Part shown: piece after piece, positions 1-64,000 of the stretch
Numbering within the stretch: the stretch's first letter is position 1
How the letters are laid out: each line of letters starts with the position of its first letter
Source: Heterostelium album PN500
Lineage: Eukaryota; Evosea; Eumycetozoa; Acytosteliales; Acytosteliaceae
DNA: 64,000 bases
NCBI RefSeq assembly: GCF_000004825.1
Contig: NW_008805073.1
Coordinates: 1 to 64,000, forward strand
Direction of reading: 5' to 3'
Made by a program: the position numbers and the translations under genes
Notes under the pieces: generated by a model
The model's input: only the letters and a program-made list of their open reading frames with translations
Databases searched by the model: none
What the model was told of the DNA's origin: nothing

Positions 1-48
1 TTTTAATTTATTAATATAAAAAATAAAAAGAAAAAAAAAAAAAACAAA

Positions 49-135
49 ATGAAGAAACTAAGCATTATAGTTCTTGTAGTCTTTCTTATATTGAACTTAT
101 TGCTCCTCACCAAAAACAAACATTTTAACAGATAG
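49..135 (+). CDS. 28-codon ORF, signal-peptide-like, possibly a truncated secreted-protein gene
   Basis: The ATG follows a long A run, the usual dictyostelid start context. The peptide begins with two lysines and continues as a hydrophobic stretch (IIVLVVFLILNLLLL), as in a signal peptide or membrane anchor, and stops after 28 codons. No convincing continuation exon is visible downstream, so this may be a gene remnant or chance. No function can be assigned. Confidence 0.25.
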   Translation: MKKLSIIVLVVFLILNLLLLTKNKHFNR

Positions 136-784
136 TGAGCAGCAATTTTCAGCAGTGCCAGATGAGTCAATAGGAATTAATGTTCAGTCATCCCAAGAGA
201 ATTAGTAAATCACCTAGATTTGTGCTCAGAGATACAATCAAGAATAGAAATTTCACAATAAAATCTATAGTTTTTAAGCATAATAAGTATGATAAACGCT
301 TGAATATTATAATAATTTATTTGTTTAAAATTTGAAATCCATGTAACAGTTTGTTTCCATTTCAAAAAAATAAATAAAAAACTTTAATATATCGCTAACC
401 AAGCAGTATGAACAATCAAACTACTTTTTCGACAAAGAGCAATCCTCTTTCTCAAAATTCAACAAAATCTAGGATTAATTATTTTACAACAAAAATTAAC
501 TATAATATATAATGGAAATGGTGGAAAAAAAAGGAGGAGAAAATAGTTATAATTATAATTGACAAGAATAACACTAACTAAAACCACGTCAATAAGTAAT
601 GATTTTTATTTTTTTAAAATTTCAAATATTTCTATTTTTTTTTAATTTATTTGGTTATTTAATGAAATAAATTTTAATATTCTTTTTATTAATATTTTTA
701 CAAAGATTATTTATAGCTATTTTACATTTTAAATTTAAATTTTAAAGTAGATTCTACAACGACGTCATACCACCCTCTACTCCA
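136..784. other. A+T-rich intergenic DNA
   Basis: No gene is visible. There are poly-A/poly-T runs and short open stretches without coding bias. The last 200 bases are the likely promoter and 5' leader of the Bet1-type gene. Confidence 0.5.
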
Positions 785-1087
785 ATGAAACGAGATAATA
801 AATCATATGATATGGATAGATTGTAAGATTAAACATGAATGATGATACACACATGGCATTGAAATCGAATCGAATCGAATAATTAATAATTGTTACTATT
901 CCCATTCATTATAGCAATAGTACAATAAATAAAAATAGATCGAATAGAAATGTATTGGGATTAGATGATCAGAATGACTTTAAATCATCGCCGAATACAT
1001 TCAACTCTGAACAATTGGTCGAACAAAGAAACGATGAACAAGGTGTAATGTTAAAAGAGAAAACAGAGACATTAAAGAGAGTATGTG

Positions 1088-1142
<55 letters not shown>

Positions 1143-1459
1143 GTTATATTATGTTATTATATTAAAGTGATTTCAATTTGATTATTAATACAAACATTAT
1201 ATTATCTATCATGGTTGAATAAAATCTACAGATTAGTATAGATATTGAATCACAGGTCAGAGAAAGTAATTCATTGCTGGATGATTTAACAGGCGATCTA
1301 TCAAATGCACAGGCTTTACTTTCAAACTCTATGAAGAAACTATCGCAGTTGGCACAGACTGCAACCAGTAGACACATGATGTATTTAATATTTTTCGTTG
1401 TATTCGTATTCTTTTTGATCTATTATATTATTTCTTGGGGAAAGAAACCATCTTCATAA
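785..1459 (+). CDS. bet1: Bet1-type Qc-SNARE (ER-Golgi traffic)
   Basis: Bet1 is a small tail-anchored Qc-SNARE that helps fuse ER-derived COPII vesicles with the cis-Golgi. I model three exons: 785-822, 915-1080 and 1232-1459. The ATG exon joins in phase at the ATAG acceptor ending at 914, and donors are GTAAGA and GTATGT. The product is about 143 aa. A polar N terminus is followed by a heptad SNARE helix (LSIDIESQVRESNSLLDDL within exon 3, preceded by ETLKR), a TM anchor (MYLIFFVVFVFFLIYYII) and a short GKKPSS tail, the Bet1 layout. The second intron contains a pure (ATT)n run. The family call is firm; the short first exon is inferred from phase and splice sites. Confidence 0.8.
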
Positions 1460-1683
1460 ACAATGCCAAATCCAACAATCACATATCATATTCAATAAGT
1501 AAAAACAAAACAAAAACAAAAAACAATATTGTTATTTATTAAATATCATCATTAAATAAACAACTTCTGTAAAATCATCAAAACAAAACAATATCAAATC
1601 AAATTAAAATGAAACATTACGATGAATGAGAATATATATACAAAACATTACCAACAATGATTGAATTTATATTACATAGTTGT

Positions 1684-2355
1684 TTAAACTTTTTGATTCA
1701 ATAATAGTTCGGTGAGAGTACACTTTGAGATGCAATAAAGAAGACGGAAGAGTTGTGCGAAATCCAGTGATTTAAAGAAACAATCTAGCAGTAATCTTGG
1801 TATTGCGAATGGGAGGATGCCACGAGCGTATACGAGCATGGTGCATTGCTGTGGCACGGTGACAGCGAATGAGTTCATCGTTGGTATGAAGAAGTGTTCG
1901 AATTGATTACGCTTCAGTGCCAGTGTAGATACATCGGTGCAGGTGAGACACTCGCCCTTCATGATGAACGAATAGGTTTCCTGTGGCAGCGGAGCGCTAT
2001 AGAGTGAGCTGTTGCCGAATGGGAACTTGACGATCGCCACTAGCTCTGTGAAGGAAGCGTGAACCACCATGATCTTTGAGATCGATCCACCGTAGTTGAA
2101 CCAAATGAAATCGCCACCGCCACCGCTGTTGCTTGTCTTGACGATGTGACCCGGATACTTTGTGGCTAGAGCAGCCAACACCTTGTCGGTATCGGCAGCA
2201 TCCTTTACATGTTCACTACTGTTGGTCAGAGTCGGTGTTGAACCAACAATATCATCGCTATCACTACTACCACTCAATGATTGTGGTTGTTGTTGTTGAG
2301 ATTGAACATTATCTTTTATCAATTTTAACAATGCCTTTATCATCATGATCAACAT
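1684..2355 (-). CDS. ERG2/sigma-1 receptor family protein (sterol C8 isomerase-like)
   Basis: The family comprises fungal ERG2 (C-8 sterol isomerase) and vertebrate sigma-1 receptor, ER membrane proteins with a cupin-like ligand barrel. The 223-aa single-exon product has family landmarks: YPGHIVK, then FIWFNYGG and MVVHASFTELVAI, then MLVYARGILPFAI in the C-terminal half, followed by the amphipathic helices FKSLDFAQLFRLLYCI. The N terminus is a short hydrophobic segment and then a Q/S-rich linker of about 35 residues, an insertion typical of dictyostelids. Whether it isomerises sterols cannot be told from sequence. It is tail-to-tail with the Bet1 gene. Confidence 0.8.
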   Translation of the reverse strand: MLIMMIKALLKLIKDNVQSQQQQPQSLSGSSDSDDIVGSTPTLTNSSEHVKDAADTDKVLAALATKYPGHIVKTSNSGGGGDFIWFNYGGSISKIMVVHASFTELVAIVKFPFGNSSLYSAPLPQETYSFIMKGECLTCTDVSTLALKRNQFEHFFIPTMNSFAVTVPQQCTMLVYARGILPFAIPRLLLDCFFKSLDFAQLFRLLYCISKCTLTELLLNQKV

Positions 2356-3278
2356 AAAATGTGTTTTGTTTTTTTTTTTTTGTTAACAATTGTATTTAGC
2401 CAACCAATTAGTTATTAATTAATAATTATTATCTTTATCATTGTAAATACATACGATTTCATCGAAAATGAATTTGTTTGATCTAAATTTAAAATGATAT
2501 AATAAGAAATTCAAAGTTATATAGATAACAAAGTACCAAAACACTAAAAATCCTACAAATATAATTGAAATCATATCTATCTATCTTTCTATTATTCTTA
2601 TTATTACTATTGTTTTTAATACTATATGAATACAATTTAATCTTTGTACAATTTTCACATAATTATCAATACCACCACTAAACTTCAATTAATTAAAATG
2701 AATTCCCCCTCCCCACCCATGAACTTAAAATTTAAAATTCACCATAATTATAATGCAATACATTTGTTAATTGATACAATCTATTAAGTCTTGAATAGTA
2801 GATTGATTCTCTTTATTTATAAGTATAATTTCTATTATTGGTCATTTGGTTGTAGGTGTCTGGATCAACCAACCACATTGATTGTTGCAATGTATTCTTT
2901 TCCATTATTAGTTTTAATCCAGCATTTGCAATACGCTCGACAAGTTTATTATAATAAAGTTAAGTAATGCTGTGAAAAAGGTGATTCGGTGACTGTGACA
3001 CGTCGGTCAATATTTATGGTAATCCTAGAACATTTCTAGTATTCCAATCGCGATAAGCAATTTTAAAAGTAATAGTTTTTGTATTTATGTTATCGAATAA
3101 AAAAGTATCTAAAGTATCACGCTGGAGTTTATCTTATGAGACTCTATGTTGAAATTAGTATGAAAGATTGTGTGGTTGGTAATATAGAAGAAATACTTAC
3201 TTAGATGATTTGTTGTTTCGACCTTACTTTCTCATGATTATTTTATTTTTGTATTAAAATCGTCAGGTTCTTCTGAAT
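2356..3278. other. Intergenic DNA with one arm of a 17-bp inverted repeat
   Basis: A+T rich with no convincing gene. Positions 2850-2866 are the exact inverse of 3760-3776, so about 0.9 kb lies between two inverted 17-bp blocks that include a GGTGTCTGGATC core. Confidence 0.4.
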
Positions 3279-3566
3279 TTATAGTGATTGAATAATAAAA
3301 TATAAAAATATGATGAAATTGTAAACACCTATTTGAAGAATAAATGAATTAATATTCTTGATTTGATATATATGCTTGTTGAACTTACTATTTATTGATG
3401 AATTGTTTCCCGCGGTCCACTCATCTATAAAAAATTCAACCGCTACAATGTTTTTATCTTTAAAATATGATCCACAATCAGCTGTTGATTTGCTATTGAT
3501 AAAGTTTGAAAATATAACACGCCTACTCAAAATATGATTTTGGCACTCTGCACTTAGTTTTAGCAA
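3279..3566 (-). CDS. Small hypothetical ORF, possible gene remnant
   Basis: An open stretch of up to 95 codons without a good ATG; it could be an internal exon preceded by the TATAG acceptor near 3570. A GTAAGTTC donor and a CAAATAG acceptor inside would splice it into a shorter form. Residues such as KSTADCGSYF and IDEWTAGNNSS have normal composition, but I do not recognise a family. A 23-bp segment of it (3471-3493) recurs directly at 3616-3638, suggesting a degraded repeated element rather than a stable gene. Confidence 0.2.
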   Translation of the reverse strand: MLKLSAECQNHILSRRVIFSNFINSKSTADCGSYFKDKNIVAVEFFIDEWTAGNNSSINSKFNKHIYQIKNINSFILQIGVYNFIIFLYFIIQSL

Positions 3567-3638
3567 TAACTATATTGATGATCCACTTTTGATATTATTA
3601 GTCTTTTGCAATATATCCACAATCAGCTGTTGATTTGC
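3471..3638. repeat. Direct repeat of 23 bp (3471-3493 and 3616-3638)
   Basis: The same 23 bases (ending GCTGTTGATTTGC) occur twice, 145 bp apart and in the same orientation. The interval also lies inside the pair of inverted 17-bp blocks at 2850 and 3760, consistent with a decayed repeat element. Confidence 0.5.
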
Positions 3639-3917
3639 TCCTGCAAGAAGTAGAAAAACCACATACAGTTAAAATATCTATACTACATATTGCAAATACT
3701 AGATTAAAAAAAAAATTGCTACTGCTGAGAAGAGAACACATAGCACGGTGGTGGTGGTGGATCCAGACACCTACAATGACAATTATGAAGCTACAACTCC
3801 ATATTATGATTGACCACTATCGGTAATCGTTTTTTTTTTTTTTAGTATACATCAATTTTTTTTTTTTTTTTTTTTTTAACAAATTAAGATTATGATTATT
3901 TGTTTTTCTATTATATA

Positions 3918-5459
3918 ATGAGCAGTTCAACTAAATCAAAGAAAAAGAATGATCAAACAGATCAAGTAAAGAAGAAAAGTATTGTTAATAAAGATAAATC
4001 CGAAAAAGAAACAGAAAAGAGCGAAAAACAATCGATTGTTAATAAAAAGAGAAAAGATATAATCAATACTGATAATAATACAGAGCATGAACCAAAGAAA
4101 ATCATTAAAAAACAAAAGAAAGATATAAAATATACTGAATCAATCAAAGTTGTAAAAGAACAACAATCAAAAACAAATGAAAACAACAATATAAATAGTA
4201 GTAATAGTAGTAAAAAGAGAAAGAACAATGATGATAGTTCAATAGTAGAGAAATCAAAAGAAAAAGAAGTAAAAGAAGATAAAAAAGATAAAGTAGATAA
4301 AGAAAAAAAGAAACAAAAAATAACATCAATAATAATAAATAATGACATAAAAGATGATAATAATAACAATAATAATAGAGATCATAGTGAAAAGAATTGT
4401 AATTCAATTTTAGATTCTATAGTTGTAATACCTAGTAGAGATAAGAATCATTTGTTGTCAATCATACCAGAGCTATTAACTAAAACATCACTTCCTGCCA
4501 ATCCATTCATCGATACATTCAATCATCCTATAAAACCATTGTTATTCAAAACACCAACATCAACAACTTCTTCATCTAAATCGTCATCTAAATCATCATC
4601 TAAATCAAATGCAAACAACAACAACAACAACAGTTTCCACATTGATAATATTAAATCATTGTATCAATCACTTTCAAATATCAATAATAAACTATCGATA
4701 TCATCAGCATTGCAACAAGAATACAATCATTATAAAGATGTAATGAAATCTAAATATAAATTCATTTTGAAACGAACGAAACATATGAAACTATTACAAA
4801 TGGTATGAATTCAATAAATATGTTCAATACGTTCAACAATTATTAATAATATTCTTTATCCTTATAATAATAATAATAATCAGATTGGACAAAAACTAAA
4901 GATACTATTTGGCAATAACAATATACAACAATCAACATTGCTACCATTCATAAACTCTTTGAACAGCTTCATATTGGAACAAAAGAGTGGCAACTATCAA
5001 AGTTTACCAAGTGGTGATTTCGCATTGTTGACACTCTACAAGATTTACACTATTTTTATTTTGATAGATTATGTAAGTATACTACTACTATGGATATTGG
5101 GTGAAATCGAATTGAAATTGTTTTACTTACTTAATATAATAATAATAATAATACTAATCACTATAAACAAACGTTATAATAATTATTAGTTATCAGAAAT
5201 GGTATTAGAAGCAGCCAATCTACTAAGTGGTGTTTTAGGACAAGTTCATTATGTTATCTATTCAACCTCTTCGATCGCTTCGCTAGGTGTAATTTATGAT
5301 TCATTGAAATTGTTCCGCATTGCACTGTGCAACGCTTACAACACATTGTATCCTCAACTCTACCTGTTCGAACTCTACCATGAGAAGAACAAAGATAAAC
5401 TTTGTAATTCTTTTAAACAGACATTTGGTGATTTACCAAATCTAATAAAATCCATTTAA
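3918..5459 (+). CDS. Lys-rich protein with conserved-looking C-terminal half, family not recognised
   Basis: Exons 3918-4802, 4884-5072 and 5190-5459 give about 447 aa. The first 200 residues are K/E/D/N-rich with many KKK clusters that could act as nuclear or nucleolar signals. From about residue 240 the sequence becomes ordered and hydrophobic, with patterns such as LPSGDFALLTLYKIYT, LLSGVLGQVHYVIY and LYPQLYLFELYHEK, suggesting a helical domain. The ATG at 3918 is preferred because upstream in-frame codons are non-ATG. All introns are phase 0. A nucleolar or RNA-processing role would be a guess from composition only. Confidence 0.6.
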
Positions 5460-5720
5460 TAAAAATATAATATACATAAGGTGTAAAAAGTAACAACAAC
5501 AACAACAAACATCAATATATTGACAATCTTTTTTCTTTTAATTATTGTTGGTTAATTTATTAAATTTTATATATATATATAATGTACATCTATTTTATTT
5601 TTTATTTTTTTGTTATTATTATTATTATTATTATGTTGTTGTTGTCTGTTGTTGTTATTTTTAGATTTTACTTTATGTGTACCTATTATTGATCAATTAT
5701 TAACAATGATTGATTGATTA

Positions 5721-6362
5721 TTATGGTAGATTATCTAAAAAGTCCATTCTTTGTAGGATGATATGTTTACTTGGTTCCATTAGTTCACCAGCCAAGAACA
5801 CTTCATCGAGAATAGCATATACTTTGTAGAAATTGAATACCAAATCCAATTCGCATACATTTCCAAAGTAAGCATCCAATACCTCTACAAACAAATGAAT
5901 AGCTTCGAGACAGAATAATTCGTTATCGGTTGGATCTACACACATACAAAAGAATAATCCTGCATATCTTCTATATATAATTCTATGTGTTCTAAACTAA
6001 ATATTTATAAAGATAATCATCATCATTATTATCATCATCATCATCATTGTAGGAGTGTGAAATCATATTAGTATTTTGTATTCAAAGATAGTTACACACC
6101 ATGTTCATTGATTGATTTCATATATACCTCTACGAAATTTGTGAATTTAGTTTCTCTTGAGTTAACGATCTTATGTATTTCATTGGAGAGCTTTCTCTTT
6201 TCGACATCGTCATAGGGTGTATACCATTTCGATAGTCTTGTTTTTCCTTGTCTATTCTGTATTAATATATAATGTATCTAAAATATGAAAGATGAATCTT
6301 GGTGTGAGAATCTAATAATCATCAAATACACTACTAAAGTGTAACTACTAAATAAATACCAT
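5721..6362 (-). CDS. ap2s1: AP-2 complex subunit sigma (clathrin adaptor)
   Basis: The sigma chain is the small core subunit of the AP-2 adaptor that links cargo, plasma-membrane lipid and clathrin. Exons on the minus strand are 6362-6360 (ATG only), 6277-6128 and 5996-5721; together they encode 142 aa, the exact size of animal sigma-2. Landmarks are [36 protein letters not shown] and [18 protein letters not shown]. The single-codon first exon is needed because the second exon opens directly at residue 2 (IHYILIQ) after a TTTTAG acceptor, with ATG|GTATTT upstream. All introns are phase 0. LDEVFLAGE supports sigma-2 rather than sigma-1. Confidence 0.93.
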
Positions 6363-6711
6363 TGTATTATGTTGTTGTAATTTAAATATGTTATATTACT
6401 ATGAACATCATAAACTTTATTACAAAAAAAAAAAAAAAAAAAAAGATGGTTATATTTTTTTGCAAAAAAATTTTTACCAAAAAAAATTAATTAAATCATT
6501 ATTTAAATTAATAGATTAAATTTTAATTTAAAAAGATCATAAGAAATGTGTAGACTGATTTTTTTTATTAAGATAAAATATGTGTATTTTGACTTATTTT
6601 TAAATAAATGTAAAACAATATTATAAAATTATAAAATAAATTATTTATTTAGTTGTAAGTAAAGTTTTCTATGACAATCCGGGATTACTTTCTTTAAATA
6701 TTAAAACATTG
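6363..6711. other. Intergenic DNA with a 23-bp block shared with the Fanzor 3' flank
   Basis: Poly-A/T-rich DNA with no gene. Positions 6647-6669 are identical to 21183-21205 downstream of the Fanzor-like gene. The block contains TTGTAAGTAAAG and sits just beyond the 3' end of the transposase-like gene. Confidence 0.6.
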
Positions 6712-7994
6712 TCAGGTGTTTAGATAGGTGGTATGTGCCTTATCTCGAGCTGGTTTCCAAGACTGTGCCTCCTCCTTGGTGGTCGATTCGTAGCCTCTGG
6801 AAATTGTAGTCTCTTTACCAACTTGACTTTTCATAGCAGAATATTTGTAGATAGTCATTTTGTCAACTTCATTTCCACCCATGAATTTAATATAATGTTT
6901 ATTGGCACGCATCTTTTTTTTATAAAAAAATATTGATTAATAATTGTTTTGAATACAAATTATATAATTGATTAACTTACTGATCTATTATCTAAAAACT
7001 GGAAACGATGATACTCTGTAAAACCAGGAAAGATCTTTATTTCTTTTTGTTTCAATTCCTTTGGGTTATGAATTTCGACTGTTACTTTGATGGTAACAGC
7101 TTCCTTCTCTGATTCAGAAGTCAATTTGTATGTTCTTTGATAGTTGTTGTTGTCAGTGGTACTCTTGATTGCATTGATAACATCTTGATCTGTATAGATT
7201 GAATCTTTGAAACTCGACTTGTCTGCTATCGCTCTAGAAACCATTGAAAAATGTTGATCGCATTCACTCTTTCCGTGATAGGGTGCAAAAGTATTCAATT
7301 CGACGAGATACTTTCTTTTGGTTTTGTTTGGAGTGTTTGGATCAGCTACTTGCAACTTTGACAATGTATGCATATATGAAAGTATTTCATTTGACTTGAA
7401 ATGTCTAGCATTATCACACCAAAATGTAATTTTGTTGATATTTAGACTGGTGAATAATGGATCATTGATTAATTTGTCGAGACATGAAGTTGCAAATGTC
7501 GAACAGTGATTAAGTACTTGTGAAAGACAGTCATAGTAGTGAGTCTTCAGCTTGTCACCTTGCTTATAGAAGAGGACCATTCCAAAGAAGGTACGAGCAG
7601 GTTGTTGGTAAAATTGATGGCTTACTTGCACTTTGGATTTACCTAATGATATATTCTCTTTAAAATCACAGAGAATAATACACTCTCCTACCTTTAACTC
7701 ATTTTTCTAAATAAAAAAAAAAAAAAAATTTTCATTAATAAATAAATCATTAACTAAATGTATTAATAAAATTATAATTACACATGTCAAATAATCATTC
7801 TTTCTTTGCTGAACAAACATCTTGTGAATAGTCAAGATTTCAAACAGTTTATGATCTTGATCTGAAAGTTGCCCAAACTTAATTCGTTTTGACTCGAGAG
7901 CCTGATACTGAACACACATTGGACACATGTCGGTTCGATTCTTCATTTCTCTGACATACTCTGGTACGAAACTGTAAAATGCACTTCTACCCAT
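6712..7994 (-). CDS. DDE-type transposase-like protein, family unassigned
   Basis: Exons 7994-7782, 7706-6981 and 6912-6712 give a frame of about 378 aa. An N-terminal MCPMCVQY cysteine motif precedes three acidic landmarks in the order of an RNase H-fold DDE transposase: CIILCDFKENISLG, ITFWCDNARHFKSNE and HGKSECDQHFS. I could not place it in a named superfamily. The true N terminus is uncertain: an ATG at 8106 opens an N/S-rich frame that overlaps in another phase, so an extra splice or a frameshift may separate them. A 23-bp block beyond its 3' end is shared with the 3' flank of the Fanzor-like gene. Whether it is still active is unknown. Confidence 0.6.
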
Positions 7995-8231
7995 GAGTGG
8001 ATACTTGACTTGATGTTTTGTACATTTGATTGATTGGTTGTGTTGCTATTACTGCTGCTATTGCTGTTGCTATGTGGTTGTAGTGTCGATGACTTTGGAT
8101 TTGACATTGTATTTGGACGTGGTACTTGTGAAAGAAAAGGGGGAAGGGTTGTTAATCAATCAATCAATTGATTGACTAGTTGATTATTTGTTTAAATGAT
8201 TAAATAATTAGATGATTAAGAATATAGTTGA

Positions 8232-9113
8232 TTATTTGATTTTCTTCATTTCGTAAATGAAATAACCAAAGAATTCACCGATTGTAGTAACTTTGATTTC
8301 ATCCCAGTTCTCACGTGTTATATATTGACGACGGAAATGAGGCTGACCAAATGAAATATAGATAAAGACACCACCGACCTTCAATATACGAACTACTTCA
8401 TCTACTTCTTGCTTTACGTCAGATAAAACATTCTCTGCTGGACTCCACACATCTGCACCACTAAAAAACGTATCCATAGTAGCCTTATCCAAAACTACCT
8501 CGAAAGATTCATTTTCAAATGCTTTCATATCTCTAATATCCATTTCTAACCCTGTATATATATACAATGTATTAATAATAAATAACCATGTTCTTTTATA
8601 TCACTCTAATAACAAACAATCTATCTATCTATATCCTACTTACATTTCATATTAACTTTATCTTTGGATTTCTCAGACATTGAATTAATTACATTGGCAG
8701 AGTAATCTACATTTGTTCTGTGATGATAGCCGTCGTCGTACATGTCATCGCCAAGTGTACTGTTTCCACATCCCAACATCAGAATTGACATATTCTTGTC
8801 GGGAATGACTTTACTGAAGTAAGGCTGTAGATCCTTGTATGTTTTTAACCAATCATATGTAGTATCAGACTCTCTGATGATTGATTTGATCAAATAGTCA
8901 AAATATTAATATTTATAAAATAAACAAAAAAGAGAGAACCTAAAAGTTAGATAGATTTTAGAGAAAAAGCTATTATAATATTTATTTATAAAGATCTTTT
9001 TTCGTTATGTTGTGAGATGTATGTATATTCAAATATTACTTTTGGTAACGCTCCTCCCAACATTCATGTGTTCTATATACTCGTACATCTTTTGGTACGT
9101 CTTTAGATGACAT
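8232..9113 (-). CDS. Class I methyltransferase, EEF1AKMT4-like
   Basis: EEF1AKMT4 methylates a lysine of elongation factor 1A using S-adenosylmethionine. Exons 9113-9040, 8873-8644 and 8551-8232 encode 207 aa. The spliced protein has WEERYQK at the N terminus, the SAM-binding motif I ILMLGCGNS (about residues 55-65), the following acidic VDYS, then LEMDIRDM, VVLDKATMD, the motif VVRILKVGGVFIYISFG and QPHFRRQY. These match the METTL13/EEF1AKMT4 group in order and spacing. The substrate is inferred from family membership only. Confidence 0.82.
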
Positions 9114-10463
9114 CTTTTCTTATAATCCTTACTGAATACAATAATACAAACCACCAAAATAAAATAAAAAAATAGTTAGCACCAAAGATTTTGAAGGACA
9201 CGACCTTTCGTTCTAAAAAAAAAAACAACTAGTTTGATTATTTTTTATTTACTATTGGTTTAATTTAATATTAATTAAAGAAATGAAAGAAGCAAAGAGT
9301 TTAAGGAATAGAGAAAATACCTCAGCCCGGCTTAACAAGACATAAAGGTGCCAAAAAAGGTGATTCAAGTCAATGTTAACTGCGACAGATCACCTTTTTT
9401 TTGATAGTGTATCTACCAACTTTTTGGAACAAAATTCGATTAGAATATCTGAATATTGGTCCTTCATTTGGTGATCACTATTGGCTACGCCTGTTAGCAG
9501 ACCAGGCCGCTGTTTCCGTGGAAAACAGGTCTCATTTTTTGGGGCAAAAGCGCAAAACTGCATCGTTCTAATTCATGCTGATTTCTCACATGGATGAAAT
9601 ACTCACCATACGGATATCTTTTATACATACATAACTGTTGTATATGGATAAAACACGTTGTTCGATATATATAATACATAAATAACTATACACAACTCAG
9701 CAACTTTAAACTTTAAGGTAGCTTTTGTAAATGTTATATAAACACTATATATATCGTTCGTAAAATGAAAAAAGATTGCGCGCTAAAGTCTCGATCAAAA
9801 AAAAGTCGCGAGTGGTTTTTTAATTTTTAGGTGTAAAGTGGTTTTTTTTTTTTCATGTTTTTTTTTTTTGAATAAATCATTGAAAATTCATTTTTTTGTG
9901 TTCTCAAAAAACGTTTACGTAAAAAAAATTTGAATTGGTACTTATGTGCACACAAAAAACAATTTTTTTATTTATTTATATTATTTTTTAGGGCATCATT
10001 CACACTAACTTTTGCTTCTCCATATAAAAATTAGACAAAGGTACCTCTTCATTTAAATAAATTGTTACAATCAAACAGGATACCTTTTAATTGAGACACA
10101 TGATGAGTCTGGCATTCAATATACTTCAACCATTGATTAGAGTGATTTTGGAGAGAAATTCCCATTTTTATCTATGTAGGATTATTTAATAAATATATAT
10201 AACAATTTTCAATCATAAAATTCACAAATAAAATAAAAATAATAGTCAGGCCATATTGGAGCTACACAATGATATGAGAACCAAAGAAATGTACTTCAAT
10301 CTCAACAATCAATCGATCTACTAACTATATCATTTAGAACTCGTCAAATGGCCAAGTGTTAATTACACTATGGAATGAATCAAAAAAAACAGCAATTTTG
10401 GAATATATATATATCAAACGTTAACATATTAAATAATTGAAAAAGATAAAATTATAAATCAAT
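9114..10463. other. Intergenic region containing a G+C-rich, hairpin-forming island
   Basis: No credible protein gene. A stem of 12 bp (9353-9364 with 9389-9400) encloses a 24-base loop and ends in a T run. At 9500-9535 a second stem, CTGTTTCC with GGAAAACAG, lies between AGACC and GGTCT and is followed by T6. The local base composition is far less A+T rich than its surroundings. Both units end like RNA polymerase III transcripts on the plus strand. I could not match them to a known snRNA, SRP, RNase P or snoRNA. Confidence 0.4.
9345..9540 (+). ncRNA. Candidate structured non-coding RNA locus (one or two units)
   Basis: Two stem-loops, each followed by an oligo-T run, lie within 190 bases in the only G+C-rich patch of this intergenic region. 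The first is AAAAAAGGTGAT paired with ATCACCTTTTTT. The second is a bulged 8-bp stem flanked by a complementary AGACC/GGTCT pair. Strand is inferred from T-run position. Boundaries are approximate and the RNA class is unknown. Confidence 0.3.
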
Positions 10464-11322
10464 ATGACAGATACAAACTCTATCGATTTTTGTGATAGTT
10501 GGGAGTCACAACTTACTCAGTTATCACCTCGTGCGCTAGAGAGACAGAATACCTTAAAGCAAAACAATAATCAAGATAAAAGATTAGAAATATTCGATCA
10601 ATCAGAACAATTGAATAATATTATTAACGAAAACGATAGCAATAATAACGATAGTGGTAGTAATAGTAATAGTGGTAGTAATAGTAATAACAATAGCAAT
10701 ACCGATAGTAATAGTAATAATAATAGTAATAACTATAACTATAAAGAGGAAATAGATTGTTATGAACAATATGAATCTCCTATCGTATGTATATACACTA
10801 GTACCTCAGAAATCGTGAATAACTTTTAAATATGATTTGATCTTTTTCAAGAATACAACATCTGAAGTGGGTGAGTCTCATGAACAATTTGAGAGAGACA
10901 ACTCATTACATGAGCAACAACAAACGCAATTGGAGAAAGATACAGAAGAAACAAATGAAAAAAGATTTCCTTTGAAATTACAAGAGCAATATATAGTGCA
11001 ACGAGAATTACAACAACAACAACAATTACAACAATTACAACAACAACAACAATTACAACAATTACAACAATTACAACAACAAAGTAATAGTATTAATAAT
11101 AGTGATATCAATAATAATAATCCAAAACTAGTCGAAGTAATTAAGTCTATCAATGATACATTTTATAGAGTATGTTCAGCTACGAAAGAAGAGTTTGACA
11201 AAGGTTTCAAAGAGTTAGAGGATAGATACTATATAAAAATTGGACGTGCATCTGTTACCAGAGAGAATGAGATTCAAAGAGTGAAAGAATTATACAGTTA
11301 CTCGACCAACAAGCACCTATAA
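10464..11322 (+). CDS. N/Q-rich hypothetical protein
   Basis: Exons 10464-10784 and 10852-11322, phase 0 intron with GTATGT donor and TTTCAAG acceptor, encode 263 aa. The first exon has a polar start (MTDTNSIDFCDSWESQL) and an N/S tract; the second has a Q/L repeat, then an ordered helical tail of about 60 residues including VEVIKSINDTFYRVCSATK and FKELEDRYYIKIGR. I do not recognise the tail. Strand and frame are supported by the in-phase join. Confidence 0.6.
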
Positions 11323-12364
11323 TAGTAATATCAATAATAATATTTTTGATATGATTGTTGTTCATTTACTGTAAATAAATAAAATGTTAATAATTTGATC
11401 GTACTCTCTAAGTAATCTCTTCATTTCTTCTATGGAGTTAGGGCCTCATTTACTTAATTGATATGATATTATTATTATCATTATTGTTAGGATTGAGAAT
11501 GTGATAGAGTAATAGACACCTCTAATTATTTAAAAAAGAAATAAATTATTTTAATTAAAAAATTTGGTGTTGTGAAGTGTAGGTGGTTGTGGAAATGTTA
11601 TGCTAACAGGGTGTCAAGTGCTGGCAGCAATGGTAGTTGGAAAGAGCTCACACTAAATTTAAAGGTTTGTAGTATTAGTAGGAGTTAGTAGTATTAGTTG
11701 TTGTTTTAGTTGTTGTTATTGCTGTTGATTAAAAGTAAAATAGTATGTTGGTGTCGATTCCATTGCCATTTGTGGTTTCTCTTACGATTTCATCGGTCTC
11801 TTCCACAACTAATTCCTCTTCTTGTCGGGTTCTACTATAGTGGTATACTACTTGCTGTTTGACTTCTTCCTATACTTGACCAACTACTGTTTCGCGCTTT
11901 GATCATCTCATACATAACTGTTGGTCGCTGCTGCTATGGGTAGTTTATGCTATCATTGTTGTTGTTTTGTAGTTGTAGAAGTACTTGTTAATATTCAACT
12001 CAATAAATGCAAAAAAAAAAAAAATTTGTATGAAAAAGCATACTACGAATGGGATTCGCTATACACGTTAAATTCGTAGTTATCGCAACAATTTATTTTT
12101 TTATATATAAAAAAAATGTTAAATAACTTTAAAAAGAACACTTGCAACGATTTTATAGATAATATATATTATAAATGAGAATATTTATTTTTTTGTTAGT
12201 ATTTAATCAAGTATCTTCTGAAGATTAAAGATTTTAAATGTAAACATACCAATTGCATTCATAGACATGTCTCATAGTTGAATCTACTATTGCAAAAGAT
12301 CGTCAATGCATCATCGATCTCTACAATGTCAGTTTCATTTGTCTTTTGTATCTTACTTCACATT
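11323..12364. other. Intergenic DNA with a possible stray coding exon on the minus strand
   Basis: Mostly low-complexity sequence. On the minus strand, 11869-11729 follows a GTATAG acceptor-like site and reads 46 codons of normal composition (EEVKQQVVYHYSRTRQEEEL) before a stop. This could be a last exon or a relic; I could not find partner exons with confidence. Nothing else is visible. Confidence 0.3.
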
Positions 12365-12844
12365 CTAAACATCAATTAAATATACACTGGAATGACATAC
12401 TATTTGATTTAGCAAAGACCTTTTGTCCTTTTTGGAATAACGATGGGTGAACATCAGATGGATCGATAATTCTTCTCTCTCTTTGTGTTGTTTGTCTTTT
12501 TTGTATTTCAGAAGTTCGAACGATAGTTGTTGCTGTGGTTGTAGTTGCTGTAATTTGAGTTGTTGCTGCTGTTGATATTGATATTGTTGTTGGTTCGTTG
12601 GTCGTATTTGTAGTGTTTGTTGGTTTAGTAGCAATATCTGCTGAGAAAGATATTCGATCTCCATATCTTGACTCTCCAAATAACTAATAAATGGATTGTT
12701 TAAATTAAAAAAACTATTGTTATAGTAATTATTGTTATTATTGTTATTATTATTATTATAATTAATATTGTTATTGCTATAAGTGAAGTTATTGTTTTTG
12801 TTATTGTTACTGTTACTGTTATTGTTATTGTTACTGTTGACTAT
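12365..12844 (-). CDS. N/Q-rich hypothetical protein, N terminus unresolved
   Basis: An open frame of about 160 codons begins with an N-rich tract, continues through SFFNLNNPFISYLESQD and a short coiled-coil-like stretch (MEIEYLSQQILLLNQQTLQI), then a Q/L-rich block and a basic tail (KYKKDKQHKEREELSIH). No in-frame ATG is seen at the left part of the frame, so an upstream exon is likely; an ATAG acceptor lies near 12848. The domain is not recognised. Confidence 0.4.
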   Translation of the reverse strand: MVNSNNNNNSNSNNNKNNNFTYSNNNINYNNNNNNNNNNYYNNSFFNLNNPFISYLESQDMEIEYLSQQILLLNQQTLQIRPTNQQQYQYQQQQQLKLQQLQPQQQLSFELLKYKKDKQHKEREELSIHLMFTHRYSKKDKRSLLNQIVCHSSVYLIDV

Positions 12845-13169
12845 CTCAAATTAAATAACTATTGTTTGATCATTTTGTTTGAATACAAAAATTAAAAATT
12901 CAATTTCAATTTGTTATTGTTTGAAAATGATCATTTTTTTTTTTTGGAATTTAATTATTCAATAAATTTTTTTTTTAAGTCAATCTTTTTTTTTGATCGA
13001 AAAATAGATTTAGATCAAATAGAATTAGTACTTTCATTCTAAATTAAATTTTTAATATATAAAAACAACATTTAATAACTTTAAGACTTTTTATGACAAA
13101 TAATAGTAAAGCACAGAAAATAAAATTTAATTTAAAATAAATCAAATTTAAATCAAAAATTGTAAAATA

Positions 13170-13342
13170 TGATATAATATCAAAAAAAAAAAAGAACCAA
13201 CAAAAGAAAGCAGGGTAGTTTTTTTTATTTTATTCGATTTATGGTTACAAGCAAGAGCCAGTTTTGTTTTGAATTTTTACTATGTAAAAGAGCGACCTTT
13301 TCTTTCTTTTGTTGGTTCTTTTTTTTTTTTGATATTATATCA
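13170..13342. mobile_element. 173-bp MITE-like element with 41-bp terminal inverted repeats
   Basis: Positions 13170-13210 are the near-perfect inverse of 13302-13342; each arm reads outward as TGATATAATATC, an A run, then GAACCAACAAAAGAAAG. The core of about 90 bp is unique apart from a block (13215-13273) that is found again inverted at 21210-21264. Size, long TIRs and lack of coding capacity fit a non-autonomous DNA element. No clear target-site duplication is visible beyond the A/T flanks. Confidence 0.7.
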
Positions 13343-14999
13343 CTGTTGTTGTTTCAAATATTACCTATCAAATTACTATTAAATACAATCTAGAATCTTT
13401 TATTAAATTTATCGATCAATATTCAATTTTATAATGCCAAACCAAACAGTTAAACTGTTAATCATTGTAAACAATTTATTAGAGTTATTATTAAAGAGAT
13501 ATTAGATTTATATACACAAATATTTATTCATCTCTGCAAACAATACACCTACATTTATTATTAATTCCACCAGCAACATGTATTAAATCGATCCATTATT
13601 CAATTATTCACTAATTGATTTATCGATTGACACATCTATTTGTTAACTCATTCCCTTTATTCATTAATTTACATTCTTTCAAGATTCATCACCATCAGTT
13701 CATGTATTATATATTGTGCTTACACCCCATTCACTCAGTGTTGCTATGCGTTCATAACTGTGTTCCAATCTTTGGTAACAATAAAAATTTACATTAAATA
13801 AAAAAATATGATTAAATCTTTATCAAAGGCTCAATGGCTTTAATTAAATTACTTAATTAATTTATAAGTTATAACTTTTTTTTTTTTGTGACTCAAACAA
13901 ATTCACCAAAGACTCAATATATGTGTAAAAATACAACTTAACACTTAATCACAAGCGTCAGTTCAGCAATTGCAGTCAACAAAGGGATTCAATCACTTTC
14001 TTTTTCCTGTAATTTAATTTCAAAACAATTCTTGATATTGTCAACTCCAATCAAAATAGAAAGACGTTTATGATAATGCTGAAATCAAACAAAGAGCAAC
14101 CTACAAACAACTTCCTTACTTGATCGATGGTGATTTCGTAAATTTATAAGAAACAGATCATCCCACCATCAAAGATCTGGTAGAATTCTAAAAGCAATAC
14201 TCTTTTGAAAACAAATAACTCTATTAACAATACTCACTTATAGTTGGAGATATTCAATGGTTTCATTCCAATTCGTAGAGTTATCAAAATTTTTATTTAA
14301 TTTAACCAATAAAGACTAAGAGTTATTTATACAATTTTTTAAAAAGTATTTCTTTTCCAATCTATTTAATTTTTAATTTAAAAAATACAAATTGTTTCCA
14401 ACAATGAAAACTCTTTCAATACAATCAATCTAGAATGGTAAACTAACAATTGTCATGAAAACCATATTTCTTACAATCACATTTTTCCAATAAAAACATA
14501 AAAATTTTAACTCAATTTGAAACTTGTTTCAATCTTTTAAACCTAAATTAACACTTTAGAATTCGATAATGCAAATTCTATAAATAAAATTTGATCTTTT
14601 AAAACTTTTCAAAACAATAAAATTAGTGTTGAATTGCTTTTTAAAGATGATTTATGTTATTTATTCACCCTGGTCAGAAATATCATTTTTCTAAAAAGCA
14701 TTTTGATAGATTGTTCTTTACAAACATTAAAGAACATTTTATTTAAAACTTGTATTCCACTATATTCATTTATTATCTTTTCTCTTTTATTCACAACATA
14801 TATTCTTTATTTTCACTACTGTATTTCAAATTTAATATTGTCAAAGTTTTTCTTTTTATTTTATCATTTTATTAATTATCTATAAAAAATTAATATTTTT
14901 TTATATATTAATCATTATTATTTATCAATTATATTATATTAGTATTGTTTTATTGGTTTTTTCATTTTGATTCACCAAATTGAGGAATAAAGCTCCACC
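13343..14999. other. A+T-rich DNA upstream of the Fanzor-like gene
   Basis: No gene is supported. Small open stretches at 13615-13797 and 14634-14885 have hydrophobic, A+T-driven composition and no start context. The last 30 bases carry one arm (14971-14984) of an inverted repeat that spans the start codon at 15000. Confidence 0.5.
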
Positions 15000-15028
15000 A
15001 TGGAAACTTTAGTTCTCAATTTGGTGAA
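14971..15028 (+). promoter_or_regulatory. Inverted repeat spanning the start codon of the Fanzor-like gene
   Basis: TTCACCAAATTGAG (14971-14984) is perfectly complementary to 15015-15028, with the ATG in the 30-base loop. In RNA this would put the initiation site in a hairpin; in DNA it is a 14-bp dyad. The loop also holds CCACCATGG, an unusually strong start context for this A+T-rich genome. Confidence 0.5.
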
Positions 15029-18000
15029 ACAATTTGAGGATGATGTTGAATATGAATTCATTGTTGATGAATTTTGTAAAAAAAGTTTAATTTTTCGTGA
15101 TTTATCATATATTGTATCTAATTTTTTATCATTTTTTTATGTAAAATATTTTAATTTATTGGGTAGAGACCCAATCAATCAAAATTTTATAGATATAATA
15201 GATAAATTGAATATTAGTAAAAAAGAATCAATAGATATTAATGTTTTTAAACCAAGTAGATTTTTAATATTGGATTTTTCAATAATTTCATACATAGTAA
15301 ATAGAATATCAGATAAATCAAAGAGAAACAGAATAGATGATATAATTAAATTTATTAGAGAGAATAGTAATAATAAAGATCAATTTTATTATAGAAATTT
15401 ACAGCATTATATAAATAAAGAAAAATCAAAAGATTTGATAGATAGTGAATTGGAACAGTTTTTGAATTCCAATCAATTTCAGTATATATATAAGGATTTA
15501 GAGAAAATTCAAAAATCACAAGATTCAATATTACATTCAACTCATAATCATTTTAAAACACAATTATCAACCAACATAATGAATCACTTGACAAGTAGAA
15601 TATCAAATAGTATAACTTCAGTTTATAAAATAATAAATATAATATTGAAAAATAAATTAAATAATAAATTAAATAATAATAAGAAACTATCTACAACCAG
15701 TTTACTAAAATACTTAGTAAACAATAATATGGTATGTATTATTTTTTTTTAACAATTTTATTATATTTTTGTTTTTTTTTTATTTTTCTAATTTTTTTTT
15801 TAAAATCTATTAGATTGGATTTATTTCCAAAAAGCAATATTTGAAAATTATCAAGAGATATAAAGAAACTGTTGATGAGACAACAGAGATCACTAAAGAT
15901 GTGCGATACAGTTTGCTAATTCGAACATTGTTGGAGCGATCGGATGCTTGGGTTGAGAATCTCGACAACATTAAAATTGATTTGGGTATTTATTTAGAAT
16001 TATAAATTATTTATTTTAAATTTTTAGTTTATTAATTTTTTTTTAGATTCTCAACAATATTTTAGACATCATGATTTCAACCTGCTTAAAGATGGTATTC
16101 TATCGAAAAAGGTGAAAGAGTGTGGGTTGGAGCCTTTCTTTAAAAGATGTATAGAAGTAATTTCCAACCTAAAATCAGCTAATCTTAGTGATTTTTCCGA
16201 GGCCTTTTATATACATTTTCTTTTTTTACAATTAAATAATGGTAATTTTATTTTTTAATTTTTATTATTTTATTATATATATATTTTTTTTTTAAATTAA
16301 CTTTTTTTTATTATAATATTTAGATCTATTAAGAGTTCCAGAAGAAGATGTGATCCAACAATCCGAACACATCATTTTCAGACTGAGGAACATCGATTCT
16401 TTTAAGATTTTTCCAGTGAACACATATAATGGTAGTTTCACAATGCATGGCATTGACTGGCTTGAGAAACAAAAGACTACAATAGTTGAATCAAGCTATG
16501 ATATAACTAACATCATGGATATGGATATCCATGATTCAATCCAAGGTATATTGTTATTTTTTATCTATTTATCTATTATTTATTATCTATTTTATTTTTT
16601 ACTAAACAAATATTTGTTTTTTTTTTTTAGAAAATCAAAACGATTTTTTTAGTATATTTACAAATACTTTAGATATATTTTTGTCAAAGTATAATAATTT
16701 AGATATCAACATTAATGAAAAATTCATCACTATCATCACAAAATTCAAATCATCTTTATTATATTTACCATTTCCACCAGAAGCATCACCTTCTACAATT
16801 AATATTATTAAACAAATCAATATTAATATTCATAAATCAATTTTAACTTTAGATGAGTATTTAAAATCAACAAATACAACACACTATACTCATATCATTG
16901 ATTTAATTAATCATATCTATATGTTATGTACATCTTCTTTAATTAATAACCATTTTATTCAAACTTCATCTCTACAACCTCAACAACCATCAGATAATGA
17001 TGTAATAATAATTACAACTCATTCACAGTCACAATCTATTACATCGCAACCCTCCAACACTCCAACTTCACCAATGCTTTTTAATTCAACTCTAAAAAGT
17101 TCATTTACCATCTTCTTACAATCAATCCACAAAAAGAAAAAGAAGAAACCAGTATCAAGAGCCAAGAAGGTGTCGGTTAAAAAGGCACCAAAGAATCCAG
17201 CAAAGAAACCTCAACCGAGAGCCAAGACCAATACTACCACCAATGACAAGTCGCGTCGACGAAAATGTAAACCTTCCATACCAGCTAAATTGACCGACTA
17301 TGCTGCCAACATTAGACTGTTAACCAAGTATTTCCCTTTGAGTCAGGGCTCCTACAGTTGGAACGTGTTATCCCCCTTCGTTGGTCCATCACCGTCCGAT
17401 TTTACCTCGAACATGGACTCTATTCTAGAGTATCGTTTCATGGAGTATCTACACATGAAGAATCAATACTTTTGTTTTTCTGGATGGCAACCTCGACTGA
17501 TTTTCTCAAATCTCGTGAAACAAGAGAAGCTACCCGTTTTGAAATGTATAGTAGAACAAAACTATATGTATATCGAAACAAAGTTGGACTCGAATGTTAT
17601 TAAAAGGCTCTTGTTTTTTGAAGATTTATCCAATATTTCAATTACAACAATATCAGCTTTTATAGAATACTCGAGGGAGATTAATGGAACTACTGCAACA
17701 TCCTCATCAACTACAACTACAACAACATCCACAACTACAACAACTACAACAACTACAACTACAACTACAACTTCTTCTTCTTCTTCTTCATCATCTTCAT
17801 CCTCCTCCTCAAACAATACAACAAAACAAAAAAGAACAAGAATATTTTTTCATATAACTGACCATCCTTGGATTGATTTGCCTCCGTTGGATTCTAATGT
17901 TTCCAATCAACCACCTACAAAGGAAAAGTATTCATATACTTTAGCCACTAGACTCTATTATCTGATAGACAAATTCAAATTTACATTATTCCCCCATTTG

Positions 18001-21000
18001 AAAGGGTAAGTTTATTTATTTAAAAAGTTATTTACCTATTTATTTATTTTTATTAATTTTTTATTCTCAAAAAAAAATCAAATAGGTTGGAGCCAGTATT
18101 TTTGCTCTACAGTGAACAGGAAGTTTTGAATCTATTCAAAATTCCTAAATCACTTTCCAATAAGAATATTTCCATCAACCATATCATGACAGACGGTGTC
18201 ACTTTGTATTTAACTTACTCCAAAGTAGTAAATCAACCTCAAGTTTTAGTTCAGATGCAACCAGTTGAGACGGATACCAACCAACCTATTGACAAAGAGC
18301 CAGATCCCGATGAAGAACCAGACCCAGATTCCGAAGATGAGTTACCGCCAAAGATTGTAACTCCAACATTGCCACCAGAATGTAAGTTTTATTGTTTTAT
18401 TTAATTGTTATTTTCATTGTATTTGCCTTTGCAAAAACTAATTAAAATTTTTATTTTTTTATAGATTATGCTTGTGGAATTGCTTGCGATCCATCGCCGA
18501 GAAAGAATTGTTATGTTAATCAGAAAATCAAGTTTGATTTTACATCCAAAGGTAACACTCATAAACTCGATGATAAAGTTCTGAACATCAAGAGTTTAAG
18601 TTATAAATTCGATTGCAAAACATCGAAATTCAACAACAAAAGAAATACTTTTATTGGTAAAGAGATGGTAGAATATGAAACTACATTCCCATCGATTGAT
18701 AGTAAGTAGCTTTAACATTTTTTTCTTTTTATTTAAAATACTAACTGTTGTTTTATCATTTAGGCTCGAGAACTAATGATATCTTAAGTGTACAATGTTA
18801 TATTAGATCTCTAGGTTTCCGATATGGAAACAAAGACAACTATTTAAAGTTCTCTCAGTATAAGAAGCGAAGAGCTCAAGTACAAGTCAAGAAACTACGC
18901 TTCAAACGATTCATCCAGAAGAAAGTAGCCAGAAGCCATCGTTCTAAATTGATTTACACTCACGCCCTCAAGGGAATCGATGCCTACTTGTCGGGTGAAA
19001 AAGGTGCCAACAAAAACCATGTTGGTTCTAGTAGTAGTGGTAGAGGAAGTATCAGTGGTAATGGTAAGGATAGAGGTAGTATAAGTATTGGTGGTGGTGG
19101 TGGTGGTAGTAACACCAATTTTTTTAGTATATTATCAAATCATGATGAAGATAAAGATGATGATGAATACAACAATAATAACAATAATGTTAACAATAAT
19201 AATAATAACAATGATAACAACAATAATAATGATAACAATAATAATAATAATAATAAAAAAAAAGAAATGAATTTTCGTCAACGATCACATTATAAACCTA
19301 AACAACATCAAATAATTAAATGTAGATTTAGCGAAACCATTCAAAAGATAATTAATAGTAATAATATAAAATTTAATAATAACAAATCATATACAGTAAT
19401 AACTATGGGATTTCGTAATAGAAACCCAATAAATAATAATATTACAGACGAAGAGGATAAAATTATTAATTATTTCACTCAACACCTCGACAATATCATC
19501 AATTCCAGTCAGTTCATCAACAAACAAACAAGACAAATATTTAGATGGTCAATTCCAATCTTGGAATACCATCCACATCCACAACTCATTAAAATTCTCA
19601 ATCAACTATCACCTCAAATTCAAAACCAAATATTTGGTGAAACACTATCAAAAAAGCTAAACACTATAATCAATCCATCATCATCATTATCATCATCATC
19701 TTTATCCATACCATCTTCACCATCATACTCACCACCTCTTTCATCCCAATCATCTTCACCATCGCCATCTTTACAACCTCTATCACCATTATTAATATCA
19801 TCTTCACCACAATTATCACCATCTTCAATACCATTATCACTTTCACACTCACCACAATTACCATCATCTTCAATACCATTATCACCATCATATTCGCCAC
19901 TCTCTGAGAGTTCATTATCACTACTATCTTCACCAGCTACATGTAAAAATAAACTTCATATATTTATTTGCGGAGTAAATGACAACCCAAATATTTTAAA
20001 TAATAGAAAAGTATGTGAAGATTGTAGAAATAATAACAATAATAAAAATAACAATGACATTAACAATAATTCTAATAATAATAATAATAACAATAATAAC
20101 AATAATAATAACAATAACAATAACAGTAATTCTAATAATAATAATAACAATAATAACAATAATAAAAATAATAAAATAAATAATAAAAAAAACAGTAAGT
20201 ATTCATTCTCAAAAATTAATATATTCATTTTTTTTTATAAATTTTCTAACACTCTAACTATCTAGAAATCAAATGGGAATGCAATAAATGTGGAGTTATC
20301 AACAACTATAACAGAGAAAAAGTATTTGTTGACCAATCCAGAGTTTTTATCGGGCACTGTAAGAATTGCTTACAAGAACACCCAATGTTTTATAACGAAA
20401 AAGTAAAAACTGAATATGCCAATCTAATTAATCTATGTAAGTTTATTTTATATAATTTAATTATTTATCATTTATTAACTATAATTATTTTATAAAATTA
20501 TTTAGTTCCAGGTCATGGAGGTGGTCATATGGGGTTCATTCCTGGAATGAAAGGAATCAACCCAGCTCCATACGTCGAAAAAGAACTAAAAGATGTTTGC
20601 CAATACATTTACACTAATACCAAAGTAAATGTTCGTTATAAGATTGTCGATGAGTTCAATACATCTCAAGTATGTAAATCAAATATTTTTTTTATCATTA
20701 TCTCTTAATTTAATTAATAACTAACGAATTGATTTCCTTGGATTTATTATAGGTGTTCTCGCCACTACTCGAAGAGAACGAACTAGAGGTTCGCAGAGAT
20801 ATTTCAAAGTATGACTCTGCCAAGTGCCTAAAGCATATTCCAGAGGCGCACTGGGATCCACATAACAGAAAGGTGCCTCTATCCGAAAGTACTCTCCGGT
20901 ACAACAGGAAAGCTTACCTGTTTAACGGAAGTTACTACTATATCAACAGAGACGTGAACGGAGCCAACAATATCTTGTCGGCTGGTTTACGTCTTATCAA

Positions 21001-21094
21001 TCCATCTTTCGAAAAAGATGCGAGACATCAACTTCTTAAGAAGTTTCCACGGCTCCAGGAGGACGACGCTGAAGATTTGATCGATCAACGATAA
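15000..21094 (+). CDS. Fanzor/TnpB-family RNA-guided endonuclease homologue, giant form
   Basis: Fanzor proteins are eukaryotic relatives of bacterial TnpB; studied members cut DNA under guidance of an RNA. I model 11 exons: 15000-15731, 15814-15985, 16047-16241, 16324-16545, 16631-18005, 18086-18381, 18465-18701, 18764-20194, 20266-20436, 20506-20669, 20753-21094; all join in phase, giving about 1778 aa. Family marks: HIMTDGVTLYL (about 931-941), GIACDPSPRKN (RuvC-I, Asp about 1006), PGHGGGHMGFIPGMKGINP followed by YKIVDEFNTSQ (RuvC-II, Glu about 1660) and YINRDVNGANNIL (RuvC-III, Asp about 1732). The cysteines normally found between RuvC-II and III are absent. A basic KKKKKKP...KSRRRK segment near 600 may be a nuclear signal. 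T/S, N and S/P tracts swell the protein far beyond the usual 400-800 aa. Family call is strong; activity is unknown. Confidence 0.85.
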
Positions 21095-21511
21095 AAAGTT
21101 GGTAAGTTGTCAGAGAAAAAAAATTATTTTTAAAAAAAAGCACACTTTACTAATTTTTTTCTGTTTGAAAAAAGAATTTGACATTTAGTTGTAAGTAAAG
21201 TTTTCAATACAAAACAAACTGGCTCTTGCTTGTAACCATAAATCGAATAAAATAAAAAAAACCACTCTGATCACATTAACCCCACAATTTTTAATTTTAC
21301 TTTTTTTTAAAATAAAGCCCAGGCAAAGTTGTTGGAGCCATTTGTTTGTAAAAAAAAAAGTAAAAAAAAAACATATTTTTGCAATAAACTATTTATTTAT
21401 TGTTTTTGTTGTACAATAGAAATAACCATCTAATCTAATCTAATCTAATATTAGACATATAATCGACCAATAAATAAATTAAGTCGAATAACTTGATTAA
21501 TTTACATACAA
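21095..21511. other. 3' flank of the Fanzor-like gene with shared repeat blocks
   Basis: Contains the 23-bp block 21183-21205 (identical to 6647-6669) and then 21210-21264, about 50 bp nearly identical, in inverse, to the core of the MITE at 13215-13273. In Fanzor and TnpB loci the guide RNA is usually encoded at or beyond the 3' end of the gene, so this is where one would look; no clear RNA structure was recognised by eye. Four TAATC repeats near 21430 precede the next gene. Confidence 0.5.
21210..21264. repeat. Inverted copy of the MITE core
   Basis: About 50 bp including GGCTCTTGCTTGTAACCATA match, as reverse complement, positions 13215-13273 with one or two single-base differences. The two copies bracket the Fanzor-like gene in inverted orientation, 7.9 kb apart. 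Confidence 0.75.
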
Positions 21512-23701
21512 ATGAACGGCAACATGCTGAATGAAGCAAAACTGGTTGATGTTGTAGGTCAACCAACAGCAGCAGCAGCAGATCATACTAATAACATTGT
21601 TGAAAATACAAACATCAAAACTACTACCAATGAAAATGATAACAATAAAGATATTGTTGTTGTTGGTGAAAACAATAAAAATTTAAATATTGTTCAACAA
21701 CTATCAGATATTAATAGTAATGGTAAGAGAACAATGACAAACAACAATAATAGTAGTGGTAGTAATAGTAGTAATAGTAGTCATAGCGGTCTGTTCTGTG
21801 AGGAACATGATAAGAAGCTGAAATTGATATGTGTTAGTTGCTGCGCCATGGTTTGCACTCGTTGCACCACTAGCAACCACAAAAATCATGTGTTTGATGA
21901 TAGCCATTCCATCGGTAAAACGATCACCGATGAAACATTGATGAATCTGTGGAATCGTCTAAAGACATTCAAGCGAATGCATACCAACTACAGACACACA
22001 GAGCAACAGATCATTCAGTTCTACGGTGATCTACACGAGCTGCTCATCACACATGAGCTCAAAGCGAAAATACCGATACTCGAGCAATACGACAAGCTCA
22101 ACACATCACTCAAGAGCGTACTCCATCAAATTAAATTCATCTTTCAACTGAAATACTCACATCATTCACATTCAATCAAACAAATGGAAACAAAATCAAC
22201 AACAACAACAGCATCATCATCATCAGCAACATCATCATCAACAACAACAACAACAATAACACCTGAAGAAGATAATAATGATAACAATAATAATAACAAT
22301 AATGATAATAATAATAATGATAATGAATATATGATAAAAAAGTTAATATCATTAATAAATACATTGAATAACGAGGTTGGAAATGGAGATGATTCTGATG
22401 GAGATTCCAAACTCAATGATGATGAATATGCAGAGTTGATATCAGAGATGAAAAACTCGATGATTGATGAATTGGATGTTACAAAGATGATAGAGTCTAT
22501 TGATAACACTAAAACCTTTACAAACTTTCTAAATGATCATCATAGGCTTTTTAGACTGACAACTCCTACACTGACCGACACTTATAAATATGAAAAGAAT
22601 CTGCTGGAATTCGAGAGTGTTCTACCAAAGAATATAGAGGTGTCGTTCAATCACAACAAACTCGCTAGTATCAAGAGTAAAATTTCGGAACTCTACCACC
22701 AGACCGACCACTACTCCAACAAGTCAAAACAATGCATCCTATCGGTGTATCAAGCGGAACAGGACACCAAGATTGCCATTGAGAATCTAAAGAGTAAGAC
22801 AGGCCAAATCACTGTATACACTTGTCATATTGAGAGTTGTCAATGGACAAACACTCTCTACTCGATGGTTGCGGTCGGATCGAAAGTCTATGTATTCGGC
22901 GGAAACAATCGCGCCAAGAACTACTCGACGATCGACCTCGATTCCAACTCTATCTCCATTACGGACCGCGGAGAATTCGATACTGCGCAGGGTGGCGAAG
23001 GTATCTCTGCGTGTCACCACCCGAATGGGTTCATCTACATCGTTGGCGGCATGAAGAAACAACCGAACAGGATGTTCACATTGTCGCGTATCGACCAGCT
23101 CGACCTGTCCACCAATCATATCCGACGAGTGGGACAACTCGACTATCGCGTGTGCGAAGCATACACATTCATGAGGTGGGGACGACTCTATATTCTGGGT
23201 GGCAACGACGGTGACAAAGAACTCTTTAAACTGTCGACGTTCCATCCGACCACCGAGAAGGTATCGACACTCTCGGACAACCTATTTCACGATACTCTAG
23301 ATGCTAAGGAGCAGGAAACACTCAGGATAGTATCGATGTGTTACGATGAGCACGACTCAGTCTACCTGCTATGCGACAGCGATAGATTCTCGTTCTACCG
23401 TCTGAATCTACTAGACATGAAACTGACGAAACTTCCGGTGCCAACTGAACCACCGATGTACTATATGACAAAACACATGATGGTCTACATGAACAATGGA
23501 TACTCTGAACAACCACCAATCATCTACAACCCAACGCTCAATCAAAACTACCATATAGAGTCTAACCAATGGGAAGAATCCACTCATTACTATAGCCAAG
23601 TACCACGACGTTTCTGTATTGGTATACAAGATTTCAAGAATAATAACAACAACAACAATGAAAATGCCAACAATATCAATTCTAAAAAATCAATAAAATA
23701 A
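21512..23701 (+). CDS. B-box zinc finger protein with C-terminal kelch-type repeats
   Basis: Single exon, 729 aa. After an N-rich leader, a B-box (about residues 94-132) has the order FCEEH, CVSCC, CTRC, HKNHVF, giving the zinc-binding C/H set. A helical middle region with S/T and N/D tracts follows. The last 290 residues carry kelch-like blades: SKVYVFGGNN, GFIYIVGGM and GRLYILGGNDGD, each with the GG pair. This B-box plus kelch layout is common and expanded in dictyostelids; partners are unknown. Coding G+C is markedly higher over the kelch region than over the tracts. Confidence 0.8.
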   Translation: MNGNMLNEAKLVDVVGQPTAAAADHTNNIVENTNIKTTTNENDNNKDIVVVGENNKNLNIVQQLSDINSNGKRTMTNNNNSSGSNSSNSSHSGLFCEEHDKKLKLICVSCCAMVCTRCTTSNHKNHVFDDSHSIGKTITDETLMNLWNRLKTFKRMHTNYRHTEQQIIQFYGDLHELLITHELKAKIPILEQYDKLNTSLKSVLHQIKFIFQLKYSHHSHSIKQMETKSTTTTASSSSATSSSTTTTTITPEEDNNDNNNNNNNDNNNNDNEYMIKKLISLINTLNNEVGNGDDSDGDSKLNDDEYAELISEMKNSMIDELDVTKMIESIDNTKTFTNFLNDHHRLFRLTTPTLTDTYKYEKNLLEFESVLPKNIEVSFNHNKLASIKSKISELYHQTDHYSNKSKQCILSVYQAEQDTKIAIENLKSKTGQITVYTCHIESCQWTNTLYSMVAVGSKVYVFGGNNRAKNYSTIDLDSNSISITDRGEFDTAQGGEGISACHHPNGFIYIVGGMKKQPNRMFTLSRIDQLDLSTNHIRRVGQLDYRVCEAYTFMRWGRLYILGGNDGDKELFKLSTFHPTTEKVSTLSDNLFHDTLDAKEQETLRIVSMCYDEHDSVYLLCDSDRFSFYRLNLLDMKLTKLPVPTEPPMYYMTKHMMVYMNNGYSEQPPIIYNPTLNQNYHIESNQWEESTHYYSQVPRRFCIGIQDFKNNNNNNNENANNINSKKSIK

Positions 23702-24354
23702 TATCACTCTTGTAAATAGCTATTCTAAATTCATGATCTCGATCAACGCAAACACACAATGTTTAATTAAAACCGAACCTAAAAAAAAAAAAAGTTGCAA
23801 TTCAATTGAAAAAAAAAATAAAAAAACAAAAAAAATAAAAAATTGAGATCAAATTTTGCTTGTGTGGTGTTTTTGTGCAATTACTATTAATATATATCAT
23901 ATATTTTTTTCATTATTATTATTTGTTTTTTTTTTATTGTTGTGTTGTTGTTATTTAGATATTTTAAGCATAACAAAGTTTAGTTTTCTATTTTTATTTA
24001 TAAACATAACCTTTATATATTAAAATAGATATAATAGTAGATAGATAATATAGATAGATTTAGAATTACATTGACATTCTTTATTTTTACTCTCTAATCT
24101 ATCTTTTATATAATATATTGTTTTGTTTTAGATTGATCTTATCTATGTATATTTTAGAATAAAGATCCGTCAAATAATAATAACAATTTAAATTAATAAT
24201 AATAATAATATAAAATAGTAAAACAGTTTTTTTTTATAATTTTTTTTATATTTAAAGTTAAACAATAATAAATTTTTGTTATTGATTGTAGCCAGTCAGT
24301 TCAGGTTAGTTAGAGAGCAGAGAGAGACGATAGTAGATAGATAGATAGATAGAT
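23702..24354. other. Intergenic DNA and 5' leader of ataxin-2
   Basis: A+T-rich with T runs; a GATA tandem (TAGATAGATAGATAGATA) sits directly before the ATG at 24355. No gene is visible. Confidence 0.5.
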
Positions 24355-27300
24355 ATGAGTCATCAACAAAAAGATAATAAGAATAAAAAGTTTGGAGGTG
24401 GTGGAGGTGGAGGATCTGGTGGTGGTGGTGGATACAACAATTCTCCACAACAAAAGCATCAATCACCAAAGCAACATCATCATCATGGTGGTGGTGGTGG
24501 TGGTCATCATCATAACAACAGTCCACAACAGCAGTCTCACAGTAATAACAATAACAACAGCAGCAGTGGACAACTAGACGATTCAACAAAGAGAATGAAA
24601 GAACGTACTGTTTTTATGTCTATGAACTTAATTGGACACCACGTTGCCGTTCAACTAAAGAATGGCGATTGCTACGAGGGTATCTTGACATCCACCAATA
24701 CCAGTCAGGTCGGTTGGGGCTGTGCACTGAAGTTTGCACGCAAGCGTGAGGTTTCACCGCCATCGATCATCACCACTGCACCCATTCCACAGTTGGTCAT
24801 CGATGCCAAGGACTTCTTGGGATTGACCGCCACCGGTATCGTTTTCGACAATATTTCACAATCCGCATTCGGAAAGGAAGCACAGTTTGGATTCCACACC
24901 GATACTGACATCAGTGGACACGACGGTGTTATCCGTGAGCGTGAACTCACACCGTGGGTCTCGGAGGACGGCGGTGAGAATCTCGAGTCTGTAAAAATCA
25001 ACCCGGCCAATGCCAACTGGGATCAGTTTGCGACCAACGAGAAACTCTTTGGTGTTAAAACATCGTACAACGAAGATCTCTACACAACCACATTGAATCG
25101 TGATTCCGATCACTATCGTACACGTATTAAAGATGCTGAAAGACTTGCTGCTGAAATTGAATCCGTAAGTTAATACTCTTTTTTTTTTTTTTTTCTTTAT
25201 CATCGACAATTTATTAACCGTTCAATTCAATTCGTTTAGAAACAATCGAATAATATTCATTTGATGGAGGAAAGAGGTTTGATTAGAGCAGCAGACTATG
25301 ATGAGGAGGAGAGATACAGTTCTGTCATTAGAAATGGAACATCTAGCAGTTCAACAACTTCACCACCAAACAATAACGATAAATCAAAGAATATGATGCC
25401 GACTTCAAATTCAAATGTATATATTCCACCAAGTAAGCGTGGGAGCGTCACCGGAGCAGCTGGAACATCCTCACCCTCGATTCCACCCTTATCAACACAA
25501 AAGGTATCGCCAACCACCACAACAGCAGCAGCATCGACCACCTCGCCAACCACCAAACAATCAACAACAACAGCAGCGACCACACCAGTAGCAGCAGCAG
25601 CAGCATCAGCTAAACCAACAGCATCAGTCGAAGAAAAGTCGACAACTACAACAACCACTAGCACCACCACTTCTACAGCCGCAGCATCAACTACATCGCC
25701 ATCAAACAACTCACCATCTCACCAACAACAGCAACAGCATTTCAAGGAATCGACATCAGGTTCAACTGGTTCGCTATTGAAGGATTCACCGGTGACCAAG
25801 CTACGATTGAGAGATCGTGCTGGATCGATCGACCATAACGACTCGCTATTGAATTCACCACGTGACGGTCAATCACCAAGAACTCTTCAGAGCTACAATA
25901 AGATTCGTGCAGCAATCGTTGCAGAGAAACTACGTAACTCTGCAGAGCCACGTTCACCGCTATTTTCACCGCTCGTCTCTGATCCCGTAGGTTTGTCTGC
26001 TTTGTCACTCGATGTATCGAAACCAAACATCAGCGAAGACACCATCAAGGAGTTCAACGAATTCCTTCTCACCAAATCCACCACTGAACAGCCACCCTCT
26101 GCCGATCGTAAATCTCAAATCGAGAATCTCAAAAACTTTAGTCGTGATCTTTCACGTTCCAGACCTGGATCACCGCTTATCGGTCCGAATTCACCAAGAC
26201 CAATGTCCAATCTCTCATCGATTTCATTGTCAGGTGCACTCTCACCACGTACCTCTGCCTCTGATATTCCAGTTATTAGACCAATTGCAACCGCTCCAGG
26301 TGCCGCCACAACTACCACCACCACAACTACTACCAGCACCACTACTGATGATAAGGAGAAAGAGAAAGAAACTACCACTGATGCCACTGCTGTCTCATCC
26401 TCTGCCGACACTAAAAAGGCTGATCCAGCAACCAAATCAGAAACAACCACAGATAAACCAGCGGATACTGTAGCCAAGCCAATATCTAAATTGAAATTAA
26501 ACCCCAATGCCAAAGAATTTACACCAGTTTCATTGAATTCCAATGCACCAGTGTTTACACCTAAAAACTTTATACCGGCTACTGTCGCCAAGCAAGGTCT
26601 CCTGGGTAGTGGAAATATCGAATTCTACGAAGCCAACAGCAGAGCCAATACCTATCCAAATATTTCAATCAACGATCTCTACTACGAATCGATGAAGAGA
26701 AGACAACAGAACCCAGAGCAATCGAATGCTCCATCGACCTACTGGAACGAGAGCTACGGTGTTCGTGGATCCAGTCAGTACGGTGCCGACGATGACTATA
26801 TGCCACCCGCTCAATACCCACCTGCCATGCGTCCACCCTTTATCCAAATGGGTGTGCCAGCTATCATTCCAACCTACTATCCACCGCCCGTTGCTAATGT
26901 CGCACCTGGCGCACCGGGTGTTCCTGTACCAGTAAAGTCGATGAAACCAATCTATAACCCACAACCACGTGGACAACCATACGCACCTCCACCACCATTA
27001 CTTCAGGCACCGGGTGCAATGGGTCAACCACCTCCCCAATATGTTTTCCCACCTCAATTCCAATACGTACCACAGGTGTATCCTCCACCCGGTGGACCTC
27101 ACACAATGCCACCAAAGCGTTCATACTACCCCGGTCAGAATCCATCGAACGGTTACCAACCAATCCAACCACACGGTATAATGCTACCACAGAACACATC
27201 GCAACCACCATCGCCACAACACCAATCTCCACAAATCCCATCGCCAACATCACCTCCACACCATTCAAGAATGGTACCTTCATCACCACAAATGATAAAT

Positions 27301-27384
27301 CCAATGTACCCTTATCCAATGATTCAAAGATACCCACCACATGGAAACGACCCTAATGCAACTTACCCACCTCCCTATAATTAA
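24355..27384 (+). CDS. atxn2: Ataxin-2 homologue (Lsm, LsmAD, PAM2)
   Basis: Ataxin-2 is a cytoplasmic RNA-binding regulator of translation and stress granules that binds poly(A)-binding protein. Exons 24355-25164 and 25240-27384 encode 984 aa. A G/Q/H/N-rich leader precedes the Lsm domain (from about residue 83: RTVFMSMNLIGHHVAVQLKN). The LsmAD domain follows (about 178-270, FHTDTDIS through YRTRIKDAERLAAEIES). A PAM2 motif lies near 687-702 (LKLNPNAKEFTPVS). The C terminus is P/Q/Y-rich, as in animal ataxin-2. The phase-0 intron falls at the end of LsmAD. All three signature elements are present in the family order. Confidence 0.95.
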
Positions 27385-27508
27385 GTTAATTGATAACTAA
27401 AAAAAAATAAATGACAATTTAGTTTAATAAAATAAATGTTAAGCTAAAAATTTAAAAAAAAAAACAACAAAAAACATTAGATAGATGTAAATTGTTGATT
27501 AACTTTAT

Positions 27509-28424
27509 TTAATTTTTTAATTTCTTTTTAGAGTTTTCTTTTGGCTCGAAATCAGGTTTCTCTTCGTGAACAGATCTCTGTTTGAATGTTCTGATGACTT
27601 TGTTGTTCTCTTTGTTCTTCTTTGTATTAACACCAGCAATGATCTTTGATTTTTCGACTTGTTCCATGAATTGAACATTCTCCTTTCTTACACGATTCAA
27701 CTCCAATTGAATCTTCTTGTCTCTTTCTAATCTCTTTTGAACCAATTTATCCATGAGATGATGCCATTTGAACTTTGGTAGATATATAATGTTCCACAAA
27801 CAATCCTTATGAATATCTCTGTTTTTACCTCCCATCGGTTGATTGTGCAGGAGTAATGCTATCTTTCTTGCGATCTTCTTTTCACTAAATTCAATCCAAC
27901 CTTCTTTGTACATATCGTTTCTATATGCTTTACGATCGACATTTGCTATAAAGAGTCGTAATAATAAGAATAACATTAGTTTTTACAATGAATTCATTAA
28001 ATATTATTAATCTAAATATTGGTTTACCTTTGATAAGTTTCATTCTTGTAACAGTTCCATACTTTAATAGCAAATTCTTTAATTTCGAAGGTGTCATCTT
28101 CTCTGGTATAGTAGAGAGATAGATGATACCTTTTTCTTGATTCTCTTGTTCTAATTGTTGAACTCTCTCTTTTGACATTGGTTTGATAATATAAGTTGTT
28201 TTCTTTTTTCTCTTTAAACCAGTACCTTGACTATCATCCTCCTCTTCTTCTGCGTCTCCTTCCTCTTCTGCTTCTTCTTGTAATTCTTCGACAACCTCAT
28301 CCTCGTTTTCAACTGAATCATCCAATTGTTCCTCTTCTATATCTTCATCCTCTTCTTCTACTTTTTTATTGATAATTTCTTTCTTTTTTGGTACTTCAAC
28401 CTCTTTTTTTCTTTTGTTTGACAT
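27509..28424 (-). CDS. ABT1/ESF2-like ribosome biogenesis factor
   Basis: ESF2 (yeast) and ABT1 (animals) are nucleolar RNA-binding proteins needed for early 18S pre-rRNA processing. Exons 28424-28028 and 27945-27509 encode 277 aa. A K/E acidic N terminus leads to GIIYLSTIPEKMTPSKLKNLL, the start of the RRM; the domain continues as VTRMKLIK, YKEGWIEFSEKKIARKIALLL and NQPMGGK, then the family's CLWNIIYLPKFKWHHLMD block and a basic helix. I chose the ATG at 28424; another in-frame ATG six codons upstream is possible. It is tail-to-tail with ataxin-2. Confidence 0.92.
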
Positions 28425-28987
28425 TTTATCTAATAATGTCAAAATTTAATTAAATAATAATTGATAAAGCACCAACAACTCAATCAAAGAAAAATTAGAC
28501 AAAAAACGAACGAAAAATGAAATTTAATTTTAAAAATTTATTTTTAAAAACTTTTGATTGACTTATCTAAACACTGATTCCAATTGTTTATATATGTGTA
28601 AAAGACTAACAAAGTGAGAAAATGGCTATCCTCTATTGCTATGGTTATTTTATTCAAGAAATCGACTATAAAAAACTATTTTTTTTTTGAATACAATTTT
28701 TTTATTGATGTTTTTTTTTTTATAAACTTACTTGTACAAAACCTCTTTAAAAATATTATAAAAAAATAGTCTTTGCCAACATTGGTCATTATAGTACTTC
28801 AATTTGAATAAAAATAATTTTGTTTTTATCTAAATATCAAATTATTTTTCTTTGACTTTAGGTAAATGAAGTACTATAATGACCAATGTTGGCAAACAAC
28901 TTTTACAAGTACTACTGTTGAATGTGTTGGACATGTTGGTTGATCCTTGGGTTCCCAAATCTTCAAATAAATTGAACAAATCCCAGA
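28425..28987. other. Intergenic DNA carrying a long foldback
   Basis: No gene. It contains a perfect 30-bp inverted repeat (separate entry) and A+T-rich flanks, and abuts a broken open frame to the right. Confidence 0.5.
28772..28896. repeat. Perfect 30-bp inverted repeat (foldback)
   Basis: Positions 28772-28801 are the exact inverse of 28867-28896 (core TTGCCAACATTGGTCATTA), separated by 65 bp of A+T-rich DNA. Pairing extends imperfectly on both sides to TACTTGTAC near 28729 and its partner near 28905. It may be the paired ends of a small element or a hairpin RNA precursor. Confidence 0.75.
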
Positions 28988-29386
28988 CTAAAGAGAAGAG
29001 ATGATCCATTGACGGCAATCTGGTTGGTACAAATTTACAATTGTACCTATATGTTTGAATTGCTGTTCGTTCGAAAATAATCTTTCAAAAGCTCCAAAAG
29101 ATACTGTTGTATTTGGAGGCTGATCATCTAGAGATAATACTATTTTAATACCTCTCAGATGATTTCAAGTAGAAGCTCCTGCCACATCCAAAACTATGAA
29201 CTCATCAACCATTTCATTTGTAGGTGGATCCATAAACTGTGCCAGATGTGTTGATGGGGTTCAGACTACATACACCATTCCAGCTCTGCTATTATCTATA
29301 GGTTGAAGAGGTGTCTTTTTTAAGAGTGTAAGAATACTCATTTCATCTTCTAAATTATTATCATTTAGTTTTGTTTTTGAAGCCAT
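28988..29386 (-). pseudogene. Broken gene remnant of unknown family
   Basis: A coding-like segment starts with an ATG (MASKTKLNDNNLEDEM) and keeps non-random composition for about 130 codons (for example LRGIKIVLSLDDQPPNT), with about two breaks. Base composition is clearly less A+T-biased than the flanks. The family is not recognised; the pattern of short strands loosely recalls an OB-fold, which is a guess. It adjoins the 30-bp foldback and both may belong to one decayed element. Confidence 0.4.
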
Positions 29387-29959
29387 TTACTGTTTTCCTA
29401 AGAATAAATAAAAAATTATAATTATTTAAAAAAAAAGTGACATATGTCAATTCATTTTGATGTTCTTACTCAAGTGACTCTTTTTTAATTTTTAATATTT
29501 AAATTTGACTGATGAAATTCTAAGCTAGTGCAATTAAATGATCTATAAATTAAACTCACTTTTCTCAAAAAGGTAGTAACGATTAACAGATTTTTGTTTT
29601 TAAAAAAAAATTTTTATTAAGATTAGCTAATAAAAGTTTACATTAAAACTGTAAACTTAGGGTTGATTAACTTGGAAAATGAAAGATAGTTTACACTAAT
29701 TTTAACCTTATGATTTATTGATAGATTGATTGATTACTGATAGTAATTATCCTTATTTTTACAAAAAAAAAGAGAAAAACTCATGAATAAATAATTTAAT
29801 AAAATTAAAACAGACCAAAAAAATCGAATCATCACATAGAGGAAACTGGAATCTATTTAAAGAATAAGTAGAAAAAAAAAAAATAAAGGCAAATTTATTT
29901 ACTTCTGTGACTTAAAAAAAACACCATATGTGAAAAAAACTGTATTTACATTTGTATTA
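29387..29959. other. A+T-rich intergenic DNA
   Basis: Homopolymer-rich sequence between the broken remnant and the 3' end of the BCAS3 gene; no features seen. Confidence 0.5.
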
Positions 29960-32900
29960 TTATTTTTTGCCTGATTTTTTTGATTTTGAGTTATTGGTAA
30001 AGAGTGTTTTGGAGTTTGGAGAAGTAGGAGATGTTGCAGCATTGGTGGATGATGCAGAAGCTGATGAATTGCTGCTGGTGGTTGAGCTACTCAAATCATT
30101 ATCAGAGAGTTGCTGTTGTTGTTGCTGTTGTTGTTTCTTTGGGATTGGAATACTTGGAGATGAACTAATGACTGGTAATGGATCGTCCAAATCCAATGTC
30201 TTCTTGTAGGTTGGTGGCATCGTGGTTGGGATAGGTGGATAGCTGTTGTTACTATTTCCATTGGCATTGGTAGTGGTGGTTGTAGTGGTGGTAGTAGATG
30301 TTACAGAAGAACCAGATGATTTTGGAAGAGGGAGCAAATCGTTGTTCAATTTAGCAGGTTCATAGCTGTAGTCATCATAGGTAAAAGGTGGCTTCATTGG
30401 ATAGATCGGTGTGTCTGGACTCTGGCTGTATATGTCATTGTAGTTTGCAGAGATGGGCTTTGGAATGCCAATGGGATTGGTAGGAGATCCATTGTGATAT
30501 CCATTCATGGAGACTCCATTGGTCATACCTCCTCCCACACCTCCCATACCCATGTAAGGAGAACTATCGCTGACATTGCTGTTGGTCAACTGTGGATAGA
30601 GCGGTGCACCAGACGACAACGGTGTCTTGATTGCTTGATCCAATTGCTTCATCAATTCCATTTCACTTTCCATTTCCAACTCTTCATTCTTTTTAATATC
30701 GGACAAATTTACAATTTCAATATCATCACTGTTAAACATAAAATAGGATACAATATAAAAATGATGGATGAGTAAAGATGGGTTTTGAATTGGTATAATG
30801 AATGTTGATAACTTACGACTCTGATCGTGGAGAAGAGATATTTGATTTTTTCTTTTCTATTTTGATAACTTCACCAATCGGGTAGTCCTCATCAAAGAAA
30901 GATAATGAATCAGGTGAGGGCTTGTATGATGAGTTTCTAAATGAAAACTGAGTGTTACCCCAGATTGGACGTATCTCTTGACTATGAGTTGTAATCTCAA
31001 CATTAAACAACCATCTAGCTTCTGAATCCTGTACGATTTCTTCATTATTTTTTTCCTGTAATAATGGTTAATCTCTTGTTGGATAATGGTCGGTAATGAT
31101 TATAAGTAATACTTACATTATATGGTATGGTTGTACTCTTGAACTCGCTTGATCTTGTTTTTCTACAGACATCCCATTCGTGAATTGGGTTCAAAGACAT
31201 GCACAAAGTGTTTGGATCGACTTCGAGAGTGGTGGGTGGGTGTGGCCGTAGTTCATAGAGAATCAATTGACCATTCTGATTGACAACAAATAACTTTTCA
31301 AGATCTTGATTGGTTGTCTCTAGGAAACAACTGTTTCCGGCAGTGATATTAGATGGAACTTTCAATTGAGTTGATTGATTCGATTCATCTTTTGTATTTC
31401 CTAATTTAATTCTATCCATCGCACTTAAAGTCATTAGAGATGGCTATAAAAACAATACAAGCAAGTTAGTATTATTAATAAACAAAACTATACAATATTG
31501 TTATGATTCAAACATACATGAGCATTTGGAATTTCGGACATATAATCTCTTGGTTTGGTTTTTGAACTTTTGACAATATGTGAATGAATGTTTACATCAC
31601 CACCAAGTGGATTAATAGCGTATATATCTATTATTAATATAACATGTTAGTTAATTATATATTGTTATAATATATAAAAATAATAATAATTGAACTTACG
31701 TGTTGTTCCTCTTGAGGTGGTAAGAGCAGCCCATTTAGAGGTATCATTAATACTTAATCCTTGAATTGAAGCATTGGTAATTCCTCTTTTCAAGACATAA
31801 ATATGTCTAAAGGCATGTGAAGGATCAGGGTTACTTTGTGGATTTACAGACAATGAATTGGTGAATGGCATTATTTGATAGACATTGAGTTTAGTTCCTT
31901 CAGTTGAAGATGTAAATAACTAATAAAAATATTAAAAAAAAAGATTAATAATGTGGATAAAATTTGATAGAGATCTATCTTGTTAACTTACCAAAGTACC
32001 ACTTGGATCGAAATTTAAATAAGAAACGGGTTGTGGATGTGGTGGCTTAATTACAGCAACTTGGCGTTGTTTTATAAAGTCATAGATGACAATGACACAG
32101 TTGTTTTCCTGAATGTATTCCTGGTGTGGATTCGCAGAAACATGTGAAGAGGGGCTGTCCTCTGGGTAGAGATAACTGGAAACTTTCTTTCTACCGATAT
32201 CGCCAAAGTAATAGAGTTTCTGTGCAACTTCCTTCGCTAGATCGGTTGCAACATCGACTGCTGTATCGCTAAAGTTCTGGTTGTGCTGTTGATAGGATTT
32301 CAGGTGCTGAATGTACGGACCTACTGATGCCAACGACGATGAGTTCGGAGAGGTCGACATGTGACCGGCGCCACCTGCGGAATCGGTATAGGCAAGCCAA
32401 CGCGGACCGAGTGCGACGACACCAAATGAATTGGCTGCGGACGGGAACGTAGAGAGTGACAACACCTTTGCCATTGTCACCGGGTTGAATCCAACGATAC
32501 GCTCCTTCAGCACCACCAGGAATATCTTTTCATTGGAGATGACATTGTAAACGGGTGTCTGAAACTTGCTCATATTGAAGAGCTCACACGTCTTCAAACT
32601 AAAGATTCTAACCATGTTTCGAGTTACCTTGGAGTTGTCCTCACCACTCACCACTGCTAGCAACGGTCGCTTTCCATAGTAAATAGAGTTGGGTGGTTCT
32701 TTTTCGGCCGGTGTCTTTAATACCTTGACAAATCGAATCATTCCTTCACGCAAAGAGAACAACTCCTTTACACCATCTGGATTATCTAAATCCCATATTT
32801 GAAATCCATTATTATAACATATATTCAATAGTTTGTGTCTGTTTTTAACAATATTATTATAAGAGTTGGTGGTAAGATAAGAAGATCAATGATTTGTTGT

Positions 32901-33271
32901 TTTAATGACACACCACTCACTTGAAATAGGTGGTGATGGTGGTGGTGGTTAGAGATGGTTATTACTTACTTTTTTCCCAAAATTTCGCACTCATCAAAAT
33001 ATGTACTGACAATGGTGTCTTTTTCACCTTCGGTAATCGATGGAGATGTATATATTTGCTTTTTGATGGTTGACTTTATACTGGAGGGAATATATGAAGA
33101 GATACCTTGAAGATAACCACTCAATGCTGATTGACTATAAGGACTATTTATTTGTAGAAAACAGTTTTGTTAGAATATATTCAAAGATTAATGATAATGA
33201 CTACAATGATAATAATCATACCTAGGCTTCTCCTCTGCTTTTGCACCACCATAAGACAAATTATACATCAT
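29960..33271 (-). CDS. bcas3: BCAS3 homologue (WD-type beta-propeller, cytoskeleton/autophagy factor)
   Basis: BCAS3 is a cytosolic beta-propeller protein linked in animals to cell migration and, with PHAF1, to phagophore assembly. Eight exons: 33271-33222, 33143-32970, 32838-31992, 31919-31700, 31627-31518, 31443-31117, 31055-30817 and 30728-29960, all in phase, giving 911 aa. Marks include CYNNGFQIWDLDN, RMVRIFSLKTCELF (as NMVRIFSLKT), the VAVIKPPHPQPVSYLNFDPSGTL blade (shown here in two parts), the WAALTTSRGTTHIYAINP segment and IIPIWGNTQ-like RPIWGNTQFSF of the BCAS3 C-terminal domain. The last exon is S/T/P/Q-rich and disordered. Start chosen at the first of two tandem ATGs. Confidence 0.85.
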
Positions 33272-34480
33272 TCTGTTGACTATATCGATTTGTTTATTCT
33301 ATATCTATATCTATCTTCTATCTATATTATATTCTATTATATTCTATATCTATATCTATTTAAAACTATACAATATCTATCTATTTTAACTATATTTTTT
33401 TTTTTTGTTATTATTATCTATTTATTATTTTTTTAGTATTTTATATATTTTATTAAAAATATGTACAATTATATTATATTATTATATTACTATATATTTT
33501 ATTTTAATGATTTATTAAAATAGCAAGTTTAACTTTTTTGAATTTAAATTAAATTAAAAAAAAAAAAGAAACAATGATATTATGATTATGATTGGATTGG
33601 TAAGGTGTAAACAAAAAAAGTAAAACCTTGAAAAAGAAGGGAAAGGAAATTTAAAAAATAAAAAAAAATAACTATTTATTTTAATACAAAAAAAAAAAAA
33701 AACAAAAAACCTATATATATACAAATATTTAAAACTATATTATCTATACATTTATATATTAAATAAGTAATATTACTATAATATATATCTATCTATTTAT
33801 TTACAATGAAAAAACTAAATTAAAATCTATCTATGATTGATTGATTATGAATATGTTTTTGAATTTTATTCTTTTCCTATTGTTTGTTGTTGATTCGATA
33901 CCTTTTAAACTCTTTTTATTGTTTCTAATTAAAAAAAGAATTAAATCAACAAAAAATAAAATAAATTGGTAATGTATCTATAATTTTTTTATAAAATTAA
34001 TTAAGTTTTTTTAATTAAATAATAATGAAATTTACAAATTTTTATTGATTTTTTTTTATTTGCAAATGCATTTTCCAATTTTTGGTATTTTAATATTGTT
34101 TTAATTAAAAAAAAAAGAATTAAAAATTTGAATATTTATTGTGGGTGGGTGTGTGTTTGTGTGCATATAAATATATTATATTTAATTGATTTTATTACTT
34201 TCATTTTCCCTCTTTGAGAGAAGCAGAATTTGATATGTTTTTTGCTAATAAAAAATATTTAAAAAATTATTAATAATTGCAAAAAACAAAACAAAAAAAG
34301 TGAATAATTATAGTGGTTGTGGAAAGATTGTATACAATGTTTATTTTAATAATTTCATTTTATAATAATAATAAAGATAATTTATTTATTTACATTTTAT
34401 TGATATTATATGATATTATATTATATGTTTGTTAGTTATTATATGATTGTGTTTTGATTGATGTTTTTTTTTTGTTGATT
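33272..34480. other. 1.2-kb A+T-rich intergenic region
   Basis: Contains poly-A/T runs and TATC/TCTA-like simple repeats (33290-33360); it holds the BCAS3 promoter side and the 3' flank of PSMD5. No gene seen. Confidence 0.5.
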
Positions 34481-35977
34481 TTACATTTCTTGAGTTGCAA
34501 CGGAAACATTTGCTTCTGAGGGTACATAGTGTATACCAAGGGTATGATAATCTTCGAGTTGTTTCCACTGTGTTTTAAAGTTGGTTGTGTTGAGTAGCTG
34601 TGATTGTTTGGTGACTAGTGTTTGTACGATGGTGAACTTCCATTCACGCATGATCTTGGTGTTCTCATTGCTACGCGAGATAAGATACTCAAAGAAACCG
34701 GGCTGTGACAGCACCGACTTGGTACCCCACCCGTGGAAGCACAGCGATTGAATGGCGCGTAACGCTGCAGTCTTGACCTCTTCGATCGGTGAAGACAACG
34801 ATTGGTTCAGTGCATTGGCCAGACCATCCAAGTTGCTTCCTAGTGCACTCTCGAGCAACGCACTCGGATTGTCGGCGGATTGCAGCCAGCTCGACAATTG
34901 GTGTCTGCTAGGCGTCGAAATGTTATCGGAGGATCGCACTGCCAGTTCCAGATAGTCGTTGACAAGCGCACGGTTATTCTCGAGGAGGAACTGCAAGCCG
35001 GCTGAGTGACTTCCGATGGCGCCGACGGTGTCTATGGCGCGCTCGACACAGCGCGACGCCAGATGTTGGTTGGAAGTACGGTAGTCTTCGAAACAGTAGG
35101 CAAGCAGGGCGAAAAGACTGGATCTTAGTTGTTGTTGTTGGCTATTCAGTAAGAGTTGGATGTGATTGTTGTCTACGGAGAACCATTGGCTGAGCATTGT
35201 TAGAACACCATTGACAACGAGTGGATCTGACGAGGAAGGATCGCTATGAGAGTTTACCAATAGTCGTGCGAGACTGTCTATAAATTCGGTTTGTTCAATG
35301 ATCCATTTGAGAACATCGATGTTATCGCCAAGTCTGCTAACCAACTCGACATAGCCAAGTCGAACCAGTGTGTCGGGGTCACTGACTGCCGCCACCACTA
35401 AATACTTGAGCGGTTCACCAAGTTGAACGGTCATTGTCAAAGGATGATAGTTGACAAGTAACACTACAATATCCAATACTCTAAGCAGCGCAGACTGTTC
35501 TTCATCTCGATTGCTTTTACTTTGTTCAAAGAATTGGTTGATGGTGGTAACCAATTTATTTGATAGTAACTGATTGAGTATTTCTTCTTGATTGTCTTGT
35601 TGTTGTTGTTTTTGATTGTTATTGGTTATCTCTTTGAATAGAGCGATTATTGAAGATGCAACAGAGGTGGTAGATTTCAATAGCGGTATCAGAGAAATGA
35701 GTAACTCATTGACTGCTAGCCATTTTAATGTTGGTAATCTTTCAGTGTTTAGTGTATCTTGTATCTGTCTAATGGTTGTAAGTTGTACTTGATCACTAGG
35801 ATGTTGAATACCCAACTTTATAAAAGGTAATAGTTGATCGTTTAACAATAGTGTCTTTTCACCTTTTCTCTTTGCAGTCTCAAATAAACTTCTAATATTC
35901 ATACATGTCTCATCGATGACATCTTCATCCATTGTATTTAGCTTTGAAAACTCTTTAAATAATAATAAATCTGACAT
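34481..35977 (-). CDS. psmd5: PSMD5-like 26S proteasome assembly chaperone
   Basis: PSMD5 (S5B) is a HEAT/ARM-repeat chaperone that binds the base ATPase Rpt2/Rpt1 during 26S proteasome assembly. Single exon of 498 aa, close to the animal length of 504. Helical repeats run throughout; landmark segments are LGIQHPSDQVQLTTIRQIQ, VSDPDTLVRLGYVELVSRLG and EWKFTIVQTLV near the C terminus, followed by YVPSEANVSVATQEM, which matches the end of animal PSMD5 (glycine/tyrosine-valine then VA.E). A short Q tract interrupts the N-terminal third. Confidence 0.85.
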   Translation of the reverse strand: MSDLLLFKEFSKLNTMDEDVIDETCMNIRSLFETAKRKGEKTLLLNDQLLPFIKLGIQHPSDQVQLTTIRQIQDTLNTERLPTLKWLAVNELLISLIPLLKSTTSVASSIIALFKEITNNNQKQQQQDNQEEILNQLLSNKLVTTINQFFEQSKSNRDEEQSALLRVLDIVVLLVNYHPLTMTVQLGEPLKYLVVAAVSDPDTLVRLGYVELVSRLGDNIDVLKWIIEQTEFIDSLARLLVNSHSDPSSSDPLVVNGVLTMLSQWFSVDNNHIQLLLNSQQQQLRSSLFALLAYCFEDYRTSNQHLASRCVERAIDTVGAIGSHSAGLQFLLENNRALVNDYLELAVRSSDNISTPSRHQLSSWLQSADNPSALLESALGSNLDGLANALNQSLSSPIEEVKTAALRAIQSLCFHGWGTKSVLSQPGFFEYLISRSNENTKIMREWKFTIVQTLVTKQSQLLNTTNFKTQWKQLEDYHTLGIHYVPSEANVSVATQEM

Positions 35978-37033
35978 TTTTATAACTCTTTAAATCAAAT
36001 ACTTTAATATATGTTTTATTTTAAAAATGAATGTGTTCTATTGAGAGAAAAAAAATTAATGATTTGTAATTTCAAAAAAAATAAAATCAAAAAAAACTTC
36101 TTTGATGAAAGCTGTTCATCAGCCACCATATTACTATCGTCGCATTCCTCAGCCGTATGCTTTCTCTCATCTGATAATCTATTATCTAAATAAATAGTTG
36201 GGAGGAATTGGACAGCTCCAAGAGAAACTCAACTGCTCGAAAGTTGTTAAACTCTTTAAAAATTACTGTGCATTTATCGATTCTCAAACTACCATATGCT
36301 ATTAGGTTATAAGATAGTTATTCATACCGATCACCAAACATGCTCAGATAATAGATTATCAGATGAGAGAAAGGAACTATATAGAAAGCAGTTTGATTGC
36401 CATAACCTCTTGTTCAAAGACATGGTAATCCCTTTCAGTTGTGTTAAACTTCTTGGATCCATAAATAACAATTTGTTTGTTATCTTCTTGTTCAATATTG
36501 TCTTTGTATTGATAAATGACATGACCTATTCCATCATTGGAGTCGTCACAATCGATGGGAAATGTTAACTTAATAATATATGTATGTTCACTTGATGGTG
36601 AAAATCACTTGGTGGTGATATATATTATGCACTTGGAAGTGCTATAGTCAATCGATGCTTTAAAGAGCATGCTACCATGTTATTTTACAATGGTAATAAT
36701 GTCATATTAAAATATACATATAAACATATAAATATTATACTTACAACTTTGATATAAAATTAGGAATTACTTTTAGGAATAGTTTTGGTACAAGAAATAT
36801 GGATTTAATAAATGTAATAAAGTTTAGAGATATAATTTACAGTATAAGATTTAAAGATAATCATTTATTTGATTTACAATTTGAAGATAAGAATAATATT
36901 TGATAGTGTTGAATAAATGTTGGATTATTGTTTAACAGTTGGATTATTAACTTTAGTTATTTGAAATAACTAAAGTGTCAATAAACTATTTGAATTGTGA
37001 TGGTTGAATTCTTAATAACTATTGATTTGATTA
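35978..37033. other. Intergenic DNA containing a rearranged retroelement fossil
   Basis: The central 36.1-36.57 kb is the fossil listed separately. The rest (36570-37033) is A+T-rich with a palindrome AGTTATTTGAAATAACT near 36955 and no gene. Confidence 0.45.
36090..36565. mobile_element. LTR-retroelement fossil (pol RNase H region), broken and rearranged
   Basis: Segments on both strands resemble the RNase H part of Ty3/gypsy-type pol: on the plus strand YKIVIHTDHQT (36305-36340), on the minus strand GSKKFNTTERDYHVFEQE (36390-36470) and an adjacent DSNDGIGHVIYQY. The pieces lie in opposite orientations, so the copy is rearranged, with several breaks, and no LTRs are seen. A 28-bp inverted repeat (36160-36187 with 36346-36373) lies inside. 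It is an old fragment only about 0.5 kb long. Confidence 0.55.
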
Positions 37034-38707
37034 TTATAATTCGAAAATGTTAAACAATTCTCTTGCTTTTTGAAGCAGTTGTCTTCTCGACATTTGTTCA
37101 CCAATTGGAAGTGTAATCGTTTGTTTGTTGTTCAGCAAAGTTAATCCAATCGATTTGTAAACCATTCTTTGTCTATGACCTATTCTTAGTGATTCCAATA
37201 ATAGTTGTTGTTTTGTCATTCGAACACCATTATGGAGTGTTATTGTTTCATACCGAGATAGTGTAATTGCAAGGTTATAAAATGAATCGTATTTGCTGGG
37301 ATCACATTCTATTAATTTTAAGTATAATTGTTGTTTTGTCATTGATTGTCCGTTATTAAGAATGATTGATTCACCTCTTGAAAGTGTAATTAAAAGTTGA
37401 TAATACAAATCAAAATTGTTTGGATCACATTCTATTGCTTTCAAGTATAATTGTTGTTCTGTCATTGATTGTCCATCATTAAGTGTGATTGATTCACCTC
37501 TTGAAAGTAAATTTGCAAGATTATAATATGAATCGTATTTTTTTGGATTGCATTCTATTGATTTCAAGTATAATTGTTGTTTTGTCATTGATTGTCCATC
37601 ATTAAGTGTGATTGATTCACCATTTGAAAGTGTCGTTGCAAGGTTATAATATGAATCGGAATTGGTTGGATAAAATTCTATTGCTTTCAAGTATAATTGT
37701 TGTTCTGTCATTGATTGTCCATTATTAAGTGTGATTGATTCACCATTTGAAAGTGTATTTGCAAGGTTATAATATGACCGATAATATGTTGGTTCATATT
37801 CTATAGATTTCAAGTATAATTGTTGTTCTGTCATTGATTGTCCATCATTAAGTGTGATTGATTCACAATCTGAAAGTGTTAATGCAAGTTTAAAATATGA
37901 ATCGGAATTGGTTGGATCATACTCTATTGATTTCAATAATAGTTGTTGTTTTGTCATTGATTGTCCATTATTAAGTGTGATTGATTCACCATTTGAAAGT
38001 GTCGTTGCAAGGTTATGATATGAAAATGAATTTTTTGGATCACATTCTATTGATTTCAATAATAGTTGTTGTTCTGTCATTGTTGTTCCATCATTAAGTG
38101 TGATTGATTCACCTCTTGAAAGTGTAATTGCAAGGTTATTATAAGAATAGGAATATGTTGGATAAAATTCTATTGATTTCAAGAATAGTTGTTGTTTTGT
38201 CATTAGTTGTCCGTTATTAAGTGTGATTGATTCACCATTTGCAAGTGTATTTGCAAGATTATAATAAGAACTGTGACTGGTTGGATCATACTCTATTGAT
38301 TTCAAGTATAATTGTTGTTTTGTCATTGATTGTCCATTATTAAGTGTGATTGATTCTCCTCTTGAAAGTGTTCTTCCAAGGTTATTATAATATCGTGAAT
38401 CGTTTGGATAATGCTCGATTGCTTTTAAGAATAATTGTTGTTCTGTCATAGATAGACCTGATGTAAGAATGATTGATGATCGATTTTCAGCTTTAAGTAT
38501 TAATGCCAACTGGTAATAAGTATTAGCATAGCTTGGATAAAGATCGATTACTTTTAATAAAAGTTGTTCTTTCGTTGTTGATTCACCTGATGGTAGCACA
38601 ATTGTTTGTTGATCCCTATTAACATGATCAAATGCCATTACAAGTTGGAGAAGCGCATCATTATTAACATTTGAACTGATATTATTCTGATCATGTTTTC
38701 TTTTCAT
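37034..38707 (-). CDS. Protein of about 13 tandem 41-residue TPR-like repeats
   Basis: Single exon, 557 aa. After a 25-residue leader (MKRKHDQNN) almost the whole chain is a tandem array with a 41-residue period. The consensus has GESITLNNGQSMTKQQLYLK followed by SIEYDPTNSDSYYNLATTLS. The second half has the TPR hallmarks (Y-x2-L-A and a Pro after the helix), while the ITLNNGQSMT part is an added beta-like loop not found in standard 34-residue TPRs. Repeats 3-11 are very similar at DNA level, pointing to recent expansion or homogenisation. Probably a protein-binding solenoid; partner and role unknown. Confidence 0.75.
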   Translation of the reverse strand: MKRKHDQNNISSNVNNDALLQLVMAFDHVNRDQQTIVLPSGESTTKEQLLLKVIDLYPSYANTYYQLALILKAENRSSIILTSGLSMTEQQLFLKAIEHYPNDSRYYNNLGRTLSRGESITLNNGQSMTKQQLYLKSIEYDPTSHSSYYNLANTLANGESITLNNGQLMTKQQLFLKSIEFYPTYSYSYNNLAITLSRGESITLNDGTTMTEQQLLLKSIECDPKNSFSYHNLATTLSNGESITLNNGQSMTKQQLLLKSIEYDPTNSDSYFKLALTLSDCESITLNDGQSMTEQQLYLKSIEYEPTYYRSYYNLANTLSNGESITLNNGQSMTEQQLYLKAIEFYPTNSDSYYNLATTLSNGESITLNDGQSMTKQQLYLKSIECNPKKYDSYYNLANLLSRGESITLNDGQSMTEQQLYLKAIECDPNNFDLYYQLLITLSRGESIILNNGQSMTKQQLYLKLIECDPSKYDSFYNLAITLSRYETITLHNGVRMTKQQLLLESLRIGHRQRMVYKSIGLTLLNNKQTITLPIGEQMSRRQLLQKARELFNIFEL

Positions 38708-39214
38708 TGTTTTTTAATATATGAATAATCTTTTGATATCAATTGTCTAAATATCGATCAAAGCGTGGTGGCAGGTCTTAAACCACGGAAAGTACATTTA
38801 ATATATCACCCAAAGATCAAAAAAAGGAGGACCTATTTTTTCAACTCAAAAAAAACATTAACATCTTTTTTTTTTCAAATATTCAAAGAATTAAAATAAA
38901 ATAAAATAAAAAATTGTATCTCATCAACAGAATTAGAACACAGAATTCTGATCGAAAATCGAAATACCACAGTTTTTCAAATTTTTATCAAGCAAACACC
39001 CACACACCTACACATATTTGTGTGCTGAATTAGATGTTGTCATAAAATAAACTAATCTTCGGAATGAAGATCCTTGTCCATCGAATTACTCATCTTTAGT
39101 ATATAAATGTTAAATTTCGATTTAAAAAGATATCAAATTTTAAATAATATAATCAAATATACCAAATTACCAAACCAAACCAAATCTTTCCTATTAATTA
39201 TTATCAAATTAAAT
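38708..39214. other. Intergenic DNA
   Basis: A+T-rich with a short less-biased patch near 38760-38780 (AAAGCGTGGTGGCAGGTC). It divides two divergent genes and presumably carries both promoters. No gene seen. Confidence 0.45.
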
Positions 39215-39882
39215 ATGTCTCAACCAATTTTCCATTATGTATGTCTAATTAAAACTCTAAACATTTTGAAATGAAATAATAATACTAATTTTTAATTTGT
39301 TGAAAAAAAAAGTTTGATGCCAGAGGTCGTGGTGAAGAAATTAGAATTCTATTAAACTATGCCGGCGTAAAGTACACTGAAGTTAAAATTGGACCACTCA
39401 CAGATGAGATTCGTTCCAAATTAACATTTGGACAACTTCCATGGTATCAAGATGGTTCACTCAGTATCACTCAATCGATGGCCATTGAAAGTTATATTGC
39501 CAGGAAATACAATTTACTTGGTGTCAGTGAAGAAGAGAATGCTGAGATATTTAGTTATGTTCTCTCTGTTGCTGATATGTTGGATGCCATCATTAAGGCA
39601 TTTACGGGTGGTGATGAACAAAAACAAAACTTTTCCGAAAAGATTGCACCAAGAATCATCAAAGCATGGGAATCTAAAATCAACGACCAAGGTCATCTTT
39701 TCGGAAACAAGACAACGTGGGCTGATTTGGCAATTTTTAACAGTATCGATTATTTACTCTGGACTAAGAATGAGAATCTCTTTATTTCTTCACCAAAGTG
39801 TATCAAACTACATAAAAGTCTTGCAAATTCATCACAACTAAAACCATACTTGGATTCTAGACCAAAGGATGTTAAATTTTAA
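39215..39882 (+). CDS. Glutathione S-transferase, sigma/alpha-like
   Basis: Cytosolic GSTs conjugate glutathione to electrophiles; sigma members also isomerise prostaglandin H2. Exons 39215-39238 (eight codons) and 39313-39882 encode 197 aa, the standard size. The N-terminal thioredoxin-like domain has Tyr8 before FDARGRGEEIRILLNYAG, the sigma-class pattern with catalytic tyrosine, then FGQLPWYQDG and QSMAIESYIARKYNLLG (glutathione gamma-glutamyl site QS). The C-terminal helical domain includes GNKTTWADLAIFNSIDYL, with the conserved aspartate. The very short first exon is needed to supply the ATG and Tyr8. Confidence 0.92.
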
Positions 39883-40101
39883 TAGGAACAATAATAAAAC
39901 CTTAATCATATAAGAATTAAGATTCTAACAATTTTTTATAATTTTTTGATTTTTTTTTTTATGATCATTAATCAAATTAATTACCAAATGTAAAATTAGC
40001 AAAGCCAAAACAAAAGTAGTAAATATAATGAAACAAGATTTACATTTTTAATTGGGATTAATCACTTGTAAACATGTTTTTATTATAATTTTGTTGATTT
40101 T

Positions 40102-42136
40102 TTAAAAACTGTATATCCATAAGATGAGTTTGATAAATATGGAAACAATTAGAATTAAAATAGAAAGTGCTAGAATAACTTCTTTTCTAAAGAATCTACG
40201 TGATAGTAAACGAATCTGTTTGTTATCTGTGATTTTGTAGATCATTTTGATTGGTAATCCAATTTCCATCGAGGTGATTGGGAATTTCTCGTCGTCCAAC
40301 GGATATTTGTAGGTATCGTAGGCGGTACACACTCTGCTGCCATTATATAGTTGTTTTCTTCCTTCATCTGACAGACTTCCATTTGGATTACGATTAGGTG
40401 ATAGTGTTACTAGAAGATTCTGTCTTTGTTGTCTAACTGGTGATAGCTGGTATTGTTGTTGTAGTTGTAATTGATTTTGTTGTAGTGGTGGATATTGTTG
40501 ATTTTGTTGTTGTTGTTGTTGTTGACTGTTGTTAATTGATTTCATATTTTGTTGTTGTTGTTGTTGTTGATAAGCATGATGATGATGTTGTTGTTGTTCT
40601 ACTTTATTCAACTCTACAATCACTTCGAATTGATAGAGTGAAGACAAACGATTCAATACACTCTCTTTAATCTTCAATGCAATCGGTTTCTTTGCAAGAT
40701 CTTGCACCAAGTTCTTTACACTCATAGACATGTAGTTGGAGAACATCGATAGTTTGTCTTGATTCTCTCTTATTCCATAGAAATTCATTTGCCTATCTAG
40801 ACTTTGTAATACTTTATAAATAAATTATTATTATTAGTATTTAAAAACGTACGACGAACACACATCAATCATATAATTAATTATATATAAAACTTACTGT
40901 CCTTTGATAGATTAACACTGGTATTAGTGAGATTGTAATCTATTGATTTACTATTTAATAGATGTCTGTCATGTTGATCAATCTTTCGAAGTATTTGTAA
41001 AATGGTTGGATCTAGTATGGTATCTAACACTTTAGAGAATGATCGATGATGAATATCCAATGAGAAGTCGAATGATATCAATGTCCTCAACATAAACAAT
41101 GAGAATATATATGAATAGAAATAGTAGTTATCTATAATATATTGTTCACTAATAAAATATAATAAAATATTAATAGAATGTTATTTATAAACATAATACG
41201 GTTATTAACCAAACAAAGCTTAGTGTACTTACGATATATTAACAACCTGTTCTTGATGATGATGAAATGATAATAATGATGATTTCTTTTTTAGTGTTCT
41301 TTGACGCCATGGTGTTAAGTAAGAAATCCAAAGCTTAATAGTCTGAATTATTATTTATAAAAAAGATATAATGATGATTAGTTATTAAGCTACTTATTAT
41401 ATTATATTTATTTTGGTATTAACTTACTTGTTCTAATGGTAATTGTGTATCGTTTGGATCAAACTTCTCAAAGAATGATATGATGTTTGCAAACAAAGGA
41501 TATCTCAATGTGTTGAAGAGTTGTGTAATAAAGGTAGATTCCATCGACTGTGACTTTACAAACTCTTGGAAGTGTGCCAATAAAGTATAGGATACATCAG
41601 CATAGAATGAGTTTGGTTTATTGTACTGTGCGTTTATTAAATAAGAAGGTGAGTAAATTCAAGTCACCATGTAAAGAGTATATTGTTGCTTTTTCAACTA
41701 CTTACTGACGATAAATGATTATAGAATTCTTGGGGAAGATGAGATATCATGAGGTTGGTGATATTGTGACCGAGGAAGCATTCACAAAGGATCTTAAAGA
41801 AGGTATGTGTTTGAATTTGATTGATTTCAATTGGTTTGGTTGTGTTGCTGTATCTCTTTGATTTACTGGCATCACTGTACAGCGGTAGGAAGTAGTGAAG
41901 ATAGTCAACAAGCAATCGGGTATATATTGATTTCTGACGATCTAGTGCTACCGATTTCGATGTTCCTGTAGTCGAAGTCGACAATGAAGAGGTCGAACTA
42001 GTCGATGATAGCAATCCACTTCTATTACTACTACTTCCACTATTAATATGACTGCTTCCACTACTACTGCTGCTACCTTGATAACTATAGGTTGGTACAC
42101 CAAAAATATATCTTTGACCCAAAGGTAATGAACTCT

Positions 42137-42167
<31 letters not shown>

Positions 42168-42905
42168 TAACAAATAAATGAATTAGTTTAAAATAATACA
42201 CACTTATGATATCTTTAATAAACTTACAGAATAATCACCAAATAATGCGAATGCAAAGAAATACAATTGAAATATATTGACGGTGATGAATCTCTTGTTG
42301 TCAGAGATGTCATAGCCATTGATGATGTTTGGTGATGTATATTGCTGTTGTTGTAGTTGCTGCTGTGTTGCAGGTGATTGTTGATCTATTATCTTTGAGA
42401 ATAACTTGTATATAAATGTTTTCTTTAGAAACGATGAAAAGATAATAAGTATAGCTATTAAAATGATAGTATAATATTTATGATAATGTACATACAGGTA
42501 CTCTGTCGATTGGAAAGTTATAGAGATTCTGTGTGTTTGAGAAATGTGACATTAAGAAGCGAAAACAAATCGATTGTGAGTTGAGTTGACTGAGTAACTC
42601 TGGTATTTCATCTTCATTGCATAGTCTTATGATTCCTTTTGGATCAGAACTATAATATATATATGATATTATTTTATTAGTGATAATGAATATCTAAAGA
42701 GTGTTGTTTAAACAGATAGATTGATTCTTTACCCAAATATCTTTCCAAGAAAAATAGGCCAGTCGTGATGTAACGATGTTATCTCTATATGCTTTGCCAA
42801 CAGCTTTTTGAAATCTCTTAGATTATTAAAGTCATAAGGTGAGCCAACAATAGGTGTTGATTTACTACCAATACTACTACTATTGCTACTGTAATTTGAC
42901 ATCAT
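40102..42905 (-). CDS. SMPD4-like membrane protein (neutral sphingomyelinase 3 family)
   Basis: SMPD4 is a tail-anchored ER/nuclear-envelope protein reported to hydrolyse sphingomyelin. Exons 42905-42733, 42649-42496, 42422-42228, 42134-41706, 41625-41428, 41342-41233, 41148-40898 and 40811-40102 all join in phase (739 aa). Matching features are HHDWPIFLGKIFG, the IFQLYFFAFALFGDY region, a LWISYLTPWRQRTLKKK block, FSLFMLRTLISFDF and a single C-terminal TM segment (VILALSILILIVSIFIKLILWI). The region before the anchor carries a Q/H tract. Assignment rests on these patterns and overall layout, so it is probable rather than certain; catalytic residues of the family are not well defined. Confidence 0.65.
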
Positions 42906-43105
42906 AATATAAAAGTATAAATAAATAAATGTAAACGATCGATCGTTTTTGATCAAAAACTTCAACTTCAACAATTAAATTAATAGTTTTTTTTTAAATT
43001 TCATTTTTTTTTTTTTTTTTTTCAATTTATTAATAGTGCTGCGAAATTAGAGATAGAAAATATTTATTTAAATAATAATAATTTATTTAATACAATTATT
43101 TATTT
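42906..43105. other. Short intergenic spacer
   Basis: Homopolymer T/A runs between two minus-strand genes; likely promoter of the SMPD4-like gene. Contains a CGATCGATCG palindrome near 42938. Confidence 0.45.
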
Positions 43106-45399
43106 TTAGAATATATTTTTAGTTAATTTTTTTTTTTTTTTTTTTTTTACTAATGATGTACCGTTCATAATCTGAAGAGGTGATTGGGAATTAACACCAA
43201 ATGGGTCATCATTGTCTATATTTTGAAGATATTGGAAATGCATTTCCATGTTGTACGATGGCACAGAGTAGGAATCTATTATGTTGTTGGTGGTATGGTG
43301 GTTGTCAAATGCCATGATCGAAGCTTCGCTCTGTTGGTTGGAGAATCCGATTGCATTGCCGCCGCATCCACCATGGACGATATTCGTAGGTAGAGTATCC
43401 AGATAGCCCTCGTCGTTGAAGTAGTCATTCATATTCTTATAGCTATTGATATCGTGTGCGTCATTCATTGGGTAGGCACCATCGTTACTGGAGGTAGTTG
43501 GGTCTTCAAGTTTGAGATCTACCACAATATCTTCCATTATATTGCTACTATTATTATTATCATTATTATTGTTGTTGTTGTCATTATTATTAATATTATT
43601 ATTATTGTTATTTATGTTGTTGGCGAGAGGTGGTGAGATTTGCATATATTCATTTGTGAAAGAAGATGTTGATATTGAAATGGTGTCTGTTTGTTGTTGT
43701 TGTTGATTTGATTGATTTGTATGTAGATGTTGCTGTTGTTGTTGTTGTTGTTGGTGTTGATGTTGTTCGACAACTGTTTCATTATTTGAGAAATGGTTGT
43801 CATTGGAAAAGAATAGACTTTGACAGTCAGATTGTACAAGATTATTTACATTGGAATCACCATATTGGTTGTCCATAAAGATGTTGTTGTCATTGGGTTC
43901 TACTTTGATGTGTATTGGCAAGGAGATATTGGGTACCGACTGAATGAATGGATAGTTTGGATCTGTAGGTGGACTGACATCCATGACCGAACAACTTTCC
44001 GTGGAGTTGGAAATAGAAGATACACCCATTTCCAAGAACTTCTCACCAGAGGAGCATATCACCGGTTGAGTTGTAATCGGACTAAGTGTAACCAGTGGGT
44101 TGTTTGTGTTGGAAAAGCTGATACCATTCATATTGTTAAGATTCATATCCGTGTCAATAGGTAGATTTGGAACGTATTGAAGGTGGAGTTGTTGGAAACT
44201 TGGTTGAAGATTATTTGTTGGTGTTGAAAGAGGTTGTGGTATACTATTGACAGGTGAGATATTACTATTGTTATTGTTGTTGTTGGAGGCGATTTCTTTT
44301 TTAATTTGTTTTTTACTCTTGGAGCTCTTGGAACTCTTGGAATTCTTCTTGGATTGACTCTTTATCACACTTCCATTTGGAATATGAGTGGAGGAGGAAC
44401 CACTGTGGTTGTATTGGTGGAAGGTATGTGTTTTTGATGATTTACTCTTCTTGCCTTTGGGAGGACGAACACATGTGGTATTAGCCAGTGGATTGGCGCT
44501 GGACGATGATGGTAACAAACTGCTGCCAGATAACTGTAGGGATGTATCACATACAAATGGTTGAAGTCCACTGAAATCACTGCCGCCACTACCACTGCAG
44601 CCACTACTCTCTTGACAATATTGACTGTCAAAGCCATCTATGGGATTAGGCAAGACAATTGGAAATGTAGAAGTATGAATCTGAGCACCTCCATTCTTTA
44701 ATTTAATCTGTTCCAATTTCATTTTCTTTGCAAATGATAATCCACATGCATTACATAATCTAGATTGGAAAATATTATTAACAAACCGTTTAGTTAGTAA
44801 ATAATAATTATTTCTATAAAAGCTAATAAATAAACTTACGTTGCCGGACCATCAGGACCTTTTCTCCACTCTGGTGTTGTCTTGGTTTTACATTTATAAC
44901 AATATAAATTCTCTTTATTCATATTTGAACTTCTTCTTCTGTGTGTCTAAAAATAAATTAAATTTTGAGTATTTGTTTGATTAATTAATTAAAACTTTGT
45001 TTTACTTACTCTCTTTAATGGTATATTCTCTAATACGGTACTCAATGATCCACTATTGGTTTGAACGGTGACTGGCACAAGAACATCTTGGAATGGTTTA
45101 TCTGCTTTGGTTGTTCCATTACCATTGCTAGTGGATAATGGCGAAGGTGTAGATGGAGAGGTTGAATTTGGTGATTCACAGAGGTTGGTAAAATTTCCAC
45201 TGGTATTTATACTATTTTGTTGTTTGGACAGCACTGTGGCAGGAGAGGCTCCAATAGAAGTTTCATTCGGGAGGCTTGACTGTGGCAAAGTAACCAATAT
45301 GTTAGAGGCACAAGGATTGGGAGCTAACAAAGTTGGATCCTCAATGGAACATTGAACTTCTCCTTTTTGTTTCTCTGATGAATGTTGTTGAATGGACAT
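43106..45399 (-). CDS. GATA-type zinc finger transcription factor
   Basis: Exons 45399-45010, 44946-44840 and 44759-43106 encode 716 aa. One GATA finger (about residues 146-171) has C-x2-C-x18-C-x2-C: LYCYKCKTKTTPEWRKGP then LCNACGLSFAKK, preceded by a basic THRRRSSN. Dictyostelid GATA factors control cell-type differentiation and chemotactic signalling; which paralogue this is cannot be settled here, though GtaC-like members have a similar finger. Outside the finger the protein is S/N/Q/P-rich, with a K-rich nuclear-signal-like stretch (KSQSKKNSKSSKSSKSKKQ). The finger is split by a phase-2 intron. A 3.2-kb gene-free region lies upstream. Confidence 0.92.
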
Positions 45400-48300
45400 T
45401 GATGTAGAAAAAAAAAAGAAATAATAATTTTTGAGTTTGATTAATTTGTTATCAAACTTTTTAGATATATATATATTAAATAATAATAATAATTCTTAAG
45501 AATCAGATTATATTGATTATAAATAATTACAGATATTATAATAATTTTTTAATCAAAAAAAACCTTTAAAATAATAAATTTCTGGATATAATACTTTATA
45601 ATAAATATAATAAATTAAAGTAAATCTTTTTGATCTTAAATATTTTAATCTTTGAAAAAAGAAATTAAAAGATTATTAAATAAATTATCATAAAGAAAAA
45701 ATATAAATAATAATAATTTGAAACTTTTAAAAAATAAATAAACTACTATTTTAACTTAAATAAATATAATATATATATATATTAAATAAATAAATAATAT
45801 ATATAATAAAATATTTATAATAATTAACTAATTAATTAAATTAATTTTGAGTTTTATAATAATATAAATAATAATAATAATAATAGTTTATATATATAAA
45901 TATTTTTTGTTGAAAATAAAATAATTATGTAGTTTGATAACTTTTAGACTCTTAAGAGTTTTTAAAATGCTTGCAAGCCGAGGATTCTTCTTTTTCTGAA
46001 TGAAGTTTGTTGGAGTGGTAATAAACTGTATTGACTTGACTTGCAAATGCTCTATAACCAAAACAGATGCTGCGATGGCGACTACTAATCATCAGACGAC
46101 AATGCTCTACTAATAAAATCTGCTGCTAACTGACGGACTCCAATGGGACATCTATAGTTTGCAGTGGTGCAATTTGGAGATGTATGGTGCAGTGGATGCT
46201 GACAATTGGGTTGGAGCTTTTTTTTGTACAATGCAAATATTTGAATTTTATTCAAAAAACAAAAAATGTTGCAACAAACAATGATAATATTTAAATTCAA
46301 CTTGTGAGACCAGAATTTGAAATATTATTATTTTAGAGATGGCGCGAGACTATTTAAAATATTATTGAGCTTTGGTTGGATAAATAACAACTTAATGTTA
46401 TGTCGACAATTGCGAAGAGTGAATATATTAAAAGTTTTCGAAAGTATATATATGGTTCGGTTGTGATTAAAGTGTCTGGTTATATAGTGAATGGAAAAGT
46501 GGTTTGTTGAAGTGTATGTTGTAAAAAAGTTAAAAGTTGAAATTGAAGGTGGTGTACTTTTTTTGAATGTGTTGAGTGTTGTATTTTTAAAACTTGTAGT
46601 AGTGAATGTTAGAGATATTATTCGTATCTTTTTTTTAAAAACAGTTGATTAAAATATGGTATAATCAAAAATAAAAATAATCTACATATATATATTTGAT
46701 TATTTCCGCAACTACTACTTTCTTTTAAATTATTTAATTATTATTTTTATTTTTATTATTATTATTATTTGTTATGTATTTATATGTTCTTCTATTATAT
46801 ATGTGGTGGTAACAAAAAACAATTGAATGGTTTATTGTTGTTTTACTTGGTTGTTGTCGTCGTGTGTGTTAATGCTGTTGTTGTTTTTTAAGGTTGTTAA
46901 TATTAAGTTTTTCAAATTAAAACCACACATATATATGCCAGACCTTGGACAATGAATATGACACTTGTCTTGAGTTGAGTCTTAGTAGTTTTTTTTTAAA
47001 AAGTGTGTGTGGGTGTGTGTGTGTGTGTTTGAGTAATATAATTGTGTGGGTGAACTACTGGTAGTAAGAGTTGAGAGAGTGAGAGTGTGTGTGTGTTTTT
47101 GGATTTAAGGTTTAAGAGTGTGACAAAAATACAGGATTATACAAAAAATAAATTTAAAAAAATAAAAAACTAATTAAATTTTAATGAGTGAGATACTGCT
47201 ATGGGGTTAATGCGAGACTGACAGGTCATTGGAACCTTTAGAAAAACAAACATGTCAAGTGTTAACAATTATAAATAATAAAAAAAGGAAACTAGCCATA
47301 ACAACACACTGGTAGCTTTAAAGTCTAGCCTCCCACTCTCACTACTTTCACATTTCAATAAAAACAGTTGTTTGTTAAGAAAAACAATTTAATGTAAAAT
47401 TTAATTAAAATTATATGTGTGTGTGTGAGCTGCTCTGCTTTATTGTTTTACCCAATGTAGAATGGTTTCGCACTCAACCAAAATGTCAACCAAAAAACTA
47501 CGAGAGCTTCGCTTTGAAGGTGGTGTTTTTTTTCAAGGTTGTCATGCTATTAAAAAAAATAATTTACACAACACACATAAAAAACAACAATCTTTTTTTT
47601 TTGACAATGTTTTTAAGCACTATTATATTACATAGGCTTAATTAAAAAATTGGAATAGACCTTTCTCGAGAATATTACCAACAATGGTAATTCTTGGTTT
47701 TTTGCCTTTTTAAAACAAAAAGTGGGAAAAAATTTAAACTGTTTTTTTTGTTTTTTTTTTTTAAAATGAATAAGAGATTTTTTTTCTATTTAAGGAAATT
47801 TAAATTATTCGTCATTCCAAATTAGTCCTAATTAAGAATTTTAAATTTTACAAACAGTTTTATTGTTATTGAAAATAAAACAATCAAATAAATTACTTTA
47901 TACATAAGTTTCAGTAATTGAATCACGATAGCAGCGCAACAAAATAATCCAAATCTGATTTATGTGATAATATTATTATTATTTCTTCTATTTTTGCTAT
48001 TGCATATGTTTTTAATTCGCACTTGCTGTTTTTGACAAACAAAATATATTAGTGTTTTTATTATCATAATTAATTATTATTTTGATTTGATTTTATTAAG
48101 TTTTAGACAATACAATAAAAACTATTGGAATGATTAAAAAAATCAATTCTAACTTAATTTAATTAATGATTGTAAATATATATAAATAGATAATCAAAGT
48201 AAGGATGTCAGTTTGACAACTAAAAACTTGACATCAAGTGATTATAGTGTTTGTGAAAATGTTTCGATTGTCGTTGTTGCGAAGAATTCTACAGAATGTT

Positions 48301-48666
48301 TTTGATATTATATATATAACATATCATAGTTTAAACATATATTGTAGTCTTACAAAAAAAACAATGAACATTTGAAATAAAAAAAAATTGAAAAATCAAT
48401 AAAGAAAAGTTAAAAAAAAAAAATTTTTTTTTTTAATTCGCAAAGAAAAAAACTAACTTAAATTTAAATAACTTTATTGTTTTTTTCAGATTAATTAAAC
48501 AATAAATATACATAATTAATAATATAATATAATTATTATAAATCTGATTAAAACGAATAACACAAAAATTGAAATAATATATATAAATTGTTATAACAAA
48601 TATATAATTAGAATATATTAGATAAAACAAAAACAAAAACAAGTAGATAAATAAAAATATTATAAT
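45400..48666. other. 3.2-kb gene-free interval between divergent genes
   Basis: The longest intergenic region of the window, between a GATA factor and UBE2W transcribed away from each other. It has long A/T runs, a (TG)n/GTGTGG-rich block near 46990-47095, and a less A+T-biased patch at 45950-46240. In that patch a minus-strand open stretch of about 70 codons (ending VRQLAADFISRALSSDD) may be a gene relic. A second patch at 47180-47240 is also less biased. No tRNA or known RNA was recognised. It may hold extended regulation of the developmental regulator. Confidence 0.45.
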
Positions 48667-49255
48667 ATGGCAACAAGATACGCAAAGAGATTACAAAAAG
48701 AATTGATGGAGTTACAGGTATCACCACCAACTGGTATCAGAGTGGAGGAAGCCAATGACTTGTCAAGATGGGTCATTGGTATTGATGGTACCACTGGTTC
48801 GCTCTATCAAGGCGAGAAATTCAGCCTACAATTCAGATTCAATGATGGCTACCCATTAGAGGCACCAGAGGTTATCTTTATCGGTAAACCACCTGTACAT
48901 CCACATATTTACGGAAACGGTCATATCTGTTTATCAATTTGTATGTAAACCGTCGTCAACGTTAACAACTCTCTTTATAGATTATAATCTAATAATTCAT
49001 TCAATATCTTAACCACTTTTTATATGTAATAGTATACGATCATTGGAGTCCAGCATTGACAGTTTTATCAATTTGTTTAAGTATTTTAAGTATGTTGAGT
49101 AGTTGTACTGAAAAAGTACGACCAGTAGACGATTCTGTATATGTTTCGAGAGCCGTTGGAAAGAGTCCTAAAGATACAAGGTAATCAATCTATCATCATC
49201 ATCAACAATAATAGAAACAACAATAATCGTGCATACTAATTATACTATCTTACCT

Positions 49256-49291
<36 letters not shown>

Positions 49292-49322
49292 TAGATGGAT
49301 GTTCCACGATGATACTGTATAG
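48667..49322 (+). CDS. ube2w: Ubiquitin-conjugating enzyme E2 W
   Basis: UBE2W is the E2 that attaches ubiquitin to substrate N termini. Exons 48667-48940, 49033-49180 and 49295-49322 encode 149 aa (human 151). The UBC fold is complete: KRLQKELMELQVSPPTGI, YPLEAPEVIFIG, and the active-site segment HPHIYGNGHICLSI with Cys88. The UBE2W-type DHWSPALTVLSICLSILSML and C-terminal KDTRWMFHDDTV follow; animal UBE2W ends with the same WxxHDDT pattern, where other E2s have helices. The last intron holds a (CTA)n microsatellite and the last exon is only nine codons. Confidence 0.95.
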
Positions 49323-49640
49323 CTTTAGATATAATTAGCACGCACTAAAAACAATTTTTTATTTTACAACAAACATCAACATACAAAAGTACCAACAACA
49401 CATTATTTATAAATCCGAGTATTAAAATCATTAGCTACTTCAATTATCTCTAAAAAAAGATGATAGGTAAAGTAAAGTTAAAGTTAATCTAAATCATAAT
49501 CTGAAATCATACCAATAACAAAAAAGAAACAATCTATTTGTAAATATAGTACTATATGACATTAGTTATTTATTAAAAAATAATCTTTATTATTATTATT
49601 GTTGTTGTAGCTGTGGAATTAGGTTATTTAATTATTTATT
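49323..49640. other. Intergenic spacer between convergent genes
   Basis: A+T-rich 3' flanks of UBE2W and of the minus-strand gene that follows; nothing else is visible. Confidence 0.45.
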
Positions 49641-52600
49641 TTATTTAAGTGATCTGCTTGTAAACATATTTATATATTCATTGGCCTCTCTAAGGAATAT
49701 GATATTCGATGTATCCGATATCATTGTCAATCCATTGATTTTGTAGTTAATTGTGTTTTGTACTAATTCTTTGTTTTCATATGGATTTAATTTAATGTTG
49801 TTGTTGTTTGTTGTTAATGAAGAAGAGGAAGATGATGATGATGATGATTCTGTTGTATCTAATACCATTGGATCATTAATAGAACTATTGATGTTGCTGT
49901 TGCTGTTGGTAACTAAACTATCGATACCTCTCTTTCTCTTGTTGTTGTTGATGGAATGAGCATGTCTATAAGACATCTCAATAAACTCTTGGAGTATGGT
50001 TAGACAGAGTTTTCTAATGGTGACATTGGACGATGTCAGTCCCTCGATGATTGACGATAGTCTATCTTTGATGAAACTGTTCAACTTGTCAAATGATTGA
50101 CTGTCTTTGTCTCTTCGCTCCAGTGCACTGGCAATCAACTGATACTGAAGCAACTGTACTGTATCCGGATACATATAGATGGAATCTATCGACAATGATA
50201 CGATATCGCCTGACAAATCCGTTAATCCACTTATCTTTTGTAATAGTATTAAAAGATTTGAACTCATATAATTATTGTTATTGTTGTTGTTGTTGTTGTT
50301 TTGAATATTATTGTATAAAGAGGAAGTAGAAGAAGAGTTATCAGAGTAACTATTATTATTGTTATTATTAAAAGTTGGTGGTATCTTGTTGAATAAAGAA
50401 GATTTAATCATTTTTAATACTTTATCTAGTTGTGATAGGTTGCTTCTAAGTATCTCTTCTATTAAAATGATAGAGTTGTTACAGTTACTGTCAATGTTAT
50501 TATTGTGAATGATGAGTTGCAGGAACAAAGACTCCAAAATCGATGAAGTCGAAATAATCTTCTCTTTAACGAGGAATCGAATGAATTGAGCTGATGAATC
50601 TGATGCAATTGGATCTAACAATGAATTATAAATTAAATTTAATCTAGTTGAATTCCAATATTTATGTTGTTGTTGTTGATTATTTTGTTGCTGTTGTTGT
50701 ATTGTACCTATTTGTATTAACTCTAATAACCTAATTGCAAGTAGTTTAGATTTACAATCGGATGATGCTGATAATGATAATATACGATCTAATGTTGTAT
50801 GATTATCGATAAATAAATTTAAAAAGAAATAGTATAGATCTTGTTGACTTGTATTGTTGGTTTGTAATGATGTTGTTGTTGTTGATGATGATGACGATGA
50901 TGACGATGATGTAGTTGTTTGTAATATTGATATTAACATTTGTAATAGATTATTTACACTGGTTGATGGAATGAATAAACTGGTGAGTGATGTGGTGTTG
51001 TTTGTGGATGAGAGATAGGGTGATGAGAACAATTGGTCCAGAACTAATGTACTATCTAACAGCTCGATCAAAGACATCGATATACTCTTGATAATCAATC
51101 TGTGATTACTGAATCTTCTAATAATGAAATATATATAATCTAAGAATATATTATTACTATTACTACTAATATCTTCATCATCTCTATCATTTTCCTGTTC
51201 CTCTTCTTCCTTTTCAATTTTAGTTATAAAACTATTATTACTATTACTATTATTATTATTATCATTATTAATAGTTTTAATATCACAACTAATATTAAAA
51301 AGTATTCTAACTAATTGTTGAAATATAGTTATTGATTTCGAATCGAATTGATTTGGTTGTAGTTCGAGTTGACCGAGATAGGTGAAGAGGAAGATCTTGG
51401 TGATATCTTGAAGGTCTTGCGGCATGTGTACATAGAACAAAAGAAGTTGTCGACAACTCCAAAATTGATGAGCAATAGTCGATGTGTTGTTGTTGTTGTT
51501 ATTGTTATTGTTGCTATTGTTATTGTTGTTATTTAGTGAGAGTGTAGATCTCCAATATTGTCCCCATATCTTGTAGACTTTACTCTGAGTGTCGCTACGG
51601 AATGACTCTAATGTCCTAATGAGATTCTCTATGGTTTTGACACCGTCCAGTAACTGACGTGGACTGTAGTAACCATTCAAACCGAATCGGTAGTTGACAC
51701 CGAATAACAAAACATTGAGATGATTGGCACCGTAGAATATCTTTTTCAACAACAACTCGGTGTTGAATCGAACATTGTCATTCTCCTCACAGCCCACAAA
51801 CTGGAAGATCGCTGGTAGAAAATGATTTTGTAACGTCACTAAATGATCTGTATTCGATTGATTCCATCTTATAAGTATTTCAATCAATCTAATTATCTAT
51901 CAAATAAATTACTATTAATATTAGATATTAAATAAAATGTATAGAATATTACTTACTTTATCAATATTATTTGATTCAATTAAACTTTGAAGTAATCTAT
52001 GTGTATGTGTAACTTTATTAATGTTTAAAAAATAATATTGAATTATTTCATTAAATCCATCTAAACTACAATTACTATTATAACTATTATTATTATTATT
52101 ATTATTATTACTACTAGTATTTAAGGTAATAACTAATATTGGAACAATAGTTTGTATGAGTAATTGTAATTTCTTTAAAGAGTTATTCTGTTTGACTGGA
52201 TCGATTGTCTTTTGTGTTATTTGGAATATTTGTATTGTATGTTGTTTTATCATTGTCTTTAATGATACCTCTATTTGTTTATCTTCTTGTTTCTTATTAT
52301 TATCTTTATCTATTGTTTGTTGTTGTTCTTGTTGTTGCTTTGATTGATTGCTACTACTACTACTAATATATAATTGTTTTAAATTGGGAAATGATTTAAA
52401 AGGTGATTGTAACAAACTTTGGAAATAGATATTCAATACCATTTCACTACTATACTTTAATAATGATGTTATCCATTGTGAAAGATGAAACTGATTATTA
52501 ATATCATTATTATCATTATTGTCATTGTTATTGTTGTTGTTGTTTGACTTGATATAATATGCAAAGTTAACAGTTGTCAAATCAGAGAGTATCTGTAACT

Positions 52601-53426
52601 TAATGGTATCCGACGTATTACTGTTGGATCTATCATTTATCTTTTGAAACTGTTGTTGTTGTAATTGAAATTGTTGTTGTTGTTGTTGCTGTTGCTGTTG
52701 CTGTTGATTATAATTGAATTTCTTATTCTTTTTATCATATTGTTGATACTTTTGTTGTTGATTCTGTTGTTGTTGTTGCTGTTGTTGTTTCTGTTGTAAT
52801 ATTAAATTATAACCTGAACCAGAAGTATCTCTAAATAGATCTTTAAACAAATAGAATGGTGCTGACTTTGAATGATACTGTAATGATTCATTGACTAACA
52901 TCTCTGCTAATGTGTAGATCACAGTTATGATATACTCTGGTCTATGCATCATAAATGATATCAATACAATATCTAATAATCTTGGTATTATTAATATTTG
53001 ATTATTACTATTATTATTATTATTATTGCTGCTATTAGTTGTTGTTGTACTAGTAATGTTATTATTAATAGATATATCATAAAATAAATGAATGATCTGT
53101 ATTAAATTATTCTTAAAATTGATATCAGCAGATGAGCATTTCAACCAATGTTTGATTAGGTCATCGGCTTGATCCACCAAAACAGAGAGTGGCGTAGTTC
53201 TCTGTATTTCTTGTCTTAGTTTTTCACTTTTGTAATACAATGAATTATTATTCTCTAAATCTATTGTTGTTATGTTGTTGTTATTGTTTATTATCATTTT
53301 TTTAGGTGGTGATTGTTGCTGTTGCTGTTGTTGATCATCATTATCCAACCTCTTCTTTTTCAATATTTTATCATCTTCATCACCACCACTTTTAAAATTA
53401 CTATTTTTATTACTATTATTATTCAT
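49641..53426 (-). CDS. Large N/Q-rich helical protein, family not recognised
   Basis: Exons 53426-51957 and 51896-49641, phase 0, encode 1241 aa. After an acidic/basic, Q/N-rich start (KILKKKRLDND could be a nuclear signal) the ordered parts are helical and suggest HEAT-like or ARM-like repeats: VDQADDLIKHWLKCSSADI, MHRPEYIITVIYTLAEMLV, LNVLLFGVNYRFGLNGYYS and LCLTILQEFIEMSYRHA. Long Q, N and S runs interrupt them. A scaffold subunit of a nuclear complex, for example Integrator, is conceivable but I have no motif that proves it. The join is supported by phase, a GTAAGT donor and a GATAG acceptor. Confidence 0.7.
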
Positions 53427-53757
53427 TATATATCCTTATAAAATCATGTAATTAAAATAATTAATACAACTATGTAACTTCAATTTTGTTTTTTTACCCA
53501 AAATGCGTAATTTTTTTTTTTTTCGTGTTAACAGTTAACTTTTTCATTATCTTAATTTGTTAGACTAACTTAGAGTTGATCGATTGAAACACATTAAGAA
53601 TATTTAATTAAAAATTTATAAATGTTACATATTTTATTGATTATATACATTAAAAAAGTCAATCCAACTATGGAGTGACCAAATTGGTTTCACATATCGA
53701 ATCGTTTAGAATATGAGGTATCTTCACCACTTATTTTAGATATCGTATACTCTATGG
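53427..53757. other. Intergenic DNA
   Basis: A+T-rich promoter side of the preceding gene. From about 53680 the composition becomes less biased, as if coding sequence belonging to the next entry begins upstream of its annotated start. Confidence 0.4.
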
Positions 53758-54435
53758 ATGCGAGAATACAACATTGCCCAACTCACAGTATTCCATCATT
53801 GGCAATATCAGATCGTTGTCACTCTCCGACGAAGCCAGATACAGGCGAATACGATCGTTCTTATATCACACGTCAACTCTATGAGGTGCGTGACCTCTCC
53901 ACTTCCTTTGTGTTTCCATGAGGTAGAGAGAATGGGCTTCGTTGAGGAAATCGAACCGATGGAAGTCGATGAAGATCGATTGTTGACGAAATCACCTTTG
54001 GAATCACTCTTTATCACCACTAGGAACTTTTCATTTCCAAAAGACTTCCTCTTGGATGAAGCCTTTGAAAACCTCAAAAATATTGTAATCAGTGTAAGAG
54101 ATGTCTGGGTTACTGACACAGAGTACTTTAAGATGATCAAACGTATCAAGAAGCATCCTTCAATGATCAGTTTCGCACTTATTAGTGACATCAGTATATT
54201 CAGAGACGATAAGAAAATCGACGGATGGTTCGATATACTCTCACAATGTTCTAGAATAGAAAGAGTTAGATTACGATGGGATATTAGTTTTAGATTTAGA
54301 AATATGATAAAGTTATTTTCAAGCAATAATAGTAAATTAAGATTAATATCATTCGAATTTATAAAGACATTGGATATAAATGATAATGATGAGAAAGAAA
54401 TGGAGGAATTTGTAAGAGAGCTTGAAGAAAATTAG
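53758..54435 (+). CDS. Hypothetical protein, possibly an incomplete or altered gene
   Basis: A 225-codon open frame. From about residue 60 the sequence looks genuine: MGFVEEIEPMEVDEDR, then FSFPKDFLLDEAFENLKN, and SRIERVRLRWDISF, resembling the leucine-rich or F-box/FNIP-type tails abundant in dictyostelids. The first 60 codons are open in all three frames with similar plausibility, so the N terminus is uncertain and a splice or frameshift near 53900 is likely. The frame ends at 54435, but a second open frame (54422-54619) overlaps it. I cannot name a family. Confidence 0.4.
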   Translation: MREYNIAQLTVFHHWQYQIVVTLRRSQIQANTIVLISHVNSMRCVTSPLPLCFHEVERMGFVEEIEPMEVDEDRLLTKSPLESLFITTRNFSFPKDFLLDEAFENLKNIVISVRDVWVTDTEYFKMIKRIKKHPSMISFALISDISIFRDDKKIDGWFDILSQCSRIERVRLRWDISFRFRNMIKLFSSNNSKLRLISFEFIKTLDINDNDEKEMEEFVRELEEN

Positions 54436-55002
54436 AGTGTCATTTAGGATTTCATTCCTCACTATATTGCCAACTTATAAGTTATTAGAATCAAAGATCA
54501 CATCAAATAGTTCGATTGGACTTGCGCATACTAATAAAATCCCAAGAGACAGAATACCAACCTACACATTAATTAAAGCCCAAAGAACACTCTGTAGTAG
54601 CTTGTTATTTATTCAATAAGAAAAAAGACAAAGATTAATCCAAATGAAAATTAAACTTGTAGTAATGAATATATTACACAATTGTATTTTAATAAATAAT
54701 GAATAAAATTATTATATTGTTATTGTTTAACTTCTGATGATATTATTATTGTCCGTAAAAGTATTGGAATCGGAAGCAGACGTACGAATTGCTTGAGTCA
54801 GAAGTTAGAAGTTAACTGTATAGATCTATAAAATGTAGATCTAAAATTCTAAATTCAGAATAAAAATTAAGAGAATGAAGTATTGTATCGAAATTGATAT
54901 AAATTATATCATAGTATTGTATGAATAAAATATATATTTAATATTTTAAGGGATATCACACTTGTGTATTTATTTTTTTTTATTATTGTTATTCTTTATG
55001 GT
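54436..55002. other. Intergenic DNA with a possible coding tail
   Basis: 54436-54619 retains moderately unbiased composition and an open frame in another phase, perhaps the displaced end of the preceding gene. Beyond that the sequence is A+T-rich. Confidence 0.3.
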
Positions 55003-56328
55003 TTAGAGTTTACGTGTTCTAAATTCTGAGGTTGTAGTACCTATTTACAAATAATATTAATATCATATATTTAAACAATTCTATGAGTTAATTTTAATAC
55101 ATACCGCTACCGCTACCAGAACTGCTTCCTGAACCACTTCCTGAACTACTACCGCTTCCTGAACTGCTACCACTTCCTGAAGTGCTACCTGAGCTGCTAC
55201 CACTTCCTGAACTGCTACCTGAGCTGCTACCACTACTTCCTGAACTGCTACCACTTCCTGAGCTGCTACCACTTCCTGAACTACCACTACCACTACCTGA
55301 ACTAGTTCCACTTCCTGAACCACTGGATGTTGAACCGGAACCTAAATATTATAAGAAATGTTTGAATTAATAAAATATTTATAGAAAATTTTAAATATAA
55401 TTAAAAAATACCTGATCCGGAACCTGAACCTGAACCTGAACCAGAGGTGACTGGAGTTGCTGATGATGCTCCACCTGGGAACCAGTTTTCATCGATACCA
55501 ATACCACAAACTGAAGCTGATGGTGAAGCAAATTGTTTCATTGATGGACTTGACCAACCACCGAATGGTGAGAAATCAGAGAAAGAAGGATTGCCGTCAT
55601 AGTCAGCATACCATAATGGATAGTCAGCACCACCAGTGTATCCATCACTCATAATTGGTGACCATTGAGATTCTGAGGTGTAAACACCAATATTAACACC
55701 TTCACCCTATTAAAATAAAATATTAATACCATATTCATATCTCATTTTAAAAAATGTTGTTACATACTTGTAAACCTTGAATCAAACCTTCAAAGAATTG
55801 TTGGTTGGCACCTTGGTCACCACCCCAATAGGTACCTGGACCTTCGATATCTAACCAAACTGTACCGAATTTGACACCGTTGCTTTGGGTATATTGAACA
55901 AGACTTTGAGCTTGACCTTGTGGATTACCACAACTGAAACATGGGAATAAATAGACATCGACTGAGGTCATTCCACCTGCCCAAGCAGCTTGTACAGATG
56001 ATGCACAATTTGGATCTGGCTCACCAGTTGACATATAACATCTAACAATTGCAAAGCTATTATTTTAAATAAAATATATGATAAATTAATATTGTTTTTT
56101 CAAATCCAATCAAATGTGATCCAACCAACTTACGTGAAACCTTCTCCAACTAAACAACTGAAACCTGAACTATCACCACCTTGTGACTATTTATAGAATA
56201 AAAAAGGTATTAATAAACTTTTGAATATGCAATTTATTTTATTTGTAACCTACAAGATCAACACCATAGGTAGCAAAAGCTACCTTGATTAAAACAATTA
56301 AACAGAATAAAGATAATAGTTTATTCAT
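55003..56328 (-). CDS. Secreted GH25-type lysozyme with Ser/Gly-rich tail
   Basis: GH25 lysozymes hydrolyse peptidoglycan; in bacteria-eating amoebae they act in phagosomes or outside the cell. Exons 56328-56254, 56186-56134, 56056-55768, 55706-55412, 55341-55105 and a probable last exon 55040-55003 give about 328 aa. A signal peptide (to about residue 19, ending KVAFA) is followed by YGVDLSQ with the family's first aspartate (24), CYMSTG, and the catalytic-site segment VWLDIEGPG (Asp112, Glu114). NIGVYTSESQW and LWYADYDG follow. The C-terminal 90 residues are an SGS repeat, perhaps glycosylated. If the last donor is not used, the protein ends two codons later within the previous exon. Confidence 0.85.
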
Positions 56329-57100
56329 TGTTTGTGCTATAAATATTTATATATATTTAAGATGATAAAAATGATTTTGTAAAAACTAAAACTTTAATTA
56401 TGATCTTTTATAAATAAAATTAATCTCTTCCTAAAACCAGATATTTTTTTTTGTGATAGAATATCTTTTTTAGATTTTTTTTTTTTCGTTTGAAACCTCT
56501 TTTTATTTTGATGATTTATTTGGCTTGAATTCCCACCCAAAAGAAACAAAATTATCTGTTCAATTATAGATGGGGCTCATTTGCAGAGAATGCTATCATC
56601 TTTTTATTTATGAAAGTGTTAATTTATCCCTGGGCATTGATCATTTCTTAATTTTATTCTTGATCAACATTCGGACCTGACTTAATATCTCATAACCCAT
56701 TGATTTTATTATAGTAAATAATCAGCAAATTTAAAGTTTTAAAAATAATTTTAGTTAAAAGGTGGGCATCATAAAAAATAATCTTATAAAAGAGTGTAAA
56801 TCAATTGTGTGGGATTTTAATCAAAATTAATTCTTAATTGAATATCTTTTCTTTTTGATAGAAATATCTAACCAACACTAGAGTAAAATTAATTTATAAA
56901 TTAAATGAAAATCAAACATTTTGAAACTTGCTGCTATAATTCGATAGACTTTTTTAATTTACTAATTATTTTATGGTTTTTTTTAATACAAAAAATAATA
57001 TTATTTCTTTTTTAAAGCACTACATTTATTAAATATTATTTAATACTATGTTGACCAACTAGCAAGAATTATTTAAAATTATCACATGGAATATAAAAAA

Positions 57101-57289
57101 TTAATATATCTCCTCTTTGATTAAAAAAATGACCTCTATGATACTAAGTTGAGAAATTAAACATATCAAGGCCTTACAATCACGACAAATCTCGAAATCC
57201 CTTTGGTGCTCTCTACATCTAATTACTGTTGAATTATTATTATTATTATTATTATTTCCTGTTATCTCTTTTAAATATAAATACCACAA
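57101..57289 (-). pseudogene. B-box fragment
   Basis: A 62-codon open stretch holds an N run and then STVIRCREHQRDFEICRDCK with a following ALICL, the first half of a B-box zinc finger (C-x2-H, C-x2-C). The second zinc pair is missing and no partner exon is evident. The larger minus-strand gene just upstream (57764-58429) resembles the region after the B-box in such proteins, so the two may be pieces of related genes. Confidence 0.35.
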
Positions 57290-57428
57290 ATAATTAAAGA
57301 AAGTTATCTCTATTTATTTATTTATGTATCTATAATATTTTAATGACAAACTAGTCCCTTCTTTTCTTTTAAATATATTCAGTATTAATACCTAATTCGA
57401 TTAACTTATTATTATCATACTCTTAAAA

Positions 57429-57640
57429 GGTGATTACTACAAAGTGTAGTCAGGGAATAAGAATAGTATTAAAAGAAATCTATAAATGTTTTATGATTCA
57501 ATATATTAGATTCAATTGAGAGTAAATCCGCAACTTTACAAGTAACTAAATTGAAAATACTATTCTTTTAGGGGTGTCATTTTGTCAGACACTATAGGAT
57601 TTACCTGACCAAAATAAAACTATAGTCGCAAAATGACACT
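57429..57640. repeat. Cluster of three stem-forming inverted repeats
   Basis: A 12-bp inverted pair (57459-57470 with 57556-57567, AAGAATAGTATT), a perfect 11-bp pair (57574-57584 with 57629-57639, GTGTCATTTTG) and a small ACTAC/GTAGT hairpin near 57437 lie in 200 bases. Composition is less A+T-biased than the flanks. This could be a structured RNA or the remains of a small foldback element. Confidence 0.45.
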
Positions 57641-57763
57641 GAGAGGTGATGACATGGGGAAGAGGCAGAAGAAACATTATCGATATTAAAAATCTAATAT
57701 TAGTGAATTATAATTATTAAATTTTAGAATCTTTGGTAATGTTTTGGTGGTGGGTATGATCTG

Positions 57764-58429
57764 TTAGCTCTCACACCCAGTGGAAACCCTAGAGTTGAAA
57801 ACATTATGGAACTGAACCATCATGGAGTCTCTGAAATGGGTCTCCCATGAATCGGCCAAGTTTTTCATGCTTTCGATATCTGGGAATTGGTCAATGGTTG
57901 TCATTTGAGCTCGGTACTCTTTGATTTCTTTACAAAGCTCTTGGTACTCTTTCAAAGTTTCATGAAGTTCACTCTCGATTGTCTTTCCATCGCTCAAATC
58001 GATCTGATAGTAGAAGATCGAATTCTTGTAGATTGAAATGAATTCATCGACTGTCGATGATTGACCAATGGAATTGATGATATCGCTATCGCTGTACACA
58101 AAAGTTAGATCTTCCCCATCATCTTCGGGCTCCACCTCTTTTAAGTTTCCACAAAACGCCAACAAATTAAATAGTTTTTTCATTTTATTTAATTTCTTGA
58201 TGGCCTCCACTTCTCTTTGAATACCACCATTCAAAAAATCGATCGTAGTTTCAAAAGGTTCCCTTACTTTGTATTCTTGGTTAAAAATACTTGTAAAGGG
58301 AGACGTAGCTAACGATTTTAATTGTCTGATATGATCTAAAATGGAATAATAATTCTTGATTGATCCATAGTTTAATGTTATTTCTCGTTCTAAAGAATCG
58401 AAAAAATATTCATAAATTAAACTTATCAT
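57764..58429 (-). CDS. Coiled-coil protein related to the post-B-box region, hypothetical
   Basis: Single open frame of 221 aa starting at an ATG at 58429. It is rich in charged heptads: FETTIDFLNGGIQREVEAIK, LNKMKKLFNLL and LHETLKEYQELCKEIKEYR, typical of the helical segment that follows B-boxes in dictyostelid proteins. No zinc finger or catalytic motif is visible. It ends VSTGCES. It could be a complete small gene or a B-box gene that lost its N terminus. Confidence 0.5.
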   Translation of the reverse strand: MISLIYEYFFDSLEREITLNYGSIKNYYSILDHIRQLKSLATSPFTSIFNQEYKVREPFETTIDFLNGGIQREVEAIKKLNKMKKLFNLLAFCGNLKEVEPEDDGEDLTFVYSDSDIINSIGQSSTVDEFISIYKNSIFYYQIDLSDGKTIESELHETLKEYQELCKEIKEYRAQMTTIDQFPDIESMKNLADSWETHFRDSMMVQFHNVFNSRVSTGCES

Positions 58430-58779
58430 GATAGGTTTATCATTATTTTGTATTTATTATTAAATAAATACTGAATTTATATATAAAATAAACTGTTTTT
58501 TTTTTTTTATCTATGTTTTGGAAAAATATTAAATTTAACTTTAAAAAAAAAAAAACAACTTAATTTTTAAAAGTTTTGTTGTTCAAACTATTTACAATAA
58601 TTTAATTTAATTTAAATTAAATTGATGAATCACAACAATTTTAAAAACAAAAGAAAAAAAACAGATAAAAAAAAATATTGTAAATAATCATAAACTATAG
58701 TTTGTTTTTTCAGAATTAAATAAATATTTTTTATACACATATTATATATATACATATAGATAGACTTCAGGTTGTACAA
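58430..58779. other. A+T-rich intergenic promoter region
   Basis: Divergent spacer between the coiled-coil gene and PLAA; poly-A/T runs and TATATATACATATAGATA directly before the PLAA start. Confidence 0.5.
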
Positions 58780-61495
58780 ATGAGTGGAGATGCTAAATTG
58801 TTAGATCATTATAAACTGTCAAAGGTTTTGACAGGTCATAGAAAAGATGTTCGGTCGGTGTGTACTACCTCTGATCATCGTGTGGTAACTGGATCGCGTG
58901 ATAATACAGTGCGTGTGTGGGATCTATTCAAGACGGGCACAGAGATACCTTCGATCGTGCTGACAGAACACCAACACTTTGTCGGTGCACTCACACCCCT
59001 CAAACCAAACGATCAGATCCAGCGAATGTTTGCATCCGGTGCCAACGATAAATGTATCTACGTATGGGATTCACAGTCAATCTCAAGAGATCAAAACCTT
59101 GCCAATAAACTTCCATCTCTACTCCTCAGTGGACATACCGACACCATATCATCGCTTGGTTCAACATCAGACGGACTTGTCATCTCTGGTAGTTGGGATA
59201 AGTAAGTCAAGTTAACTTCTCTATTCAATATCTAACAAACAATTGTACTAATTCGATCGTTTATAGGACTGTAAAGATATGGAATAATGCAGACTGTGTT
59301 CAGACTCTAGAGAAACATGAGGCTGCTGTATGGGGTGTTCTAGGTTTGCCAAATGGTAATATAGTGACTGCTTCTGCCGATAAGAAGATTATCGTTTGGC
59401 AGAGAGATCAGACGAACCCAGAGAAAGTAGAGTATAAGAGTTTGAATGTTTTGACGAAACACACCGATTGTGTGAGAGGATTGGCTTTGATTCCGGATTT
59501 TGGATTCGTTTCGTGTGGAAACGATGGTTTGATTGCCGTTTGGACGTTCTCCGGTGAGTTGATCGGCGAGATGACCGGTCACAGTGGATTCGTCTACAAC
59601 GTCGCCGTCGTTCCCAACTTTGGTTATGTCTCTTGCAGTGAAGATCGTTCCGTCAAGATCTGGAAATCCGACGACAACAGCTGCCACCAAACCATCGCTC
59701 ACCCCTCGGGAGTATGGTGTGTCGCCACTCTTGCCAACGGTGACATTGTCACTGGTTGTGCTGACGGTGTCGCGCGTGTCTTCACACGAAATCCATCGCG
59801 TGTCGCCGTCGCCGAACTCATCGAGCAATTCCACCAGTCTGTAGCAGCACAAGAGATTCCAGCTGACAATGTCGGTGACATCAAGCTCAATGAGCTGCCA
59901 GAGGTTGGCGTACTCGTTGGCACCGCCGGAAAGAAGGACGGCGAGATGAAAGTGGTGAGAAACGGCAAGGTTGCAGAAGCGCATCAGTGGTCGGAATCGG
60001 AGCAGCGTTGGATCAAGATTGGCGATGTCATCGACTCGAATCAATCGAAATCGAAAGCACTACTGAACGGTGCCGAGTACGACTACGTCTTTGACATCGA
60101 CGTCAACGAAGGAACCATGTACAAAATCGGTTACAACAACGGACAGAACCCATATACCGTCGCCCAAGAATTCCTCTGGAAGAACGACCTCGACCAATCT
60201 TGGCTTGAGGAGATCGCGCAGTTCCTCATTAAGAATGCCAACGCACCTGCCAACACTATCGGTCCACAAGAATCCACATTCTCTGACCCGTTCACCGGTG
60301 GTAATCGTTACGTTCCAGGTACTACTCCATCTCATCAAATGGACATGTCATTACCATCTGGTAGCGGTGGTGGTAGCGGTCAACAGCAACAACAACAAAC
60401 AACAGCTACTTCCGATCTATCTAATTTAGCTTCTAAATTTGGTCCGGCACCAACTGCCGATGTACAATCTACCTCTTACATTCCACACGGAACGTTCACA
60501 TACTTTGATGCAACCAACTCTGCCAATCTCGTACCAAAGCTTCTTGAGTACAACACCGAACTCCTCGCCAACCCAGACACTGCCAAGATTGCACTGAACA
60601 TCGATGAGAACGAAGACAACATTCTCAAGAGCATATTGAACACCCTCAAAGAAACCTCTAGATATCACTCATCAAACTTCTCAGATGCTCAATACAAAGT
60701 AATCATTAAACTATTTAAATGGCCAACCGACAAGTTATTACCATGTAAGTTAAGTTATTAAACTAAACTAGCTAACTATCAAACTTGACATATTTATATA
60801 TAATATTTAAAACTAACATGCATGTTGTTATATTTTTGTCTAGTGTTGGATATTATAAGAGTTATGGTATATCATCCAAATGCAAATAATACCTTTGAAA
60901 AGATGATCACTATGAGACAATTCAATATCTTTGATGCATTATTTAGAATACCGGCAACAGATAATATCAATACCCAGATGATGATCTGCAAGATCTTTTG
61001 TAATATGATTAAGCACCACTCTTTGAGAAACTATGTCCAGAACTATATTGAAATCATTATCAACCGATTCCAACCAATCTACATCGCCACAATGAGTGTA
61101 CAACCAACTTCTTCATTCTTAACAGCCTATTCAACTTTATTATTAAAGTAAGTTAATCTTTATCTTTATATTTATAAATATTTAATATAATATATTAATT
61201 AACTTTAATCTTTTTTAGTTTATCTGTATCAAGTGTATATAATAAGGATACAATCAAAGTCGATGTTGTAGATCTTTTAATTCGTTCGTTGGAATCAATG
61301 ATCTTGAAAGAGATTGATCATGTCGATGTATTGGAGAGAGCAACACTTGCATTAGGTACATTGTTGATTACCTTTAGAGATAGATCTAAAGCAATCAGTG
61401 ACAAGGAGATCCTTGCACAAATCATTAGAACCAACATTCAAGCTACTCCTAAATTCAATCAAATCGGTGAAACCACTCTCAAGCTCTTACAATAA
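58780..61495 (+). CDS. plaa: PLAA/Ufd3/Doa1 homologue (ubiquitin-binding Cdc48 cofactor)
   Basis: PLAA (yeast Doa1/Ufd3) binds ubiquitin and the C terminus of p97/Cdc48 and acts in ubiquitin recycling and endolysosomal sorting. Exons 58780-59201, 59267-60744, 60844-61147 and 61219-61495 encode 826 aa. A seven-bladed WD40 propeller fills residues 1 to about 300 (RKDVRSVCTTSDHRVVTGS, SVKIWKSDDN). Next is the PFU ubiquitin-binding domain (KVVRNGKVAEAHQWSESE, YDYVFDIDVNEG, YTVAQEFLWKNDL) and a S/G/Q linker. The C-terminal PUL ARM-repeat domain begins near SYIPHGTFTYFDA and runs to the end. The domain order is complete and diagnostic. Confidence 0.96.
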
Positions 61496-61917
61496 ACAAA
61501 TCTTTACAATAATAATAATAATAATAATAATAATTCAAATTAACATATAAATAAATAATGATTTCCTTCCCAGATTGTTGACTACCGATCACCATCGTCA
61601 ATCATGTAACTAGTTTGAAGAACAATAAAATATATTTTTTATTTTTAATAAACTGTTATTATTTTTACAAAATTGTTATTATTTGTAAAGTTGATTGTTA
61701 TCTTTGCACTTACTGAAACTTACTTCTCCAAATCTAAGTGTTTCGATACCATTTGTAATCTCTCTTGTTTTTTATCAAAATTTAATGAAAAAATAATGAC
61801 ATTGTTCTTTTATATAATAAAAAAAATCCTTTATTGGAAATAACTTAAATTTCTATCATATTTATTACAATGAGTAACAAAAACGATAATAACTCAAATA
61901 TATTGATTTATTGTTTG
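61496..61917. other. Intergenic spacer with a possible duplicated gene start
   Basis: Between convergent genes. Positions 61857-61910 (ATTACAATGAGTAACAAAAA onward) resemble 63140-63190 at the start of the FNIP gene, suggesting a small duplicated leader. Otherwise A+T-rich. Confidence 0.3.
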
Positions 61918-62907
61918 TTATAACTCCACTTGAACATGATGAGAAATCTTTGGAAAGATATGTGTGGCCATATAGATAAATGCTACAGCAAAAGCCATTT
62001 TGAAGCTACCGCTTATAAGGATATTGCTGTTACCACTCTTTGTGTTGTAGTTGTACTCTTTCTTTGAATATACGGGCGAAGTACCTTTGGTAGATAGCTC
62101 CTCAACGGTGAGTGGAGAACGCTCACGCATTGTCATTGAACAATAGAATTGCTCTTTAATGTAGTTATTGAGTGAACACAATTGGTCGGAAGTCAATTCA
62201 TTCCTGAGAGCATTGACAAAGTAACCGACGACCCAATAGCTGTGATTGACGTACGCCGGGAACACCTTTCGATCGATCTGAAACTGAAGAACGTGAAACT
62301 GCCACTTCAAACGTATAGCCTTATCGAGAACCAAGAAGTAGTGGTCTAACTCCTCTTCCTCTGCAGAGGACGGGGCAATACTTCCATCGTCATTCTTGTG
62401 TTTCTCCAACTCGAAACTATGGTACTTTTCCAAGTCATCACGTGAACAAAATACACGCCAAGAGTTCTCCTAATAAATATAGAGTATGTTAGTACTAATT
62501 ACTTATACAAAGAGGTATCTACCTATAATTAGAATATGTATTTTAAGTTTTACCTTGTCAAAGAAACGATAATAATCTTTAGACCAATCTAAATACTTGC
62601 ATACTTTGTTGTGAATGGTTGTTAGAGAGTCACGTTCAGACTCTGGCATGCCAGCATGTATATAATTAAGGATAAGACGATGAGCATCGGAGTACTCCTC
62701 TTTACTATACTTCATCTGGAGATGAGTACAGCTGTCAATCTCACTTCTGTGTGAGTCTTTGAAGCTGATAATCGCAGCAAACACACCTATCAAGATGGTA
62801 GCAATCGCACCGAGGATACCAGCAATACAGTTTGCCAAGTCAATTAAGCTTGGATTGACTTCAAAGTCCCTATTAATATGCTTTATAGTTTGAAAAACAC
62901 TTTCCAT
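61918..62907 (-). CDS. Predicted two-TM membrane protein, family not recognised
   Basis: Exons 62907-62554 and 62469-61918, phase 0, encode 301 aa. A first hydrophobic segment (ANCIAGILGAIATILIGVFAAII) lies near residues 25-48, and a second (MAFAVAFIYMATHIF) near the C terminus. Between them is a soluble, helical region with YLDWSKDYYRFFDK, NSWRVFCSRDDLEKY, LKWQFHVLQFQIDRKVF and SYWVVGYFVNALRNEL. The shape suggests a membrane-anchored protein with a globular domain between two anchors. No motif points to a function. Confidence 0.65.
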
Positions 62908-63166
62908 TCTCTAAGATATAACATATTTTTCTTCTTTTCCTATTATTACAGGAGTAACCAAGCAAACATCTTTGATTATTTAAGAAAAAAAAAAACAAAT
63001 GGTATTAAAGTCTCAAACTTTTAAAAGAATTTGTTTTTACTGGTGGTGCACCTTACAACAAATAAATAATGAGAAGTTTTTTAATATTTTTCTTTTTTTT
63101 TCATTTATTTTGAAAGCACCTCATACACTTCCATCATAATATATATTACAATGAACAGCAGTAACG
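62908..63166. other. Divergent promoter region
   Basis: A+T-rich spacer. An out-of-frame ATG at 63151 starts a 13-codon reading frame that overlaps the FNIP start at 63167, a possible upstream ORF. Confidence 0.4.
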
Positions 63167-64000
63167 ATGATAAATCAACTATATTACGTTAATTTACCAC
63201 ATCTTTTATTGGCAAAGATTATTAGTTTAATTCATGAAAATGTAGATAGAATTGTGTTTACTTTGACTTGTAAGAGATGGTTCAATGAAAGACATAAATA
63301 TCTATCTTTTAATACAGATATCATAAAAGAAATCATCACTAAGAAAGAAATAGACGATTCTTTTTTGAATTCATATAAATCAATATACATCGATTCAATC
63401 AATCGAAAGAATAATTATCATTTGTTTGCGTCATATGGTAATTCAACAGGTATGTTTATGTAATTCAATAGCAGTAATAATTAGTAACAATTAATATTAT
63501 AATTTATTAGATTATTACATAGAGTTGAATAAACTTCCTCTAATTTACAATTCAATTCGAATATCCTTACCTCAAGAACATTCTTATTTTGAAGAAATCT
63601 ATCGATTGATACCTCTATCCAATATAACCACACTAAAGAAATGTCAAACATTAAGATATAGATTACCAGAGAATCTGACATCTATATCATTCTTTCAGAA
63701 GTTTAATGAACCTTTGTTACCAGGATATCTTCCAGCTAATTTGAAGATTCTAAGCTTTAAATACACCATCTTCAATCAACCAATCAAAGTTGGAATTCTC
63801 CCAAACATATTAGAGAAATTGATTCTTGATCGTGGATTCAGACAGCCACTTGAACCAGGTGTATTACCAACATCTTTAAAGTATCTGACATACCATGGTA
63901 TTTTCTTTAAAGTTGAATCATTACCTCCAAATCTTGAAGTATTCAAATATTATGGTCGCAGTTTACTGAAAGAAAATGACGTATTACCAATGACACTTCA
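63167..64000 (+). CDS. FNIP-repeat protein, cut by the window end
   Basis: FNIP proteins are a large dictyostelid family with an F-box-like start and leucine-rich-repeat-like units of about 22 residues. Exon 1 is 63167-63449; exon 2 starts at 63511 and runs off the window. The N terminus LPHLLLAKIISLIHENVDR with LTCKRWFNERHKYL is the F-box-like part. Repeats follow: LPGYLPANLKILSF, TIFNQPIKVGILPNILEKL (FNQPI signature), RQPLEPGVLPTSLKYL and ESLPPNLEVFKY. Mimivirus and dictyostelids share this repeat. The true 3' end is outside. Confidence 0.85.

Follow-up and report, generated by a model that had tools for sequence, protein, structure and literature searches.

Fanzors are RNA-guided nucleases of eukaryotes. 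A 2013 listing gives seven Fanzor1 families, with the prefix PPa, for the dictyostelid Polysphondylium pallidum PN500 and four families, with the prefix DFa, for Dictyostelium fasciculatum (PMC3627910). The same source describes PPa-1, PPa-4 and PPa-5 as Sola2 chimeras having 21-bp imperfect terminal repeats and 4-bp duplications (PMC3627910). At the protein level a published Fanzor pattern, E-x6-CxxC, denotes an alternative location of the RuvC-II glutamate, a residue found at another position in most TnpB proteins (PMC10711439). The locus compared with these systems lies in a 64,000-nucleotide stretch of the Heterostelium album PN500 genome (the window) and may belong to one of the seven PPa families. 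Our preferred reading, which we hold to be probable although well short of certain, is that the locus is a full-length copy of a mobile element, some 6.7 kb long, and that its product is an RNA-guided DNA nuclease of Fanzor1-like type and very large size.

Exon structure of the predicted gene

The gene occupies positions 15000-21094 of the forward strand and was spliced in silico to an open model of 11 exons and GT-AG introns encoding 1,778 residues. When GT donors and AG acceptors were tried at the ten implied introns, eight splice combinations were open (1,772-1,779 codons, stop counted). The preferred model has introns at 15732-15813, 15986-16046, 16242-16323, 16546-16630, 18006-18085, 18382-18464, 18702-18763, 20195-20265, 20437-20505 and 20670-20752. 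As a predicted spliced model the gene is real, and the multi-exon structure put forward in an earlier sequence-only reading of this DNA held up.

Exon 1 (15000-15731) begins with the ATG at 15000 and is followed by exon 2 (15814-15985), exon 3 (16047-16241) and exon 4 (16324-16545), whose acceptor is placed at 16323, one at 16335 likewise preserving the frame. Exon 5 (16631-18005) encodes a basic stretch that could be a nuclear signal, a weakly conserved domain (alignment A4, five sequences of low identity) and a T/S tract. A uracil-glycosylase-like domain was considered for exon 5 and its relatives and was dropped, since a profile search of the PDB gave no support; a single-sequence model of a stretch of exon 5 (pLDDT 43) was useless. 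The predicted nuclease core follows, with a WED-type TDG motif (MTDGVTLYL) in exon 6 (18086-18381), the RuvC-I aspartate (DPSPRKN) in exon 7 (18465-18701), a basic, helical-looking segment and then N-rich and S/P-rich inserts in exon 8 (18764-20194), a zinc-ribbon-like motif (C-x2-C-x22-C-x2-C) upstream of RuvC-II and common to the relatives in exon 9 (20266-20436), RuvC-II (GHGGGHMG...VDEFNTS) with its glutamate in the alternative position in exon 10 (20506-20669), and the RuvC-III aspartate (NRDVNGANNI) and the stop codon in exon 11 (20753-21094). The motifs MTDG, DPSPRKN, GHGGGHMG...KGINP, VDEFNTS and NRDVNGANNI thus come in the order first reported, and the T/S, N and S/P tracts described as long inserts are all seen in the protein.

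The large size and many introns to which that reading drew attention are borne out and recur in two relatives, L036 and L038 (41% and 35% core identity to the window protein). Both have the same exon borders as the window gene around the RuvC-II and RuvC-III exons and, judged by eye, an apparent extra intron within the stretch that matches window exon 1. The start codon of the window gene lies near the apex of a predicted long RNA hairpin (14955-15046, forward strand; MFE -36.8 kcal/mol, z -7.20) that none of 200 shuffles equaled; the z scores of this hairpin in relatives were -5.45 (L040), -5.90 (L042) and -2.57 (L041).

Nuclease core and relationship to Fanzor and TnpB

The putative catalytic residues of the window protein are D1006 (DPSPRKN), E1660 (VDEFNTS) and D1732 (NRDVNGANNI). 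This D-E-D triad (DPSP, VDE[YF]NTS, NRDVN) is invariant in the three sequences of core alignment A1, from which low-complexity inserts were cut by hand and L037 (nearly identical to L036, but with its reading frame interrupted within exons 5 and 8) was left out. The RuvC-II and RuvC-III acids are also invariant in the remote L049 family. Ahead of RuvC-I the window protein has MTDG, with D934 directly following the T, whereas L036 has MTDS and L038 has MTDA. The motif order D ... [TS][TS] ... RD (PMC3627910) is found in the C-terminal half, with D and TS 656 residues apart in the full window protein, outside the published D-X(125,275)-[TS][TS] spacing (PMC3627910), and 259-260 residues apart in the cores with inserts cut by hand. 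The VDE[YF]NTS glutamate lies six residues ahead of the place of the first zinc-finger cysteine, the cysteine itself being replaced by F, and the window core, L036 and L038 all carry the alternative RuvC-II glutamate signature (PMC10711439).

The C4 zinc finger expected between the TS motif and RD is absent from all four sequences inspected, a segment in which the window protein has one cysteine and L036, L038 and L049 have none. As the L045 family retains a CxxC directly ahead of RD, the finger was probably lost. A C4 ribbon precedes RuvC-II instead, with an x22 spacer in the window protein, L036 and L038 and an x18 spacer in L049. RuvC-I reads DPS in the first three proteins and DPA in L049 rather than the DPG of the Fanzor signature (PMC10711439).

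By use of hhalign the core profile was compared with a set of 65 TnpB proteins (61 of 80 loci that passed an ORF filter plus four sequences of alignment A3). The match scored 46.2 (P 2.4e-5) over 22 columns around RuvC-III only, whereas 150 column shuffles reached no more than 28.8, the reversed profile 29.8 and a profile of another domain of the same proteins 12.2; RuvC-II aligned weakly with the TnpB profile (P 0.064). Pfam gave nothing significant and found no domain in the encoded window protein, PF07282 remaining below threshold in all three core sequences (best E 0.012; window E 0.19). Searches of NCBIfam and PADLOC gave no significant match to the core, and neither A1, A4 nor single cores of L036 and L045 found a meaningful match among PDB sequences. 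A search of a large protein database with A1 brought up 6,496 candidates, of which not one reached E<=1, and none of the pattern-matching stretches in viral contigs (284 for A1, 119 for A2) was confirmed as a relative.

It could be argued from the lack of significant library or PDB sequence matches that the protein is no Fanzor relative at all, but an unrelated mobile-element protein that resembles Fanzor motifs by chance. We consider this very unlikely, given that the D-E-D motifs are ordered and conserved, that TDG is present and that the profile match exceeded every control run. The proposal that the gene is a Fanzor/TnpB homologue is therefore supported at the level of sequence by the triad, the alternative glutamate place, TDG and the RuvC-III profile match, but without the C4 finger in its canonical place. 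The profile search suggested as its check likewise succeeded in part, with TnpB at RuvC-III and not with Pfam, NCBIfam or PDB sequences. Because the finger is absent between TS and RD and RuvC-I has DPS in place of DPG, we read the window protein as Fanzor1-like and not as a canonical Fanzor.

The same departures, together with the splitting of the nuclease core by large inserts, the CxxC before RD in the L045 family that points to loss of the finger and a weak BRCT match in one relative, would fit a derived passenger that no longer cuts, a Fanzor descendant lacking the zinc finger of the target-binding (TNB) domain and taking part in transposition at some other point, such as binding or copying. 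This alternative is unlikely, though not negligible, in the face of three acids that are invariant in A1, two of them also in the remote L049 family.

Copies, right end and mobility

The putative mobile element that carries the gene spans about 6.7 kb (14451-21186, forward strand), as delimited by similarity to copies with differing flanks, which begins at 14451 (L040) and ends at 21180-21186 (L035, L040, L052). Inspection of the ends of the window copy revealed no clear target duplication and no clear terminal inverted repeat, and neither this copy nor the L036/L037 pair has 21-bp imperfect terminal repeats with a 4-bp AT-rich duplication at its ends. DNA searches of the genome found at least three other long copies and many fragments; these searches scored the best 40 of 63 candidates (L045 family) or the best 40 of 214, and copy counts are lower bounds. 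Two of the long copies, L036 and L037, are 97% identical over 7.9 kb and reside at different sites with different flanks. The family also includes an internally deleted derivative, scrambled copies, truncated ends, and 5'-end and internal fragments. A truncated right end of the related L036/L037 family lies within the window itself (36025-36157, reverse strand; 85% identity over 142 alignment positions, right-end model 20.3 bits). Palindromes scoring at least 14 were present in the window and L036 elements, and an identical scan found none in the L038, L049, L045 and L040 stretches. Insertion linked to tRNA genes was dropped as an idea: no tRNA gene was detected in the window or in 16 of the 20 regions fetched, by a scan in bacterial setting that intron-bearing tRNAs may escape.

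The sequence-only reading had suggested domestication as a host system, with the introns as a mark of long residence in the host. This view was not supported by the comparison, in that the gene is not single-copy but belongs to a dispersed family of many copies, among them a near-identical, recent pair, an internally deleted derivative and truncated ends. Moreover, copies that moved share the introns, which thus lend no weight to a long stay as a host gene. If the amoeba had retained an old Fanzor element for its use, an intact frame amid decaying relatives would be accounted for: the window gene reads through 1,778 codons without interruption, whereas the relatives nearest to it in DNA, of those in the 20 regions fetched, are fragments, and exon 11 compared with the fragment at C5 gives a dN/dS of 0.44 (112 codons), a past constraint to be expected equally of an active transposon. 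We regard this as quite improbable, since the window copy retains the right end of the mobile family, three other long copies exist, two of them a recent pair, and the introns are shared with copies that moved; the element is probably mobile and not a tamed host gene. The L036/L037 pair gave a dN/dS of 0.36, but with four synonymous and six nonsynonymous changes in 588 codons (from seven of nine exon stretches, since two were not found intact in L037) there are too few changes to lean on.

The conserved right end (21095-21186, forward strand) is a candidate omega-RNA region that contains intron-like signals, GTAAGT at 21102-21107 and TACTAAT at 21148-21154. Nine other places match it at E<=0.01, that at C5 with 100% identity over 92 nt, and its core pattern occurs at 13 places including the window, the reversed pattern at none. 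Five of these nine have the same end point as the window copy, and the remaining four end 6-9 bases earlier. The right end recurs in the L049/L051 family, whose coding DNA has no match at E<=1e-10, and at C9, C10 and C28, where exon 11 has no match. Alignment A5 holds 10 of the 12 right ends compared (L038 could not be aligned, and L051 is identical to L049 there). The right end folded no better than plain letter shuffles in five of six copies (window z -0.03, L049 z -1.99), the alignment gave no consensus base pairs, and Rfam reported one chance-level match over 14300-21400 (E 0.29).

Proposed working and spread

The open coding model, the conserved triad, the dispersal in many copies and the conserved right end are observed; from these features we infer RNA guidance, cutting, the position of the guide, a role for the relocated ribbon and a mode of movement. 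The protein would bind RNA from the right end (stop codon to about 21186) and adjoining flanking DNA as a guide and would thereby find matching DNA, for example an empty site or a sister copy, which the RuvC-type D-E-D active site would cut, helping the element to persist or spread. The predicted nuclease core is C-terminal, with a large insert carrying the zinc-ribbon-like module dividing RuvC-I from RuvC-II, and this module may stand in for the missing TNB zinc finger.

Alternatively, the element may spread by reverse transcription or other 3'-anchored copying, using its own machinery or that of a helper, with the right end as a recognition site and not a guide RNA. A 5'-truncated copy at C5 (L035) lies between perfect 22-bp direct repeats (score 44; maximum of 30 among 72 mismatched flank pairs), at the same offset L142 carries a direct repeat that is imperfect (score 28), the truncated copies have the common 3' end described above, and in the L045 family nine of 44 rows among the matches listed stop at query base 3971-3978. 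We nevertheless think such copying doubtful, as only one of nine copies has a direct repeat above the control, introns are retained in copies, the 5'-end, internal, scrambled and internally deleted copies fit gap repair at the DNA level, and no reverse transcriptase was noticed in the element, in line with the Pfam result on its protein. The nine L045 rows comprise one full copy and three that lie beside a second coding match.

Returning to the guided nuclease, a broader picture can be drawn that we offer as speculation and hold to be rather improbable as a whole. The locus would belong to a giant mobile Fanzor-like clade in which the TNB finger was lost and zinc binding moved into the RuvC insert, one right end is shared across families of diverged coding sequence, and gene-less right ends form a pool of guides (or copying templates) acting in trans for a few intact proteins. 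Spread may then run through RNA, given the splice-like signals of the right end and the 5' truncation and 22-bp duplication of the C5 copy.

Comparison with described Fanzor systems

The PPa and DFa Fanzor1 families, as listed, resemble the window gene in dictyostelid host, mobility and TnpB-like C-terminal motifs, whereas the terminal repeats and duplications given for PPa-1, PPa-4 and PPa-5 were not seen in L036/L037 or the window copy. The published account of SpuFz1 of Spizellomyces punctatus describes a 2.1-kb locus that has 30-nt inverted repeats, encodes a protein with a conserved zinc finger of the CCCC type and expresses an omega RNA that folds (PMC10432273); the window element lacks the finger and repeats, its protein is far larger and its right end is a candidate omega-RNA region. 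PpFz1 of Parasitella parasitica likewise has an insertion within the RuvC domain, but one of about 100 residues, most Fz1 proteins being given as 600-700 residues (PMC11423790) versus 1,778 here. The TnpB proteins of IS200/IS605 and IS607 elements (the 65 sequences compared) share the NRDVNAARNI-type RuvC-III motif and the TSQ motif with the window protein and, unlike it, have a consensus that retains the C4 finger. A natural group of proteins exceeding the usual Fanzor size more than twofold, with the triad kept and the TNB finger missing, would put to the test which parts a Fanzor requires to bind its guide and to cut.

In organization SpuFz1 is like the window element, being a single gene, with no transposase reported between its ends, followed by a conserved right-end region after the stop codon (about 80 nt in SpuFz1) (PMC10432273). 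Shared right ends and gene-less copies of them in a social amoeba would offer a way to examine what a Fanzor does for its transposon. The SpuFz1 ghost loci, right ends without the gene, resemble the gene-less right ends found here, although the SpuFz1 ghosts are described as keeping both ends (PMC10432273).

Gene model and putative nuclease core

Removal in silico of ten GT-AG introns over 15000-21094 (+) gave an open frame, with eight combinations of donor and acceptor remaining open, each of 1,772-1,779 codons with the stop. We prefer the model of 1,778 residues, which uses the donor GTAAGT at 18702. The multi-intron protein of about 1778 residues proposed in the sequence-only reading is real, and the motif series claimed for it was found complete and in the claimed order in the spliced product. 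Full-length comparison with Pfam gave three matches (best E 0.056), all under cut-off and none above chance. The gene adjoining the element, at 21509-23698 (+), encodes a product with a B-box zinc finger and Kelch repeats.

The active site was compared in a core alignment of the window protein with those of L036 and L038 (genome regions fetched for their related copies), from which inserts were cut by hand. D108 (DPSP), E366 (VDE[YF]NTS) and D438 (NRDVN) are kept in all three, as is an MTD ahead of RuvC-I, and L049, a copy from a more remote family, retains NEFNTSQV and NRD. RuvC-I here reads DPS or DPA, DPG being absent. The VDE[YF]NTS glutamate stands six residues ahead of where the first zinc-finger cysteine of Fanzors stands, the alternative RuvC-II glutamate position described for Fanzors in PMC10711439. 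The cysteines of the canonical Fanzor zinc finger are gone in the window, L036, L038 and L049 (one cysteine between TS and RD in the window, none in the other three), and all four proteins have C-x2-C-x18/22-C-x2-C before RuvC-II. A BRCT match to the L049 exon between RuvC-I and this ribbon (L049 2690-4366, +) was weak and fell under the cut-off (E 0.0058).

Probable relationship to Fanzor and TnpB

When compared with 65 TnpBs the core profile scored 46.2 (P 2.4e-5) over 22 columns at RuvC-III, versus at most 28.8 for 150 column shuffles, 29.8 for the reversed profile and 12.2 for a profile of another domain of the same proteins (A4). In a second, poor alignment the first knuckle of the ribbon fell on a TnpB zinc knuckle (P 0.0035); in the third, VDEFNTSQVFSP lay opposite the TnpB VDP..TSQ.CS segment (P 0.064). 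PF07282 (TNB domain) matched three of three members, always below its cut-off (best E 0.012; window E 0.19), and PDB, NCBIfam, PADLOC and a large protein set gave no useful match. The proposed match of the C-terminal half to Fanzor/TnpB profiles was borne out only in part: the core profile exceeded its controls over the 22 columns at RuvC-III, and the libraries gave nothing significant. Given both results, kinship with Fanzor/TnpB is likely, and canonical membership is not claimed.

Copies and mobility of the element

The genome searched comprised 39 contigs (32.9 Mb), and the window covers positions 1-64000 of contig 12. A query of the C-terminal 225 residues gave at least 26 matches at E<=0.1, three of them the window's own exons. 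Among 20 regions fetched for comparison, three (L036, L037 and L038) contain a long copy of the window's type. As L036 and L037 are 97% identical across 7.9 kb and have unlike flanks, one was copied recently; the L037 frame is broken in exons 5 and 8, and the inspected exons of L036 and L038 are open. The more remote family includes a 97-98% identical pair (L049/L051) with unchanged motif order. A further Fanzor-like family has three copies (L045, L046 and L047; 97-99% identity over >5.6 kb) and carries CRGCGHFYHRDKNAARNI, because of which half of a canonical zinc finger seems kept there. Further places contain fragments, part of them scrambled. At 36025-36157 (-) the window carries a right end of the L036/L037 family in truncated form; beside it an inverted repeat of ~27 bp was seen by eye. 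Window 10026-11330 shares 93-98% identity with DNA lying upstream of the L038 gene, indicating another repeat family there.

The gene is real, mobile, Fanzor1-like and structurally unusual. Domestication, suggested previously, was not borne out, as this is a mobile multicopy family with a recently copied pair. According to PMC3627910 most Fanzors are transposon-encoded, and its Fanzor table lists seven families in P. pallidum and four in D. fasciculatum.

The L036 and L037 ends showed neither terminal repeat nor duplication. The 5'-truncated copy L035 is bounded by a direct repeat of 22 bp without mismatch (score 44, against <=30 in 72 mismatched flank pairs), and no repeat in the other eight of nine copies exceeds this control, the next being L142 (score 28). 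Among the matches listed for the L045 family, 9 of 44 rows end at query base 3971-3978; one of these is a full copy and three adjoin a second, coding match. Two observations speak against spread by an RNA route: copies retain introns, and L040 is internally rearranged and has both ends.

The start codon lies close to the apex of an RNA hairpin at 14955-15046 (-36.8 kcal/mol, z -7.20, as good in 0/200 shuffles), which is kept in L040 (z -5.45) and L042 (z -5.90) and weaker in L041 (z -2.57). Some paired changes were seen by eye in L042. In the 5' part of the L036 element a perfect inverted repeat of 51 bp encloses a loop of 46 bases (element positions 400-547, L036 reverse strand); the L038, L049 and L045 stretches yielded no palindrome scoring >=14. 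The window hairpin and the L036 repeat could throttle translation or give double-stranded RNA.

Element ends and comparison with known Fanzors

DNA similarity to L040 starts at 14451, and that to L035, L040 and L052 stops at 21180-21186. By eye, a short repeat with long inverted ends lies at 13168-13342; its 13211-13269 segment recurs inverted just outside the element at 21211-21269 (93% complementary).

Exon 11 plus the right end (20755-21200) matched at least 11 other rows, six of which cover just the last 46-72 nt (genome places C25, C14, C21, C9, C10 and C28; 98% identity in C9). C25 and C14 are the L049 and L051 copies and, with C21, belong to or resemble that remote family; C9, C10 and C28 gave no exon 11 match, and DNA further upstream was hardly covered. 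The right-end core pattern (<=2 mismatches) occurred at 13 places including the window, and the reversed pattern at none. A 5' query (14440-14960) matched C17, C14 and one C11 place, none of which is one of the six short rows.

From the stop codon onward the window and the C5 copy are identical at 95/95 bases, versus 29/336 coding differences in exon 11 and 3/78 aligned positions plus a 9-base gap in intron 10. By our arithmetic the chance of zero differences is ~2e-4 at the exon rate and 0.03 at the intron rate; right-end identity alone is therefore modest evidence. The right end also contains a donor-like GTAAGT and TACTAAT with a T tract, and by eye comparable pairs follow the stop in L036, L037, L038, L045 and L049 (L051 lacks the donor), for which a 3' UTR intron would be a simple reading. 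Folding was no better than shuffles in five of six right ends (L049 z -1.99), and no consensus base pairs were found.

No giant or zinc-finger-less Fanzor is described in the parts of the Fanzor literature searched. The majority of Fanzor1 proteins have 600-700 residues, according to PMC11423790, versus 1,778 here. The window right end resembles the SpuFz1 (Spizellomyces punctatus Fanzor1) right-end RNA and ghost loci in position and length, but SpuFz1 ghost loci, as presented in PMC10432273, keep both ends.
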